From contig NZCA01000007.1 in NCBI GenBank assembly GCA_002688095.1, positions 1 through 49,295 of the forward strand: a stretch of DNA of 49,295 bases, in the 5' to 3' direction. The position numbers and the translations under genes are program-made. The DNA is from Nanobdellota archaeon (lineage in GTDB: Archaea > Nanobdellota > Nanobdellia > SCGC-AAA011-G17 > ARS1403). This document shows, in pieces, positions 1-49,295 of this stretch; within the stretch, counting starts at the first letter, position 1, and every line of letters begins with the position of its first letter. The notes beneath the pieces were generated by a model. It did no database searches. It was not told the DNA's origin and saw only the letters and a list, made by a program, of their open reading frames with translations.

Positions 1-474
1 TTAATTGCAACTGTAATGTTAGTTATGTTAGGAGTCATTTTAGTGTTAATGTTTTATCAATGGGGAGGAGAAACAGTGGGTAAAGGATTAGAATCGGGAA
101 CAGAGATATGGGAAGGTTTTAATAATTGTGAAGAAGTGGGTTTTCAAGTAGAAGACGGATGGTGTGATAATGACTTGTTATATGTAAAAATAAATAATGA
201 AAAGAACATGAATTTTAAAGATGGTTTTGTGGTTAAGTTTATTTTTGAAGACGGAGAACAGGAAATAGTAACACTTTTAAAAGATGAAAGATTAGATGCT
301 TATGAAGCCAAGCCAATTGGAGTTCCAAGACATCCAGTAGAAATGGATTTTGGAAAACAATACAAGGCTATCCAAAAAGTAGAAGTGATACCAAAAGTTT
401 TGGCTGGTCAAGAGTTTCAATTTTGTAATGAAAAAATACAAAAAATTGAGGTGGAAAATTGTATAGGAATTTAA
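1..474 (+). CDS. Pilin-like protein, 5' end outside window
   Basis: The reading frame is open from base 1 to the stop at 472-474, so the true start lies upstream. The visible N-terminus (LIATVMLVMLGVILVLMFY) is one hydrophobic segment like the H-domain after a class III signal peptide of archaeal pilins/archaellins. The C-terminal part, with the phrase VEVIPKVLAGQEFQFC, resembles IEVIPIIMVDEEELGC in the pilin-like protein at 37419-37913 and a similar IEIIPRI phrase in the one at 38519-39025. It is probably a minor pilin or pilus-associated surface protein. The next gene overlaps its end by 16 bases, which suggests cotranslation with the secreted proteins downstream. The family assignment rests on this within-window similarity and topology. 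Confidence 0.65.
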   Translation, partial: LIATVMLVMLGVILVLMFYQWGGETVGKGLESGTEIWEGFNNCEEVGFQVEDGWCDNDLLYVKINNEKNMNFKDGFVVKFIFEDGEQEIVTLLKDERLDAYEAKPIGVPRHPVEMDFGKQYKAIQKVEVIPKVLAGQEFQFCNEKIQKIEVENCIGI

Positions 475-1913
475 TATTAATTTTTATTTTTATGTTGGTA
501 CTTTTACCTATTGGTTTAAGTGAAATTAATTTTAATGTAGGTTATGATATTACTTTAGGAAAGATTTTAATTACGGTGGATAAGGAAGGTTATTCTGATG
601 ACGTGAGATTTTATAGGGGATTCTATGTGGCGGGAGAAGATCCTGGTCCTAAATTTATTGGTCAAATTGATTTGGGATGTAATAATGTAAAAAATTGTGA
701 ATCTGTACAATACTTTGGTAAAATTGGTAAAGAAGGGATATATAAACCTGGAGATTATTATTTTGTGATATGGGATTCTGAACTTCAAAATTCTATACCT
801 GTTGATTTTAGTTTGACTTATAATGATTTATTAAGTTGTGATTATAATGGTGTTGCTATTAGAACTAAAACTTGTGTGTTTGATACTACGAAGAATTTGA
901 ATGATAAACCTCAATATTGTGAAAATCAGAATTTGAAAAATAATTGTTTTATTTGTGGATGTCCAAATCCGGATAATTTTAAAGAGATTTGTTGTACCAA
1001 TGAAAATTCTGCTGAATGTAAGGGTAATTTAGGGGCGTGTGTTATTTTAGGTGAGGAAAAATTTGAAAGGAAGATTACTGTGGAAAAAGAGAAAAGAGGA
1101 GAAACAGCTTTAACTGTTATTGAAAAATTAGGATGTGGTGTTGAGACTGAAGAAAGTAAGTACAATGTGGGTGATAAGATATGTTTGAATACTATTCCGG
1201 GATTATATATTGATGGATTTTTTCCAATTAAAGATCCAGAAAATCATGAACTGTTTGCGAGTCAATGTGTGTGTACTTTTATAGAATCAAATGAATTTGA
1301 TGTGGATGGGGATGGTTATGATGCTAAAAATTTCAAAGGTGGAACAGATTGTAATGATAATAATGCTATTATAAATCCCGGGGCTAAAGAGAGTTGTGAG
1401 GATGCGACCGGTTATGATGGTATAGATAATAATTGTGATGGTACAGTTGACTTAAAATGTGATAGTTATTGTGATAAAGATGGAGATGATTATACCACCA
1501 AAGCAATTTGCGTTCTAATGGGTAAAAAAACAGGAGATTGTGATGATACTAATGCTAATATTAATCCTGGTATTGTGGAGAGTTGCAGTAATGACACTGG
1601 ATTTGATAAATTAGATAATAATTGTAATGGTAAAGTTGATGAAAGTAATTGTGAATGTAGGCCTGGACAAAAAAAGGTTGTTGATGGAGTATGTGAGGAT
1701 GGAACCGCGGTTTGTAATAGTAATGGAAAATGGGTAGTTAATGTAGCTCCGGTGAATAATTGTGATCCTGGGATATTGGTGCATGGTTATGATCCTAATG
1801 GGGAAATAGTAGTACCGAGTGGACAGAAGATAAAAGTGAGAACTACTTTTATTTGTCAACAAAATGAAGGTTGTGATAAATTGAGTGTAGATTTAAAGGA
1901 GGTTAATGCATGA
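459..1913 (+). CDS. Secreted MopE-type metal-binding repeat protein
   Basis: 484 aa. The TTG start at 459 is favoured because GAGGTGG lies 448-454, five bases upstream, and because it directly gives a signal peptide (MYRN followed by LILIFIFMLVLLPIGL). The middle and C-terminal half is rich in Cys and Asp. It carries two copies of the putative metal-binding MopE motif (D-G-D-G-Y/D..DC[ND]D.[ND]..[IN]NPG..E.C......D..DNNC[DN]G.[VD]), around residues 285-325 and 345-390. These Asp/Cys motifs are associated with metal (Ca or Cu) binding in secreted proteins; the ligand here is unknown. Further Cys pairs suggest disulfides. It overlaps the upstream pilin-like gene and shares ATGA with the lipoprotein gene downstream, so it belongs to one exported-protein operon. 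Confidence 0.75.
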   Translation: MYRNLILIFIFMLVLLPIGLSEINFNVGYDITLGKILITVDKEGYSDDVRFYRGFYVAGEDPGPKFIGQIDLGCNNVKNCESVQYFGKIGKEGIYKPGDYYFVIWDSELQNSIPVDFSLTYNDLLSCDYNGVAIRTKTCVFDTTKNLNDKPQYCENQNLKNNCFICGCPNPDNFKEICCTNENSAECKGNLGACVILGEEKFERKITVEKEKRGETALTVIEKLGCGVETEESKYNVGDKICLNTIPGLYIDGFFPIKDPENHELFASQCVCTFIESNEFDVDGDGYDAKNFKGGTDCNDNNAIINPGAKESCEDATGYDGIDNNCDGTVDLKCDSYCDKDGDDYTTKAICVLMGKKTGDCDDTNANINPGIVESCSNDTGFDKLDNNCNGKVDESNCECRPGQKKVVDGVCEDGTAVCNSNGKWVVNVAPVNNCDPGILVHGYDPNGEIVVPSGQKIKVRTTFICQQNEGCDKLSVDLKEVNA

Positions 1914-2128
1914 AATTAGCCCGTAAATTTACCATTTTACTTTCTGTATTAGTTTTAGTGGGTGTGTTTCTTTTAATGGGAGCTGGATGTGAAAAAGATG
2001 AACCAGCTGCGGATATTAATGAGGTCCCGGAAGGACCGAGTGGAAGTCCTGAGAATGGGGAAGACTTTGGAGTGCCTGAAGAATTAGAAGATAGTCCCCC
2101 TCCAGAAGTTGAGGAGGAAATTTTTTAG
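1910..2128 (+). CDS. Small lipoprotein
   Basis: 72 aa. The N-terminus is a lipoprotein signal: MKLARK, a hydrophobic stretch, then the lipobox LMGAGC with the lipidated Cys at residue 27. The mature part is short, acidic and rich in Pro, Glu and Gly (EDSPPPEVEEE), probably an unstructured tether on the outer face of the membrane. The start is set by AAAGGAGG at 1896-1902 and by the ATGA overlap with the previous stop. The next gene starts on the base after this stop, so all are probably one transcript. No enzymatic domain is visible. Confidence 0.75.
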   Translation: MKLARKFTILLSVLVLVGVFLLMGAGCEKDEPAADINEVPEGPSGSPENGEDFGVPEELEDSPPPEVEEEIF

Positions 2129-3661
2129 ATGAAATTTCTTAAATTTTTTTTAATTGCTTTATTTTTAATTGCTTTGTTTAGTGTTGTTGCTCCTGAAGAT
2201 GTTGAAGCTGCGAGCGAATGTAAATATGCTGGAAAAAGTGTATGGGGAGGTTGGTGGTCTTCTAATCTACAAAAATGGGTGAGTTATAAAAATAAATGTC
2301 CTTCTAGTTATAATGGGAATAGTTTTTGTGAATATGGTTCTGCTCAAATTACTAAACGTAATGGTTGGTGGTATTATTATTATGCATGTAAATATAATGT
2401 TCCAAAACCTGAACCTGAACCTTCTGCTGCTAAAAAAGTAGCTTTATGTAATGAGAACACATGTTCGGGAAAAAGTAACTGGAAAGATGTTTCAGGAAGA
2501 CAATGGTCTAGACAAGGTTGTAATGAAGTAGAACAAAAAAGACAAAGATATGAAGAATATGGTTGTAGAGATAATCAATGTAAAGTCACTAGCGTGAGGT
2601 ATAGGTGGGTGAATACAAGGAATAGAAGAAATGTAGGGAATGGACAGAGTTGTAATGATGGAAATAGTTGTACTCTTGGAGATACTTGTTCAGCTGGAAG
2701 CTGTACGGGAACTAAAACAACCCAATGTGGTGTTTGTGGAAATCCGGCTTGTGACCGGTTTCCTTCTTCTCTTGATTATAACTCGGGTGTTTCTAACTAT
2801 GTAGGATTCGATTCGGATAAAAATGGAAAGATAGATTTTTCAGATTTTTTGGCATTTATGAATAGTTATGATAGTTCTCGTGGTGAAGATAATTATAAAA
2901 ACGGATTTGATTCAGATAATAATGGGGAGATAGAATTCTCGGATTTTTTATTGTTTGCTCAGGAATATGGTAAAGACGTTCCTATTTATGCTAAGCCTAA
3001 AAAAGATGAGATAAAAGAAGAGCTTAAGGAATGTGATATCCAATGTAGTGATCCGGATGACTGTAGTTGCCCTTCTGAGTGTAGAGTGAAGGGAGAAATT
3101 GGGATGGGAGGAAGTACGTGTGGTGGAAAAGAGTCTTTTTTCGATATCTTTAGGAGAACTCAAAAAACTGTGAAGAATACTTGTGATAAAAATTTAAAAT
3201 TGGGGGAAAGTTGTGAAGTTGAATTTGAATTTGAAGTCCTTAATTCTAAGGGTGAAACTTTAGGACTGGATGTGGATTTTAAGTGGAATGGTGGAAGTTA
3301 TAGTAAAAGGGTTGATTTGAGAGCAGGGGACTCGAATATTGTGTCCGGGACTTCTTCGGGCAATGCCGTTATAGGGAATGTTATTTTGGATATTACTGGA
3401 AACGTAGCTCAGAATTTGGTGACTGAAAGAGGAAGATTTAGATGTGAAATTGTTAAACCATCAGAAGATCCCACTTTATTGAGGACATGTTGTCCAAAAG
3501 GGTTTATGCCTTCGATACAAAGTGGAGTAACGCAATGTGTGAAGGAGCCAGATTTGATATCACAAATTATAGGAAAAATGGGTGAATATTTAAGAACTAA
3601 AGATTCTAATTTAGCTAGAGAAATTCAAAGATTAGAAAATCAATTAATGTCTTTGCAATAG
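2129..3661 (+). CDS. Secreted Cys-rich protein with dockerin-like EF-hand pair
   Basis: 510 aa. A signal peptide (MKFLKFFLIALFLIALF...VEA) is followed by a Trp/Tyr/Cys-rich region, a Cys-rich segment with CNDGNSCTLGDTCSAGSC, and two Ca-binding loops. The loops are FDSDKNGKIDFSDFLAF and FDSDNNGEIEFSDFLLF around residues 228-280. The paired D-x-D-x-[NG]-x-[IV]-[DE]-[FY]-x-D-[FL] loops are typical of type I dockerin repeats. In cellulosomes such modules bind cohesins, but no cohesin is visible in this window. A second Cys cluster (C-DIQC-DPDDCSC-ECR) and a helical, probably coiled-coil C-terminus follow. The gene begins immediately after the lipoprotein stop. It is an extracellular binding or scaffold protein of unknown partner. 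Confidence 0.7.
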   Translation: MKFLKFFLIALFLIALFSVVAPEDVEAASECKYAGKSVWGGWWSSNLQKWVSYKNKCPSSYNGNSFCEYGSAQITKRNGWWYYYYACKYNVPKPEPEPSAAKKVALCNENTCSGKSNWKDVSGRQWSRQGCNEVEQKRQRYEEYGCRDNQCKVTSVRYRWVNTRNRRNVGNGQSCNDGNSCTLGDTCSAGSCTGTKTTQCGVCGNPACDRFPSSLDYNSGVSNYVGFDSDKNGKIDFSDFLAFMNSYDSSRGEDNYKNGFDSDNNGEIEFSDFLLFAQEYGKDVPIYAKPKKDEIKEELKECDIQCSDPDDCSCPSECRVKGEIGMGGSTCGGKESFFDIFRRTQKTVKNTCDKNLKLGESCEVEFEFEVLNSKGETLGLDVDFKWNGGSYSKRVDLRAGDSNIVSGTSSGNAVIGNVILDITGNVAQNLVTERGRFRCEIVKPSEDPTLLRTCCPKGFMPSIQSGVTQCVKEPDLISQIIGKMGEYLRTKDSNLAREIQRLENQLMSLQ

Positions 3662-3704
3662 AAACTTTTAGAAAAAGTTTCATCAAAAAAGCGTTCACCA
3701 AAAA
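3661..3704 (+). repeat. Stem-loop element, copy 1 (two modules)
   Basis: The element begins on the last base of the preceding stop codon. Arms GAAACTTTT (3661-3669) and AAAAGTTTC (3673-3681) pair perfectly over nine bases around the loop AGA, followed by the tail ATCAAAA. A right-half module GCGTTCACCAAAAA follows directly. The same arms and tails recur in many spacers of this window. Confidence 0.75.
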
Positions 3705-3712
3705 TTTATATA
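3702..3712 (+). promoter_or_regulatory. TATA box for the 3735 operon
   Basis: TTTATATAG lies about 25-30 bases upstream of the ATG at 3735, with no Shine-Dalgarno between them. This spacing fits an archaeal promoter giving a leaderless or nearly leaderless mRNA. Confidence 0.55.
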
Positions 3713-3734
3713 GTTCTTAAATTTTAAATTAAAT

Positions 3735-4658
3735 ATGTTAAAAAGAGGTATTTTAGTGTTTTTGGTAGTGGTAAGTTTATGTTATGGAGTTTATGCTTTA
3801 AGTGGGGATTTTAATTCCGATTGCAAAGTGGATTTTCAGGACTATGTTTTGTTTGCTCAAGGATATAGTAAATTTATGGAGGATAGAACTTATGATGGGA
3901 GGTTTGATTTGGATGGAGATGGGCAGATTTTATTTAGTGATTTTGCTATTTTTGCTCGGGGTTTTGGGGGGAGCTGTGGAGAATCTCCTGTGATGACTAG
4001 GCCTATTGGATTAGCTGGTATAAGTGAGAATGATGAGCAACTATACAATGAAGCCACTAACAATCTGGATGAAAGTAGGTGTGATGGAATTTCTGATTTA
4101 GGTTTTCAGGATTATTGTAGAAATAGTGTGGCTGCTTTTATAAGTGGAAGATTACCTGAATCTGCTAGTGTATATAAAAATGGATTTACAGCTTATCATG
4201 TAGACTTTGATCCTAAGACGGATGAAAGAAGGAGATTTGATCAGCTAGTGACTAAAGCTGGAAGTTATGAGTTTACCAATAGTGAGTATAAGACATTTAC
4301 TACTGCTAATTATTATATCAAATCTGATGAAGGAGAAGGTTTAGTATTTTGGAAAAGTTTGCATAGAAGGGATAGAATTACAATTAATTTCTTTTTGTGG
4401 TTTGATCATGATCAAGAATTAGAAGTTTATGAGTGGGTAGGAAACAAATGGAAAAGAAAAACTAGTGATGTACAGAGATTTAGTGTTGAGAAAAATAAAT
4501 TAGAAAAAGAAAATCCGCGTATAAAGAAAAAGGGGAGATATAGTTTTACTATACATTATAGAGATCCATTTGCTATTGTTATTGTTGGAAAGGAGGGGAA
4601 GCCGTTTAGTCTGAATATGGGGACAGGATTATACAGGTCTTTTTCACATAAAAAATGA
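3735..4658 (+). CDS. Secreted protein with N-terminal dockerin-like domain
   Basis: 307 aa. A signal peptide (MLKRGILVFLVVVSLCYGVYA) is followed at once by two Ca-binding loops, GDFNSDCKVDFQDYVLFAQGY and FDLDGDGQILFSDFAIFARGF (about residues 24-76). This is the dockerin arrangement, but N-terminal rather than the more common C-terminal position. The remaining 230 residues match no family I recognise; a C-terminal beta-rich section (INFFLWFDHDQELEVYEWVGNKWKRK...GRYSFTIHYRDPFAIVIVG) looks like a beta-sandwich. The start follows a TATA box without Shine-Dalgarno. It overlaps the next gene by ATGA and is probably the first gene of the operon with the large protease protein. Confidence 0.7.
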   Translation: MLKRGILVFLVVVSLCYGVYALSGDFNSDCKVDFQDYVLFAQGYSKFMEDRTYDGRFDLDGDGQILFSDFAIFARGFGGSCGESPVMTRPIGLAGISENDEQLYNEATNNLDESRCDGISDLGFQDYCRNSVAAFISGRLPESASVYKNGFTAYHVDFDPKTDERRRFDQLVTKAGSYEFTNSEYKTFTTANYYIKSDEGEGLVFWKSLHRRDRITINFFLWFDHDQELEVYEWVGNKWKRKTSDVQRFSVEKNKLEKENPRIKKKGRYSFTIHYRDPFAIVIVGKEGKPFSLNMGTGLYRSFSHKK

Positions 4659-7219
4659 GGCGATTAATACTTTGGATGTTTGTAATTGTTTTGTTAGTTA
4701 TATTTGTTAATGCTCAAGATGAAGTAATGATTATTCAAGGGGGAGAAGTAGATGGTTTGAAGGGAAGGGTTATTGATGGATTAACGGATAGTCCTCTTGA
4801 TTCTGTTTCAGTTAAGTCTACAGTTAATGGAGTTACAGGAATGATACCTCAAAGAACAGGGATAGATGGTAGATTTGAAGTATTACCATCATCTGGTTTT
4901 GTGAGTACTTTTAATTTAGAAATAATTAAATTTGATTATAAGACAAGAAATATTGATGAAAATTTTAGAGGGGATATTAATGTTGCCGAAGTTAGTGATG
5001 TTCGTTTATTCCCTAAGAATTCTTTTAGAATTGATGGAAGGGTTAGTGGTGATAGAGGGGGTGTGGCTAGAATTAAGGTTAAGATTGTTCCACAGGAAAG
5101 TTATACTGGTCCAAGTTTTGAGACAGAAACTAATTCTTTTGGAGATTTTTCTCTAACAGGTAAGTTTAGTAGTTTACCAATTGCGTTTAATAAGTATAAA
5201 TGGGATGTTAATGTTAATGATTATGAAGCTTATGATGATACTATTTTTATAGATTTGGAGAAATATACTGAAAGGGATATTTTGTTGACTCGAACATCTG
5301 ATGATACTGGTACAGGGATGGCTTCTCTGGGGGGTTTTTCTGGATTGCCTAGTACTGATTGTTTTAGGAGTAGCATAAGTCCTCCCTTGGTAAGTTCGGA
5401 TGAATTAAAGAAAGAGTTTGATGTGGGTTATCTAAGCATTAATGGAGAATGTAGGGATGAGGGGAAGAGATTAACTGGATTTTGCCAAACATCTGGTGGG
5501 ATGGATTTAACTTTACAAGGATATTTTGGGAGTTGTACTTGGCTTGGATGTTTTAGAGGATGGGAGAATTGTGATAGATATGATAGTTGTGAATGTTATA
5601 CGGGGGATGGTAGGAAAAGATGTTCTGATAATCGTTGTGTGACCAGCACTAGTCCGGCTCCTGTGGCGGGTGATTTTGAGCAGCAGTTAAGAGCTCGGGG
5701 ATTGCTGGTAGGTGTGAGTCAGAATGACTTGGAAAAACAGTTTCAGAGCTGTACTGAGAATGAAGGCTGTCCTATAGGATTTTGGTGTCTGAATAATAAA
5801 TGCATATTACCGGATTTAGGATATGCATCTTGTATTGAGTCTGATCTGGGTAAGAATGATAAATATGAGAAGTCTATGTTGCTTAGTAGGGATACGAGTG
5901 AAACTAAAGAAGACGAATGTTTAGAGAGTGGAAACGTGAGAGAATACTATTGTGTAGGAAGTGATAGTTCTAAAGAAGAGGTATGTGAAAATGGGTGTGT
6001 GGATGGGGCTTGTGTTGAAGAGGAATCAGATATAAGTTATATTGAAGCTACTCCTGCTTATATTGCAAAATATGGCGAGGATATAAGCGAGATATCTGAG
6101 AAAATTGATAGACTTCTTAGAGATGAATTTAAACCTATTGAGGTAGATGGAATTAAAATTTATCTTGATACTGTGGAAGAAATTGGAAAGAAATCTAAGA
6201 AAGGAAAGATTGGAAGGATGGCTTATTATTCTCCTGATGAGGGAGCTATCTATGTCGATCCAAATTTTAAGATGGTTTCAGAATTTACAGGTAGTGAGAT
6301 TAGTTTCGAGAGTATCCTCTTCCATGAAATGGTGCATGCGGAACAGAAGGAGAGGGAGCTAGAGGTTTTTTTGACTCTTGAGGATCCATGGAGTAAGCCT
6401 TTTGTATCTGTTTCCTTAGCTTGCAAGGAAAATATTGTTTTTAAAAGTCCTAAATATTATTGGAAGGATGGAACTAGAGATCCTAAAAATGGAGCGTTTA
6501 CGCCTTCGCAATGTGAAAACCCAAAAGAATATGTGGCCTATCCAGCTCAGATAGCTAAATACTATCCTGCTTTTTTCAAAAGAGCTATTGATGGGGAGTT
6601 TGATTCTAAAGAATTATACGAACAGAGTTTAAATTTATTAAAGGATAATAATTGGATTACGCAAGAGGATTATGATGGTGTGATTAATTATGTTCCTGGG
6701 AGTGGTAAGGGGGATGTTTGTTCTGAGATGGAAGGAGAAGCTAAAATTACATGTTTAATAGACAATATTAAAGATTCAGACCTTTCTCAAAATGAAAAAT
6801 TGGTTTCTATTAAGGAGCTTTCGGATATTGCTTATTCTTTGGAAGAAGTCTCAGAAGATCATGCTTTGGCTAGTGCGATAGTTCCATTAGGAAATTTATT
6901 AGAAGATGGTTTGGATGTGGTTTTTAAAAATGAAACTTTAACTGCCTTAGATAATATTTTAAGAGATATGCCTAGTGATTTTATTAAGAGTGAAAAACAT
7001 CCGGTTTATGATTTGTTTAAAGATTTAAGTAGATCAGTTGTGAAGGAACTTCGTGAAGATAATTATGATTCTACCTTATATACTGAATTAAGGGTTTTAA
7101 CTGATCTGGTTTATAGCTTTGATAATACTATAACTTACAAGTCTCCAATTTCTATTTATACAATTATGGCTAGTGATTTGACTCTTGAAAAAATAATTGA
7201 AAAAAAAACAGGAAATTGA
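4655..7219 (+). CDS. Large secreted protein, N-terminal part, HExxH metallopeptidase motif
   Basis: 854 aa. A signal peptide ending near VNA-QD is followed by two carboxypeptidase-regulatory-like beta domains (about residues 30-115 and 120-215: KGRVIDGLTDSPLDSVSV, IDGRVSGDRGGVARIKV). A Cys-rich region (about 240-460) comes next, then a domain with HEMVHAEQ at residues 557-564. HExxH is the zinc site of zincins; a later Glu in NPKEYVAYPAQIAKYYP could be the third ligand, which is not proven. The last 200 residues are helical-repeat-like and stop abruptly at an A9 run. The next frame continues with the same kind of helical repeats, so this and 7197-9782 are probably one gene broken by a frameshift. 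It starts by ATGA overlap with the dockerin protein gene. Confidence 0.7.
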   Translation: MRRLILWMFVIVLLVIFVNAQDEVMIIQGGEVDGLKGRVIDGLTDSPLDSVSVKSTVNGVTGMIPQRTGIDGRFEVLPSSGFVSTFNLEIIKFDYKTRNIDENFRGDINVAEVSDVRLFPKNSFRIDGRVSGDRGGVARIKVKIVPQESYTGPSFETETNSFGDFSLTGKFSSLPIAFNKYKWDVNVNDYEAYDDTIFIDLEKYTERDILLTRTSDDTGTGMASLGGFSGLPSTDCFRSSISPPLVSSDELKKEFDVGYLSINGECRDEGKRLTGFCQTSGGMDLTLQGYFGSCTWLGCFRGWENCDRYDSCECYTGDGRKRCSDNRCVTSTSPAPVAGDFEQQLRARGLLVGVSQNDLEKQFQSCTENEGCPIGFWCLNNKCILPDLGYASCIESDLGKNDKYEKSMLLSRDTSETKEDECLESGNVREYYCVGSDSSKEEVCENGCVDGACVEEESDISYIEATPAYIAKYGEDISEISEKIDRLLRDEFKPIEVDGIKIYLDTVEEIGKKSKKGKIGRMAYYSPDEGAIYVDPNFKMVSEFTGSEISFESILFHEMVHAEQKERELEVFLTLEDPWSKPFVSVSLACKENIVFKSPKYYWKDGTRDPKNGAFTPSQCENPKEYVAYPAQIAKYYPAFFKRAIDGEFDSKELYEQSLNLLKDNNWITQEDYDGVINYVPGSGKGDVCSEMEGEAKITCLIDNIKDSDLSQNEKLVSIKELSDIAYSLEEVSEDHALASAIVPLGNLLEDGLDVVFKNETLTALDNILRDMPSDFIKSEKHPVYDLFKDLSRSVVKELREDNYDSTLYTELRVLTDLVYSFDNTITYKSPISIYTIMASDLTLEKIIEKKTGN

Positions 7220-9782
7220 AGGACGTTTTGGTTCTGAATATTATGGGGCAGTTGCGTCTAGGGCTCTCCTTTATCTTTCTAATTTAATGGGTCATAGTTT
7301 ACCAGAAAGAGATATATATTATTACAACCTTATTGAAAAACATTTTTTAATACCTTTTGAATCTGTTTATAATCCAGAGTGGGATATTGAAAAAAAGAAA
7401 CCCGCGGTTTATTTTTGTTTAAATGCAATCAGGTTTGTTAAACATGATGCAGAGCGTTTTCGAGATGATTTTTTGATTTGGAATTGCGCTTCAAAATTAT
7501 TTGATGTTTTGAAAGATGAAAACGCGGATACTAGAATAAAGCAACTATCTATAAAAGGTTTAAAGAGATTATTTGGAATGGAATCTTCAAACAGAAAGAT
7601 AGGGGATAGACAAGTTTTAAGGGATTTGGCCGAACCTATGAAATTGAGATTTTTCACTGAATCAGATGAATCAATAAGAAAACAAATGATTCCCCTTCTT
7701 GGATTCTTTGGGTCAAAATCGGATTATGTGGATGGCGAGAATCTTCTAACCCTTTTAAGGAATAACCCTCTTTTGGATTATGAAGATTTAAAGGACATCC
7801 ATGATAAGACTTTTCCCGTTAATAGATTTGTGATTTATTCTGTTAAGGGGTTTAATCAGATTCATGATAGATTGGTAGAACTACATCCAGAAATAACTCT
7901 TGAAAATGAAAGATTTTCAATTGCTCTTGCTACCCTGAGATATTTAGAGGGAGATGTTAGTCGTATTGATGATGGAATTGAATTTATTTTAGAAAAAAGA
8001 TCTGACTTTTCAGATACGGAATTGATAAATAAAGATACACACCTTATTCTTATAACACATGAGGAAAAATATGGAAAGGACCAACATTACAGATTTGATA
8101 ATGATAAAATTGTGGACTTTGCAGAAAGGGTGGGGGTTGAAGATATTCCTGAAAAAAATCTTAAAGGTCCTGGGGATAAATCTAATTTTTTGGACTTGAT
8201 TAAAGAGAGTGAAAATGAAGAAAATGTTCTTATTTGGGTTGATGGTCACGGGGGTCCGGATAATTTTTGGTTATCGGAAGGACAGTATATTCCAATGCAG
8301 ACAGGAGGTTATCAGTTACGTGATAATGATGTTAAAATTAGCTTTGAAGAGCTTGGGGATGTTTTATTAGAAAGAGGGAGAAACAATGTAGACCAAGTAA
8401 AAATATTTATCGGGGCCTGTTTTAGTTATGACTTTACAAAAAAACTTGTTACTTATCTAAGAGACAATGGTGCTTTGAGTTTCCCTACTATTATTACGAT
8501 TACAAATAAAGATAGTGTGGGTTCCAGTTGTATTTTTGAACAAAATCGTTTTTCAGATAGTTGTTTGTTAAATAGTTTTAATACAGTTTATGGAGGTAGA
8601 GCAGATGAACCTTTTATGGGGGAGTATGCTTTGGCTGCCGAAGAGTTAATGTTTGATTTGCAGGATAATGGGTTTTTCTTAGGTGGAGAGAAATTTATAG
8701 AGGTGGGTTTGGGAGAACCTGTTGATGGAGAAGAACAAACAGGGGCTGCTGAGGGAGAAATTAATTATGTTCAAATTGCAGAGGATGCGTTGTGTGATGA
8801 GTTAGAAGATGATGATTTGAGTTATGTGAATGTGGAGTCTGAAAGTTTTATTGATGATCAAGATGAAGAATATATTGAAAGGATTCCTTTAGTGAAGGTT
8901 ATGGGAAGTGTTGTTCGGAATTTATTTACAGGAAGAGCTACTGAAGAAAAATTAGCAGGGTTATGTAGGGTGCCAACTGGATCAGATACGACTTATAAGA
9001 GTTATGCTAAAGGCCTATTTGAGAATCTTAGAAAAGAAGGGGGTGGGAGTGTTACTTTTGAAGATATAGAGCAAGTTTTAGCTTATATTAAAGAGAATAA
9101 AAAAGGATGGAATGTAGGTAAATTAAGAGGAGGACTTTATTCTCAATTGTATTTAGACTTGGATAGGGTTTTAAAAACAGTTTCTGGAAATTATCAAAAT
9201 AGACCTTTGTTCTTTGTTGCAAATGGTGTAGAAGGGAGCAGGGAAGTAGGAAGAATTTTGACTTTATCTGGGACTAGTCCAGTCGGTACTGTTTATACTT
9301 ATTCTTATTTACCAGGATTTAGAGAGAAGAAAAAGAGGAATGTTTTGGAGCTTAAAAAAGATGGAAAGACAATAGCTTCTGCTTTTATTAAAAATGATAA
9401 GTTTTTTGATTATTATAAGAAAATGGAGAGGAGAAAAGATAAAAATTCTAAAATAAAAGAATGGAATGATAAGTATTATAATTTACCTATAGCTTGGAAT
9501 GATTTAAATGAAGGTGAGAGCTTTTCATATATTTATGCAGCGGATTGGCCTTATATTGCTTGGAATTTCCCAGAAAAAAGTAGTAGGGCTTATATGGCGG
9601 TATTAATGGAAGCTAGAAGAAGAAATTTGGAAGAAGATAAGGAATGGTTGGCGTCTTTAGAGTGTGATTTCTGGGATAAGAATTGGAATGGTGACTGTGA
9701 AAAACAAGAAGATTATGTACCTGCAGTTAAAGAAGGAGGAAAATTAGCAAATTTGGGATATGTTTTAGGTGGAAGGCGTTAA
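7197..9782 (+). CDS. C-terminal part of the same protein, clan CD cysteine peptidase-like domain
   Basis: 861 aa if read from TTG at 7197, but it has no signal peptide and no ribosome-binding site, and it overlaps the previous frame by 23 bases. The frames meet in nine A at 7200-7208. With eight A the text would read through as EKKQEIEGRFG and join the helical repeats on both sides. Residues about 285-450 hold a caspase/legumain/gingipain-like pattern: a hydrophobic strand then DGHGG (His351), and a second strand then GACFS (Cys408), the expected catalytic dyad of clan CD. The C-terminal 350 residues are not recognised. Joined, the protein would have two protease motifs in roughly 1,700 residues. 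Alternatives are two separate proteins, programmed slippage, or an assembly error. Confidence 0.6.
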   Translation: MKKKQEIEGRFGSEYYGAVASRALLYLSNLMGHSLPERDIYYYNLIEKHFLIPFESVYNPEWDIEKKKPAVYFCLNAIRFVKHDAERFRDDFLIWNCASKLFDVLKDENADTRIKQLSIKGLKRLFGMESSNRKIGDRQVLRDLAEPMKLRFFTESDESIRKQMIPLLGFFGSKSDYVDGENLLTLLRNNPLLDYEDLKDIHDKTFPVNRFVIYSVKGFNQIHDRLVELHPEITLENERFSIALATLRYLEGDVSRIDDGIEFILEKRSDFSDTELINKDTHLILITHEEKYGKDQHYRFDNDKIVDFAERVGVEDIPEKNLKGPGDKSNFLDLIKESENEENVLIWVDGHGGPDNFWLSEGQYIPMQTGGYQLRDNDVKISFEELGDVLLERGRNNVDQVKIFIGACFSYDFTKKLVTYLRDNGALSFPTIITITNKDSVGSSCIFEQNRFSDSCLLNSFNTVYGGRADEPFMGEYALAAEELMFDLQDNGFFLGGEKFIEVGLGEPVDGEEQTGAAEGEINYVQIAEDALCDELEDDDLSYVNVESESFIDDQDEEYIERIPLVKVMGSVVRNLFTGRATEEKLAGLCRVPTGSDTTYKSYAKGLFENLRKEGGGSVTFEDIEQVLAYIKENKKGWNVGKLRGGLYSQLYLDLDRVLKTVSGNYQNRPLFFVANGVEGSREVGRILTLSGTSPVGTVYTYSYLPGFREKKKRNVLELKKDGKTIASAFIKNDKFFDYYKKMERRKDKNSKIKEWNDKYYNLPIAWNDLNEGESFSYIYAADWPYIAWNFPEKSSRAYMAVLMEARRRNLEEDKEWLASLECDFWDKNWNGDCEKQEDYVPAVKEGGKLANLGYVLGGRR

Positions 9783-11125
9783 ATTAATTTCTTTAAGATT
9801 TTTTGAACTTCTTTGGGGTTGGCTTTGCCCTTGGATAAACGCATGACTTGTCCGACGAGGTAATGTATGGATTCCTCTTTTCCGGCTTTATAGGATTCTA
9901 CTACGTCTTTATTGTTTTTTATGACGTCTTTACACATGGATTCTAGTTCTTCTGAGGATTCTATCATGGTTAATTTTTCTTTTTTTACATGGGTTGAAGG
10001 TGAGAAAGGTTTTTCTATTAATTTTATTAATAATTCTTTAGCTGTGGCGTCGTTTATTTTGTTTTGCTGGAGTAAGTCTAATAATTCTATTACATGTTGG
10101 GCATCTAGCTTTATATCTTTCAATGATTTTTTATTATAGTGTAGGACTTTTAATAGGTCTCGTCTTAACCATCTGGCTGCTAGTTTTGGATCTATCTTTT
10201 TTGCTACTTCTTCAAATAAATCTGCTAGTAATTTTTCTGAAGCTAAGGTTTCTGCGTCTTCATCTGGAAGGGAATAAGTTTTTTTGAATCTTTGAACTTT
10301 ATCTAGAGATAATTCTGGTAAGGATTTTTTAAAAGTGTTAATTAAAGTTTTCGAGAAGGTTATTTTGGGTAAATCTGGATCTGCGATATATCCATAATCC
10401 TCTTCAAATTCCTTTGTACGCATTGGAAATGTGATACCTTTTTCAGGATTCCAACCACGCGTTTCTTGGATCTTGGCTGGTTCGGCTTCTTGTCTGGAGG
10501 CTTCATATTCTAAGGCTCTTTGGATCTCTTTTAATCCTGTGATATTTTTAATTTCTACTTTTTCTCCTGTTGTAGATATATTAGCATCTGCTTTTAAGGC
10601 CGCTTCTGATGTTCTGTTATAAACCCCTAGATATTCTAACATAGTGATTAGTTTTTTTAAAAATAATCTAACTTCATTTGGAGTTTTAAAATCTGGTTCT
10701 GTGACAATTTCTATTAAAGGTATTCCAGATCTGTTGTAATCTATTAAACAAGTGTTTCCTTGATGTATTAAGGCTCCAGGATCTTCTTCTAAGTGAATTC
10801 TTGTAATGTTTATATTTTCTAGTTTACCCTTTGCACCTATTGGAAATTCATATTGGGTTATTTGATAATTTTTTACCAAATCTGGATAAAAATAAGACTT
10901 TCTAGAGAAAAATGTTTCTTCTGAAACTTTGCAGTTTAAAGCTAAGGCTACTTTTAGGGCTTGGTTTAAGGCCTCTTTATTTAAAACTGGTTTGCTTCCT
11001 GGGAGACCCAAACACGTTGGGCAAATGCGAGTATTGGGATTTTCATCTCCTAAAGTAGGACAACTACAAAAAATTTTACTGCGGGTCAATAACTGCACGT
11101 GACATTCGATTCCAATTTTTGTCAT
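9779..11125 (-). CDS. gatB: Asp/Glu-tRNA amidotransferase subunit B (GatB)
   Basis: 448 aa, near usual length. GatB binds the misacylated tRNA and activates the Asp or Glu carboxyl with ATP, while GatA supplies ammonia. The N-terminal GatB/GatE catalytic domain is clear: GIECHVQLLTRSKIFC, zinc-site Cys at residues 20, 22, 35 and 38 (CSC...CPTC), and the YPDLVKNYQITQY block. The C-terminal YqeY-type tail domain ends with VGQVMRLSKGKANPKEV. The start ATG overlaps the stop of the upstream LAGLIDADG gene (ATGA). The Lrp-type regulator further upstream is probably in the same transcript. Partner genes gatA, gatC and aspS lie in a separate operon 3.5-9 kb away. As GatDE is also present, the likely job here is Asn-tRNA formation. 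The stop overlaps the convergent gene's stop. Confidence 0.93.
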   Translation of the reverse strand: MTKIGIECHVQLLTRSKIFCSCPTLGDENPNTRICPTCLGLPGSKPVLNKEALNQALKVALALNCKVSEETFFSRKSYFYPDLVKNYQITQYEFPIGAKGKLENINITRIHLEEDPGALIHQGNTCLIDYNRSGIPLIEIVTEPDFKTPNEVRLFLKKLITMLEYLGVYNRTSEAALKADANISTTGEKVEIKNITGLKEIQRALEYEASRQEAEPAKIQETRGWNPEKGITFPMRTKEFEEDYGYIADPDLPKITFSKTLINTFKKSLPELSLDKVQRFKKTYSLPDEDAETLASEKLLADLFEEVAKKIDPKLAARWLRRDLLKVLHYNKKSLKDIKLDAQHVIELLDLLQQNKINDATAKELLIKLIEKPFSPSTHVKKEKLTMIESSEELESMCKDVIKNNKDVVESYKAGKEESIHYLVGQVMRLSKGKANPKEVQKILKKLI

Positions 11126-12285
11126 TTATATTCTCCATTAATAAAAGCGAAAGCTTTGTTTTTGTTAGCTATTTCAAATATTTGTATATTTCTATAACCA
11201 AGATTTTTAACTTTTACTATTTCTAAATCTATTAATCCGGGTATTCTTCTTTCTTTAAGATTATAGCCGTTTATTTGATCTCTAATCCCTGATGCCATTA
11301 TATTTAAATTAGTACTTAACTCTATTGCATCCAGGGGTTTACTTAGTAGTTGTTTTATTATTTCTTTTTTTGTAGAATCTTTGTATCGATTATACCATTT
11401 TCTAAATTTTCTTTTGAAATGTCTTTGAAATCTTTCTTGTTTATGTGGGATTATTAGATTTGGTATATCTTTAGAAAATTGAATATAACTTTCAGTACAT
11501 ATTCTGAATGAATGTTTATATTCTTTGCATTTATAGTTTAATCTTTTCACACATATTTTTTTTATCTGGTTTGTTAATTTTGGATTTGCAGTAATTCCAA
11601 TTTCTATACCTATGTCTCTTACACTTCCTTCGTCTATTATAATTGCTTTTATAAATTCTACCAAATATTTTCTTGGAGCATTAAGTATTTTTTTTGTAAG
11701 TAGGGGCTTGGAATTTCTAAAATCTTTTATTTCAAAATATTTTTTAAGAATTTTAGGGGCTATTTTTGCAACGCTTATATAATAAGGGTGGTTGGGATTG
11801 GTACTATAATAAATATCTCCAAAAACTTTTTTTAGATTTTTAATAAATTCTTTTCTTGCTTCTTCACTTATATTAGTGTATACACTTCTTCCTATTTCTC
11901 CCCCATAACCGTCTCCTAAAAAATGTCCCAAAAGAGTAAAAGTCTCGGGTATGATTTTTAATGGGAGTTTTGGATTTTTAATTAGTCCTGATCTTGAGGA
12001 TGTTTTTATTTCCTGTATATAGGGATGTAAGTTGTTGATGTTAATATTGATGTTTTTGCATAATTTTTTGAGTTTTGGCAAGGGGATGTATCTTTTGATT
12101 TTTTTGATTTTGTTTTTAATCATATATCCTTTTTTCCAATCGTAAAGTGCTCCAGAAGTTATATCTTTGCTTCTGGTTAAAAATCCTAGTTTTTTTTCTA
12201 ATTTTTGAAATATTTCTTTTCTTTTTTTAGATTCTATGAGAACATAGGTATCTTCTGGAAATTGTGATAAATTTAGGGGTTTCAT
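11122..12285 (-). CDS. Free-standing LAGLIDADG homing endonuclease (HE1)
   Basis: 387 aa. Two LAGLIDADG-type motifs are visible: TLLGHFLGDG (residues 117-126) and FIKAIIIDEG (residues 211-220), with the acidic residue of each in place. The surrounding alternating basic helices and strands fit the family. An N-terminal region (residues 1-110) is extra and resembles an HTH/DNA-binding extension. There are no intein splicing blocks, and gatB is intact after it, so it is neither an intein nor a gatB interruption. It sits between an Lrp-type regulator (26-base gap) and gatB (4-base overlap), where it would be translated as part of the operon. Base composition is like the neighbours. The target site is unknown. 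Confidence 0.8.
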   Translation of the reverse strand: MKPLNLSQFPEDTYVLIESKKRKEIFQKLEKKLGFLTRSKDITSGALYDWKKGYMIKNKIKKIKRYIPLPKLKKLCKNINININNLHPYIQEIKTSSRSGLIKNPKLPLKIIPETFTLLGHFLGDGYGGEIGRSVYTNISEEARKEFIKNLKKVFGDIYYSTNPNHPYYISVAKIAPKILKKYFEIKDFRNSKPLLTKKILNAPRKYLVEFIKAIIIDEGSVRDIGIEIGITANPKLTNQIKKICVKRLNYKCKEYKHSFRICTESYIQFSKDIPNLIIPHKQERFQRHFKRKFRKWYNRYKDSTKKEIIKQLLSKPLDAIELSTNLNIMASGIRDQINGYNLKERRIPGLIDLEIVKVKNLGYRNIQIFEIANKNKAFAFINGEYK

Positions 12286-12311
12286 GTTTTTTATTTAATT
12301 CCTTTTTTTAT

Positions 12312-13319
12312 TTATAAACCCTGCGTCCCCCCATGTCGCATGTCGTTTGAATTTATTTCAAAAGGATAAAAATTGAACTTATAAGTTTCTGTTATTCTTA
12401 AAATATCAAAGTCTCTTATTATACTTGAGAATTTTTTTCTGATGTCTGTTAGGATTTTATATAATTCATCTTCGTTTTCGGTTTCAAATTCAATTTCTAA
12501 GTCCCAAGAACCTATTAGTTTTAGGAATTGGGTTGCTTTTTTATGTTTTGTGATGTAATTTTTAATTTCCTTTTCGGATTTTTCCTCAAAGTTTTTGGTT
12601 CTGAAAATTATTTTATAATGGTTAATATTTAAATTTTGGAGATTTAAGTAACATCTGTATTGAATAATTATGCTTTCTTCTGTTAATTTTTTTAGTCTGT
12701 AATTGATTATGTCTCTGGTTAGGTTTGTTTTTTTAGCTAAGTCTATTATGTTTATTCTGGCGTTCTTTGCTAGTTCTTTTAGGATTTTTTTATCTGTTTC
12801 ATCTAGTTTATATCTTTTAGAAGGAATGCCGTAAGTGAATTCTGAAGACTTTGTTTCTGTTAAGTATTCTCTGGCGTAAATAGGGGAGTATTCTGTTAAT
12901 AAAACATCTTTTTCTAGGATGAATTTTGAGTATTTATTCATGAAATTGTTTAAGATTTTTCCAAATTCAAAATTAGATTTTGCTAAAATGGAAACTGTTA
13001 AGTCCCATCTACCTCTTATTTGTCCTACCCAGACTGAATTTGAGTTTTTGTTCCAGTAAGCTATGAGTTTTTGTTCATCTTCTAAAGTAGTATCTTGGAA
13101 TTTGAAGTAGATTTTGTATTGAGAATAGCCTAGTTTTGTGAAGTTAATAACTGTGTAGTATGAGAAGATTATATTATTCTTTTGAAATCTATTTAGTCTG
13201 TATTCTACTGCTGGTTTGCTTAAGCCTACTTTTTTAGCTATTTGGCTGTTTGAAAGTCTGGAATTTTCATCTAATAAGGTTAGAATCTTTTTATCTTTTA
13301 AGTCTAAATTTAAGGTCAT
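12312..13319 (-). CDS. Duplicated Lrp/AsnC-family transcription regulator
   Basis: 335 aa, about twice the length of a standard Lrp. Each half has an AsnC-type winged HTH followed by a RAM-like domain. The first HTH is LDLKDKKILTLLDENSRLSNSQIAKKVGLS (split here as residues 5-34); the second is LDETDKKILKELAKNARINIIDLAKKTN (residues about 172-199). Each RAM domain has the pattern GxWDL (GRWDL, GSWDL). Tandem Lrp proteins occur in archaea. It probably acts as a DNA-binding regulator responding to a small ligand such as an amino acid. It is the first gene of the operon with HE1 and gatB, which may link amidotransferase expression to amino-acid level (inference). A TATA box lies about 25 bases upstream of the ATG, so it is leaderless. 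The last ten residues (MRHGGTQGL region) look unusual for the family. Confidence 0.85.
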   Translation of the reverse strand: MTLNLDLKDKKILTLLDENSRLSNSQIAKKVGLSKPAVEYRLNRFQKNNIIFSYYTVINFTKLGYSQYKIYFKFQDTTLEDEQKLIAYWNKNSNSVWVGQIRGRWDLTVSILAKSNFEFGKILNNFMNKYSKFILEKDVLLTEYSPIYAREYLTETKSSEFTYGIPSKRYKLDETDKKILKELAKNARINIIDLAKKTNLTRDIINYRLKKLTEESIIIQYRCYLNLQNLNINHYKIIFRTKNFEEKSEKEIKNYITKHKKATQFLKLIGSWDLEIEFETENEDELYKILTDIRKKFSSIIRDFDILRITETYKFNFYPFEINSNDMRHGGTQGL

Positions 13320-13341
13320 ATTTAGTTAATATGTGTTTAAA

Positions 13342-13351
13342 GTATATAAAT
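13342..13351 (-). promoter_or_regulatory. TATA box for the Lrp operon
   Basis: Read on the minus strand, TTTATATAC lies about 25 bases upstream of the ATG at 13319. This is the expected position for a leaderless archaeal transcript. Confidence 0.5.
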
Positions 13352-13384
13352 GTTACGTAAAAGTAAGAAAATTGGGAGATAAGC

Positions 13385-13395
13385 TTTATTTATAC
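13385..13395 (+). promoter_or_regulatory. TATA box for the peptide/radical SAM pair
   Basis: TTTATTTATAC lies about 26 bases before the ATG at 13417. It supports that ATG over the GTG at 13333, for which no promoter or ribosome-binding site is visible. Confidence 0.5.
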
Positions 13396-13416
13396 GTATT
13401 TGACTATAATGTCAAA

Positions 13417-13590
13417 ATGAAATTAGAAAAGTTAGCTTCAGAAGCATCTTCAGAAACGATGGCACGAGTACAGAAGTATAAAGCAAGAATGCTTAGTTAT
13501 GCAAATCCGGTTGAATTTGTTAATAACATGTATGGCTGTCATCCGGATAGCAAAGGTGGAGACTACTTCCAAACCGTTTTTGGAGAATAA
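13417..13590 (+). CDS. 57-aa peptide, candidate RiPP precursor
   Basis: 57 aa from the ATG at 13417. A GTG at 13333 would add 28 residues but lacks promoter support. The N-terminal half is charged and helical (MKLEKLASEASSETMARVQK) and would serve as a leader. The C-terminal half has a single Cys at 41 in MYGCHPDSKGGDYFQTVFGE, with Gly, Asp, Lys and aromatic residues that radical SAM enzymes commonly modify. It lies 12 bases before a radical SAM gene on the same strand, the classic precursor-maturase layout. I know no family for it. The precursor role is inferred from size and context only. No transporter or protease gene is next to it. Confidence 0.6.
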   Translation: MKLEKLASEASSETMARVQKYKARMLSYANPVEFVNNMYGCHPDSKGGDYFQTVFGE

Positions 13591-13602
13591 TTCTGGTAGA
13601 AA

Positions 13603-14670
13603 ATGAAATCCTGTAATGCTTTAGATATTTGGCAAAGTAAAATTGAAAGGATGGTTGAAGAATATCCTCTTCAAATCATTAGTTGGGAATCTACAAGGAG
13701 ATGCAATCTTAGTTGTAAGCATTGTGGATCCCCTTCTGAAGATGTTCCATTAGAAGAAGAACTAACGACTGATGAGGTTATTGGGGCATTTGGACAGATA
13801 GAAGAAGATTTTGATATGTCACAATTTAGACACATAAATATAACGGGTGGAGAACCATTTGTTAGAAAGGATCTTTTATACATCTTAGAACAAGTTAGTC
13901 AAAGTCCTCATTATAGAAATATAGATATACAAACTAATGGGGTTGCTCTTGGAAAAAATCCAGATCTTGTTGAGGCATTAAAACAATTTGGTGTTACTGG
14001 TATTGGGGTTAGTATTGATGGAAATCAAGAAGCACATGATTCTTTTAGAGGTAGGGATGGAAGTTATGATTTAGCTGTTAAAGCTGCTAAAAGTGCTGTT
14101 GATTCTGGATTAGTTGTTACTGTTTCAACTGTTGCCCATGCAAAAAACTTAGATCAAATCCCAGAATTATATGAGGTTATGAAAAGGGAAGTTAAACCAA
14201 GAGTTTTTAGAGTAATGACTATAGACCCCTTGGGAAGAGCGGATATCAATAAAGAATATCTTCTATCTTCGGATCAAAATAGAGAAGTTATTGATTTTTT
14301 ACAAAAAGAATATGTAGAAAACTGTCATAAATATGCTGATCAAGCAGAGACTATGGTTGAATTGGGTTGTGGTGGTTGGTTAGGAAAAGAAGTAGAAGGA
14401 ACTGTTAGACCGTTTGTATTTCATTGTGTTGCTGGAATAAATAATTTAGGGATATTACATGATGGGAAATTGGCTGCTTGTTCTAATATTCCAAGAGAAT
14501 TTGGTTTTGAAGGACCCTTGGAGGAAGTTAAGATAGGAAGATATTTAGTTAAGGACGAAGGAGAAGAATTAATGAGGTTTTTACCGTGCTCTTTTATAAA
14601 TGATAAGACACGAGGGATAAGAGCGAAAATTTTTTATTCTTTGCAACTAGAAAGAAATAGGATTCCTTAA
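13603..14670 (+). CDS. Radical SAM protein with auxiliary Fe-S C-terminal region
   Basis: 355 aa. The [4Fe-4S]-SAM motif CNLSCKHC is at residues 34-41, followed by GGEP (82-85), IDIQTNGV (108-114) and GVSIDG (135-140), the usual radical SAM landmarks. The C-terminal third has Cys 256, 275, 293 and 329 (GCGGWLG, HCVAG, LAACSNI, LPCSF). This arrangement suits one auxiliary cluster of SPASM/twitch type. Such enzymes often modify peptides. The small gene 12 bases upstream is its likely substrate. The pair lies isolated on the plus strand between the minus-strand gatA and Lrp-gatB operons, as an inserted unit would. Its stop overlaps the gatA stop. The exact reaction cannot be told. Confidence 0.85.
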   Translation: MKSCNALDIWQSKIERMVEEYPLQIISWESTRRCNLSCKHCGSPSEDVPLEEELTTDEVIGAFGQIEEDFDMSQFRHINITGGEPFVRKDLLYILEQVSQSPHYRNIDIQTNGVALGKNPDLVEALKQFGVTGIGVSIDGNQEAHDSFRGRDGSYDLAVKAAKSAVDSGLVVTVSTVAHAKNLDQIPELYEVMKREVKPRVFRVMTIDPLGRADINKEYLLSSDQNREVIDFLQKEYVENCHKYADQAETMVELGCGGWLGKEVEGTVRPFVFHCVAGINNLGILHDGKLAACSNIPREFGFEGPLEEVKIGRYLVKDEGEELMRFLPCSFINDKTRGIRAKIFYSLQLERNRIP

Positions 14671-16013
14671 TTATCCTCGATTTCTTCACCTAAAGTTCTT
14701 AATTTTTCTTCTTCTAAATGATTTGTTGTTAACATGATTCCGACTGGCATTTTTTCTTTAAATCCAGCGTTTAGAGATAAATGAGGTAAGCCAGCTAAGT
14801 TAGGACCTACAGTTAAAGTGTCTAACATGTAGTTTTCTAATGGTGTTAATTTTTCAATTTCTGAGAATTTAGGGGCTATAATTGGCATTGTTGGACTGAT
14901 TAAGATGTCATATTTTTTGAAAGCTTTTTTGTATTCGTTTATGATTAAAGTTCTAACTTTTTGGGCCTTTAGATAATAAGCATCTCTGAAGCCTGACATT
15001 CTAGCGAAAGTGCCTAAAATTATTCTTCTTTTAGATTCTTTTTGGAAATGTTTACTTCTAACAGAGGAAAAGAATTCATCAAAATTACCCTTTAAATCTG
15101 AAGTAGCTCCATATCTTATACCACAGTATTTAGCTAAATTTGTGGATGCTTCTGACATGGCTATTATATAGTAAGTAGGAATGGCGTGTTTTTTTACATT
15201 AGGTAATGAAATTAAATCATAATCTTTTACTTTACTTAGGATTAGGTCTTTAATGTCTTTATCAACTTCTAAGGATTCTTTAACTATGGCGATTTTTTTA
15301 ACCTTTTTTTCTTTTGAAATTGTTTGGGTTAGGGATGTGGAGTCTTTTTCATCATAACTAAGACTATTATATAAACCTAAGAAGGCGTCTTTGACTGTTT
15401 TAGCTAAAGTTCCTATTTTATCTAAGGAATTTGCGTAATCTATTAAGCCGTATCGTGAAATTAAACCATAAGTAGGTGTTAGGCCAGCTACTCCACAAAA
15501 TGAAGCAGGGTTGGCTATAGAACCTCCTGTGGATTCAGCTAAGGCAATATGGGGTTGTTTGGTGTAAGAAGTGAAAGCAGCTGCTCCTCCTGAAGAGCCT
15601 CCACAACTTCTAGTTTGATCATAGGGATTTTTAGGGATTTTTTTAGTGTTAACTGAGAATGAACCAAAACCGAATTCATCTTGGGAAGTTTTTCCAATTA
15701 TTATAGCTCCTTGTTTTTCTAGGTTTTTTATAACTGTGGCATTAAAAGGAGGTCTGTAGTTTTGTAAGATTTCTGAACCTGCTGTGGAATCCAAATCTTT
15801 GACGCAAATACAATCTTTTATGGAAATTGGAAGTCCTGCTAGGTTTCCAACTGGATTTTTTTCTAATTGTTCAGCTCTTTTAATTGCATGAGAATTAGCT
15901 ACAGCTGTAAAATGATTAGGAGAAGATTTGGCTTCCTTAGTTATTTTTTCTACTATTTTAACTATGGAAATTTCTCGATTTTTTACTTTTTCTAAATATT
16001 CTTGGATATTCAT
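14667..16013 (-). CDS. gatA: Asp/Glu-tRNA amidotransferase subunit A (GatA)
   Basis: 448 aa, normal length. It is an amidase-signature glutaminase that releases ammonia from Gln for GatB. The Ser-cisSer-Lys triad is visible: Lys66 in PISIKD, the Ser pair at 140-141 in CGGSSGG, and Ser165 in ESTGGSIANPAS. It is the last gene of a tightly overlapping minus-strand operon: aspS, gatC, membrane protein, alpha/beta hydrolase, PAP2-like protein, CxxCxxCC protein, gatA. It overlaps the preceding gene by ATGA. gatB is in a different operon. The function is firmly assigned. Confidence 0.94.
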   Translation of the reverse strand: MNIQEYLEKVKNREISIVKIVEKITKEAKSSPNHFTAVANSHAIKRAEQLEKNPVGNLAGLPISIKDCICVKDLDSTAGSEILQNYRPPFNATVIKNLEKQGAIIIGKTSQDEFGFGSFSVNTKKIPKNPYDQTRSCGGSSGGAAAFTSYTKQPHIALAESTGGSIANPASFCGVAGLTPTYGLISRYGLIDYANSLDKIGTLAKTVKDAFLGLYNSLSYDEKDSTSLTQTISKEKKVKKIAIVKESLEVDKDIKDLILSKVKDYDLISLPNVKKHAIPTYYIIAMSEASTNLAKYCGIRYGATSDLKGNFDEFFSSVRSKHFQKESKRRIILGTFARMSGFRDAYYLKAQKVRTLIINEYKKAFKKYDILISPTMPIIAPKFSEIEKLTPLENYMLDTLTVGPNLAGLPHLSLNAGFKEKMPVGIMLTTNHLEEEKLRTLGEEIEDN

Positions 16014-16261
16014 TTGAACTTATGACCACATGTTTTTTGAGTTAGGAATTCTTTTTCTGTTCTTGGATATTTTCTACAATTTAAAGGTCTAAAGGGATGA
16101 ATAATACAGTAAGAGGTTTTATTTTTAAATCTAAGGAAGGAACATTTATTGGGTAATTGACAGCAAGCTCCACAATTTTTACAATTTCCTTCTCTGTTTT
16201 TAGTTACTGGAAGTAGAGATGTTAAGGTTCTTTTGATTTTTGATAAGTAATTATTTTTCAT
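16010..16261 (-). CDS. CxxCxxCC-type metal-binding protein (YkgJ-like)
   Basis: 83 aa. The motif CKNCGACC followed by KCSFL, YCIIHPFRPLNCRKYP and a last Cys matches the putative zinc- or iron-chelating YkgJ/CxxCxxCC family, here in a short version. The Cys spacing and the C-x-H-x(5)-C-R-x-Y-P phrase are diagnostic. The cellular role of the family is unknown. The gene overlaps both neighbours by four bases, so it is translated with gatA and the PAP2-like gene. A basic N-terminus precedes the Cys cluster. Confidence 0.75.
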   Translation of the reverse strand: MKNNYLSKIKRTLTSLLPVTKNREGNCKNCGACCQLPNKCSFLRFKNKTSYCIIHPFRPLNCRKYPRTEKEFLTQKTCGHKFK

Positions 16262-16839
16262 TTTGATACAATTTTATAGACAATGAGAGATAATATAAAT
16301 CCTACTATTAGATCTATTAAGTAATGTGTTTTGACTAGTAAGATAGAGATGGCTATAATTAGGGTTGAAATAAGCAAGATATTTCCTAGTTTTTTGTTTT
16401 CTTTTCTTATGTATAAGGAAGAGAGCATCATTAAAGACATGTGGAGGCTGGGGAAAATGGTGTATGCAGGAAGGATTTTATAGAAAAATTGGATTGTACT
16501 ATAGTAAATTCCAGTTCCTTCAACTAAAGGTCTTACTAATTTTATAGGATAGATTAGAAGTATGACTATGGTTGTTATTATTGTTATTAAATATGCTTTG
16601 ACCATTTGATTAAATATGTTTTTATTTTTAATTAGAAAAAGAGGGAGGATCACTAAAGGAACTGCTAAGAAATAAATGGGGAAGAATTCCGGAATATAGG
16701 GAATGTTATTTTCAAAAGGAAAAATATAGATAGAATGACTGGGAGCTTTGATTAAGCCGTTAAAAAATTTGGTTCCTACAAAAGCTAAAGTCCAAATTAT
16801 GAAAACTTTTATTGAGATCTTAAGTCTGTCTTTGTTCAT
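16258..16839 (-). CDS. PAP2/AUR1-like membrane phosphatase or phosphotransferase
   Basis: 193 aa with about five to six membrane segments. Two PAP2-superfamily signatures are present in the AUR1/inositol-phosphotransferase form: FPSLHMS (about residues 129-135, the PSxH motif) and KTHYLIDLIVG (about residues 169-179, the H-x(3)-D motif). Members hydrolyse or transfer phosphate groups of lipids such as isoprenoid diphosphates or phospho-inositol lipids. The substrate here is unknown. It overlaps its neighbours by ATGA. Next to an alpha/beta hydrolase and another membrane protein, a role in lipid or polyprenol metabolism is a reasonable guess. Confidence 0.75.
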   Translation of the reverse strand: MNKDRLKISIKVFIIWTLAFVGTKFFNGLIKAPSHSIYIFPFENNIPYIPEFFPIYFLAVPLVILPLFLIKNKNIFNQMVKAYLITIITTIVILLIYPIKLVRPLVEGTGIYYSTIQFFYKILPAYTIFPSLHMSLMMLSSLYIRKENKKLGNILLISTLIIAISILLVKTHYLIDLIVGFILSLIVYKIVSK

Positions 16840-17621
16840 TTTATAAAATCTTGAATTTCTTTTGCGATTAATTCAGCTTTTTTTAAGGGAAGGGCATGAG
16901 TGCCTTTTAGAATTTCTAATTTACTAGTTTTTATGTATTTGTGCATTCTTTTCTCTATTTTTGGAGAGAATAATTCATCTTTAGTACTAGCAATGATTAA
17001 AGTAGGAATTTTTATTTGTTTTATTAAAGAAGTTAAATCTAAATTTGTTATATTTTTAATGCATTCGAATTGCATTTCTCGACGGTAAAACATATTTTTG
17101 AGGACTAGAGTAAAGTTAGAATTATTTTTTAATTTAGAGAAATCTCTATATTTATACAGCTTTTTTAAAAAAGTATGGGTTACTATTTTTGTAATGAATC
17201 TGTCTATTGGACCAATAAAATAAAGATACCATTTAGGAATGGGATTTTTGTAAGTAGTATTAAGTAGAATTAATTTTTTTAGTTTGGATTTGTAGAATTT
17301 ATAGAAAATTAAGGAAATCATCCCCTCTAAACTATGGCCGATTAGGATTACTTTTTTTATTTTTTCTTTGTTTAGAATTTCATTTAAATCCTGAGCGAAG
17401 TCTTCTAATTGGTAAGAATCAAAGAAAGCGTTTTTACCATGGCCTCTTAAGTCTTGGTAGAGAATGGGATGGTTTTGTTTTTTGAAATACTCTAAGATAG
17501 GTTTCCAGACTGTCCAATTAACTCCTAAACCATGTAGAAATACTAAAACTGGTTTTTTTGATTTTTTATTTATAAAATTGTAATAAATTTTCTTTTCTTT
17601 GGATAAATACAAGTTAATCAC
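16836..17621 (-). CDS. Alpha/beta hydrolase
   Basis: 261 aa. The start is GTG at 17621. The fold signature is clear: VLVFLHGLGVNWTVW (oxyanion region), DLRGHGKN, the nucleophile elbow GHSLEG (Ser about residue 99), an acid region IIASTKDELFSP, and the catalytic His in KGTHALPL near the end. No signal peptide is seen, so it is cytoplasmic. The closest general class is esterase/lipase/haloperoxidase-like; the substrate cannot be read from sequence. It overlaps the membrane protein gene upstream by 8 bases and the PAP2-like gene downstream by 4. Confidence 0.8.
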   Translation of the reverse strand: MINLYLSKEKKIYYNFINKKSKKPVLVFLHGLGVNWTVWKPILEYFKKQNHPILYQDLRGHGKNAFFDSYQLEDFAQDLNEILNKEKIKKVILIGHSLEGMISLIFYKFYKSKLKKLILLNTTYKNPIPKWYLYFIGPIDRFITKIVTHTFLKKLYKYRDFSKLKNNSNFTLVLKNMFYRREMQFECIKNITNLDLTSLIKQIKIPTLIIASTKDELFSPKIEKRMHKYIKTSKLEILKGTHALPLKKAELIAKEIQDFIK

Positions 17622-17979
17622 CTAACTTTTTTTCAATTATGATTACAGAGATAATTATTACTATTAAAGTGGATATTTGAGAATAAGGAGACCAGTAAGC
17701 CCAGAAAGAAGGAGACGTTAGAGGTTTATTTATTAAATAAGCTAGATAGAAAGGTAAGGCTGAGATTTGATCTGCTATTAAGCCTAAAGTAACTGCTAAG
17801 ATATATTTTGAAAATTCTTTATGTTTTAAAAAGAAATAAATTACTAGTAAAGCAATTCCTATGTAAATATGGTGGAATTCATCTGTGTATAAGGTGCTGG
17901 TTCTGGGTATGAAATAAAGAAAAAGTCTGACTATAATTATTGTTAATAAGAATACTAGTGTGAATTTTGAAAGTTTCAT
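17614..17979 (-). CDS. Small membrane protein, unknown function
   Basis: 121 aa with about four membrane helices. Polar features include DEFHHIYIGIALL near residue 33, and GLIADQISALPFYLAY. The His pair next to an acidic residue in a membrane segment could bind metal or lie in an active site, but I recognise no family. It overlaps gatC upstream (ATGA) and the hydrolase downstream, so it is a fixed member of the aspS-gatC-gatA operon. Confidence 0.65.
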   Translation of the reverse strand: MKLSKFTLVFLLTIIIVRLFLYFIPRTSTLYTDEFHHIYIGIALLVIYFFLKHKEFSKYILAVTLGLIADQISALPFYLAYLINKPLTSPSFWAYWSPYSQISTLIVIIISVIIIEKKLGD

Positions 17980-18260
17980 AATGCTTTGGGTCCTTTAAAA
18001 TAACCATCCTGTTTGTGTTTGGTGTTTTGTAAAGCTTTTTCTTGTTTAAGACAATTTTTGGGAATGTCTTCTCGTGTAATGTCTTTAACTTCTAAAGGTT
18101 GAAAGGATGGTTTAAGTTTTTCTACCTTTGCTGATGAAATTTCTTTGAAAGCTTCTAAGATTTCTTTTAATTGGGGTAGAAATTCTTTTATTTCTGTTTC
18201 TGTTAAGTTTAATCTAGCATTTTTAGCTACTTTTTCTATTAAATCTTTATCTACTTTCAT
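17976..18260 (-). CDS. gatC: Asp/Glu-tRNA amidotransferase subunit C (GatC)
   Basis: 94 aa, the usual GatC size. GatC wraps around GatA and stabilises the GatAB complex. The N-terminus (IEKVAKNARLNLTETEIKEF) and the C-terminus ending GYFKGPKAL, comparable to the YFKVP motif of the family, are diagnostic. It follows aspS by 32 bases and overlaps the small membrane protein gene. The short spacer from aspS contains one of the window's stem-loop elements, in antisense orientation. Confidence 0.9.
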   Translation of the reverse strand: MKVDKDLIEKVAKNARLNLTETEIKEFLPQLKEILEAFKEISSAKVEKLKPSFQPLEVKDITREDIPKNCLKQEKALQNTKHKQDGYFKGPKAL

Positions 18261-18262
18261 TT

Positions 18263-18290
18263 GAATCTTTTTGGAAAAGCTTCACCAAAA
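18263..18290 (+). repeat. Stem-loop element between aspS and gatC
   Basis: On the plus strand, GAA-T-CTTTT (18263-18271), loop TGG and AAAAG-C-TTC (18275-18283) form a stem with one mismatch, with the tail ACCAAAA. The flanking genes run on the minus strand, so this copy is antisense to its transcript. Confidence 0.6.
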
Positions 18291-18292
18291 GT

Positions 18293-20065
18293 TTATTTTC
18301 CTCCTCTCTTTTTAGCAATATCTACTTTAATATGTAAATCAGTTAATTGTTGAGTTGAAGGTTCGGTTGGACAATTATCCATGGGATTTTGAGCTGCTTT
18401 GTTTTTAGGGAAAGCTATTACCTCTCTAATATCTGTCTGGCCGAGTAAAATAGTTACGATTCTATCAAAACCTAATCCCATACCTCCATGAGGGGGACCG
18501 GCGTAATCATAAGCTTTTAATAAAAATCCAAATTTTTGTTGAGCTTCTTTTTCATCTATATTAATGACTTTGAATACTTTTTGTTGTAATTTTGGGTCTG
18601 AGATTCTTATGGAACCGGAGCCTAATTCGGTTCCATTTAAAACCAGGTCAAATAAATTGCCTAAAACTTTTTCTGGAGCAGATTCTAGGTGTTTTAAAGT
18701 TTCAGGAGTGGGATGGGAGAAAATATGGTGCATAGGATCCCATTTACTTTCCCCTTCATTGTATTCAAATAAGGGGTAGTCTGTAACCCAACAGAATTTG
18801 AAATCATCTTTTTTAATTAAATCTAGTTTTTTCCCTAATTCAATTCTTAATTCAGCTAAGATTTCGTTTACTTTGTTTGTTTTATCTGCTATGAAAAATA
18901 AAGTAGAATCTTTTTCAGGTTTAAGTTTTTTAATTAAATCTTTTTGTAAAGATTCTGGGAAGAATTTGACTATGGAAGATTCTAAGTTTTTACCGTCGTA
19001 ACGCATCCAGGCCATACCTTTAGCTCCTAATTTTTGAGCAAAATCAATTAGAGAATCTATTTCTTTTCTTCCAATAGATCTTGGAGCTACTAAAGCCTTT
19101 ATGGTTTTTTGAGTTTTGAAAACTTCAAAGTTAGATTTTATAGCTAGATCTGTTATATCTACTAAAATTAAAGGATTTCTTAAGTCGGGTTTATCTATAC
19201 CATATTTATCCATGGCCTCTTGATAAGTTAAAACTGGAAATTTGTCTAATTTTTTGTTTAGAACTTCTTTAACTACAGATTTCATTAAAGCTTCTACTAA
19301 ATCTCTAATATCTTGATCATCTACAAAAGACATTTCAAAATCTAATTGAGAATGTTCAGGCTGTCTGTCTGTTCTTAGGTCTTCGTCTCTCATACAAATA
19401 GCAGGTAGTTGGAAATATCTGTCAACTCCGGATATCATTAAGATTTGTTTGTATAATTGAGGAGATTGAGGCAGAGCGTAGAATTTTCCTGGGTTAACTC
19501 TAGATGGGACAATGTAATCTCTTGCGCCTTCTGGAGTGGGTTTAACCATCATGGGTGTTTGAATTTCCATGAAATTTTGTTCTTCCATAAATTTTCTAGA
19601 AGCTTGCATTATTTTTTGTCTGAATTTTAGGTTTTTTTGCATAATCGGCCTTCTTAAATCTAAATATCTGTATTGTAATCTTAAATCTTCAGTGGGAGTG
19701 ATTCTATCTTCTATTTCGAATGGCGGGGTTTTGGATTTAGAGAAAATATTTAGTTTTTTTATGAAAACTTCAATTTCTCCAGTTGTTAAATTAGAATTGG
19801 CCATGCCTTTTTTTCTAGGTTTTACTGTTCCCGTGACTTGGATACAATCTTCTCTGCGTAATTGATCTGCTAATTTGGGGGTTTTCCTTTCAAATTCTGG
19901 GTCAAAAACTATTTGGGTTAAGCCGTATCTATCTCTTAAATCTATGAAGATAATGCCTCCATGGTCTCTTCTGTTTTGAACCCAACCACATAGGGTGGTT
20001 TCTTTATTCTTGTCCTTAGCTGTTAATTGATTACAAGTATGTGTTCTTAAACTGGTTTTAGGCAT
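18293..20065 (-). CDS. aspS: Aspartyl-tRNA synthetase, bacterial-type
   Basis: 590 aa, the length of bacterial AspRS; archaeal enzymes are about 430-440 aa. Blocks in order: OB-fold anticodon-binding domain (CGWVQNRRDHGGIIFIDLRDRYG), motif 2 region ICMRDEDLRTDRQPEHSQLDFEMSF, a GAD-type insertion (about residues 290-400), and motif 3 GPPHGGMGLGFDRIV. The end, FPKNKAAQNPMDNCPTEPS, is bacterial-like. It charges tRNA-Asp. Because it is cotranscribed with gatC and gatA it is probably non-discriminating and also makes Asp-tRNA-Asn for amidation (inference). The bacterial form in an archaeal context suggests lateral transfer. It is the first gene of its operon. Confidence 0.93.
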   Translation of the reverse strand: MPKTSLRTHTCNQLTAKDKNKETTLCGWVQNRRDHGGIIFIDLRDRYGLTQIVFDPEFERKTPKLADQLRREDCIQVTGTVKPRKKGMANSNLTTGEIEVFIKKLNIFSKSKTPPFEIEDRITPTEDLRLQYRYLDLRRPIMQKNLKFRQKIMQASRKFMEEQNFMEIQTPMMVKPTPEGARDYIVPSRVNPGKFYALPQSPQLYKQILMISGVDRYFQLPAICMRDEDLRTDRQPEHSQLDFEMSFVDDQDIRDLVEALMKSVVKEVLNKKLDKFPVLTYQEAMDKYGIDKPDLRNPLILVDITDLAIKSNFEVFKTQKTIKALVAPRSIGRKEIDSLIDFAQKLGAKGMAWMRYDGKNLESSIVKFFPESLQKDLIKKLKPEKDSTLFFIADKTNKVNEILAELRIELGKKLDLIKKDDFKFCWVTDYPLFEYNEGESKWDPMHHIFSHPTPETLKHLESAPEKVLGNLFDLVLNGTELGSGSIRISDPKLQQKVFKVINIDEKEAQQKFGFLLKAYDYAGPPHGGMGLGFDRIVTILLGQTDIREVIAFPKNKAAQNPMDNCPTEPSTQQLTDLHIKVDIAKKRGGK

Positions 20066-20117
20066 ATTTATTATTAAGAATGAGTTGTTTTTTAAATGTT
20101 TTTACTTTAAGGGATTC

Positions 20118-21104
20118 ATGAAAACCCTGGATTTAGATAAGAAAGTAAAATTGCCCATGTTTATGCCTGTGGCCACTAAATTAAGCACTAAATTGTTAAG
20201 TTTAAAAGAAGTGGAGGAAATGGATTTCTCTACTGTAATTTGTAATTCTTTTTTATTATATTTAGATCCGGGTTTAGATTTAATTAAGAAAGCTGGAGGA
20301 TTAAGAGAATTTACTGGAACTAAATTAAGTTTTTTTAGTGATTCTGGCGGTTTTCAGATGATTTCAGATGAGTTTTTAGTTGGAATTAGTAAAAAAGGGT
20401 TGAAATTAAGAAGTCCGTATGATAAAAGTATTCATGATTTGACTCCTGAAAAGTCTATGGAAATTCAAACAAAATTAGGAGCTGATGTGGTGATGTGTTT
20501 AGATTATATGCCCCGATATGGAGATAAAAAGGAAGATATAGAAAATAGTGTTAATTTAACCTATGAATGGGCTAAAAGGTGTAAAGAATCATATAAAGGA
20601 AAAGGAAAATTATTTTGTATTGTTCAAGGGGGGATTTATAAGGGTTTAAGAAAGAAAAGTGCGGAGTTGTTAAAAAGTTTAGATTTTGATGGGTATGCTA
20701 TTGGAGGTCTTGGTATAGGGGAGACTAAAGAAGAAATATTTGAGATTGTTAAGTATACTGTTAAGTTATTACCTAAAGATAAACCCATTTATTTAATGGG
20801 CATTGGGGTTCCGGAAGATATTCAAGAATTTATAAAATTAGGAGTAGATATTTTTGATTCTTGTTATCCAGCCAGGGTTGGAAGACATGGATTGGTGTTT
20901 ACTTCTAAAGGAAATTTAGACTTAGAGAAAGGGAAGTTTAAGGAAGATTTTAATCCAATAGAAAAAGATTGTAAATGTGAAGCTTGTAAGCAAAGTAGAG
21001 CTTATATCCATTATTTGATTAAAATTAAAGAGCCCCTAGGGAAAAGATTAATGAGTTTGCATAATTTGGAGTTTGTGAAGAATTTACTTTCTGCGTCTAG
21101 CTAA
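20118..21104 (+). CDS. tgt: tRNA-guanine transglycosylase, bacterial queuine type
   Basis: 328 aa from the ATG at 20118; an upstream alternative start adds 11 residues without support. It exchanges guanine at tRNA position 34 (bacterial type) rather than position 15 (archaeal archaeosine type). Landmarks: PMFMPVATK, SDSGGFQ with the substrate-binding Asp, FCIVQGG, GYAIGGLGIGE, GVDIFDSCYPARVGRHG, and the zinc site CKCEACKQSRAYIHYL with a final LHNL. The zinc region and the length are bacterial/eukaryotic-like. The PUA-containing C-terminal part of archaeal TGT is absent. No queuosine biosynthesis genes are in the window. It converges on and overlaps the translin gene by 21 bases. Confidence 0.85.
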   Translation: MKTLDLDKKVKLPMFMPVATKLSTKLLSLKEVEEMDFSTVICNSFLLYLDPGLDLIKKAGGLREFTGTKLSFFSDSGGFQMISDEFLVGISKKGLKLRSPYDKSIHDLTPEKSMEIQTKLGADVVMCLDYMPRYGDKKEDIENSVNLTYEWAKRCKESYKGKGKLFCIVQGGIYKGLRKKSAELLKSLDFDGYAIGGLGIGETKEEIFEIVKYTVKLLPKDKPIYLMGIGVPEDIQEFIKLGVDIFDSCYPARVGRHGLVFTSKGNLDLEKGKFKEDFNPIEKDCKCEACKQSRAYIHYLIKIKEPLGKRLMSLHNLEFVKNLLSASS

Positions 21105-21719
21105 ATGAAAAGCAATGTCCTCTAATTTTCTTAGGTTATATTTAATTTGGTCAGCTTTTTTCCTTAAGTCGTTGTCTCTAATATCCAAAGCTAAGAATTC
21201 TCCGTAGATTAGATCTACAACCTCTTTTAACATGATGGCTTCTTCGGGTTTGCGTTTAATAACTAAATTATTGGCTTTACGCATTAATTCTCCAGTTAGA
21301 TCACATAAACCAGCTAAATAATCCGGAGCTGAGACAAATAAATAATGTTGAGAAGGTAATTTATGATTTTTAAGAACTTCAAACATGGCAACAGCTTCTA
21401 CATATTCCTGCATAGCTGTTTTATAGAAAGAAGAGAATTGTAATTCTCCCCTAGTTCTTAATTTAGAAACTTTAGTTTTAATATCAATTATTAATTGGGG
21501 GATGTTTTTATCATCCCTGTGGATGCCATAAATAATTTGTTTAGAAAGTTTAATGATTTCTCTAGATTTTTTAATAACATCCTCGCGTCTTTTTTCAAAA
21601 AGTTCCATTTCTTTTTGGATTTTATTAAAATCGGCCTTGTCTATTAAAGGACCCCTGGGAGAACGAATTCTTTTAGAATGTTTAGGAGCCTCTTTTTTAG
21701 TATGATGTTTTTTTATCAT
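21084..21719 (-). CDS. Translin-family protein
   Basis: 211 aa. After a basic N-terminus (MIKKHHTKKEAPKHSKRIR) the body is all helical. The phrase REIIKLSKQIIYGIHR (about residues 53-69), and later SSFYKTAMQEYVEAVAMFEVL and YLAGLCDLTGELMRKANNLV, are typical of translin/TRAX-like proteins. These form ring-shaped oligomers that bind, and in TRAX cut, single-stranded RNA or DNA. Acidic residues compatible with a TRAX-like catalytic site are present (EYVEAVAMFE) but not proven. Basic N-terminal tails are common in archaeal members. It is divergent from the UbiB-like gene. Confidence 0.8.
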   Translation of the reverse strand: MIKKHHTKKEAPKHSKRIRSPRGPLIDKADFNKIQKEMELFEKRREDVIKKSREIIKLSKQIIYGIHRDDKNIPQLIIDIKTKVSKLRTRGELQFSSFYKTAMQEYVEAVAMFEVLKNHKLPSQHYLFVSAPDYLAGLCDLTGELMRKANNLVIKRKPEEAIMLKEVVDLIYGEFLALDIRDNDLRKKADQIKYNLRKLEDIAFHLARRRK

Positions 21720-21759
21720 AATTTAAGAAAGAATTCAGAATTATTTAAGGTTTTGGTTT

Positions 21760-21772
21760 CAAAAGATATTTA
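21760..21772 (+). promoter_or_regulatory. TATA box for the UbiB-like operon
   Basis: ATATTTATATTTG lies about 27 bases upstream of the ATG at 21797. It supports that start over an upstream in-frame TTG. Confidence 0.5.
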
Positions 21773-21796
21773 TATTTGTTCCATTTAGGTTTTAGT

Positions 21797-23443
21797 ATGT
21801 TTAATATTAAACATACGTATAAAGATGCTAAAAGACTGAAACAAATAGCTACGGCCTTATTTAAAGTGGGTTTGGGGTATTATCTAGAGGAGTTAAAACT
21901 GAATCATCATTTATTCTGGCATCAAAGAATACAAAAACAGGAAAAACCCCGAGATTTGCCTCAAAAAGTAAGGATGGTTATGGATGAATTAGGGGGGAGT
22001 TTTGTTAAATTAGGGCAGTTATTAAGTTTAAGATCGGATTTAATTCCAGAGGAATATTGTGAGGAGTTTAGTAAATTACAAGATGGGGTTACACCCTTTG
22101 CCTATGGTGCTGTAAAAGGTACTATTGAAAAAGAATCAAAGCATAAGTTAAGCCAGATTTTTTCTTATTTTGACAAAGAGCCTGTTGCTTCTGCATCTAT
22201 AGGACAAGTGCATAAGGCCAGATTGTTAAATGGGGAGAGAGTGGTGGTTAAGATTCAAAGGCCGAAAATAAAAGAGATTATGAATCAAGATATTGATTTG
22301 TTGTATTATTTAGTAGATTTATTACAAAAGAAATTTGAGAATATAAGAGAACATAATTTGAGAGAGATTGTGGATGAGTTTAAGAGATATACCTTAGATG
22401 AATTAGATTATTTGAAAGAAGGCAGGAATATTGACAAATTCTTTAATAATTTTAAAGATTCTGAGACCGTAAGGGTGCCTAAATTGTATAAAGATTTTAC
22501 AACTCAGAAAGTTTTGACTATGAGTTATATTGATGGGATTCCCATTGATGATAAAGAAGGTTTTGAGGAATGGGGGTGTGATGATTCTGTTGTGGCAAAG
22601 AATCTAGCAAATTGTTTTTTAAAGCAGGTGTTTGAGTTTGGATTTTTTCATGCGGACTCGCATCCCGCTAATGTTTTTGTTTTACCGGAAAATAAAATTG
22701 CTTTGTTAGATTATGGAATTTGTGGACATTTAACAGAAGAGATGAAGGAAAACTTATTGGACATGTTAATTAGTTTGGTGCATAGAGACATTAATAATGT
22801 GGTGGATTGTTTCTTGGGAATGGGGGTTTTAGAAGAGAAAGATGAGAAGTTAGTGAGTGAGTTAGGAATGATTGTGGAAGAGCATGCAGAAAGTAGTATG
22901 GAAGAGATTGATGTGGTTAAATTATTTAATGAATTAACTTTTGTGGCTAGGAAATATAAATTTAAACTGCCAGTGGATTTTATTTTATTGGTGAAAGCAA
23001 TAGTGACTTGTGAGGGTGTGGGTAGAAGTTTAGATTCTAAATTTAAATTATCAGATTCTTTACATGGATATGTGGATGACTTAACAGCTAGAAGATTAAA
23101 GCCGGGGCATGTGATAAAGGCTTTTGTAGATGATGTGAATGAATTTAAATCCAATATGAAATTAATTCCTACCCAAGTAAATCAGATTTTAGCGAGATTA
23201 AAGGGAGGAGGATTGGGGGTGCAGTTTGAGAGAAAAGATTTAGTACAATTAGAAAGAGAGATGGAGAGAAGCACTAATAGAGTCAGTATGGGTGTGATAA
23301 TTGCGGCTTTGATAGTTGCAAGTGCAATTGTTTTACAAGCAGGCAAGGGAAATTGGTTAGCATTTTTAGGATTTTTAACCGCAATCTTTTTAACTATTAA
23401 TATTATTACGTCTGTTATAAAAGAAAGGAGGGTTATAGTATGA
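21797..23443 (+). CDS. ABC1/AarF/UbiB-family atypical protein kinase
   Basis: 548 aa from the ATG at 21797. Family motifs: KLGQLLSLRSDLIP (the KxGQ region), the Ala-rich loop ASASIGQVHKA in place of a kinase Gly-rich loop, VVVKIQRP with the conserved Lys, FFHADSHPANVFV (catalytic loop), and LLDYGICG (metal-binding DYG). Two C-terminal membrane helices (about residues 490-545) anchor it. Bacterial and eukaryotic relatives support ubiquinone or other isoprenoid lipid metabolism by ATPase/kinase activity. The lipid role in this organism is unknown. The next gene overlaps by ATGA and is a phasin-like protein, a pairing also known in bacteria. Confidence 0.88.
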   Translation: MFNIKHTYKDAKRLKQIATALFKVGLGYYLEELKLNHHLFWHQRIQKQEKPRDLPQKVRMVMDELGGSFVKLGQLLSLRSDLIPEEYCEEFSKLQDGVTPFAYGAVKGTIEKESKHKLSQIFSYFDKEPVASASIGQVHKARLLNGERVVVKIQRPKIKEIMNQDIDLLYYLVDLLQKKFENIREHNLREIVDEFKRYTLDELDYLKEGRNIDKFFNNFKDSETVRVPKLYKDFTTQKVLTMSYIDGIPIDDKEGFEEWGCDDSVVAKNLANCFLKQVFEFGFFHADSHPANVFVLPENKIALLDYGICGHLTEEMKENLLDMLISLVHRDINNVVDCFLGMGVLEEKDEKLVSELGMIVEEHAESSMEEIDVVKLFNELTFVARKYKFKLPVDFILLVKAIVTCEGVGRSLDSKFKLSDSLHGYVDDLTARRLKPGHVIKAFVDDVNEFKSNMKLIPTQVNQILARLKGGGLGVQFERKDLVQLEREMERSTNRVSMGVIIAALIVASAIVLQAGKGNWLAFLGFLTAIFLTINIITSVIKERRVIV

Positions 23444-23697
23444 AGAAAAAAAGAGGGAAAAGTTCTACGAAAAAGAGTACAAGGGCAAGTACTAATAAAG
23501 TTAAGAAATTAATTAATACCGGTTTTTTATTGAGTGTAGGCGTGGCTTCTATTGCTAAAGAAAATGTAGACAAACTTGTTATGGATTTGGTTAAGAAAGG
23601 GAAGCTAAATGAAAAAGATGGTAGAAAATTAGTACAAGATTTGATTAAAAGAAGTAAAAAGGAAAGAGATAGGATACAAGCCATAATTAAACATTAA
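23440..23697 (+). CDS. Phasin-like small protein
   Basis: 85 aa. A Lys/Arg/Ser/Thr-rich N-terminus (MKKKRGKSSTKKSTRAS) is followed by a helical part with NTGFLLSVGVASIAKENVDKLVMDLVKKGKLNEKDGRKLVQDL. This is the pattern of phasin-superfamily/PhaF-I-like helical proteins, a TG....G...A.E...K....L...G.......G....... layout. A strong AAGGAGGG site at 23423-23430 and the ATGA overlap fix the start and couple it to the UbiB-like kinase. It probably binds membrane or lipid surfaces, or the kinase itself. The antisense frame in this region is a shadow. Confidence 0.7.
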   Translation: MKKKRGKSSTKKSTRASTNKVKKLINTGFLLSVGVASIAKENVDKLVMDLVKKGKLNEKDGRKLVQDLIKRSKKERDRIQAIIKH

Positions 23698-24569
23698 TGA
23701 GTTGTTATGAAGTTATAAATTTCTTCAAAAGCAGCTTGTTCATTTTCTATACTTGCGTGAGTAGAGTTTCCTAAATTGATTAATTCTTTGTCTTTAGATT
23801 GGACATTGTTGAAAATGTAGTTAGCAGATTCTGGGAGGACTGTTTTATCATTATCGGATTGGAAGATTAAAAGAGGTTCAGTTACTTTTTTTATATTTAA
23901 TTGTTTTATTAGATCTTGGAGTTCTAAAATGGAAGATAAGGGTATAGAGTCATAAACAACTCTTTTTTCATTTATGAATCCAATTATTGATTCTGGTTTT
24001 TTCTCTACGTAAGTTTCTACTATACTGATTATGGAAATAAAAGGAAGCCAACGGTTGGCTAGAAAAATAGCCGCGTTTAAAGTCATAAGTCCATCTAAAT
24101 TTTTTTTAGAAGCTAAATCTAGAGCCAGGGTACCACCCATGGAAAAGCCTAGGACAAATTTTTTTTCAGTATTTAGTTTTTCTAAACTTTCTTCGACTAC
24201 AGATTGCCATTCCTGATATGTGGATTCTCTGAGGTCTTTAGGATGGGTGCCATGACCGGGGAGGAGAGGAACGTGGATAGTGATTCCCTTTTCAGATAAG
24301 AATTCAACTAACTCTCTGAAGTCACTGGGACTGGAACTATAACCATGAATTAAGAGTAGACCAACCTTTCCATCACCTTCTCTAAAAACGGGTTCGGCTC
24401 CGACAATAATTCCATCAGGATTTCTTTCCTGTTGATTAGCTACGTAATTAACCCCCATTTCGTTTACAGTTCGACTTAGAACTATGAGAAAGAGAACTAA
24501 AAGAAGGGAAGTTATCCAACCTCTTTTTTTTACAAGTTCACTTAAAAATTTATTTTCGATAAATTTCAT
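23694..24569 (-). CDS. Membrane-anchored alpha/beta hydrolase (esterase/lipase type)
   Basis: 291 aa. An N-terminal membrane anchor (residues about 18-38) precedes the hydrolase domain. The domain has GLLLIHGYSSSPSDFREL (oxyanion), VPLLPGHGTHPKDL, the nucleophile GFSMGG (Ser about residue 145), QSDNDKTV (acid) and NSTHASI (His about 272). This resembles carboxylesterase/monoacylglycerol lipase proteins such as Est30. The substrate is unknown. The orientation of the anchor suggests the catalytic part faces outside or the membrane surface. Its ATG overlaps the gatE stop, so it is the last gene of the TrmB-HE2-gatE operon. Confidence 0.8.
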   Translation of the reverse strand: MKFIENKFLSELVKKRGWITSLLLVLFLIVLSRTVNEMGVNYVANQQERNPDGIIVGAEPVFREGDGKVGLLLIHGYSSSPSDFRELVEFLSEKGITIHVPLLPGHGTHPKDLRESTYQEWQSVVEESLEKLNTEKKFVLGFSMGGTLALDLASKKNLDGLMTLNAAIFLANRWLPFISIISIVETYVEKKPESIIGFINEKRVVYDSIPLSSILELQDLIKQLNIKKVTEPLLIFQSDNDKTVLPESANYIFNNVQSKDKELINLGNSTHASIENEQAAFEEIYNFITTH

Positions 24570-25987
24570 ATTGTATTTTTAATTAATTCAAAAATGGTTT
24601 TGGGATTTACCTTTCCAGCGTATTTCTGCATTAGGATTCCCATTATGGCATTCGGGGTTAAATTTGGGTCTTTTTCAAATATATCTTTGATTTCTTTTTG
24701 AATCTTGGTGACTGGAATTTGCTCATAATCTTCTAGGTTTATTTTTTGATTTTTAGCTATTTTTTGTAATATATCCAGAATTGCTTCTTTTTGTAAGTTG
24801 TGTTTGTTTGTTAAATTTAAAACTGTTTCAAAGTCTTTCAATTTGTAATTATAATTTAAATTATATCTGGCTTTAAGGTCTTTAGGGAATTCTATTAGGA
24901 TTTGGGCTATTAATTTAGGAGATATTTTTGGATAGGGTTTTGTTAATTTTTCAAAAGGAAATTTCTTTTTTATAATCTCTTTAGCTAATTCCGGAGTTAA
25001 GTTAAATTCTTGTTCTAATTTTAAGGCTTTTTCTGTTATTAATTCGGGGATTTTTATGGAATTAATTAAGGATTTTGAAATCTTGTATTCTAATAAATCT
25101 GTATCTGGATAGAACCTCGATTTTCCTGGGAGTGGACGTAGAAATGTGGTTGTACTGTCTGTGTCTACTCTTCTCACTTCTTTTTCTATTTTTCTATTTT
25201 GTTTTATTAAATCTAATTGCCTTTTTATTTCTGTTTCTATAACTTTTGGCATGTCTTTGAGATTTTGAAATCCTTTTAGCTCTATTCTTGCTTTATTTTG
25301 GATAGAGAGATTAATGTCCTGACGTTTGGTACCAACTCCGACTTTTATTTTTTCTGTAGATTTTAGGATTATGCCAAGTAATTCTGCTGTCTCTTTAGCA
25401 TGTTCTGGGTCTTTTATATCTGGTAGGGTGGCTATTTCTATAAGGGGAAATCCTAGTCTGTCTACTCTATAAGTTATTTCATTTTTCCCCCCTTTGATTT
25501 TTCTAGCTGCATCTTCTTCTAGATATATTGCGGGAATTCTGACTTTGCCTTTGGAGGTATTTATATGACCATTTTCTGCGATTAAAGTAGTCCTTTGATA
25601 AGAACTGGGATTTGAACCGTCGATAATAATTTTACGCATTACTTTAATTTTATGAAGAATTTTAGCGTTGAGTAAGAGAGAAATTTCTAGAGCTATTTTT
25701 AGGGCTTCTTGATTCATTGTAGAAGGGGGTTCAGAATCAATATCTACAAGACATCCATATTGATTAGAGTATTCATAAATAAACGTTTTATCTTTAGATT
25801 CTTCGTATAAAGTAGCAATGTCTTTTTTTCCAGCTTCTCCTGCTACAGATCGGAGTTTACGTCTTATTGTGAGTTCTGGTTTATCGTTATCGATTACCGT
25901 TGGGCATCTGCAAAAGAGTTTGGAACTTTCTAGTTGAGCGTGAAGCTCTAATCCACATTTGAAATTTAAGTCTTCGTAGTTTAACAT
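24566..25987 (-). CDS. gatE: Glu-tRNA(Gln) amidotransferase subunit E (GatE), short form
   Basis: 473 aa. GatE is the archaeal GatB paralog that activates Glu-tRNA-Gln, while GatD supplies ammonia. GatE-specific blocks are present: KCGLELHAQLESSKLFCRCP (Cys26, Cys28), IRRKLRSVAGEAG, VMRKIIIDGSNPSSYQRTTL, EEDAARKI and TYRVDRLGFPLIEIATLPDI. Family members are usually about 620 aa with an AspRS-like GAD domain inserted before the RPLPG...YPDTD block. Here RRVDTDSTTTFLRPLPGKSR follows directly, so the insertion is missing, not truncated at an end. The tail domain remains (PNAIMGILMQKYAGKVNPKTI). The start overlaps the HE2 stop by seven bases. gatD is 2.5 kb further in its own unit. Confidence 0.88.
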   Translation of the reverse strand: MLNYEDLNFKCGLELHAQLESSKLFCRCPTVIDNDKPELTIRRKLRSVAGEAGKKDIATLYEESKDKTFIYEYSNQYGCLVDIDSEPPSTMNQEALKIALEISLLLNAKILHKIKVMRKIIIDGSNPSSYQRTTLIAENGHINTSKGKVRIPAIYLEEDAARKIKGGKNEITYRVDRLGFPLIEIATLPDIKDPEHAKETAELLGIILKSTEKIKVGVGTKRQDINLSIQNKARIELKGFQNLKDMPKVIETEIKRQLDLIKQNRKIEKEVRRVDTDSTTTFLRPLPGKSRFYPDTDLLEYKISKSLINSIKIPELITEKALKLEQEFNLTPELAKEIIKKKFPFEKLTKPYPKISPKLIAQILIEFPKDLKARYNLNYNYKLKDFETVLNLTNKHNLQKEAILDILQKIAKNQKINLEDYEQIPVTKIQKEIKDIFEKDPNLTPNAIMGILMQKYAGKVNPKTIFELIKNTI

Positions 25988-27186
25988 TTTAAGTCCTTAT
26001 ACCATTTTGGTAATTTATATTCTTTTAAATCTTTAGTTAGGATTTTTGAGAAGAAAAGTTCTAAAACACCGCTACAAAATAAAGGTACATCTTTTGAAGT
26101 ATACCTTGCTTTTATGTCAAATATATTTTCTATAGATTTTATTATTTTTTGAGGATTTTTGTTAAATGATTTAACATGACACCTGCTTAATCCTAAACTG
26201 CCAGAGTGTGGTCTTATGAATTTTATCATATGTATAATTTTTTTATTTATATATAAAGGCATTTTTATTGAATTTGTAGAACCTTTGCTTAATTTAAATC
26301 TGTAATTCGATATTTCTTTTAAAAATTCTATTTTTGATATTCCAATATTTTTTAGATCTTGATATAATTCAATAAATTTAACATTATTTCTTCTACTTTT
26401 AAACCCAATTTTATATTTTTTTAGAATTTCTTTACCTTTTACTATGAATATTCTTTGATCAAATATTTTGGTATAATCTATTATTTTTTTATTTATTAGA
26501 AGGGGTTTAATGTTTGTTCTGTTTTTGGAATACATTCCTTTATTTAAATGTTTAATTAACCAATTTTGTTTTCTGGGATGTATAAATCCGATGAGACTTG
26601 TATATTTATCATAAAAAGGAGATTTTATTATTGTTAAAAAAGAACTTTTATCTGAAATATAGCCTTTCCTATTTTCTGGTTTTATTTCTTTGAGTTCTGT
26701 TATAATCTTGTTTTTTTTTAGAAAATTTTGAAAATCAACTACCAAATTCTTATTGCACATCTCTAGAGCTATTTTTCTTCCATTTTGGGCTATTATTCCA
26801 TCTCCGTCCATTAGACCTAACCAAAAATATTTTTCTAGATTTGTCTTTTTATAATATTTTGGAATATTTATTTTATTTGATTTTGGACCTGGTTGAAAAT
26901 TAAATTTATTTTTGAATATATTTTCTAATTTTTTATCTTTAAAGTATAAGACATATCGATTTCCTCTTTGTCTAATTTTTGGAATTTTTTTAGATAACTG
27001 TTCTTCAAATAGATCCTTAATATTTTTAACGAATTGGTAAGAATGTTGTAATTCTTTTTTATCCCCATAACCATCAGTAAATTCGAATTGACATGTATTT
27101 TTCCAATTATCTTTATAGAAACAACCATCTGCTGTGAAGTATCCCATTAAATATGCGAATTTTGGTGTTTTTATTTTTTCTTCCAT
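25981..27186 (-). CDS. Free-standing LAGLIDADG homing endonuclease (HE2)
   Basis: 401 aa. Motif 1, AYLMGYFTAD (residues 11-20), is at the very N-terminus. Motif 2, FWLGLMDGDG, is at residues 121-130. Both have the catalytic acidic residue. The 200-residue C-terminal part is extra, basic and partly helical. It has no intein blocks, and gatE is intact. It lies between a TrmB-type regulator (25-base gap) and gatE (7-base overlap), the same position HE1 has between an Lrp regulator and gatB. HE1 and HE2 are not obviously alike outside the motifs. Confidence 0.8.
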   Translation of the reverse strand: MEEKIKTPKFAYLMGYFTADGCFYKDNWKNTCQFEFTDGYGDKKELQHSYQFVKNIKDLFEEQLSKKIPKIRQRGNRYVLYFKDKKLENIFKNKFNFQPGPKSNKINIPKYYKKTNLEKYFWLGLMDGDGIIAQNGRKIALEMCNKNLVVDFQNFLKKNKIITELKEIKPENRKGYISDKSSFLTIIKSPFYDKYTSLIGFIHPRKQNWLIKHLNKGMYSKNRTNIKPLLINKKIIDYTKIFDQRIFIVKGKEILKKYKIGFKSRRNNVKFIELYQDLKNIGISKIEFLKEISNYRFKLSKGSTNSIKMPLYINKKIIHMIKFIRPHSGSLGLSRCHVKSFNKNPQKIIKSIENIFDIKARYTSKDVPLFCSGVLELFFSKILTKDLKEYKLPKWYKDLKC

Positions 27187-27211
27187 TTTATTTATTAAGA
27201 CTTTGTTCTGT

Positions 27212-27934
27212 TTAAGTTTTTCCTTTCCATATGGAATAAAAATAATCTCTAAATTTTTGAGCCATGTCTTTAGATGTGATTAATACAACCAATGGGTTTG
27301 ATTTCCAAGATATGAACATAATTTTATCTTCATAAATATCTATCATTCCGGGTAATGGAAAATTAACATATTTCATTTCAAAATGTGTTTTTTTTATGAA
27401 CTCTGATTTCTTATAAATTTTATTAGCAATCCCTTTCATTTTTATTTTTTTGAATTTTGAATACATTGTAGAGTAAAAATCATCGGTTATTTTACCTTCA
27501 TCTATATAGAAAAATAACCATTCACTTTTTTTATTGGCATTTTCTAACATTCTTTCATAGGCGGTTCTTATTCCCTTTAATCCCGTAAATATTTCTGCTT
27601 CTTGTTTTGAACTAGGATGTTGAATTCTCTCTAATTCCGGAATTAATTGTTCTATGTTGGATTTTTCTTCCCGTAGTTTATCCTCTTTTTTTTCTATAAA
27701 TTCATTTAACCTAGAGGGGGGAACTGCTTGAAAATATTTGGTTTTTTCTTTTAAAATGAAAGAAATTAAACCTTTTTCTAATAATCTATCTAAAATATCA
27801 TAAATGTTGGAATAAGCCACATCTGCTTCTTTAGTTATAGGACCTACTGATGAAGATCCCAATTTCAATAAAGCTAAATAGACTTTGGCTTCTCCATCAC
27901 TTAATCCCAAATTGATTAAACTTTGTTTTTCCAT
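27212..27934 (-). CDS. TrmB-family HTH regulator, gatE operon
   Basis: 240 aa. The N-terminal winged HTH is typical of TrmB: LGLSDGEAKVYLALLKLGSSSVG, then DVAYSNIYDILDRLLEKGLI. A coiled-coil linker (KKEDKLREEKSNIEQLIPELERI) precedes a C-terminal ligand/phospholipase-D-like fold. Relatives sense sugars or other metabolites; the ligand here is unknown. It heads the operon with HE2, gatE and a hydrolase. A perfect CCCTGTACAGGG palindrome lies just beyond its TATA box, between it and a divergent gene. Confidence 0.85.
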   Translation of the reverse strand: MEKQSLINLGLSDGEAKVYLALLKLGSSSVGPITKEADVAYSNIYDILDRLLEKGLISFILKEKTKYFQAVPPSRLNEFIEKKEDKLREEKSNIEQLIPELERIQHPSSKQEAEIFTGLKGIRTAYERMLENANKKSEWLFFYIDEGKITDDFYSTMYSKFKKIKMKGIANKIYKKSEFIKKTHFEMKYVNFPLPGMIDIYEDKIMFISWKSNPLVVLITSKDMAQKFRDYFYSIWKGKT

Positions 27935-27978
27935 AGATTTAAGGGGTGTTTTGGGCTTTTAAATTTTTCTATTATATA

Positions 27979-27990
27979 CCCTGTACAGGG
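27979..27990. promoter_or_regulatory. Palindromic operator candidate
   Basis: CCCTGTACAGGG is a perfect 12-bp palindrome between the divergent TrmB gene and the gene at 28053. It directly borders the minus-strand TATA-like GTATATAATAG (27968-27978). A GC-rich palindrome in AT-rich DNA at this position suggests a binding site, perhaps for the adjacent TrmB protein. Confidence 0.5.
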
Positions 27991-28052
27991 GCGATAAACT
28001 ATAAGAGGGTTTTTTTGAATTGAAAATACATAACAATAGGAGGTCAAAGAAA

Positions 28053-28415
28053 ATGCCACCAAGCGGATTTAGTCAAAAAGCAATTAATGGATTACTTGGA
28101 TTTGTGAGAGCAAATTATGAAGTAGTTGCAGAAAGATACAGGGATGAACTTTTAACAGAACAAGAGTTTTTAGAAAGAACTTCGGATGATTTGGAAAATC
28201 AAGTTAAAACTGTTTTAACAGAAAGATTTCCAGAATCAGAAAGATTAAACGGGGGAGTTCAAGGATTAACAACTTTTGTTGTAGAGTGTTATAAGGATCT
28301 TGCTCAAGAAATAGTTTCTGGACAAGATAAACATGACAGGCCTGTAATCGATGGAAAAGCAATCCAGAAAGAGCTTGACCAAATAGGGACTTATTTAACT
28401 GATTTTAAAATTTAA
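28053..28415 (+). CDS. Small acidic helical protein, unknown
   Basis: 120 aa from the ATG at 28053, chosen because GGAGGT lies at 28039-28044 with an eight-base spacer, among the best Shine-Dalgarno sites here. The protein is soluble, mostly helical and acidic (LLTEQEFLERTSDDLENQVKTVL), with no Cys cluster beyond one Cys and no membrane segment. I recognise no family. It is divergent from the TrmB gene across the CCCTGTACAGGG palindrome and is followed by a strong terminator, so it is a single-gene unit, perhaps under TrmB control. Confidence 0.65.
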   Translation: MPPSGFSQKAINGLLGFVRANYEVVAERYRDELLTEQEFLERTSDDLENQVKTVLTERFPESERLNGGVQGLTTFVVECYKDLAQEIVSGQDKHDRPVIDGKAIQKELDQIGTYLTDFKI

Positions 28416-28447
28416 AGATGGAGGGACAGATCCCTTCTATCTTTTTT
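28416..28447 (+). terminator. Hairpin terminator between convergent genes
   Basis: AGATGGAGGGA and TCCCTTCTATCT pair with one bulge around CAGA, followed by a T run to 28447. It starts directly after the stop of the upstream gene and meets the gatD stop. It can also act for gatD on the minus strand, as the flanks are A- and T-rich. Confidence 0.7.
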
Positions 28448-29522
28448 AATCTTCTAGAAACTCTGTAGAAGTTCTATCTGATATTTCTCCTCTAAGGTTT
28501 TCTGAGATTAAATCTGGAACTTCAGATTTTTTATGATTAGATAATAACCAGGCTAGCTTAATAAAAGCAGTTTCTGTTGTTAAATCTAATAAGTTACCTA
28601 GAATTCCTATTTCTTGGAGTTTCCTGCCCGGAGAGTAGACGTTCATGTTAATTCTGCCAAAAATACATTGAGATGTGAGGATAATAGGCATTGTTTTGGC
28701 TAGATTTTTTAATTCATTGTAGATTTTTTGGTTTTCCTGGGTAAAAGAATCTGTTTTTTCTATGGGTAAGTGTCCCAGGCCTGTGCCTTCTATGACTAAA
28801 CCGTCATAGTGTTTGTAAGGTTTGATATCATCTAAAGAGAAGTGAGGATGAGATTTTAAAAGGCCTATTTTTAATTTAGGATCAAGTAATTTTAAAGTTA
28901 AATTTCTTTTTTTGTCTACTTTTTTATAATTTTTTTTAAGAAAATCAATACCTTTGTCAGGATAAATTAAAGCTAGGGGAGTAGAATTGATAGCTTTGAA
29001 GGCATCTCTGCGGGAAGTAGATAATTTTCGAGATTTAGTTCCCGGAAGTATAGAACAGGAAGTATCTTCCATTGAGGAATGCATACAAATAGCGACTTCT
29101 GCAAAATTAGTTTGATTTATGAAATTAATCGCAGAGATTAAGTTTAAACCGGCATCACTGCTTCCACGATCTGAAGAACGCTGGGAGCCAACTAAAATAA
29201 CTGGAATGGGAAGGTTTTCTAACATAAAAGCTAAGGCGGAGGAAGTATAATGTAAAGTATCTGTACCTTGAGTTAAAATAATTCCGTCAATGCCTTTGTT
29301 AATTTCTTTTTTGATTTCTTTGGCAATTAAGTTGTAATGTTTGAAGTTCATGTTCTCTGACATCATATTGGCAAGTAAACGAGAATTTATTTTAGCTAGT
29401 TTTTTAATTTCGGGATAGAGATTTTGAATATCTTTAGCAGTAAATTGGGCTACTACCCCTCCTTCTTTGCTAACTTTGCTGGCAATAGTGCCTCCTAGAT
29501 GTAAAATGGAAATGGTTTTCAT
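28446..29522 (-). CDS. gatD: Glu-tRNA(Gln) amidotransferase subunit D (GatD) or type I asparaginase
   Basis: 358 aa. Asparaginase-fold landmarks: LHLGGTIAS at residues 7-15 (first catalytic Thr), LTQGTDTLHYT (second Thr, Asp) and GSQRSSDRGSSDAGLNLISA, the last close to GatD RSSDRPSSDA. GatD releases ammonia from Gln for GatE. Typical archaeal GatD is about 420-440 aa with an N-terminal beta-barrel domain of some 80 residues. Here the protein begins right at the catalytic domain, so that domain is absent. Because gatE is in the same region and also short, GatD is the best call; free L-asparaginase is the alternative. It is convergent with the preceding gene. Confidence 0.78.
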   Translation of the reverse strand: MKTISILHLGGTIASKVSKEGGVVAQFTAKDIQNLYPEIKKLAKINSRLLANMMSENMNFKHYNLIAKEIKKEINKGIDGIILTQGTDTLHYTSSALAFMLENLPIPVILVGSQRSSDRGSSDAGLNLISAINFINQTNFAEVAICMHSSMEDTSCSILPGTKSRKLSTSRRDAFKAINSTPLALIYPDKGIDFLKKNYKKVDKKRNLTLKLLDPKLKIGLLKSHPHFSLDDIKPYKHYDGLVIEGTGLGHLPIEKTDSFTQENQKIYNELKNLAKTMPIILTSQCIFGRINMNVYSPGRKLQEIGILGNLLDLTTETAFIKLAWLLSNHKKSEVPDLISENLRGEISDRTSTEFLED

Positions 29523-29669
29523 ATTTTTTTAGAAAGAGTCAAGATATAAAAGCGTTATTACTTAAATTTAAAATATATTTTATATAATATTGTTTTGTAA
29601 TATATATATTAAAAAAGAGTAGTATATTTAAACAAGTTTTTATTAATCTAATAGAAAGAAAGAAAAAGT

Positions 29670-29719
29670 TTGAGTGAATTGGCGTTCAACTCAAGTTAAA
29701 TTGTCTTTGGCGAGACAAT
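29670..29719 (+). ncRNA. Tandem stem-loops with identical TTGGCG loops (small RNA or leader)
   Basis: Stem-loop 1: TTGAGT-GAA (29670-29678), loop TTGGCG, then TTC-A-ACTCAA (29685-29694), nine pairs with one bulged A. Stem-loop 2: ATTGTCT (29700-29706), loop TTGGCG, AGACAAT (29713-29719), seven perfect pairs. The stems differ while the hexamer loop is identical. That is what a pair of protein- or RNA-binding sites looks like. A TATA-like TATATTTAAAC about 40 bases upstream and T-rich DNA after the second stem would allow an independent RNA of about 80-100 nt. I do not recognise a known family. Confidence 0.5.
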
Positions 29720-29763
29720 CAGTAATTTTGTTCTGTATTAATTTAAAAAGAAAGTGGGCTAGG

Positions 29764-29773
29764 TTATATATAA
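29764..29773 (+). promoter_or_regulatory. Proximal ftsZ promoter in a palindrome
   Basis: TTATATATAA is flanked by AGGTT/AACCT arms (29761-29777), making a 17-bp palindrome. A start about 25 bases further leaves a leader of roughly 30 bases containing GGGGG (29812-29816) before the ATG at 29826. Confidence 0.5.
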
Positions 29774-29825
29774 ACCTTTCGCTTGCAATAATCAATAAAA
29801 AAACCTAAAAAGGGGGAATAAAAAA

Positions 29826-30899
29826 ATGGAATTTATCGTACAAAACGCTATAAACGAATCTTCTAATGAAGAAAAATTTGGAGACCTGGCTGTGGGCAAT
29901 GCCAATATTAAGGTGATTGGTACTGGTGGAGCAGGAGGTAATATGGTTTCTTGGTTATATAAAAAAGGTATTCAGGGTGCAGAAATAATTGCGGTGAATA
30001 CAGATCAACAACATCTGGATGTGCATGAGGCTGATAGAAAAGTCTTGATTGGAAGAGAATTGACAAAAGGTTTGGGTGCAGGTGGATTCCCTCAAAAAGG
30101 TTTAGAAGCAGCACGAGAAAATATTCAAGAAATTAAAGATTCTTTAAAAGATGCAGACATGATTTTTATAACTGCGGGGATGGGTGGCGGTACTGGTACG
30201 GGTGCGGCTCCTGTTATTGCAAAATTAGCTAAAGAACAAGGTGCAATTGTTATTGGAACTGTAACTATGCCCTTTGCTTTGGAAAGAGCAAGAATAGATA
30301 AAGCAGAGTTTGGGTTGCAGGAATTGAGACAAGTTTCAGATTCAGTAATTGTGATAGATAATAATAGATTAGTTTCTATTGCTGGAAACTTACCTATTGA
30401 ACAAGCATTTGCAGTGGCTAATGAATTAGTAAGTACCATGATTAAAGCTATTGTGGAAACTATTGCTGTTCCTTCTCTAGTGAATTTAGATTATGCAGAT
30501 GTAAAAGCAATTATGAGTGATTGCGGAGTATGTAGTATTGGCGTGGGTGAATCAGATACTGAACAGAAAGTGGAAGAAGCAACTAGAAGAGCTTTGACTA
30601 ATCCTTTATTAGATATTAGTTATAAAGGTGCTTCGGGAGCAATGATCCATATAGAAGGTGGAAGTGATTTAACATTGGAAGAAGTGAGCAAGATTGGAGA
30701 TATAGTGACTGAAAGTCTGGATAAGGATGCCAATGTAATCTGGGGTGCAAGGATTAACTCAGATATGAAAGGAAAATTAAGAGTTATGACTATTGTGGCG
30801 GGTGTAACTTCGCCATATATATTAGGTAAGATGGATAACCAGGCTGCCGTTGCGGAAAGAGCGCAAATGGGAGAAGAGTTGGGTATCGATATTCTGTAA
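29826..30899 (+). CDS. ftsZ: Cell division GTPase FtsZ
   Basis: 357 aa. Tubulin-superfamily GTPase that forms the division ring. GTP-binding signature: IGTGGAGGNMV (residues about 31-41), then GMGGGTGTG at about 118-126, TVTMPFALERAR, and IDNNRL (T6). The C-terminal domain (LLDISYKGASGAMIHIEGG...VIWGARI) is complete. The last part, EELGIDIL, is the short motif typical of archaeal FtsZ ends. The start follows AAAAAGGGGGAAT. The gene has its own promoter and terminator and is monocistronic. Unusual structured DNA lies upstream. Confidence 0.95.
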   Translation: MEFIVQNAINESSNEEKFGDLAVGNANIKVIGTGGAGGNMVSWLYKKGIQGAEIIAVNTDQQHLDVHEADRKVLIGRELTKGLGAGGFPQKGLEAARENIQEIKDSLKDADMIFITAGMGGGTGTGAAPVIAKLAKEQGAIVIGTVTMPFALERARIDKAEFGLQELRQVSDSVIVIDNNRLVSIAGNLPIEQAFAVANELVSTMIKAIVETIAVPSLVNLDYADVKAIMSDCGVCSIGVGESDTEQKVEEATRRALTNPLLDISYKGASGAMIHIEGGSDLTLEEVSKIGDIVTESLDKDANVIWGARINSDMKGKLRVMTIVAGVTSPYILGKMDNQAAVAERAQMGEELGIDIL

Positions 30900-30914
30900 G
30901 GATATATCATATTT

Positions 30915-30969
30915 AAGGGCACCCAATTATTCTCTTAACCCCCTATAACTAGGTGCCCTTTCTTTTTTT
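30915..30969 (+). terminator. ftsZ terminator hairpin
   Basis: AAGGGCACC (30915-30923) and GGTGCCCTT (30952-30960) form nine perfect pairs with a 28-base loop, followed by TCTTTTTTT. It sits 15 bases after the ftsZ stop. Confidence 0.75.
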
Positions 30970-30971
30970 CT

Positions 30972-31002
30972 GAATCCTTTTAGAAAAAGCGTTCATGGAA
31001 AA
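30972..31002 (+). repeat. Stem-loop element after ftsZ
   Basis: GAATCCTTTT (30972-30981), short loop, AAAAAGCGTTC ending at 30994, and the tail ATGGAAAA. It is the same family as the copies between pilin genes, here just after the ftsZ terminator. Confidence 0.6.
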
Positions 31003-31015
31003 TATTTTTTTAGAA

Positions 31016-31597
31016 TTATTTTTTTGATTTCTTTAGATGTTTAGCTAAAGGAAATAAAGAAACATCACGTTCTCGTTTACCATATTTATCAAAGTAAGTG
31101 ACTTCTTCTATTTTATGTCTTTTTTCAAGAGGTTTTTCATTTGAATAACCTATTGTGATTAAGGCTTCAACGTCTATATTTTCGGGGATTTTTAAGTTAT
31201 CTTTGAATTTCATTAAGTTTGAAGGGGGACCCACCCAACAAGAAGCTAATCCTAAAGCGTGAGTTTGGAGTAACATGTTTTGGGTGGCAGCTGCACAGTT
31301 TTGAGTGGCAAATTTTTTGTATTTGGTGGGGTATTCTTGTTTAACTTTGGTACTGTCAGAACAAACCACAATTACTACAGGAGCTTCAGTTATCCAAAGT
31401 TGTTCTAAGCAGCATCTAGCTACTGTTTCTTTAGTATCGGGATCTCGAACTACAATAAATCTCCAATTTTGTAGGTTTCCAGAAGATGGAGCATAATGTC
31501 CAGCATCTAAAACCTTACAAATGTCTGAATGTTTAACTTTTTTATCTAGATAAGAGCGAATAGAACGTCTTTTTTTTATGTTAGTATAAATAGACAT
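31016..31597 (-). CDS. Nitroreductase-family FMN oxidoreductase
   Basis: 193 aa. NAD(P)H-dependent flavoprotein family. Visible signatures: KKRRSIRSYLDKKV at the N-terminus (FMN phosphate contacts RRSIR), HYAPSSGNLQNWRFIVV (SxxNxQPW-like), and HALGLASCWVGPP followed by ALITIGYSNEKP. Members reduce quinones, nitro compounds or flavins, and some act in cofactor synthesis; the substrate is unknown. The ATG at 31597 follows a TTTAAATATC box about 25 bases upstream. It is divergent from the DNA ligase gene with only 37 bases between. Confidence 0.85.
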   Translation of the reverse strand: MSIYTNIKKRRSIRSYLDKKVKHSDICKVLDAGHYAPSSGNLQNWRFIVVRDPDTKETVARCCLEQLWITEAPVVIVVCSDSTKVKQEYPTKYKKFATQNCAAATQNMLLQTHALGLASCWVGPPSNLMKFKDNLKIPENIDVEALITIGYSNEKPLEKRHKIEEVTYFDKYGKRERDVSLFPLAKHLKKSKK

Positions 31598-31634
31598 AGA
31601 AACCTTAAAATAATGAAGATATTTAAATTTTGTT

Positions 31635-33299
31635 ATGGAATATTCAGAATTAGTAAAAATATATGAAGATCTGGAAAGTACAAGTAAAAGACTGGAAAAG
31701 ATAGAAATTTTGTCTAATTTTTTAAGAAAAGTAGCTAAAAAGGAATTGAAGGAGATTGTGTATTTAGCAGAAGGAAGAATATTTGCAGAATGGGATAAAA
31801 GGAAAATCGGATTTAGTAATAGATTAATGATTAAAGCCTTGAGTTCGGGTTCTGGAGAAAGTAGTTCTAAAATTGAAACTTTATTTAGGAAGAAAGGGGA
31901 TTTGGGTTTAGTGGCGGAAGAGGTTTTTCAAAGTAAAAAACAGATGACTTTAATGGGGAGGAAATTAGATACTGGAAAAGTTATGGAGAATATTAGAAAA
32001 TTAAGTGAATTAGAAGGGAAAGGAACTGTAAGTAAAAAAATAAGTTTTATTTCTGAGTTATTAGTTAATGCTAAAGGTAAGGAAGCTAAATATATAGTTA
32101 AAACTGTTTTAGAAAATTTAAGAATTGGTGTAAGTTCGGGGATTATTAGAGATTCTATAGCTAAAGCTTTTAAAGCAGAGATTAAAGATGTGGAGGAAGC
32201 TGGAGATTTGAGTGGGGATTATGGGGAAGTAGCTGTATTAGCTAAAGATAAAAATTTGAAATCAATTGGGCTAGGTGTGGGTAAGCCTGTTAGGTCTATG
32301 TTGGCTTTATTAGTGGAAGATATTGAAGATGGTTTTAAGGCTTTAGGGGAACCTTGTCAATTTGAAAATAAAATAGATGGTTTTAGGTTACAGTGTCATG
32401 GAAGTAAAGGAAAAGTAAATTTATTTACTAGACGGATGGAGGATGTAACTAGTCAATTTCCAGATATTGTTAAATTTTTAAAAAACGTCAGGGCTGAAAG
32501 TTATATTTTAGATTGTGAAGCAGTAGGTTATGATTCTAAAACAGGGAAGTATTTGCCCTTTCAAAGTATTTCTCAGAGAATAAAAAGGAAATATGATATT
32601 GAAGACATGGCTAAGAAATTTCCAATGGAATTATTTGTGTTTGATGTGCTTTATTGTAATGGAAAAAATTTAATGAGTTCTAATTTAAAAGAAAGAAGAG
32701 AGATTTTAGAGAGGATAATCAAAGAAAAGAAGAAAGAGATAAGCGTGAGTGAGAAGTTAGTAACTAAAGATAAGAAAAAAGCTGGTGAATTTTTTAAAAA
32801 AATTTTGAAAGAAGGTTTTGAAGGTTTGATGGTGAAGAATTTAGAAAGTAAGTATAGACCTGGAAGGTATGTGGGGGGATGGATGAAGTTAAAAAATATT
32901 TTAGAGCCTTTGGATCTTGTTATATTGGGGGCGGAGTATGGAGAAGGAAAAAGAGCTGGATGGTTAACGAGTTTTATTGTAGGATGTAAGGATGGAAATA
33001 AGTTTTTAGAAGTGGGAAGAGTTTCAACTGGTATAAAGGAGAAAGGAGAAGATTTGACTTATAAAGATATGACTAAATTATTGAAGCCCTTAATTGTTTC
33101 TACTAAAGGAAAAGGAGTTGGGGTGAAACCGAAGATAGTTATTGAGGTAGCTTATGAAGAGATTCAAAAAAGTTCCAAATACTCTAGTGGATTTGGTTTA
33201 AGATTCCCGAGAGTAGTAAGTCTTCGTGTTGATAAACCTTCGAATGAAGTGAATAATTTAAAATTAGTAAAAAAAATTTTTAAAATGCAGAGAAAATAA
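31635..33299 (+). CDS. lig: ATP-dependent DNA ligase, archaeal type
   Basis: 554 aa, the usual archaeal size. An N-terminal helical DNA-binding domain (residues 1-220; ENLRIGVSSGIIRDSIAKAF) is followed by the nucleotidyltransferase core. The core has the adenylated Lys246 in motif I KIDG, then FTRRMEDVTSQFP (motif Ia/III region), YILDCEAVGYD, EGLMVKNLESKY (motif IV) and WMKLKN (motif V). An OB-fold ends with RVDKPSNEVN. It seals nicks in replication and repair. Motif I reads ENKIDGFRLQ rather than the common YKYDGxR, but the key Lys, Asp and Gly are in place. It stands alone. Confidence 0.94.
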   Translation: MEYSELVKIYEDLESTSKRLEKIEILSNFLRKVAKKELKEIVYLAEGRIFAEWDKRKIGFSNRLMIKALSSGSGESSSKIETLFRKKGDLGLVAEEVFQSKKQMTLMGRKLDTGKVMENIRKLSELEGKGTVSKKISFISELLVNAKGKEAKYIVKTVLENLRIGVSSGIIRDSIAKAFKAEIKDVEEAGDLSGDYGEVAVLAKDKNLKSIGLGVGKPVRSMLALLVEDIEDGFKALGEPCQFENKIDGFRLQCHGSKGKVNLFTRRMEDVTSQFPDIVKFLKNVRAESYILDCEAVGYDSKTGKYLPFQSISQRIKRKYDIEDMAKKFPMELFVFDVLYCNGKNLMSSNLKERREILERIIKEKKKEISVSEKLVTKDKKKAGEFFKKILKEGFEGLMVKNLESKYRPGRYVGGWMKLKNILEPLDLVILGAEYGEGKRAGWLTSFIVGCKDGNKFLEVGRVSTGIKEKGEDLTYKDMTKLLKPLIVSTKGKGVGVKPKIVIEVAYEEIQKSSKYSSGFGLRFPRVVSLRVDKPSNEVNNLKLVKKIFKMQRK

Positions 33300-33354
33300 T
33301 AAGCTTTATATAGTTCTTGAGTTTTTACTCTTTATTGGAGTGAATGATTGTAAT

Positions 33355-33370
33355 TAACTATCAATAGTTA
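33355..33370. promoter_or_regulatory. Palindrome upstream of TrmB gene
   Basis: TAACTAT-CA-ATAGTTA is a perfect 7+7 inverted repeat, 60 bases upstream of the ATG at 33430 and downstream of a TTTATATAG box at 33304-33312. Position and symmetry suggest an operator for autoregulation by the TrmB-type protein, or a leader hairpin. Confidence 0.4.
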
Positions 33371-33376
33371 CAAAAT

Positions 33377-33404
33377 AAACTTTTCAGAAAAGTTTTATTA
33401 AAAA
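33377..33404 (+). repeat. Stem-loop element in TrmB leader
   Basis: AAACTTTT (33377-33384), loop CAG, AAAAGTTT (33388-33395), tail TATTAAAAAA. It matches the GAAAC...GTTTC form of the dispersed element but has lost the outer G-C pair. Confidence 0.5.
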
Positions 33405-33429
33405 ATAAAACATAAGGGGTGTAAAAAAT

Positions 33430-34233
33430 ATGATTGTTAAAGATGAATTTTTAAGTCAATTAAGACAACTCTTTGCTTTAAACCTATATGAGGTGAAGAT
33501 CTGGACAGCTTTATTATCAAGAGGAGTATCAACTGCGGGTGAATTATCTGATATTGGAAATGTTCCAAGATCAAGAGCTTATGATGTTCTAGAATCTTTA
33601 GAGAAAAAAGGTTTTGTAACTATGAAATTGGGGAAGCCAATAAAATATTTAGCTGTGGAACCTGGAGAAGTGGTAGAAAGGGTGAAGAAGTTAATGATTA
33701 GGACTGCAAATGAAAAAGTTAAAGTATTAAGTGAATTAAAAGGGACTGATGCTCTGAATGAATTGGATTTGTTACATAAGCAAGGAGTTCAATTTGTAGA
33801 ACCTACTGATTTGTCCGGAGCTTTGAGAGGAAGACCAAATTTATATACCCATTTAGAGACTTTGATCAAAAGTGCAGAGAAGAGTGTGGTGTTAGTGACA
33901 ACTGGAAAAGGTTTGGTGAGAAAAGTGGAAGCCTTGAAACCAGAGTTAGAGAAGTTAAATAAGAAAGGAGTGGAGATTAAGATTGCAGCTACCATGGATA
34001 AAGAAGCTGTGAAGGCTGCTAAAGAAGTTTCTAAGATAGCAGATGTAAGGGTCTTAAATAACTTAAGTGCAAGATTTTCTATTATAGATGGAAAAGATTT
34101 GATGTTTATGGTTATGGATGATGAAAAGATTCATCCCACTTATGATGTGGGTGTGTGGGTTAAGACGCCTTATTTTGGAGAAGCTTTACAAGGAATGTTT
34201 AATGTGGTCTGGGATGGATTGAAAACATTTTAG
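33430..34233 (+). CDS. TrmB-family HTH regulator
   Basis: 267 aa. TrmB-type winged HTH: LFALNLYEVKIWTALLSRGVSTAGELSDIGNVPRSRAYDVL (residues about 14-54), followed by EKKGFV. A C-terminal phospholipase-D-like ligand domain follows (SVVLVTTGKGLVRKV...IKIAATMD...FSIIDGKDLMFMVMDDE). A good AGGGGTG site lies at 33415-33421. Its upstream region has a TATA box about 120 bases away, a palindrome and a copy of the stem-loop element, so the mRNA would have an unusually long leader. No other gene is cotranscribed obviously, so it probably regulates at a distance. The ligand is unknown. Confidence 0.85.
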   Translation: MIVKDEFLSQLRQLFALNLYEVKIWTALLSRGVSTAGELSDIGNVPRSRAYDVLESLEKKGFVTMKLGKPIKYLAVEPGEVVERVKKLMIRTANEKVKVLSELKGTDALNELDLLHKQGVQFVEPTDLSGALRGRPNLYTHLETLIKSAEKSVVLVTTGKGLVRKVEALKPELEKLNKKGVEIKIAATMDKEAVKAAKEVSKIADVRVLNNLSARFSIIDGKDLMFMVMDDEKIHPTYDVGVWVKTPYFGEALQGMFNVVWDGLKTF

Positions 34234-34567
34234 GTAGTTTTATTAATTCTTTTTTTGTTTTTTTTAATATGGAAGGTTATGGGTAAGTTTAAAGAGGAGA
34301 AGAATTTATTTTTTGGATGCCCCCTCGTCGGATAGAAATTCAGAAAGAGTTTTGTTTTGTTTAATGGTTTTAAAACTTATTTTTTGTTCAAACATTTTAA
34401 TTAAGAAAATTGAATCTTGTATATAAATAAGGTTAAGGTGAAAGTTATATTTTCTGGAACGAAAATTTCCTATGGAAAGGGTTTAATTGTAAAGTTAAGA
34501 TAAAGAGTAACTAACCAAGTGTAGTAAGATAGTTAATTATTTAAAAGGAGTATTTCTTCTTTAGAAT
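34234..34567. other. 334-base non-coding spacer
   Basis: Begins with T-rich runs (34247-34266) that probably terminate the TrmB transcript. A TATA-like CTTGTATATAAATAAG at 34415-34430 could start the transcript of the small zinc protein, giving a leader of about 110 bases that contains short pairings such as TTTCC-TAT-GGAAA near 34468-34480. I see no supported ORF before 34568 and no RNA family I recognise. Confidence 0.45.
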
Positions 34568-34717
34568 ATGAAGTGTGACTTATGTAAGGAAGAAATTGAA
34601 GAGATTTTTCTAGGTAAACTAAAAGGAACCCATATTAAGATAGATGGGAAAAAGAAGGTAGTTTGTGATGCGTGTCAGAGTAAACATAAGGATAAGTTAA
34701 AAGAGAACCTTTCTTAG
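34568..34717 (+). CDS. 49-aa zinc-ribbon protein
   Basis: 49 aa. The sequence opens MKCDLCKEEIEEIFLGKLKGTH and has a second pair in VVCDACQS. Two CxxC pairs (Cys 3, 6 and 34, 37) form a treble-clef/zinc-ribbon-like site, with a basic Lys-rich tail (KHKDKLKEN). Such tiny zinc proteins are common in archaea; the function is unknown, with nucleic-acid or ribosome association possible. The gene's last codons and stop (TTCTTAG) overlap the start of a dispersed stem-loop element. Confidence 0.75.
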   Translation: MKCDLCKEEIEEIFLGKLKGTHIKIDGKKKVVCDACQSKHKDKLKENLS

Positions 34718-34735
34718 GAAGAAACGTTCACGAAA
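34705..34735 (+). repeat. Stem-loop element overlapping the zinc-protein stop
   Basis: GAAC-C-TTTCTT (34705-34715), loop AGG, AAGAAA-C-GTTC (34719-34729), tail ACGAAAG. Compared with the GAAC-C-CTTTTT form, both sides of the inner stem have changed together, which keeps the pairing. Confidence 0.7.
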
Positions 34736-34739
34736 GAAA

Positions 34740-35528
34740 TTAAAATAAATTTTTAAGCCAGCTGAAGAATTTACTAAAGAAACCTGGATGGGATTCGTCG
34801 GTGAACCTTAAGGTTTGTTCTGAGGTTTTTTCACCTTTTTCGGGTTCTTCTTTCTTTTCAGGAGATTTACAGTTTTCTATGGGTTTGTATTGACAATCTT
34901 TGTTGATACATTGGTCTAGTGTACAAGGATTAGGGTCTTCACAATCAGAATCAGTTTTGCAGATAGGAGGGAGGTTTTGACATTTTCCGCTAGTGCAAAA
35001 ATCGTCTGTGTCTGGATCGTTGTCATCACATTGGGAATTAGAATTGCAATTTATGTTTCGATATTTACATTTATAGTTATCACAAGAATCTTTTGTAAGT
35101 TCTTTATTGTCATCACAATCTTCATCTAAGAAACATTCGGGTCGGATACAACCATTTGATGTGCATTGGTTTCCAAGTGGACATTCACAATCTTGGCAAC
35201 AATTAACAGAAGTTTCGCCATCATTACAAGTGCCATCTCCACAAGTATAAGTTAATTCAGCATTAAAGGAAACTGTGGAATCCTCTCCGGAGTAGAAGAT
35301 ATCGGTAACAATAATCCTAATTCCTTTAATGGTTTTGGATTGTCCGTTGTTGATTATGTTTTTCTCACCATCGACTTCCAAAACTACTTTAGATTCTTGA
35401 ACGAATTGGGCCGTGATTGTTCTACCTTCAAATTCTAAAGAGTTTCCTTGTTCTAGGCTTAGAGGGATTGCATTCTGAGAAAAAATGAGTGTAAGAATTA
35501 GGAAGAGTAAAATAAATGTCTTTTTCAT
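34740..35528 (-). CDS. Secreted Cys-rich protein
   Basis: 262 aa. A signal peptide (MKKTFILLFLILTLIFS) is followed by a beta-rich domain without Cys (about residues 20-92; GRTITAQFVQESKVVLEVDG). A Cys-rich region follows with CGDGTCNDGETSVNCCQDCECPLGN (quoted as residues about 95-119), then several short repeats of C-x(4)-DC-D-x-N/D and CTSGKC type. These resemble small disulfide-knotted or EGF/TNFR-like units and the Cys/Asp-rich motifs of the secreted proteins at 0.4-3.6 kb. The C-terminus ends in a short aromatic amphipathic helix (PGFFSKFFSWLKNLF) that may bind membrane. It is divergent from HE3. Confidence 0.7.
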   Translation of the reverse strand: MKKTFILLFLILTLIFSQNAIPLSLEQGNSLEFEGRTITAQFVQESKVVLEVDGEKNIINNGQSKTIKGIRIIVTDIFYSGEDSTVSFNAELTYTCGDGTCNDGETSVNCCQDCECPLGNQCTSNGCIRPECFLDEDCDDNKELTKDSCDNYKCKYRNINCNSNSQCDDNDPDTDDFCTSGKCQNLPPICKTDSDCEDPNPCTLDQCINKDCQYKPIENCKSPEKKEEPEKGEKTSEQTLRFTDESHPGFFSKFFSWLKNLF

Positions 35529-35554
35529 CTAAATTTGAAAGTATTTTTCATATA

Positions 35555-35575
35555 AAAACTTTTATAAACCTTAAA
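35555..35575 (+). promoter_or_regulatory. Promoter for HE3
   Basis: AAAACTTTTATAAACCTT lies about 25 bases upstream of the two closely spaced ATGs at 35586 and 35590. Only the second opens the HE3 frame. The AACTTTTATA string also precedes the tRNA-Leu gene and the first pilin gene. Confidence 0.45.
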
Positions 35576-35589
35576 GACAGCCCGTATGT

Positions 35590-36300
35590 ATGAAAACTGG
35601 AGATTTGGCTGAAATAATGGGGATTCACATTGGAGATGGATGTATTAGCGAGAATGAAAGGTATTCCGAGTATTATCTTGGAGGAGATTTGAAAGAGGAA
35701 AAATTATATCATGATGGGTGGGTGGCTCCTCTTTTTAATAGAATAGTTATGTTGCCCTTGTTTAATAAAAAAGTAGAATATAAAGAACACCCCAAAGTAG
35801 GGGTTTATGGATTTTATATTTTTAATAAAGAATTGGTTGATTTTTTTAAAAGACAGGGAGCTCCTTCAGGATCTAAACTTAAAGTAACTATCCCTTTTTG
35901 GATATTGAAAAATGAAGACTATTCAAAGAGATTTTTGAGAGGATTATTTGATACAGATGGTACAATTTATTTTGATAAGAATAGAAGTTGTAAAAATCCA
36001 ATAAATAATCGTCCTGATATAAAGTTGGCTAGTGTATCTGAGAAATTGATTAAGCAAGTTTATGATATCTTGAAGAAATTTGGGTTAAACCCTATGATGA
36101 AAAAACCTTACAAAGGGAAGAAAGATAAAAATCGGGTTTATGCTGTTAGGATCTATAGAAAATTGGATATTGAATATTTTATTAAGGAAATTGAGTTTAA
36201 AAATCCAAAACACTATACTAAATGGTTGGTTTTTAAAAAAGTGGGTTATTGTCTTCCTAAAACTACTTTAAATCAGAGATTAGATTTTTTAGAGAAATGA
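35590..36300 (+). CDS. Free-standing LAGLIDADG homing endonuclease (HE3)
   Basis: 236 aa, compact two-motif LAGLIDADG protein. Motif 1 is EIMGIHIGDG (residues 8-17) and motif 2 FLRGLFDTDG (residues 115-124), each with the catalytic Asp. The remainder has typical beta-strand phrases (YGFYIFNKELVDFF and RVYAVRIYRKLDIEYF). No intein blocks. It ends 37 bases before the double-intron tRNA-Leu gene, which is followed by the intron-containing tRNA-Thr. It has its own promoter. A link to tRNA introns is possible but it is not inside one. Confidence 0.82.
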   Translation: MKTGDLAEIMGIHIGDGCISENERYSEYYLGGDLKEEKLYHDGWVAPLFNRIVMLPLFNKKVEYKEHPKVGVYGFYIFNKELVDFFKRQGAPSGSKLKVTIPFWILKNEDYSKRFLRGLFDTDGTIYFDKNRSCKNPINNRPDIKLASVSEKLIKQVYDILKKFGLNPMMKKPYKGKKDKNRVYAVRIYRKLDIEYFIKEIEFKNPKHYTKWLVFKKVGYCLPKTTLNQRLDFLEK

Positions 36301-36304
36301 AAAC

Positions 36305-36316
36305 TTTTATAAATTT
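36305..36316 (+). promoter_or_regulatory. TATA box of tRNA-Leu
   Basis: TTTTATAAATTT is centred about 27 bases before the first base of the tRNA at 36338. Confidence 0.55.
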
Positions 36317-36369
36317 GAATTCTTGATTTTTAAACATGCGGGAGTGCCGGAGTCTGGAAAACGGGCAGG

Positions 36370-36398
36370 AACAAGTTTCTATTTGAAATTGTTGCCAA
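36370..36398 (+). other. tRNA-Leu intron 1 (29 nt, position 30/31)
   Basis: Bulge-helix-bulge support: GGCA (36364-36367) pairs with TGCC (36393-36396). Three-base bulges GGA and AAA flank it, each cut after the second base. The intron itself folds as ACAA-G-TTTC / GAAATTGT with one bulged G around TATTT. The exchange of A370 for A399 restores the fifth anticodon-stem base. Confidence 0.75.
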
Positions 36399-36405
36399 AC
36401 TTAAG

Positions 36406-36421
36406 TTTTCCACAAGAAGAC
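36406..36421 (+). other. tRNA-Leu intron 2 (16 nt, position 37/38)
   Basis: At the canonical 37/38 site. CTTA (36400-36403) faces GAAG (36416-36419), three of four pairs, with bulges AGT and ACA cut after the second base. The geometry only forms next to the CAGGA/TCCTG stem once intron 1 is gone, so an order of splicing is implied. At 16 bases it is near the lower size limit for archaeal tRNA introns. Confidence 0.7.
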
Positions 36422-36476
36422 ATCCTGTGGCTTAGTGCCTACGCAGGTTCAAATCCTGTCTCCCGCATCCATAATG

Positions 36477-36486
36477 TTTAAATATG
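36477..36486 (+). promoter_or_regulatory. TATA box of tRNA-Thr
   Basis: TTTAAATATG is centred about 27 bases upstream of 36509, so the tRNA-Thr gene is transcribed separately from tRNA-Leu. Confidence 0.5.
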
Positions 36487-36508
36487 CTAATTCTTAGATT
36501 TTGGATAT

Positions 36509-36621
36509 GCCCTGGTAGCTCAGTCGGTTAGAGCGTTACATTGGTAGAACCCTTTAAAAAAGCGTTCACGGAAAGGGATCCAAAGATGTAGAGGCCGAGA
36601 GTTCGATTCTCTCCCAGGGCT
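36509..36621 (+). tRNA. tRNA-Thr(GGU) with one intron
   Basis: Acceptor arms GCCCTGG (36509-36515) and CCAGGGC (36614-36620), discriminator T. D arm GCTC...GAGC. T arm GAGAG-TTCGATT-CTCTC. Anticodon stem TTACA/TGTAG. The anticodon loop TTGGTA-A gives anticodon GGT after removal of the intron 36547-36585. The mature tRNA is 74 bases and has no encoded CCA. Confidence 0.88.
36547..36585 (+). other. tRNA-Thr intron (39 nt) related to the dispersed stem-loop element
   Basis: Canonical 37/38 intron. TTGG (36541-36544) pairs perfectly with CCAA (36581-36584 region), and bulges TAG and AGA are cut after the second base. Inside, CCCTTT pairs with AAAGGG. The inner text, GAACCCTTT-AAAAAAGCGTTC-ACGGAAA, matches the dispersed intergenic element (GAACC...AAAAGCGTTC with ACGGAAA tail) over nearly its whole length. 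Confidence 0.75.
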
Positions 36622-36656
36622 GAAACTTCTTTAGGAAAGGATTTTCATCAAGAAAG
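36622..36656 (+). repeat. Stem-loop element after tRNA-Thr
   Basis: GAAACTTCTTT (36622-36632), loop AGG, AAAGGATTTTC (36636-36646), tail ATCAAGAAAG. The stem has eleven positions with one mismatch and one G-T pair. It begins on the base after the tRNA discriminator and could act in 3' end formation. Confidence 0.6.
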
Positions 36657-36669
36657 AGAAAAGAACTTT

Positions 36670-36684
36670 TATATATTAAAACAA
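36670..36684 (+). promoter_or_regulatory. Promoter of the pilus locus
   Basis: TTTATATATTAAAAC lies about 25 bases before the leaderless ATG at 36698. Confidence 0.55.
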
Positions 36685-36697
36685 ATTCTATTAAGCT

Positions 36698-37333
36698 ATG
36701 AATAAGAGAGGTCAGGTGTATATTTTAGCAGCTATTGTGCTGGTAATTGCAGTTTATGGTGTTATTAAAATAACTAATAAAATAGAGCCTCCGAGAGCTG
36801 GAGATAATTTTGATTTTTATGTGGAGAACTTTGTGGGTGAGAGGGCTTATGTTATGGATCTAGGTTATTTACAGAGTGGTCCAGATCAATATTTAGTTCC
36901 TACAGAAGGTGGGGATAATTTATTGGAGTTGTTTACGAGTCTGGGTTTTAATGTTGGTGTTGTGTTAGTGAGTTATAAAAAAGATGTGGGTTGGAAAGTT
37001 ATTAATTATTTAAGTCAGAATATTGAAACAAGTACTGGAGAAAGTACTGGAGAGGAGAATTTAATTTCTCTTCCTCCTGCACAAGAATCTGTGGCTGGGC
37101 TGTCTTTTTCTTTAAGTGGAGAAGGAAAGCAATTTTATTTGGATACTAGTAAATTAGGAGAACTCGGATCTCCTCAAAGATATTTCATTAAAGAATATCC
37201 TGCTCTTGAGGATGAAGTTGTAGTTTATGTGGATGGAAATCAATATGATTTTGGAGTTCCTAGTAGTGATCAAGTGGAGAGTTTAATATTTAAAAACTTA
37301 GATGAAAATTATGTGAAAGTGGTGAAAGTATGA
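36698..37333 (+). CDS. Pilin-like protein 1
   Basis: 211 aa. It has a class III signal peptide, MNKRGQ, with cleavage expected after Gly5. A single hydrophobic helix follows (VYILAAIVLVIAVYGVI), then an extracellular domain without Cys that has a Thr/Ser/Glu-rich linker (ETSTGESTGEEN). Archaeal prepilin peptidases remove the short basic leader, and the helix then forms the filament core. It is the first of a run of pilin-like genes leading to a secretion ATPase and two platform proteins. It is leaderless, behind a strong TATA box. The spacer to the next gene holds stem-loop elements. Confidence 0.75.
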   Translation: MNKRGQVYILAAIVLVIAVYGVIKITNKIEPPRAGDNFDFYVENFVGERAYVMDLGYLQSGPDQYLVPTEGGDNLLELFTSLGFNVGVVLVSYKKDVGWKVINYLSQNIETSTGESTGEENLISLPPAQESVAGLSFSLSGEGKQFYLDTSKLGELGSPQRYFIKEYPALEDEVVVYVDGNQYDFGVPSSDQVESLIFKNLDENYVKVVKV

Positions 37334-37335
37334 GA

Positions 37336-37412
37336 GAAACTTTTAGGAAAAGTTTCATCAAAATCTTACTTTAAGAAAGTAAGGTCAAAGAAAGAAACGT
37401 TCATGGAAAAAA
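37336..37412 (+). repeat. Three-module stem-loop spacer A (between pilins 1 and 2)
   Basis: Module 1: GAAACTTTT / AAAAGTTTC (37336-37356), loop AGG, tail ATCAAAA. Module 2: CTTACTTT / AAAGTAAG (37365-37383), loop AAG. Module 3: GAAACGTTC with ATGGAAAA (37394-37410). The same order of modules recurs at 37917-37990 with different but compensating stem bases. Confidence 0.75.
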
Positions 37413-37418
37413 GAAAAA

Positions 37419-37913
37419 ATGAATAAAAAAGGGGATGCTACTATTATAGCCACTGTTTTTTTGATTGTGGCGGCTATTGGAATTGGGGTTTTAGTTACAA
37501 GTTTTTCAAAGCAAACTGAAGAGAAAGTAGGTGAGAGGATTGTAAATTTGGGAAGCGCGGTAGATTGTGAAGATGTTAGAATTAGTATTGATGATTTTGA
37601 AAAAGATGAAAATAATAGATTAACTTTAAGAAATAGGGGAAGTTTAGGGATAGAGTCTGCTAAAATTAGGGTTTATTCTGAAACTATATCTAGTGTAGAT
37701 TCATTCTTTGGTTCTGGAGGGGACGGTATTGCTTGTATGGGGGATGGAATTTTAAATGAAAAATTAATGCCCAATGGAAAATTAGCTACCTGTAATTATA
37801 ATGAGCCTGTCACTGGAGATGTTTATAAGATTGAAGTTATTCCGATCATTATGGTTGATGAAGAAGAATTAGGTTGTGAGAATCGGGTGAGTACCTGGGA
37901 ACCAAGTGAATAA
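37419..37913 (+). CDS. Pilin-like protein 2
   Basis: 164 aa. Class III-like leader MNKKGD followed by the hydrophobic helix ATIIATVFLIVAAIGIGVLVTSF. The mature domain is small and beta-rich with three or four Cys (VDCEDVRISIDD, ACMGDG, ATCNYNEP, LGCENRV). It shares the form of its C-terminal IEVIPIIMVDEEELGC with the partial gene at the window start and with the 38519 protein, so they are a paralogous set. It is likely a minor pilin or adhesin subunit. Confidence 0.75.
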   Translation: MNKKGDATIIATVFLIVAAIGIGVLVTSFSKQTEEKVGERIVNLGSAVDCEDVRISIDDFEKDENNRLTLRNRGSLGIESAKIRVYSETISSVDSFFGSGGDGIACMGDGILNEKLMPNGKLATCNYNEPVTGDVYKIEVIPIIMVDEEELGCENRVSTWEPSE

Positions 37914-37916
37914 AAA

Positions 37917-37995
37917 GAAACTTTTTAGAAAAAAGTTTCATCAAAAACAAACTTTAAGAAAGTTTGAACAAAGAAACGTTCGCGGAAAAAATTTA
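37917..37995 (+). repeat. Three-module stem-loop spacer B (between pilins 2 and 3)
   Basis: Module 1: GAAACTTTTT / AAAAAGTTTC (37917-37939), loop AGA, tail ATCAAAA. Module 2: CAAACTTT / AAAGTTTG (37948-37966), loop AAG. Module 3: AAACGTTC with GCGGAAAA. Compared with spacer A, module 2 differs at two positions on each arm and stays paired, which points to RNA structure under selection. Confidence 0.78.
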
Positions 37996-38005
37996 TACTA
38001 AGAAA

Positions 38006-38473
38006 ATGAATAAAAAAGGGGTAAGTCAAATTATTGTAGTGGCTTTGATGGTTGTATTAACTATTTCTTTAGGTTTTTTGGTTTTTAAGTGGATGTCGGG
38101 AACTGTTAGAGAAGGAGGACAAAAAGGAGGAGATAGAGCTATTGCCCAAGATAATTGTCGGGAAGAGGTGAAGATAAGGGTGAATAGCGCGGAGAAACAA
38201 GGAGATTTTCATATTATCAATGTGGAAAATTTAAAACAAAAATTGTTAAGTGATTTTATTATAAGATACGAAAGGGGTGGAGAGTTAGAGGTGAAAAAAG
38301 CAAGACAAGTATTAGGGAGATATGAAAACACTAATATCAAAGTATCAAGCCCAAGTTTTGTACCTAGTGTGGTTAAGGTAATTCCTCAAATTATTTTAGA
38401 AAAACCAGAGTTGAAAAGCATGGACAAGGGGTGGTGGTTGTGTTCTCAACAAATGGCAACTTATACCCTCTAA
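38006..38473 (+). CDS. Pilin-like protein 3
   Basis: 155 aa from the ATG at 38006. A farther upstream ATG at 37964 would add 14 residues that fall in the stem-loop spacer, and it would hide the leader. The leader is MNKKGV, then SQIIVVALMVVLTISLGFLVFKW. The mature domain is basic to neutral with two Cys (DNCREE, WWLCSQQ) and a VVKVIPQI phrase like the other paralogs. It is a class III signal peptide pilin-like protein of the same set. Confidence 0.72.
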   Translation: MNKKGVSQIIVVALMVVLTISLGFLVFKWMSGTVREGGQKGGDRAIAQDNCREEVKIRVNSAEKQGDFHIINVENLKQKLLSDFIIRYERGGELEVKKARQVLGRYENTNIKVSSPSFVPSVVKVIPQIILEKPELKSMDKGWWLCSQQMATYTL

Positions 38474-38475
38474 AA

Positions 38476-38510
38476 GAACCCTTTTTAGGAAAAAGCGTTC
38501 ACGGAAAAAG
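38476..38510 (+). repeat. Stem-loop element between pilins 3 and 4
   Basis: GAAC-C-CTTTTT (38476-38486), loop AGG, AAAAAG-C-GTTC (38490-38500), tail ACGGAAAAAGG. Ten pairs with a symmetric C-C mismatch. The tail GGAAAAAGG could pair with the first arm instead, so two alternative folds are possible. Confidence 0.72.
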
Positions 38511-38518
38511 GAAAGAAA

Positions 38519-39025
38519 ATGAATAAAAGGGGAATTAGCAATCTAATAGGTGTAGCTTTGTTAATTGTGTTTATTATTTCTCTTGGAATTATTGTGACTA
38601 ATTGGAGTAAGAAATTAACAAAAGAAGGTATTGAGATATCTACAATTAAAATCGGGACTGATTTAGAATGTCAAGGAGTGAGTTTAAAGATTGAGCAGAT
38701 GAAAGGACCGGGGGGGGTGGTTGATTCATATAAAGTAATTGTTAAAAATAATGTGCCTATTAAAGGATTTATTACAAGATTTATTACAGAGAATAAGGCT
38801 ATTGTGGATTATGCCAATGAAGGTACTGAATTAAAGAAGTTTGATGCTTTTGTATTTAATTTAAAAGGAAATAAGAAAAGTAGTAAGGAATTGGATTTGG
38901 AGGACCTGATTAATGATGTAAGTAAAATAGAGATAATTCCAAGGATCGATATCGGGGATGGAGTGACTGTAGATTGTGAAAATAAAAGAGGGAATTTTGG
39001 GTTTGAGCCTCCATTGAATCTTTAG
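38519..39025 (+). CDS. Pilin-like protein 4
   Basis: 168 aa. Leader MNKRGI followed by SNLIGVALLIVFIISLGIIVTNW. The mature part includes IGTDLECQGVSLKIEQMKG, an internal YKVIVKNNVPIKGFI beta region and a closing KIEIIPRIDIGDGVTVDCENKRG. This is parallel to protein 2 and to the window's first gene. It has two Cys that could form a disulfide. It is translated from an ATG four bases after an AAAG-rich stretch and lacks a clear Shine-Dalgarno, as do its neighbours. Confidence 0.75.
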   Translation: MNKRGISNLIGVALLIVFIISLGIIVTNWSKKLTKEGIEISTIKIGTDLECQGVSLKIEQMKGPGGVVDSYKVIVKNNVPIKGFITRFITENKAIVDYANEGTELKKFDAFVFNLKGNKKSSKELDLEDLINDVSKIEIIPRIDIGDGVTVDCENKRGNFGFEPPLNL

Positions 39026-39042
39026 GAAACTTTATTAAAAAA

Positions 39043-39076
39043 GAACCCCTTTTAAAAAAAAGCGTTCACGGAAAAA
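39043..39076 (+). repeat. Stem-loop element between pilins 4 and 5
   Basis: GAAC-CC-CTTTT (39043-39053), A-rich loop, AAAAG-C-GTTC ending at 39067, tail ACGGAAAAAAG. A degenerate half unit (GGAAACTTTATTAAAAAA) precedes it. Confidence 0.65.
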
Positions 39077-39083
39077 AGAAAAA

Positions 39084-39611
39084 ATGAAAAAAAGAGGTCA
39101 AATTTGGATATCGGTGGCGATGTATACTGCGTTGGGGGTTATTCTCGTAACTTTAATTTTAAGTGTGGGGATGCCTTTTGTGAATAAGTTGAAAGCGAGG
39201 AATACAGTGTTGCAGACTAAGAATGTGATGTATGATTTGGATGGAGTTATAAGGACAGTAAGTAATGAAGGTTTTGGGAGTAAAAGACCAGTGTTTGTGG
39301 ACATTGGAGAAGGAGATTTTTCGATTAGAGATAATAGAATTAGCTGGAAGATGGTGACGGAGGAGAAATTAGGAATTGAACCTAATGTGGATAAAGAATG
39401 TGAGAATGAGGGGGCTTTAATTATAAAAGAAGGGGGTTTGAATATTTGTTCTGAGCAATTAGGTCAAGGTTATGAGATTAATTTGTATTTAGATTATAAG
39501 GATGAGGTTGATATTCGTTCTACTTTAAAGACTTTGAGTGGGAAATATAATTTGGTTATTGAGCATAAAGTGAGTATGAATAGAGAAAGCTATATTGAAA
39601 TAAGAGGTTAG
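39084..39611 (+). CDS. Pilin-like protein 5
   Basis: 175 aa. Leader MKKRGQ and helix IWISVAMYTALGVILVTLILSVGMPFVNKLKARN. The longer helix with following basic residues resembles the type IV pilin N-terminal alpha helix. The mature domain has two Cys (KECENEG, NICSEQL) and no match to the 2/3/4 subfamily. It directly precedes the ATPase gene with 46 bases between the stop and its ATG. Confidence 0.72.
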   Translation: MKKRGQIWISVAMYTALGVILVTLILSVGMPFVNKLKARNTVLQTKNVMYDLDGVIRTVSNEGFGSKRPVFVDIGEGDFSIRDNRISWKMVTEEKLGIEPNVDKECENEGALIIKEGGLNICSEQLGQGYEINLYLDYKDEVDIRSTLKTLSGKYNLVIEHKVSMNRESYIEIRG

Positions 39612-39657
39612 GAAGTTTTATATATTGTTTTTGATAATTCTATTAAAGAGGGATATA

Positions 39658-42639
39658 ATGTTTGAAAAATTAACTTCTAAAATCAAAGAGGAATTGAAGA
39701 AACCGTTGTTTAATAAGGATAAAGGGAAGGCTCCTTCAACTCCGAAAGAAGAGGGAAAGGGAAAAGAAGAATTAAAGTTTAAAATTAATTTTAATCCGCC
39801 TAAACCAGATTTACCAGATATACAAGATAAAACTAAGGTAGATTTTAGATATGCAATTTTAGCGCCTTATTCTTATATTCACTTATATTGGGATGAAGTA
39901 CATGGAGAAGTGGTGTATCAGGTGGAAGAACCTAATTTAGACGTTAAAGAGAAAGAAGTGTTGAATTTATTAGAACAAGGGATTCAAGAATTAATTGATA
40001 TTAGTTTTATTAATGTAGATGATAAAGAAGTGTTGATTGAGTATTTAGAGAAAAATGTGAATGTTTTAATTAAAGAATTAGGAATAGATGTGCAAAGGGC
40101 GTCATATTTGAAGATTATGTACTATATATATAGGGATTTTATTGGGTTAAATAAAATAGAAGCACTAATGAATGATCCGCATATTGAAGATATTGAGTGT
40201 AATGGTAAAGGCACTCCTGTTTATATTGTGCATAGAAAATTCGGGAATATCAAAACGAATATTGTGTATGAAAATATTGATGAATTGGTAAGTTTTGTGG
40301 AAAAATTAGCTCAAAAATGTGGGAAATATGTGAGTTATGCTAGCCCTATTATGGATGGTAGGTTGCCAAGTGGAGATAGGGTAAATGCTACTTATACCGA
40401 GGATGTGACAAGTAAAGGGCCTACTTTTAGTATTAGGAGGTTTACTAGGGAAGCTTGGAGTCCGATTAAATTAATGCAAGTGGGAACTGTTTCAGCAGAA
40501 ATTATGGCTTATTTATGGTTGTTGGTGGAGAATGGAAGTAATATTTTAATTGTGGGGGGAACAGGTTCGGGAAAAACTAGTTTAGTAAATGTCTTAGCGT
40601 CTTTTATTAAGCCTGAAGCGAGGATTGTAACTATTGAAGATACTCGAGAATTGAAATTGATTCATGAGAATTGGTTACCAAGTGTGGCGAGAGCTGGAGC
40701 TGGAGTGGGAGAAGAGAAAGCAGGGGAGATTACATTATTTGATTTGTTAAAAGCGAGTTTTAGGCAAAGACCAGATTATGTGGTTGTGGGAGAGATAAGA
40801 GGTAAAGAAGCATTTGTGTTATTTCAGGGAATGGCTTCAGTCAAAGGAGATGAAAAATTAATGTTGTTGAATCATGATCATCCAAGACAAATAAGTATTA
40901 AAGATTTGGAGAAAAATATTAAATATAAAGCTCTTTCTATAAATCCTGAAACGGCTAAAGCGAATATTTTGCCTGTGGAAGCTAAAATTAGACATTCTCC
41001 CAGGGATAAGTTATTGAAAATAAAAACTAAAAGTGGTAGGGAAGTAGTAATTACTTATGATCATTCTTTGTTTACTTATGATAACCAAATAGTTCCTATT
41101 AGAGGAGATGAATTAAAGAAAGGAAGTGTGGTGTTGATTCCAGGTAAGATTCCTTGCGGATATGCGGATATAGGGTATCTTAATTTATTGGAATTTTTGC
41201 CTGAGATGAGAGTCTTTGCACCTAAATATATAAGAAAGGCGGTATCTAAATTGGGTTATGATAAATCTTGCGAAATTGTAGAACTCAAGGCTATTTCAGA
41301 TTATTATGCAAATTTCTCTAGATCTAAACAATCTTCTTTGAAAGTTGATAAGTTTTTGAAATTGATTAAAGCTGCAGAAATAGAGTATGATTTGGAAGAT
41401 CTTGCTGTTAAATTTCTTAGAAAAAGTAAAAGCTTTCCTGCTAGATTTAAAGTTACGGATGAATTTTTGAGACTTTTAGGTTATTATATTTCGGATGGAA
41501 GTATAAATAATAGTGGGAAAAATAGTTCTATTTGTTTATATAATAAGGATGAACGAATTTTGAAAGATATGAGAAGATGTATTAAAAAGATAGGTTTGAA
41601 AATTAGAGAAAGGATTACAGATAGGGGATTTGGAAGTGCTACTGAACTCCACTTTACTCATAAAGTTTTGTTTGAATTTATAAATAAATATTGTGGGAAA
41701 GGGGCTGTTAATAAAAAAATACCGGATTTTATTTTCGGGCTTAGTAAAAAAAGAATTGGTGAATTTTTAACGGGTTTATATAATGGAGATGGTTATTTTG
41801 ATACAAGAAGAATTGGTTATTCTAGTGTGTCTAAGGAACTTATAGATAGTTTGTGTAAATTGCTTCTTGTGTATGGTGTTGTGGGGAGAATTTCTAAAAA
41901 GAAAAAATATGGGATAAGCAAACTTTCAAGTTATGAAATTATGCTTTATAGATATAATGAAATGAAGGAGTTTTTGAAGTATGTTAAACCCTTAAAAGGA
42001 AGAAATATTAGGGAAGTTGTTAGGGCGATTAATACTAATCGGATTGGAGATGTTTATTTGGATAAAGTTATGGGAATAGAAGAAATAAAACTGAAAAAAC
42101 CAGAATTTGTTTATGATATTTCTGTTCCAGGGGATCAAAATTTTATTGGAGGTTTTGGAGGTGTGTTATTGCATAATTCTGGGCATTCAGGTATAAGTAC
42201 TATGCATGCGGATGATGTTAAAACAGTTATTCGTAGATTAGAAACTGAACCTATAAATCTAAGCCCAAGTTTAGTGGAAACTTTGGATGTGATTTGTTTG
42301 ATGGTTTATGCTAAAGTGCAAGGAGAAAATGCAAGGAAGATGAAAGCCATTCAAGAGGTAATTAGTGTAAAGGCAGGAGGAGAAAGTGAGGTTAATGTAC
42401 CTTTTATGTGGGATCCTAGAAGAAATGTATTTATGTTTAAAAGGGAAAGTGTAGCTTTTAAAAAAATTATAGCTAAAAGAGGGGGGAGTATGGAAGAGTT
42501 AAATAAAGAATTTGATAGAAGAGTTAAATTATTGAATAAACTGTATCAACAAAAGATTGTGAAATTTGAGGATGTGCAAAAAATAATTGGGAGCTATTAT
42601 AAAAATAAAGAAATGGTGTTGAAAAGGTTTGGGTTATGA
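39658..42639 (+). CDS. Type IV pilus/KlbA-like secretion ATPase with intein
   Basis: 993 aa from the ATG at 39658, which follows AAAGAGGGAT; an upstream in-frame TTG has no support. The exteins total 546 aa. They form a GspE/VirB11-superfamily ATPase that powers pilin assembly: an N-terminal domain (residues 1-230), Walker A GGTGSGKT (300-307), an Asp-box region TIEDTREL, Walker B VVVGEIRG, and the His box STMHADDV downstream of the intein. The intein (residues 394-840) lies between Walker B and the His box. The gene shares ATGA with the next. The spliced join reads FQGMA-SGHSGIST. Confidence 0.9.
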   Translation: MFEKLTSKIKEELKKPLFNKDKGKAPSTPKEEGKGKEELKFKINFNPPKPDLPDIQDKTKVDFRYAILAPYSYIHLYWDEVHGEVVYQVEEPNLDVKEKEVLNLLEQGIQELIDISFINVDDKEVLIEYLEKNVNVLIKELGIDVQRASYLKIMYYIYRDFIGLNKIEALMNDPHIEDIECNGKGTPVYIVHRKFGNIKTNIVYENIDELVSFVEKLAQKCGKYVSYASPIMDGRLPSGDRVNATYTEDVTSKGPTFSIRRFTREAWSPIKLMQVGTVSAEIMAYLWLLVENGSNILIVGGTGSGKTSLVNVLASFIKPEARIVTIEDTRELKLIHENWLPSVARAGAGVGEEKAGEITLFDLLKASFRQRPDYVVVGEIRGKEAFVLFQGMASVKGDEKLMLLNHDHPRQISIKDLEKNIKYKALSINPETAKANILPVEAKIRHSPRDKLLKIKTKSGREVVITYDHSLFTYDNQIVPIRGDELKKGSVVLIPGKIPCGYADIGYLNLLEFLPEMRVFAPKYIRKAVSKLGYDKSCEIVELKAISDYYANFSRSKQSSLKVDKFLKLIKAAEIEYDLEDLAVKFLRKSKSFPARFKVTDEFLRLLGYYISDGSINNSGKNSSICLYNKDERILKDMRRCIKKIGLKIRERITDRGFGSATELHFTHKVLFEFINKYCGKGAVNKKIPDFIFGLSKKRIGEFLTGLYNGDGYFDTRRIGYSSVSKELIDSLCKLLLVYGVVGRISKKKKYGISKLSSYEIMLYRYNEMKEFLKYVKPLKGRNIREVVRAINTNRIGDVYLDKVMGIEEIKLKKPEFVYDISVPGDQNFIGGFGGVLLHNSGHSGISTMHADDVKTVIRRLETEPINLSPSLVETLDVICLMVYAKVQGENARKMKAIQEVISVKAGGESEVNVPFMWDPRRNVFMFKRESVAFKKIIAKRGGSMEELNKEFDRRVKLLNKLYQQKIVKFEDVQKIIGSYYKNKEMVLKRFGL
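40837..42177 (+). other. Intein with LAGLIDADG endonuclease domain
   Basis: 447 aa. Block A is SVKGDEKLML, starting with Ser in place of the usual Cys. Block B is KIKTKSGREVVITYDHSLF. Block F/G is YDISVPGDQNFIGGFGGVLLHN, with the terminal HN and Ser as the first extein residue. The central endonuclease has motifs RLLGYYISDG and FLTGLYNGDG. All parts needed for splicing and homing look intact. Inteins in archaeal KlbA-type ATPases are known, and there residue 1 can also deviate from Cys. Confidence 0.9.
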
Positions 42640-42914
42640 GTTTAAGTGATTTTAAAAAAAATTTAGTGAAAATTAAAGAATTAGGTGGAGATTATGATAG
42701 GATGAAGAAGGAGAAGGATAAAATAGGGTTAGACATCAGAAATTTAAAAGCAAAATATCAGGAAAATAAAGTGGAAAGAGAGGTTTTTGGGGAATATAAT
42801 AAAAAATTAGAGGTAGTTAATAAGGGATTGGGAGAGATTAAAGAGACGGTGTTAAAATTTTGTAATAAAAATAGTGAAATTATTTCTGAGGAATTAAAAA
42901 ATGATTTCGGATGA
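42636..42914 (+). CDS. Small coiled-coil protein
   Basis: 92 aa, almost entirely charged helix (MKKEKDKIGLDIRNLKAKYQENKVEREVFGEYNKKLEVVNKGL), no membrane segment and one Cys. It overlaps the ATPase gene (ATGA) and the platform protein gene (14 bases). Its heptad-like pattern is similar to the N-terminal 100 residues of the following platform protein (LEKKIRESEKIIGEIENLKRS...EFTEGKIKEADYRGRL). The two coiled coils may have arisen by duplication and could link ATPase and platform. No known family is recognised. Confidence 0.65.
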   Translation: MSLSDFKKNLVKIKELGGDYDRMKKEKDKIGLDIRNLKAKYQENKVEREVFGEYNKKLEVVNKGLGEIKETVLKFCNKNSEIISEELKNDFG

Positions 42915-44172
42915 ACTTGAAAAAAAGATTCGGGAATCTGAAAAAATAATTGGAGAGATAGAGAATTTAAAGAGAAGTCAAAGCGGAAATGAAAAAAAGT
43001 TTAATAAATTAAATAAAGAATTTACTGAAGGAAAAATAAAAGAAGCAGATTATAGGGGGAGATTACAAAAGGAGTTTAAGGGTGGTAAGAAAGTCAGGGA
43101 TACTTCTAAGGGAGATAAACAAGTTAGAGATTTATTGGATAAATTAAAAATAATTAATGCTGATGTGTTTAAGTTATTTGATATTAAGGAACATGTGGAA
43201 GAAAAAGATGAAATAGATTTAAAATTAGCTAAGGAATTTGCTAATAAATTAAAAAAGAAAAAAGTGAAAGGTGCTAAAGTGGATTATTCTGTATATTCTT
43301 ATAATTTTTTGGGTAAGTATGCGAATTCAATGTTTGATAGTCTGGGTAAGGGTTTAACTAGGAAATATCCAGAGTACTTTAAGCCGTTGTATAGTAATTT
43401 AAGATTAGCGAATATCAGGGTGTTTAGTAATACCTATATTAATTTAGGATTATTAGGAAGTTTTTTTGGATTATTTTTAGGTATTATGGGAGGTTTTCTT
43501 TTATTTGGAATTGGTGGTTTAGGTATTATACAAATTTTAATGTTTAGTTTGTTAATATTTGTAGTGTCGGGTTTTGGTTTTTATTATTATCCTAAAATTA
43601 TTGTGGATACTCGGAGGAGGGAAATTAAGAATGATTTGCCTTTTGCTATTTTACATATGGCGGCAGTAGCTGGTTCTGGTGCTAGATTAATAGATATTTT
43701 TGGAATGTTATTGCAATCAAATGAATATAAAGCCTTAAGCGGGGAGATTAAAAGGATTATGAATTATGTAAATTTGTTTGGGTATAATTTAACTACGGCT
43801 TTAAAATCTGTGGCAGGAACTACACCCAATGAAGGTTTTAAAGAATTACTGAATGGGATGGTTGGTTCAGTTGAGTCTGGAGGGAGTATTAAAACTTTTT
43901 TAAAAAGTAAGGCAGCAGATACTATGACTAGATATAGATTAGAAAGACAAAAATATGTGGAGACTTTGAGCACATATTCAGATATTTATACAGCTTTATT
44001 GATTGCGGCTCCTTTATTATTTGTAATTGTTTTAGTTTTAGTTTCGATTGTGGGGAGTAAGTTAGGAGGGTTAGAAATTAGTTTTATTGAGAAATTGGGG
44101 ACATTTGTGGTAGTGCCGGCTATGAATGTGGGCTTTATTATTTTTATGAATATTGTACAACCAGATCTATGA
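42901..44172 (+). CDS. Pilus platform protein, T2SF/TadB-C type, with N-terminal coiled coil
   Basis: 423 aa. The first about 150 residues are charged, helical and cytoplasmic. The remainder is a GspF/TadC-like platform module: membrane helices at about residues 180-230, then a conserved cytoplasmic region (DLPFAILHMAAVAGSGARLIDIFGMLLQS...IKRIMNYVNLFGYNLTTALKSVAGTTPN...LNGMVGSVESGGSIKTFLKSKA). Two C-terminal helices follow (LLIAAPLLFVIVLVLVSI). These proteins anchor the assembly ATPase at the membrane. It overlaps both neighbours and is in an operon with the ATPase. Confidence 0.85.
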   Translation: MISDELEKKIRESEKIIGEIENLKRSQSGNEKKFNKLNKEFTEGKIKEADYRGRLQKEFKGGKKVRDTSKGDKQVRDLLDKLKIINADVFKLFDIKEHVEEKDEIDLKLAKEFANKLKKKKVKGAKVDYSVYSYNFLGKYANSMFDSLGKGLTRKYPEYFKPLYSNLRLANIRVFSNTYINLGLLGSFFGLFLGIMGGFLLFGIGGLGIIQILMFSLLIFVVSGFGFYYYPKIIVDTRRREIKNDLPFAILHMAAVAGSGARLIDIFGMLLQSNEYKALSGEIKRIMNYVNLFGYNLTTALKSVAGTTPNEGFKELLNGMVGSVESGGSIKTFLKSKAADTMTRYRLERQKYVETLSTYSDIYTALLIAAPLLFVIVLVLVSIVGSKLGGLEISFIEKLGTFVVVPAMNVGFIIFMNIVQPDL

Positions 44173-45026
44173 TAAAAAAAGAATATTTAATCGGAGGAGG
44201 ACTATTTTTATTTTTAATTATCTTGGATTTTACTTTGTTGTATGGAACCAGATGGTTTTGGAGTGTATTAATTTTAAGCTTTGCCTTGGGTGGGTTGCCC
44301 GGATTTTTATTGTTTATGGGGGAAAATAAGAGGCAAAAACAGATAGAATCTCAGTTTTTAGAATTTATTAGGGCTTTAAGTGAAGGGGTTAAATCGGGGG
44401 TGCCTATTCCGCAGAGTATTTTGAATTTAACAGATAAGGATTTTGGGGCTTTAACTAGACATATTAAAAAATTGGGGAATCAAATTGAATGGGGAATTCC
44501 GGTTAAGGATGCTTTAATTGTGTTTGCAAGAGATACAAAGAATAAAGTGATAAATAGGAGTGTGACTATTATTACCCAGGCTGTGGAAAGTGGGGGTAAA
44601 ATGGATGATATTTTGGAGAGTGTGGTTGAAAGTGTGGTTAATATTCAAAGATTGAAAGAGGAAAGGAGGAGTAGTACCTATACTCAAATGGTGCAAGGGT
44701 ATGTGGTGTTTTTTATTTTTATTGCGGTTATGTTAATGTTAGAGGTTAGGTTAATGCCGATGATTCAAGATATGATTAGTAATGTGGCTGGGGGAGTAAC
44801 AAGTGGAGGGGGATTTTTTGATATTGCAGGAGGTGGAGAAGCAATTAAACCTAAAGCAGATTTGAATTTTAAAAGAATATTTATGACTTTGATTATTATT
44901 CAAGGATTTTTCGCTGGGTTGTTAATTGGGAAGTTTTCAGAGGGAAATATTAAATATGGGTTAAAACATAGTGCTATATTGATAGTGGTGGCTTTGTTGA
45001 TTATCTTAACTGTAGCGCCACCATAA
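44169..45026 (+). CDS. Second pilus platform protein, T2SF type
   Basis: 285 aa. Two N-terminal membrane helices (about residues 7-55) are followed by the GspF-like cytoplasmic part: QFLEFIRALSEGVKSGVPIPQSI, LGNQIEWGIPVKDALIVFARDTK, ITQAVESGGKMDDILESV. Then come helices at about 178-200 and the C-terminal pair. Paired platform proteins are common in archaeal adhesive pilus systems. The start shares four bases with the preceding gene. A perfect hairpin begins at its stop codon. Confidence 0.85.
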   Translation: MIKKEYLIGGGLFLFLIILDFTLLYGTRWFWSVLILSFALGGLPGFLLFMGENKRQKQIESQFLEFIRALSEGVKSGVPIPQSILNLTDKDFGALTRHIKKLGNQIEWGIPVKDALIVFARDTKNKVINRSVTIITQAVESGGKMDDILESVVESVVNIQRLKEERRSSTYTQMVQGYVVFFIFIAVMLMLEVRLMPMIQDMISNVAGGVTSGGGFFDIAGGGEAIKPKADLNFKRIFMTLIIIQGFFAGLLIGKFSEGNIKYGLKHSAILIVVALLIILTVAPP

Positions 45027-45055
45027 GAACCGCTTTGGTTCTTATCATCTTCCGC
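45023..45055 (+). terminator. Hairpin at the end of the ATPase/platform operon
   Basis: ATAAGAACC (45023-45031) and GGTTCTTAT (45037-45045) pair perfectly around GCTTT, with the tail CATCTTCCGC. The hairpin includes the stop codon TAA. A related one (TAGGAACC/GGTTCCTA with CACTTCCC) lies at 49099-49119, so it may be a repeat element as well as a terminator. Confidence 0.55.
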
Positions 45056-45069
45056 TTAAATTAGAAAAA

Positions 45070-45810
45070 ATGGAAAAAAAAGGTAGTATACATATTGATT
45101 GGATAGTAAGTGTAGCTTTATTTATGACATTTATAATTATCATATTTGGATTTATTAAACCGGGTTATGAACCAGTGTTTGAAGGTGATGTTTTGATTAA
45201 ATTAGTAAGTGATGAATTTAATTCTAAAGCGGAATGGGAAGTCTATAAGACGATGTTGAGTTTTGATTGTGATACAAAAGGTGTGATAAATCTAGGATTG
45301 TCTCCAACTTATATTCCGGTCGGAGATAAATATAAATTGTTGTTGCAAAATGGGAATGTAGCTAATTATAATGGGAATTTAATTGATTTACCTAATAATA
45401 ACTATAATTTTTGGATAATTCATAATTCAGACATTGGTTATAATTCAGATAATTTAGGTTTGGAAGATGATGGTCCTGAAGATCCTAAAAATTGTCAAAT
45501 AAATGCGGCCAATCCTATTGTGTTTAAGGGGATTAATGAAGGAGAATTAGATTTGGTTAATTTAGATGTTAATACTTGGGATTTTCCGGATTTTAGGTAC
45601 TTTAGGCTTAAAGTGTTAAACCCAAGTGGCAGTTATTATGATAATAGATATTGTTTTGCTAAGTTACCAAGTGGGGATATGAGTGGAAATACTTGTGATA
45701 ACTATAAAATTCCGGATGAGGTAGAAGTTTATAGTTCTGGGTTGGGCAAGGTTATATTGGATAAAGATTTAAATCAAAATCAGGTTATTTTGAATATTGA
45801 GGTCTGGTAG
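45070..45810 (+). CDS. Pilin-like protein 6
   Basis: 246 aa. Leader MEKKGS followed by IHIDWIVSVALFMTFIIIIFGFI. The long extracellular domain is rich in Asn, Asp and Tyr and has four Cys (SFDCDTK, PKNCQIN, RYCFAK, GNTCDNY). Asn-rich strands such as NGNVANYNGNLIDLPNNNYNFW suggest a beta-solenoid or Ig-like adhesive domain. The position just after the platform genes fits a minor pilin or tip adhesin. Its stop is the first base of the next stem-loop element. Confidence 0.72.
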   Translation: MEKKGSIHIDWIVSVALFMTFIIIIFGFIKPGYEPVFEGDVLIKLVSDEFNSKAEWEVYKTMLSFDCDTKGVINLGLSPTYIPVGDKYKLLLQNGNVANYNGNLIDLPNNNYNFWIIHNSDIGYNSDNLGLEDDGPEDPKNCQINAANPIVFKGINEGELDLVNLDVNTWDFPDFRYFRLKVLNPSGSYYDNRYCFAKLPSGDMSGNTCDNYKIPDEVEVYSSGLGKVILDKDLNQNQVILNIEVW

Positions 45811-45953
45811 AACCTTTCTTAAAAAGAAAGCTTCACCAAAGAAAGAAGCTTTATCAAAAAGGAAAGATTGTATTCTTTTCAAACCCGTAGGAAAAGAAAG
45901 TTTATATATTAAAAGAACCTTTCTTTAGAAAAGAAAGTTTCACTAAGAAAGAA
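45810..45953 (+). repeat. Cluster of stem-loop elements
   Basis: Four units lie in series. Unit a: GAAC-CTTTCTT / AAGAAAG-CTTC (45810-45834), tail ACCAAAG. Unit b: right half GAAGCTTTATCAAAAA. Unit c: GAAAGAT-TGT-ATTCTTTTC with AAACCCGTA (45862-45889), a second type that recurs at 49234-49262. Unit d: GAACCTTTCTTT / AAAGAAAGTTTC (45915-45941), tail ACTAAGAAAG. A TTTATATATT box lies before unit d. Confidence 0.7.
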
Positions 45954-45959
45954 AATCTG

Positions 45960-46289
45960 TTATTTGTTTAATAGGTTTAATTTTTTTGTTAATTCTTTGT
46001 AGATTAATTGTTTTTTTTCTGTATTTAAATGGAACAAAGTTTTTGAGATCATTTCCTTTGAGATTGTGAAAATATAATTTAATTTAATAATGCTATCTTT
46101 TATGGCACCTTCTTTTTTAGTTAAGGGAAGACCCTGCATATTTAAATTGCTAGTTATTCCGGCAACTATGACGTTATTTAATTCTTCAAATAGAACTACT
46201 GCGGGGCGAGTTTTTATTTCAAAAGTGTCTGTAAATTGTACTTGGGTTAAGATAATATCTCCAGATTTAGGCACTTTCCCATTCCTCAT
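45960..46289 (-). CDS. MazF/PemK-type toxin
   Basis: 109 aa. The opening fits the MazF/PemK/CcdB-like fold: KVPKSGDIILTQVQFTDTFEIKTRPAVVL (read as PxxGDIxx..F......K.RPAVVL) followed by NNVIVAGITSN and a LTKKEGAIKDSIIKLNYIFTI core. MazF toxins are ribosome-independent endoribonucleases, and this one probably cleaves mRNA. The ORF overlaps the upstream antitoxin gene by 23 bases, as expected for a toxin-antitoxin pair. It lies between pilin genes on the opposite strand, like an inserted module. Confidence 0.8.
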   Translation of the reverse strand: MRNGKVPKSGDIILTQVQFTDTFEIKTRPAVVLFEELNNVIVAGITSNLNMQGLPLTKKEGAIKDSIIKLNYIFTISKEMISKTLFHLNTEKKQLIYKELTKKLNLLNK

Positions 46290-46485
46290 CTGATTTATTA
46301 TCCCATAGTTCTTTCATTTTATTTTGTTGAACCTTATGTAGGAATTCATCATATTGGTTTTTGCTCTTTATTTTTTTTATAATCTTGGTCATATTTTCTA
46401 TAATTTCATTATAGGTTTGCCTGGGATGGGTTTTAATTTCATCTAAAGATTTTACTATTGATTTTTTTACTTGTATGGTTGTCAT
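46267..46485 (-). CDS. Antitoxin partner of the MazF/PemK-like toxin
   Basis: 72 aa from the ATG at 46485 (MTTIQVKKSIVKSLDEIK). Two in-frame upstream starts add up to five residues and would overlap the operator repeats. The N-terminus looks like a short DNA-binding, ribbon-helix-like segment. The rest is a charged helix ending in WDNKSDEEWESA, typical of an antitoxin tail that wraps the toxin. It precedes and overlaps the toxin gene. Three direct repeats sit at its transcription start region, consistent with autorepression. Confidence 0.72.
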   Translation of the reverse strand: MTTIQVKKSIVKSLDEIKTHPRQTYNEIIENMTKIIKKIKSKNQYDEFLHKVQQNKMKELWDNKSDEEWESA

Positions 46486-46490
46486 ATTCA

Positions 46491-46520
46491 TTATAATCAC
46501 TTATAATCCGTTATAATACC
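46491..46520. promoter_or_regulatory. Triple 10-bp direct repeat, TA operator candidate
   Basis: TTATAATCAC, TTATAATCCG and TTATAATACC follow each other with an exact 10-bp period, so TTATAAT recurs once per helical turn. They lie between the minus-strand box TTTAAATATAGG (46521-46532) and the antitoxin ATG. The antitoxin-toxin complex is the likely binder. Confidence 0.6.
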
Positions 46521-46568
46521 TATATTTAAAGCTTTCGTTAGATAATTTAAGAGGGAATTTTACTAAAA

Positions 46569-46580
46569 TTTATATATTAG
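46569..46580 (+). promoter_or_regulatory. TATA box for pilin-like protein 7
   Basis: TTTATATATTAG lies about 25-30 bases upstream of the ATG at 46600, giving a leaderless transcript. Confidence 0.5.
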
Positions 46581-46599
46581 AGAATTTTATAGTTTATTG

Positions 46600-47058
46600 A
46601 TGGATAAGAGGGGGTTTATCAGGACTTTAGAAGCAGTGATTGCAGTTATAGTTGTATTTGTGTTTATTTATTCTGTAGGTAGAGGAGGTTATGAGAGTAC
46701 AAGAGAAGTGGACAGTATTAAAAGTTTACAGGAAAGTATATTGAGTGAGATTAGTAAGAATGATGTGCTTAGAGAATGTATAGTGAATACCCCACCTAAT
46801 CAATTAAAAAATATTGAGAAAGATGGAAGTCGATGTGGGGAGGTGGATACGTTTATCAAAGAATCTTTACCGCCTAGATTTTTGAAAAAGTATAGATTTA
46901 ATGTATGTGATCCAAAGAATTTGGGAGAAGGTTGTCAACCACCGGATTTTAGAGATAGCACCCGGGTGTATACTTCTGCTGTGATTATTACTTCTAGTCT
47001 TAAAGGTGATGGGACTGGAACTTATAGTCCTAGGATTTTAAGATTGTGGTTCTTCTAG
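46600..47058 (+). CDS. Pilin-like protein 7
   Basis: 152 aa from the ATG at 46600; a TTG one codon earlier is not needed. Leader MDKRGF is followed by IRTLEAVIAVIVVFVFIYSV, with the Thr-Leu-Glu phrase characteristic of type IV pilin N-termini (Glu at about position +5 of the mature protein). The mature domain has four Cys (RECIVN, SRCGEV, NVCDPKN, EGCQPPD), suggesting two disulfides. It is separated from the other pilin genes by the TA module and has its own promoter. Confidence 0.78.
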   Translation: MDKRGFIRTLEAVIAVIVVFVFIYSVGRGGYESTREVDSIKSLQESILSEISKNDVLRECIVNTPPNQLKNIEKDGSRCGEVDTFIKESLPPRFLKKYRFNVCDPKNLGEGCQPPDFRDSTRVYTSAVIITSSLKGDGTGTYSPRILRLWFF

Positions 47059-47100
47059 AACCCTTTTAAAAAAAGCGTTCGCGGAAAAGAATCCTTTCAC
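47058..47100 (+). repeat. Stem-loop element at the pilin 7 stop
   Basis: GAACCCTTTT (47058-47067), loop AAA, AAAAGCGTTC ending at 47080, tail GCGGAAAAG. It begins on the last base of the stop codon TAG. It is followed by AATCCTTTCACCCCAGC, which resembles the CCCTTTCAACCCAGC at 48774-48788. Confidence 0.7.
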
Positions 47101-47139
47101 CCCAGCAAAAATAATTCTCTATACTTTGTAAAATTTTAT

Positions 47140-48807
47140 TTAGAAATCCAATTTTGGCTGTTTGGGTTTTCTTCTAATTACTTTTTTGAATACTATAAGT
47201 AAGATAATTAAAAATGCGAGAACTTGAGAAGATATTATGGCTGTTGTTCGATTTTCCCTAATAGCATTTATAGTGATGTTCAATAATCCAGGTTTTTTGG
47301 ATATTTTAACAGCTATTAGATCCTTACAGGCATTTACAGCTTGGGTTAAAAGGGAGTGGGCTTGAGCGTAATTACCATTTGCAATTGCGTCTTCAGCTTG
47401 GTTTAGAGGTTCGGTTAAGCCAGAACATTCCTCGTTGCCGTCAAAGAATCTTTTAGCGAAAACTAGCTGTTGTTGAGCTGTTTCTAGTGTAGTTTCTTCT
47501 TCACCTATAATACTGGTGATGATTCGGACTGAGTCAGATAGTTTAGGATTTGCTACATTAGCAGTTATGGATACGCTAAATAAAGTAGTGTCTGCGTTTG
47601 CAGCATTTATGATTAAATTAACAGTAGTATTGGTATCTGGTTTGAGAGTGTTAATTAAGGTTTTGTCTAAAGTAACTTCCACTCCTGGGATGTCTGCTGA
47701 GGCTTCTAAAGTAATTCTATTTAGATTAATTTGGTTACCTTTATTTTCAATATTTAAAGGAACTATGATGGATTCATCTTTGAAAATAGTAATGGAAGGT
47801 GGAGCTATGATATGGAAAGAATAGGCTCTTGGGGAGACAGTTCCAGCTGCGGTGGTGACTCCGGCTGTGTAAGTGGTTTCAGTTACAGCGGTTATGGTCA
47901 AAAGGAAAGGATAATCGCTGAAACGTTGATTGTTAACTTTATCTGTGGCCACTATTCTCCAATAATAATCATCGGCATCTAAAGCAGAGGTCCAATTGTT
48001 GAAAAGTGTAGTTAAAGATTCTTTTCTTGTAGTTATGTCCTCGAAATTTTCATCTGTAGCAACTTCAATAGTGTAGTTTTTTAAATTGGTGTCGTTAGAA
48101 ACTTCCCATTGTAAGGTAGGAGTGTTATCTGTGGTGGAGGTTTGGGTTGGGGGGGAAGTTAAGTTAAATGGTGTGGGGGGAGTAGAATCTATAAAGAAAG
48201 TGAAAGGAGTATTTGAGGAAGAGTTTTTAGTAGAATCCTTAACTATGATCCTCCAATAATAGGTTTGTTCATCTGTTAAGTCTAATATGGTTTGGGTTGG
48301 AGTAGGAGTTTCCAGAATAGAAGAGTTAACTTTGTAGATTTCAGTTAAACTAGAATCATTATAGACTTCTAAGTAATAAGATAAGAGATCATTATCTGTG
48401 TCTGTGCTATTTTGCCAAATAAATGTGACTTCTGAGGAGTTTTGTCCGGTGTCATTTGCTGGAGCTATTAAAGTAGCTGGATTTGGAGCATGGTTTATGG
48501 CTGTTAATAAAGTGAAACGGCCTCTGTAAAGAACTTGTTTCAAGGAAGGGGCTTGGAATTGGGAGGATATGAAATCAGCTATAGCTCTGATTGAGAAACC
48601 TGTGGCGTTTGTAGCTAGGCCAGAGGTTTGACCATTAACTGTGTAAATTCCAGAAGCATCCTGACCTGTGATGGCAGTCACGCTTTTAGAAAAAGCGGGT
48701 GCAAAAATGAGTAAAATGGGGATGATTAGTAGAAGTAGTAAAATAAATACATTATTTTGAGGAAGGGAACTCATCCCTTTCAACCCAGCTTTATTTTTAG
48801 TCTTCAT
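47140..48807 (-). CDS. Membrane-anchored surface protein with fibronectin-like domains
   Basis: 555 aa from ATG 48807, or 544 aa from ATG 48774. The first gives a Lys-rich N-region, while the second avoids a repeat-like stretch at 48762-48788. After the hydrophobic signal (FILLLLLIIPILLIFAP) there are at least two Fn3/Ig-like domains at about residues 100-310 with YYWRIIVKDS and YYWRIVATDKVNN signatures and many N-glycosylation-type Asn-x-Ser/Thr sites. Then comes a COG1470-like beta domain (PPSITIFKDESIIVPLNIENKGNQINLN). Near the end lie a helical segment with two Cys and a C-terminal membrane helix with basic tail (RRKPKQPKLDF). It is probably a cell-surface or adhesive protein, cotranscribed with the AbrB-like regulator. 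Confidence 0.75.
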   Translation of the reverse strand: MKTKNKAGLKGMSSLPQNNVFILLLLLIIPILLIFAPAFSKSVTAITGQDASGIYTVNGQTSGLATNATGFSIRAIADFISSQFQAPSLKQVLYRGRFTLLTAINHAPNPATLIAPANDTGQNSSEVTFIWQNSTDTDNDLLSYYLEVYNDSSLTEIYKVNSSILETPTPTQTILDLTDEQTYYWRIIVKDSTKNSSSNTPFTFFIDSTPPTPFNLTSPPTQTSTTDNTPTLQWEVSNDTNLKNYTIEVATDENFEDITTRKESLTTLFNNWTSALDADDYYWRIVATDKVNNQRFSDYPFLLTITAVTETTYTAGVTTAAGTVSPRAYSFHIIAPPSITIFKDESIIVPLNIENKGNQINLNRITLEASADIPGVEVTLDKTLINTLKPDTNTTVNLIINAANADTTLFSVSITANVANPKLSDSVRIITSIIGEEETTLETAQQQLVFAKRFFDGNEECSGLTEPLNQAEDAIANGNYAQAHSLLTQAVNACKDLIAVKISKKPGLLNITINAIRENRTTAIISSQVLAFLIILLIVFKKVIRRKPKQPKLDF

Positions 48808-48934
48808 CTTCTAAGGTTAGTGTGAGTAATTTTTTAGGTTTTAATTTGAATTTTTTAACTAGAGTAATAGGAATGGTGATTACATAAGAATTACCTACTT
48901 TTCTTAATTGGGAGTCAAATATCCTCTTGGGCAT
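48797..48934 (-). CDS. 45-aa AbrB/MazE-like regulator
   Basis: 45 aa starting MPKRIFDSQLRKVGNSYVIT, then IPITLVKKFKLKPKKLLTLT and LEDED. The phrase RKVGNSYVITIPxxLVKKFKLK is the swapped-hairpin SpoVT-AbrB DNA-binding domain, as in AbrB regulators and MazE antitoxins. It is short, with no separate toxin-binding tail, so a plain DNA-binding regulator is likelier. Its end overlaps the ATG at 48807 of the surface protein by eleven bases. A perfect inverted repeat just upstream of its ATG overlaps the promoter. Confidence 0.8.
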   Translation of the reverse strand: MPKRIFDSQLRKVGNSYVITIPITLVKKFKLKPKKLLTLTLEDED

Positions 48935-48935
48935 G

Positions 48936-48963
48936 TATATACAAAAGCTATATTTTGTATATA
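48936..48963. promoter_or_regulatory. 11-bp perfect inverted repeat over the AbrB-like promoter
   Basis: TATATACAAAA (48936-48946), spacer GCTATA, TTTTGTATATA (48953-48963). It begins one base beyond the ATG of the AbrB-like gene. The minus-strand TATA-like TTTAAATATATAC (48957-48969) overlaps its far arm. An AbrB dimer or tetramer is the natural candidate to bind it. Confidence 0.65.
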
Positions 48964-49060
48964 TTTAAATCTATCCCTTTAGAAAAGGTCTAGCACCCCA
49001 AAATTGATAGTTAGAAAGGTTTATCAAAATAAATGGTCTGCTCCCATTCAAATCCATTAA

Positions 49061-49207
49061 AAAACTACTTGATATTACTAGTGAAAAAGCCTTCCCCTAT
49101 AGGAACCGTAGGTTCCTATCACTTCCCTTTTCTTTGGACAAGCTTTCTTTTCTAAAGAAAGATTGATTTTTGAATTTCCGAACCAAAAACTACTATATAT
49201 TACTAGT
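49061..49207. repeat. Two direct repeats framing hairpins
   Basis: AAAACTACT, five variable bases (TGATA or ATATA), TTACTAGT occurs at 49061-49082 and 49186-49207, 125 bases apart. Two perfect hairpins lie between. The layout could be a small mobile or regulatory unit. Confidence 0.45.
49099..49119. repeat. Perfect hairpin related to 45023-45045
   Basis: ATAGGAACC / GGTTCCTAT around GTA, followed by CACTTCCC. It differs from the hairpin at 45023 (ATAAGAACC / GGTTCTTAT, CATCTTCC) by a compensated base pair. Confidence 0.6.
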
Positions 49208-49233
49208 AATTGAGGTGAGGGATATTACTGAAA

Positions 49234-49262
49234 GAAAGGATTGCATCCTTTTCAAACCTGTA
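49234..49262. repeat. Second-type stem-loop element
   Basis: GAAAGGAT, TGC, ATCCTTTTC, then AAACCTGTA. It matches 45862-45889 (GAAAGAT, TGT, ATTCTTTTC, AAACCCGTA), including the conserved flank AAACC-GTA. A looser third copy (GAAGGGA...TCCCTTTC-AACCCAGC) is at 48762-48788. Confidence 0.55.
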
Positions 49263-49295
49263 TATTTGATGGTTGTGGGGGAGTTGTTCCTTGGT

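Follow-up and report, generated by a model that had tools for sequence, protein, structure and literature searches.

The locus at 36338–36467 on the forward strand of the DNA analyzed here is probably a working, apparently single-copy gene for tRNA-Leu(UAA), whose two bulge-helix-bulge (BHB) introns would be lost in a fixed order, helped by a helix between the D-arm and the second intron. The analyzed stretch, referred to as the window in the following, comprises 49,295 nucleotides and is the entire contig C7 of a genome of 605,723 bases in 15 contigs that is 81% complete. A sequence-only reading had previously placed two introns in this locus and proposed that they are spliced in order; the sequence and all the coordinates that it gave were correct. 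Its headline, a double-intron tRNA with a forced splicing order, is a further case of a known archaeal kind, and neither feature is remarkable alone: ordered excision has already been described, and double introns are common in the clade. What it missed is that the start of the second intron is complementary to the D-arm, which looks like the most novel part.

The gene and its setting

The window encodes a protein at 29826–30899 that we take to be FtsZ-like. Because this protein is 82–85% identical to proteins from three MAGs labelled Candidatus Woesearchaeota, the host can be regarded as a DPANN archaeon. In a genome search, the Rfam tRNA model matches at exactly 36338–36467, with 36.7 bits against a cut-off of 29 bits, whereas the locus is absent from the output of a whole-window cmscan with default filters and is missed by ARAGORN. 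A probable archaeal TATA box, CTTTTATAAA, can be read from the sequence at 36305–36314 (+), ~28 nt upstream of the mature 5' end, and the similar AACTTTTATAAAT is also found upstream of two orthologs (L035 and L062). UUA makes up 414 of the 686 leucine codons (60%) in 15 ORFs of the window. The sequence-only reading had suggested searching the genome for another Leu(UAA) gene; there is none among the tRNA matches of the 81% complete genome, in which the other leucine matches are Leu(CAA) at C9:60798 and Leu(GAG) at C6:15817. Given the UUA usage, the lack of a further Leu(UAA) match and the TATA-like box at the expected distance, it is very likely that the gene is active and essential.

The gene consists of five parts, all on the forward strand. 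Exon 1 (36338–36369) covers tRNA positions 1–30, and its first 28 nt match Leu(CAA) of this genome at every base. It is followed by intron 1 (36370–36398; 29 nt) at position 30/31, by a 7-nt middle exon, ACTTAAG (36399–36405), which is made up of A31 and CTTAAG and contains the anticodon TAA at 36402–36404, and by intron 2 (36406–36421; 16 nt) at position 37/38. Exon 3 (36422–36467) covers positions 38–73, and its stretch 36428–36467 is identical to the 3' part of the Leu(CAA) gene on contig C9 of this genome (G000). Outside the anticodon arm, exons 1 and 3 are thus identical to an intronless Leu(CAA) gene of the same genome. Removal of both introns yields a canonical tRNA, GCGGGAG TG CCGGAGTCTGGAAAACGGG CAGGA CTTAAGA TCCTG ..., an 84-nt class II leucine tRNA plus A73. 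Since unconstrained RNAfold predictions are not cloverleaf-shaped for the precursors or even for the mature tRNA, only folds with enforced acceptor, T and variable stems were used; under these settings, the spliced product adopts a cloverleaf in which the D and anticodon stems form unprompted.

Both introns are needed for this result: in a hand check, no reading of the anticodon arm with a single intron gave a 7-nt loop with U33. An identity as Leu(AAG) was rejected, as U33 would be missing from any 7-nt loop, and so was a group I intron, as the introns measure only 29 and 16 nt and no Rfam group I model matches in the window.

Junctions in related genes

Relatives were collected from 60 related genomes by nucleotide search and from the 103-genome order by a pattern search. 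One of them (L079) is an intronless Leu(UAA) gene that differs from the spliced window gene only by two changes in a single pair of the D-stem, which keep the pairing (CCGG/CGGG to CCAG/TGGG). A second intronless ortholog is found in L070. Four further genes (L037, L040, L044 and L048) have intron 2 but not intron 1, and their sequence runs on without a break as CAGGACTTAAG or CAAGACTTAAG, with the middle exon joined to CAGG; in L044, the anticodon stem has changed in a compensatory manner to CAAGA/TCTTG. The same two sites are also occupied in other isoacceptors, namely in Leu(UAG) of L041 and L045 and in one Leu(CAA), L122. The intronless genes, those without intron 1 and the other isoacceptors therefore establish the reality of both the junctions and the 7-nt exon, which are common to a clade. 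Together with the covariation at the BHB sites described below, they bear out what the sequence-only reading had said of the junctions, of the presence of two introns and of the identity as Leu(UAA). That reading had also called the 7-nt exon and the 16-nt intron remarkable, yet both are ordinary within the group: the exon is present in every double-intron Leu(UAA/UAG/CAA) gene examined, and introns at 37/38 can be as short as 12 nt in related leucine genes.

These comparisons also bear on the idea that the locus holds a single 52-nt intron, which would include the 'middle exon', or is a dead pseudogene. The failure of ARAGORN to find the locus and its low Rfam score would be in keeping with this. 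However, no one-intron reading offers U33 with a plausible anticodon, the middle exon is contiguous with exon 1 in the intronless ortholog and in the relatives without intron 1, all stems are intact, and no other Leu(UAA) gene was found to read the commonest leucine codon. We therefore consider this explanation highly improbable.

Geometry of the two splice sites

The first site is a strict BHB, with the helix and bulges that the sequence-only reading had given. Its 5' side (36364–36370, +) contributes the helix strand GGCA and the bulge GG^A, and its 3' side (36393–36399, +) the strand TGCC and the bulge AA^A; the central helix GGCA/UGCC is accompanied by an intron hairpin. The intron-side flanking helix is thus present, while an exon-side flank is available only via the predicted pairing of the D-arm with intron 2. 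All 37 double-intron genes examined, including the window gene, have three or four of the four central pairs, in the compensatory forms GGCA/UGCC, GGCA/UGCU, AGCA/UGCU, GGCU/AGCC, GGCU/GGCC and GGAC/GUCC. As the pairing is kept through such changes in 37 of 37 genes, the BHB sites are not due to chance.

For the second site, the sequence-only reading was right about position 37/38, but 'canonical' was too strong a word. In the window gene, CUUA/GAAG forms three of four central pairs between the bulges AG^U and AC^A, and an intron-side helix is missing, as the 16-nt intron leaves no room for one; the site falls outside the strict definition and may work as a relaxed or minimal BHB. In general, CUUA pairs with an xxAG motif just 5' of the 3' bulge. 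Three or four of the four pairs are found in all but one gene, and the paired forms include CUCA/UGGG in a Leu(CAA). Orthologous second introns range from 12 to 47 nt, most of them having 12–26 nt and two 46–47 nt, and the short ones lack an intron-side helix.

Ordered splicing, another proposal of that reading, is supported by the geometry: the GGCA strand of BHB 1 occupies positions 25–28 and therefore rules out the anticodon stem, on which BHB 2 depends.

Complementarity between the D-arm and intron 2

The segment GTTTTCC at 36405–36411 (+), made up of G37 and the six bases that open intron 2, is perfectly complementary to the D-loop segment GGAAAAC at 36356–36362 (+), a match that stands out both in pairing tests and in the predicted fold. 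The statistics use D-arm sequences that were compiled manually after exclusion of D-introns. None of 20,000 permutations reached the native pairing between the D-arm and the head of intron 2 in 20 non-redundant double-intron genes of the order; the same holds for a set of 28 double-intron genes (z = 5.9; 0/20,000), the permutation test leaving some shared ancestry in both figures. The complementarity is not a feature of just any intron segment: three parts of intron 1 give no signal against the D-arm (z from -0.4 to 0.6; p = 0.28–0.67), and the tail of intron 2 gives a weak one (z = 2.0; p = 0.027).

An independent set, which had no part in forming the idea, comprised 15 intron-bearing leucine genes from outside the order, found with a search pattern that excluded the D-arm and evaluated with the same scoring function. 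The nine genes with intron 1 show the signal (Fisher p = 2e-9 from per-gene shuffles; permutation p = 1.2e-4), and helices such as CGGAGTGGTC/GACCATTCCG, with 10 pairs, and AGAGTGGTC/GACCATTCT, with 9 pairs, are found in this set. In the six genes without intron 1, the signal is absent (p = 0.74).

These observations have to be weighed against the view that the gene is an ordinary double-intron tRNA, in which the order follows solely from the sharing of positions 27–28 by BHB 1 and the anticodon stem, while the complementarity plays no part in splicing and reflects ancestry or the origin of intron 2. Ordered excision of closely spaced introns is indeed described in general terms in the tRNAscan-SE 2.0 paper (PMC8450103), and the complementarity is not universal. 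Approximately nine of the 28 double-intron genes have only 2–5 uninterrupted pairs (e.g. those of G022, G020, G100 and G267, and Leu(UAG) of G001), and within the order, genes of G001, G007, G027 and G101 that lack intron 1 are still complementary to the D-arm, possibly because they lost intron 1 recently; G006, a congener of G001, has it. On the other hand, the D-arm register shifts by lineage (GGAAAAC, GTCCGGAA, GAGCGGTC, CGGAGTGGTC, GGTCAAA) while the pairing is retained, so inheritance alone does not explain it. The signal is, moreover, concentrated in the head of intron 2 and disappears from the independent set where intron 1 is missing. Overall, we find this explanation unlikely.

A second alternative grants the helix a role as a lock that conceals the 5' splice site of intron 2 until intron 1 has been cut, and that is dispensable for the cutting of intron 1. 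In its favor, the paired segment spans G37 and the intron 2 cut site in most genes. Yet in G024, G094 and others, it begins within intron 2, at least one base beyond the cut, and a lock alone would leave unexplained why its partner lies in the D-arm, flanking BHB 1. This possibility appears rather doubtful to us.

A proposed order of splicing

The reading that we prefer is that the helix would serve both purposes: we infer that intron 2 contributes the outer helix for cleavage of intron 1 and conceals its own splice site up to that point. In the precursor, G37 and the first bases of intron 2 would pair with the D-arm. This helix would enclose the GGCA/UGCC BHB as its exon-side flank, which a strict BHB requires and which the cloverleaf cannot provide at 30/31, and would simultaneously mask the 5' splice site of intron 2. 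Cleavage by the tRNA splicing endonuclease would follow at 36369/36370 and 36398/36399, and the ends would be joined. Thereafter, the D-arm and the anticodon stem could form and build the minimal BHB 2, from which the 16-nt intron would be excised last to give the mature tRNA.

Folding predictions with enforced acceptor, T and variable stems are in part consistent with this scheme. RNAfold assigns the helix between the D-arm and intron 2 a pair probability of ~0.97 in the window precursor, in which the GGCA/UGCC pairs of BHB 1 reach only ~0.18; after removal of intron 1, the helix is still predicted at 0.79, versus ~0.18 for the anticodon stem. Given the persistence of the helix and the low pairing of BHB 1, the switch would need tertiary contacts, modification or a protein such as the enzyme itself, and in these models, the structural switch after excision of intron 1 is the weakest link of the proposed mechanism.

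In its strongest form, the proposal states that the D-arm antisense in the canonical intron is needed in cis for the excision of the upstream intron and delays its own, acting as guide and timer, in a clade that has reached four introns and five exons within an 84-nt tRNA. We lean towards this wording, with limited confidence. The complementarity extends to double-intron leucine genes across this class, and such a coupling of intron 2 to the D-arm looks new for archaeal tRNAs; the evidence comes from sequences throughout.

The splicing endonuclease

Both introns are predicted to be spliced by the tRNA endonuclease in the cell. The genome encodes one PF01974 endonuclease of 200 aa, located around C2:3241–3729, as do nearly all relatives searched, and no further PF01974 gene was found at E-values up to 10 in this genome and five relatives. 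The closest solved chain is the α subunit from Nanoarchaeum equitans (3iey_A), followed by the α4 enzyme from Methanocaldococcus jannaschii (1a79). No β subunit was found in the genome of the window, but a divergent one could have escaped the search, as 3iey_A belongs to an (αβ)2 enzyme. Endonucleases of the single-gene α type reportedly have a narrow specificity (PMC6379350), which would fit the need for a complete BHB 1 and would sit badly with the minimal intron 2.

Further introns in relatives

Five Leu(UAA) genes (L036, L038, L039, L042 and L095) from the genomes G006, G004, G037, G039 and G082, which represent three families, apparently contain four introns. In addition to both anticodon-arm introns, they have an intron of 11–15 nt in the D-stem/loop, with helices CCGG/CCGG or CCAG/CTGG, and one of 18–33 nt in the D-loop. 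The stated maximum for an archaeal tRNA is three introns (PMC8450103, PMC4033280), and a full-text search, outside of which many subscription papers lie, returned no report of a four-intron archaeal tRNA or of tRNA introns in Woesearchaeota. As a lead from sequence comparison, these genes would thus surpass the maximum given in the literature.

Other relatives vary in different ways. In three Leu(UAA) genes (L062, L093 and L099, from G052, G038 and G023), an apparent T-arm intron, recognized by eye, accompanies the two anticodon-arm introns. The congeners G101 and G102 differ in a 22-nt D-arm intron of Leu(UAA), CGGTCAGTAAAAGACCCTGGAG, which is present in one of their genes (L120 and L121) and not in the other; this difference would represent a recent gain or a clean loss. 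Three genes (L047, L098 and L242) carry two tandem intron-like units at 30/31, for example AATTAGAGTTGCCAA followed by ACTCAGATTGCCAA; each unit has usable 3' bulge ends, and splicing in two steps or as one intron could apply. In the Leu(UAG) gene of G018 (L075), the D-loop seems to be interrupted by an interval of ~690 nt, seemingly a long intron bearing an ORF, whose resemblance to LAGLIDADG proteins is weak (E 0.006, below the cut-off). Finally, a search of the 1.5 kb upstream of Leu(UAA) in G001 (L043) revealed no 5' exon. The sole exact match in G001 to the degenerate 15-nt 5' end, at C19:4093, lies 63 bases before another leucine match and probably belongs to a gene other than L043; a 256-aa ORF that has no Pfam match immediately precedes the 3' part of L043.

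Other elements in the window

A free-standing LAGLIDADG_3 ORF at 35590–36300 (E 2e-14) ends 38 bases upstream of the tRNA-Leu gene and may be left over from the mobility of an intron or element. Another free LAGLIDADG_3 ORF is located at 25981–27186, and the type II/IV secretion ATPase gene (T2SSE) at 39625–42639 contains an intein that includes a LAGLIDADG domain. The window also harbors a tRNA-Thr(GGU) gene at 36509–36621 with a 40-nt intron at 37/38 (~36547–36586), which contains AACCCTTTAAAAAAGCGTTCACGGAAA. Near-copies of this element immediately follow the 3' end of the intronless Leu(CAA) gene (L002) and occur between genes at 39046 and 47059 of the window; a AACCCTTTAAAAAAGCGTTCACGGAAA-like pattern has 22 loose copies in the genome, versus one for the reversed pattern. 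It seems that a dispersed hairpin repeat serves as the intron of tRNA-Thr(GGU).

Comparison with known systems and significance

The multi-intron tRNAs of Thermoproteales, Thaumarchaeota and Caldiarchaeum resemble the genes described here: they contain BHB introns at canonical and noncanonical sites (PMC8450103; PMC4033280; PMC3293823), have two or three introns per gene and include BHBs that form only after an earlier removal. In Caldiarchaeum, Leu(UAA) itself has multiple introns. The genes described here differ in that they belong to Woesearchaeota, in introns as short as 11–16 nt, in the head of intron 2 being antisense to the D-arm, and in the four introns apparent in some relatives. The split tRNA-Lys(CUU) of N. 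equitans and Staphylothermus shares the 30/31 junction and a strict BHB, but is assembled in trans from two halves, whereas the window gene is one transcript that is spliced in cis (PMC3218864).

If the coupling is real, the position and order of introns in archaeal tRNAs would be more than the result of accumulated insertions, as one intron would depend on another. This could explain why a reduced genome has kept both in an essential tRNA, and why they persist jointly throughout an archaeal class. Genes such as those with four introns are easily missed by tRNA finders, and they make one ask how an endonuclease with apparently a single gene and a supposedly strict specificity copes with so many minimal introns.
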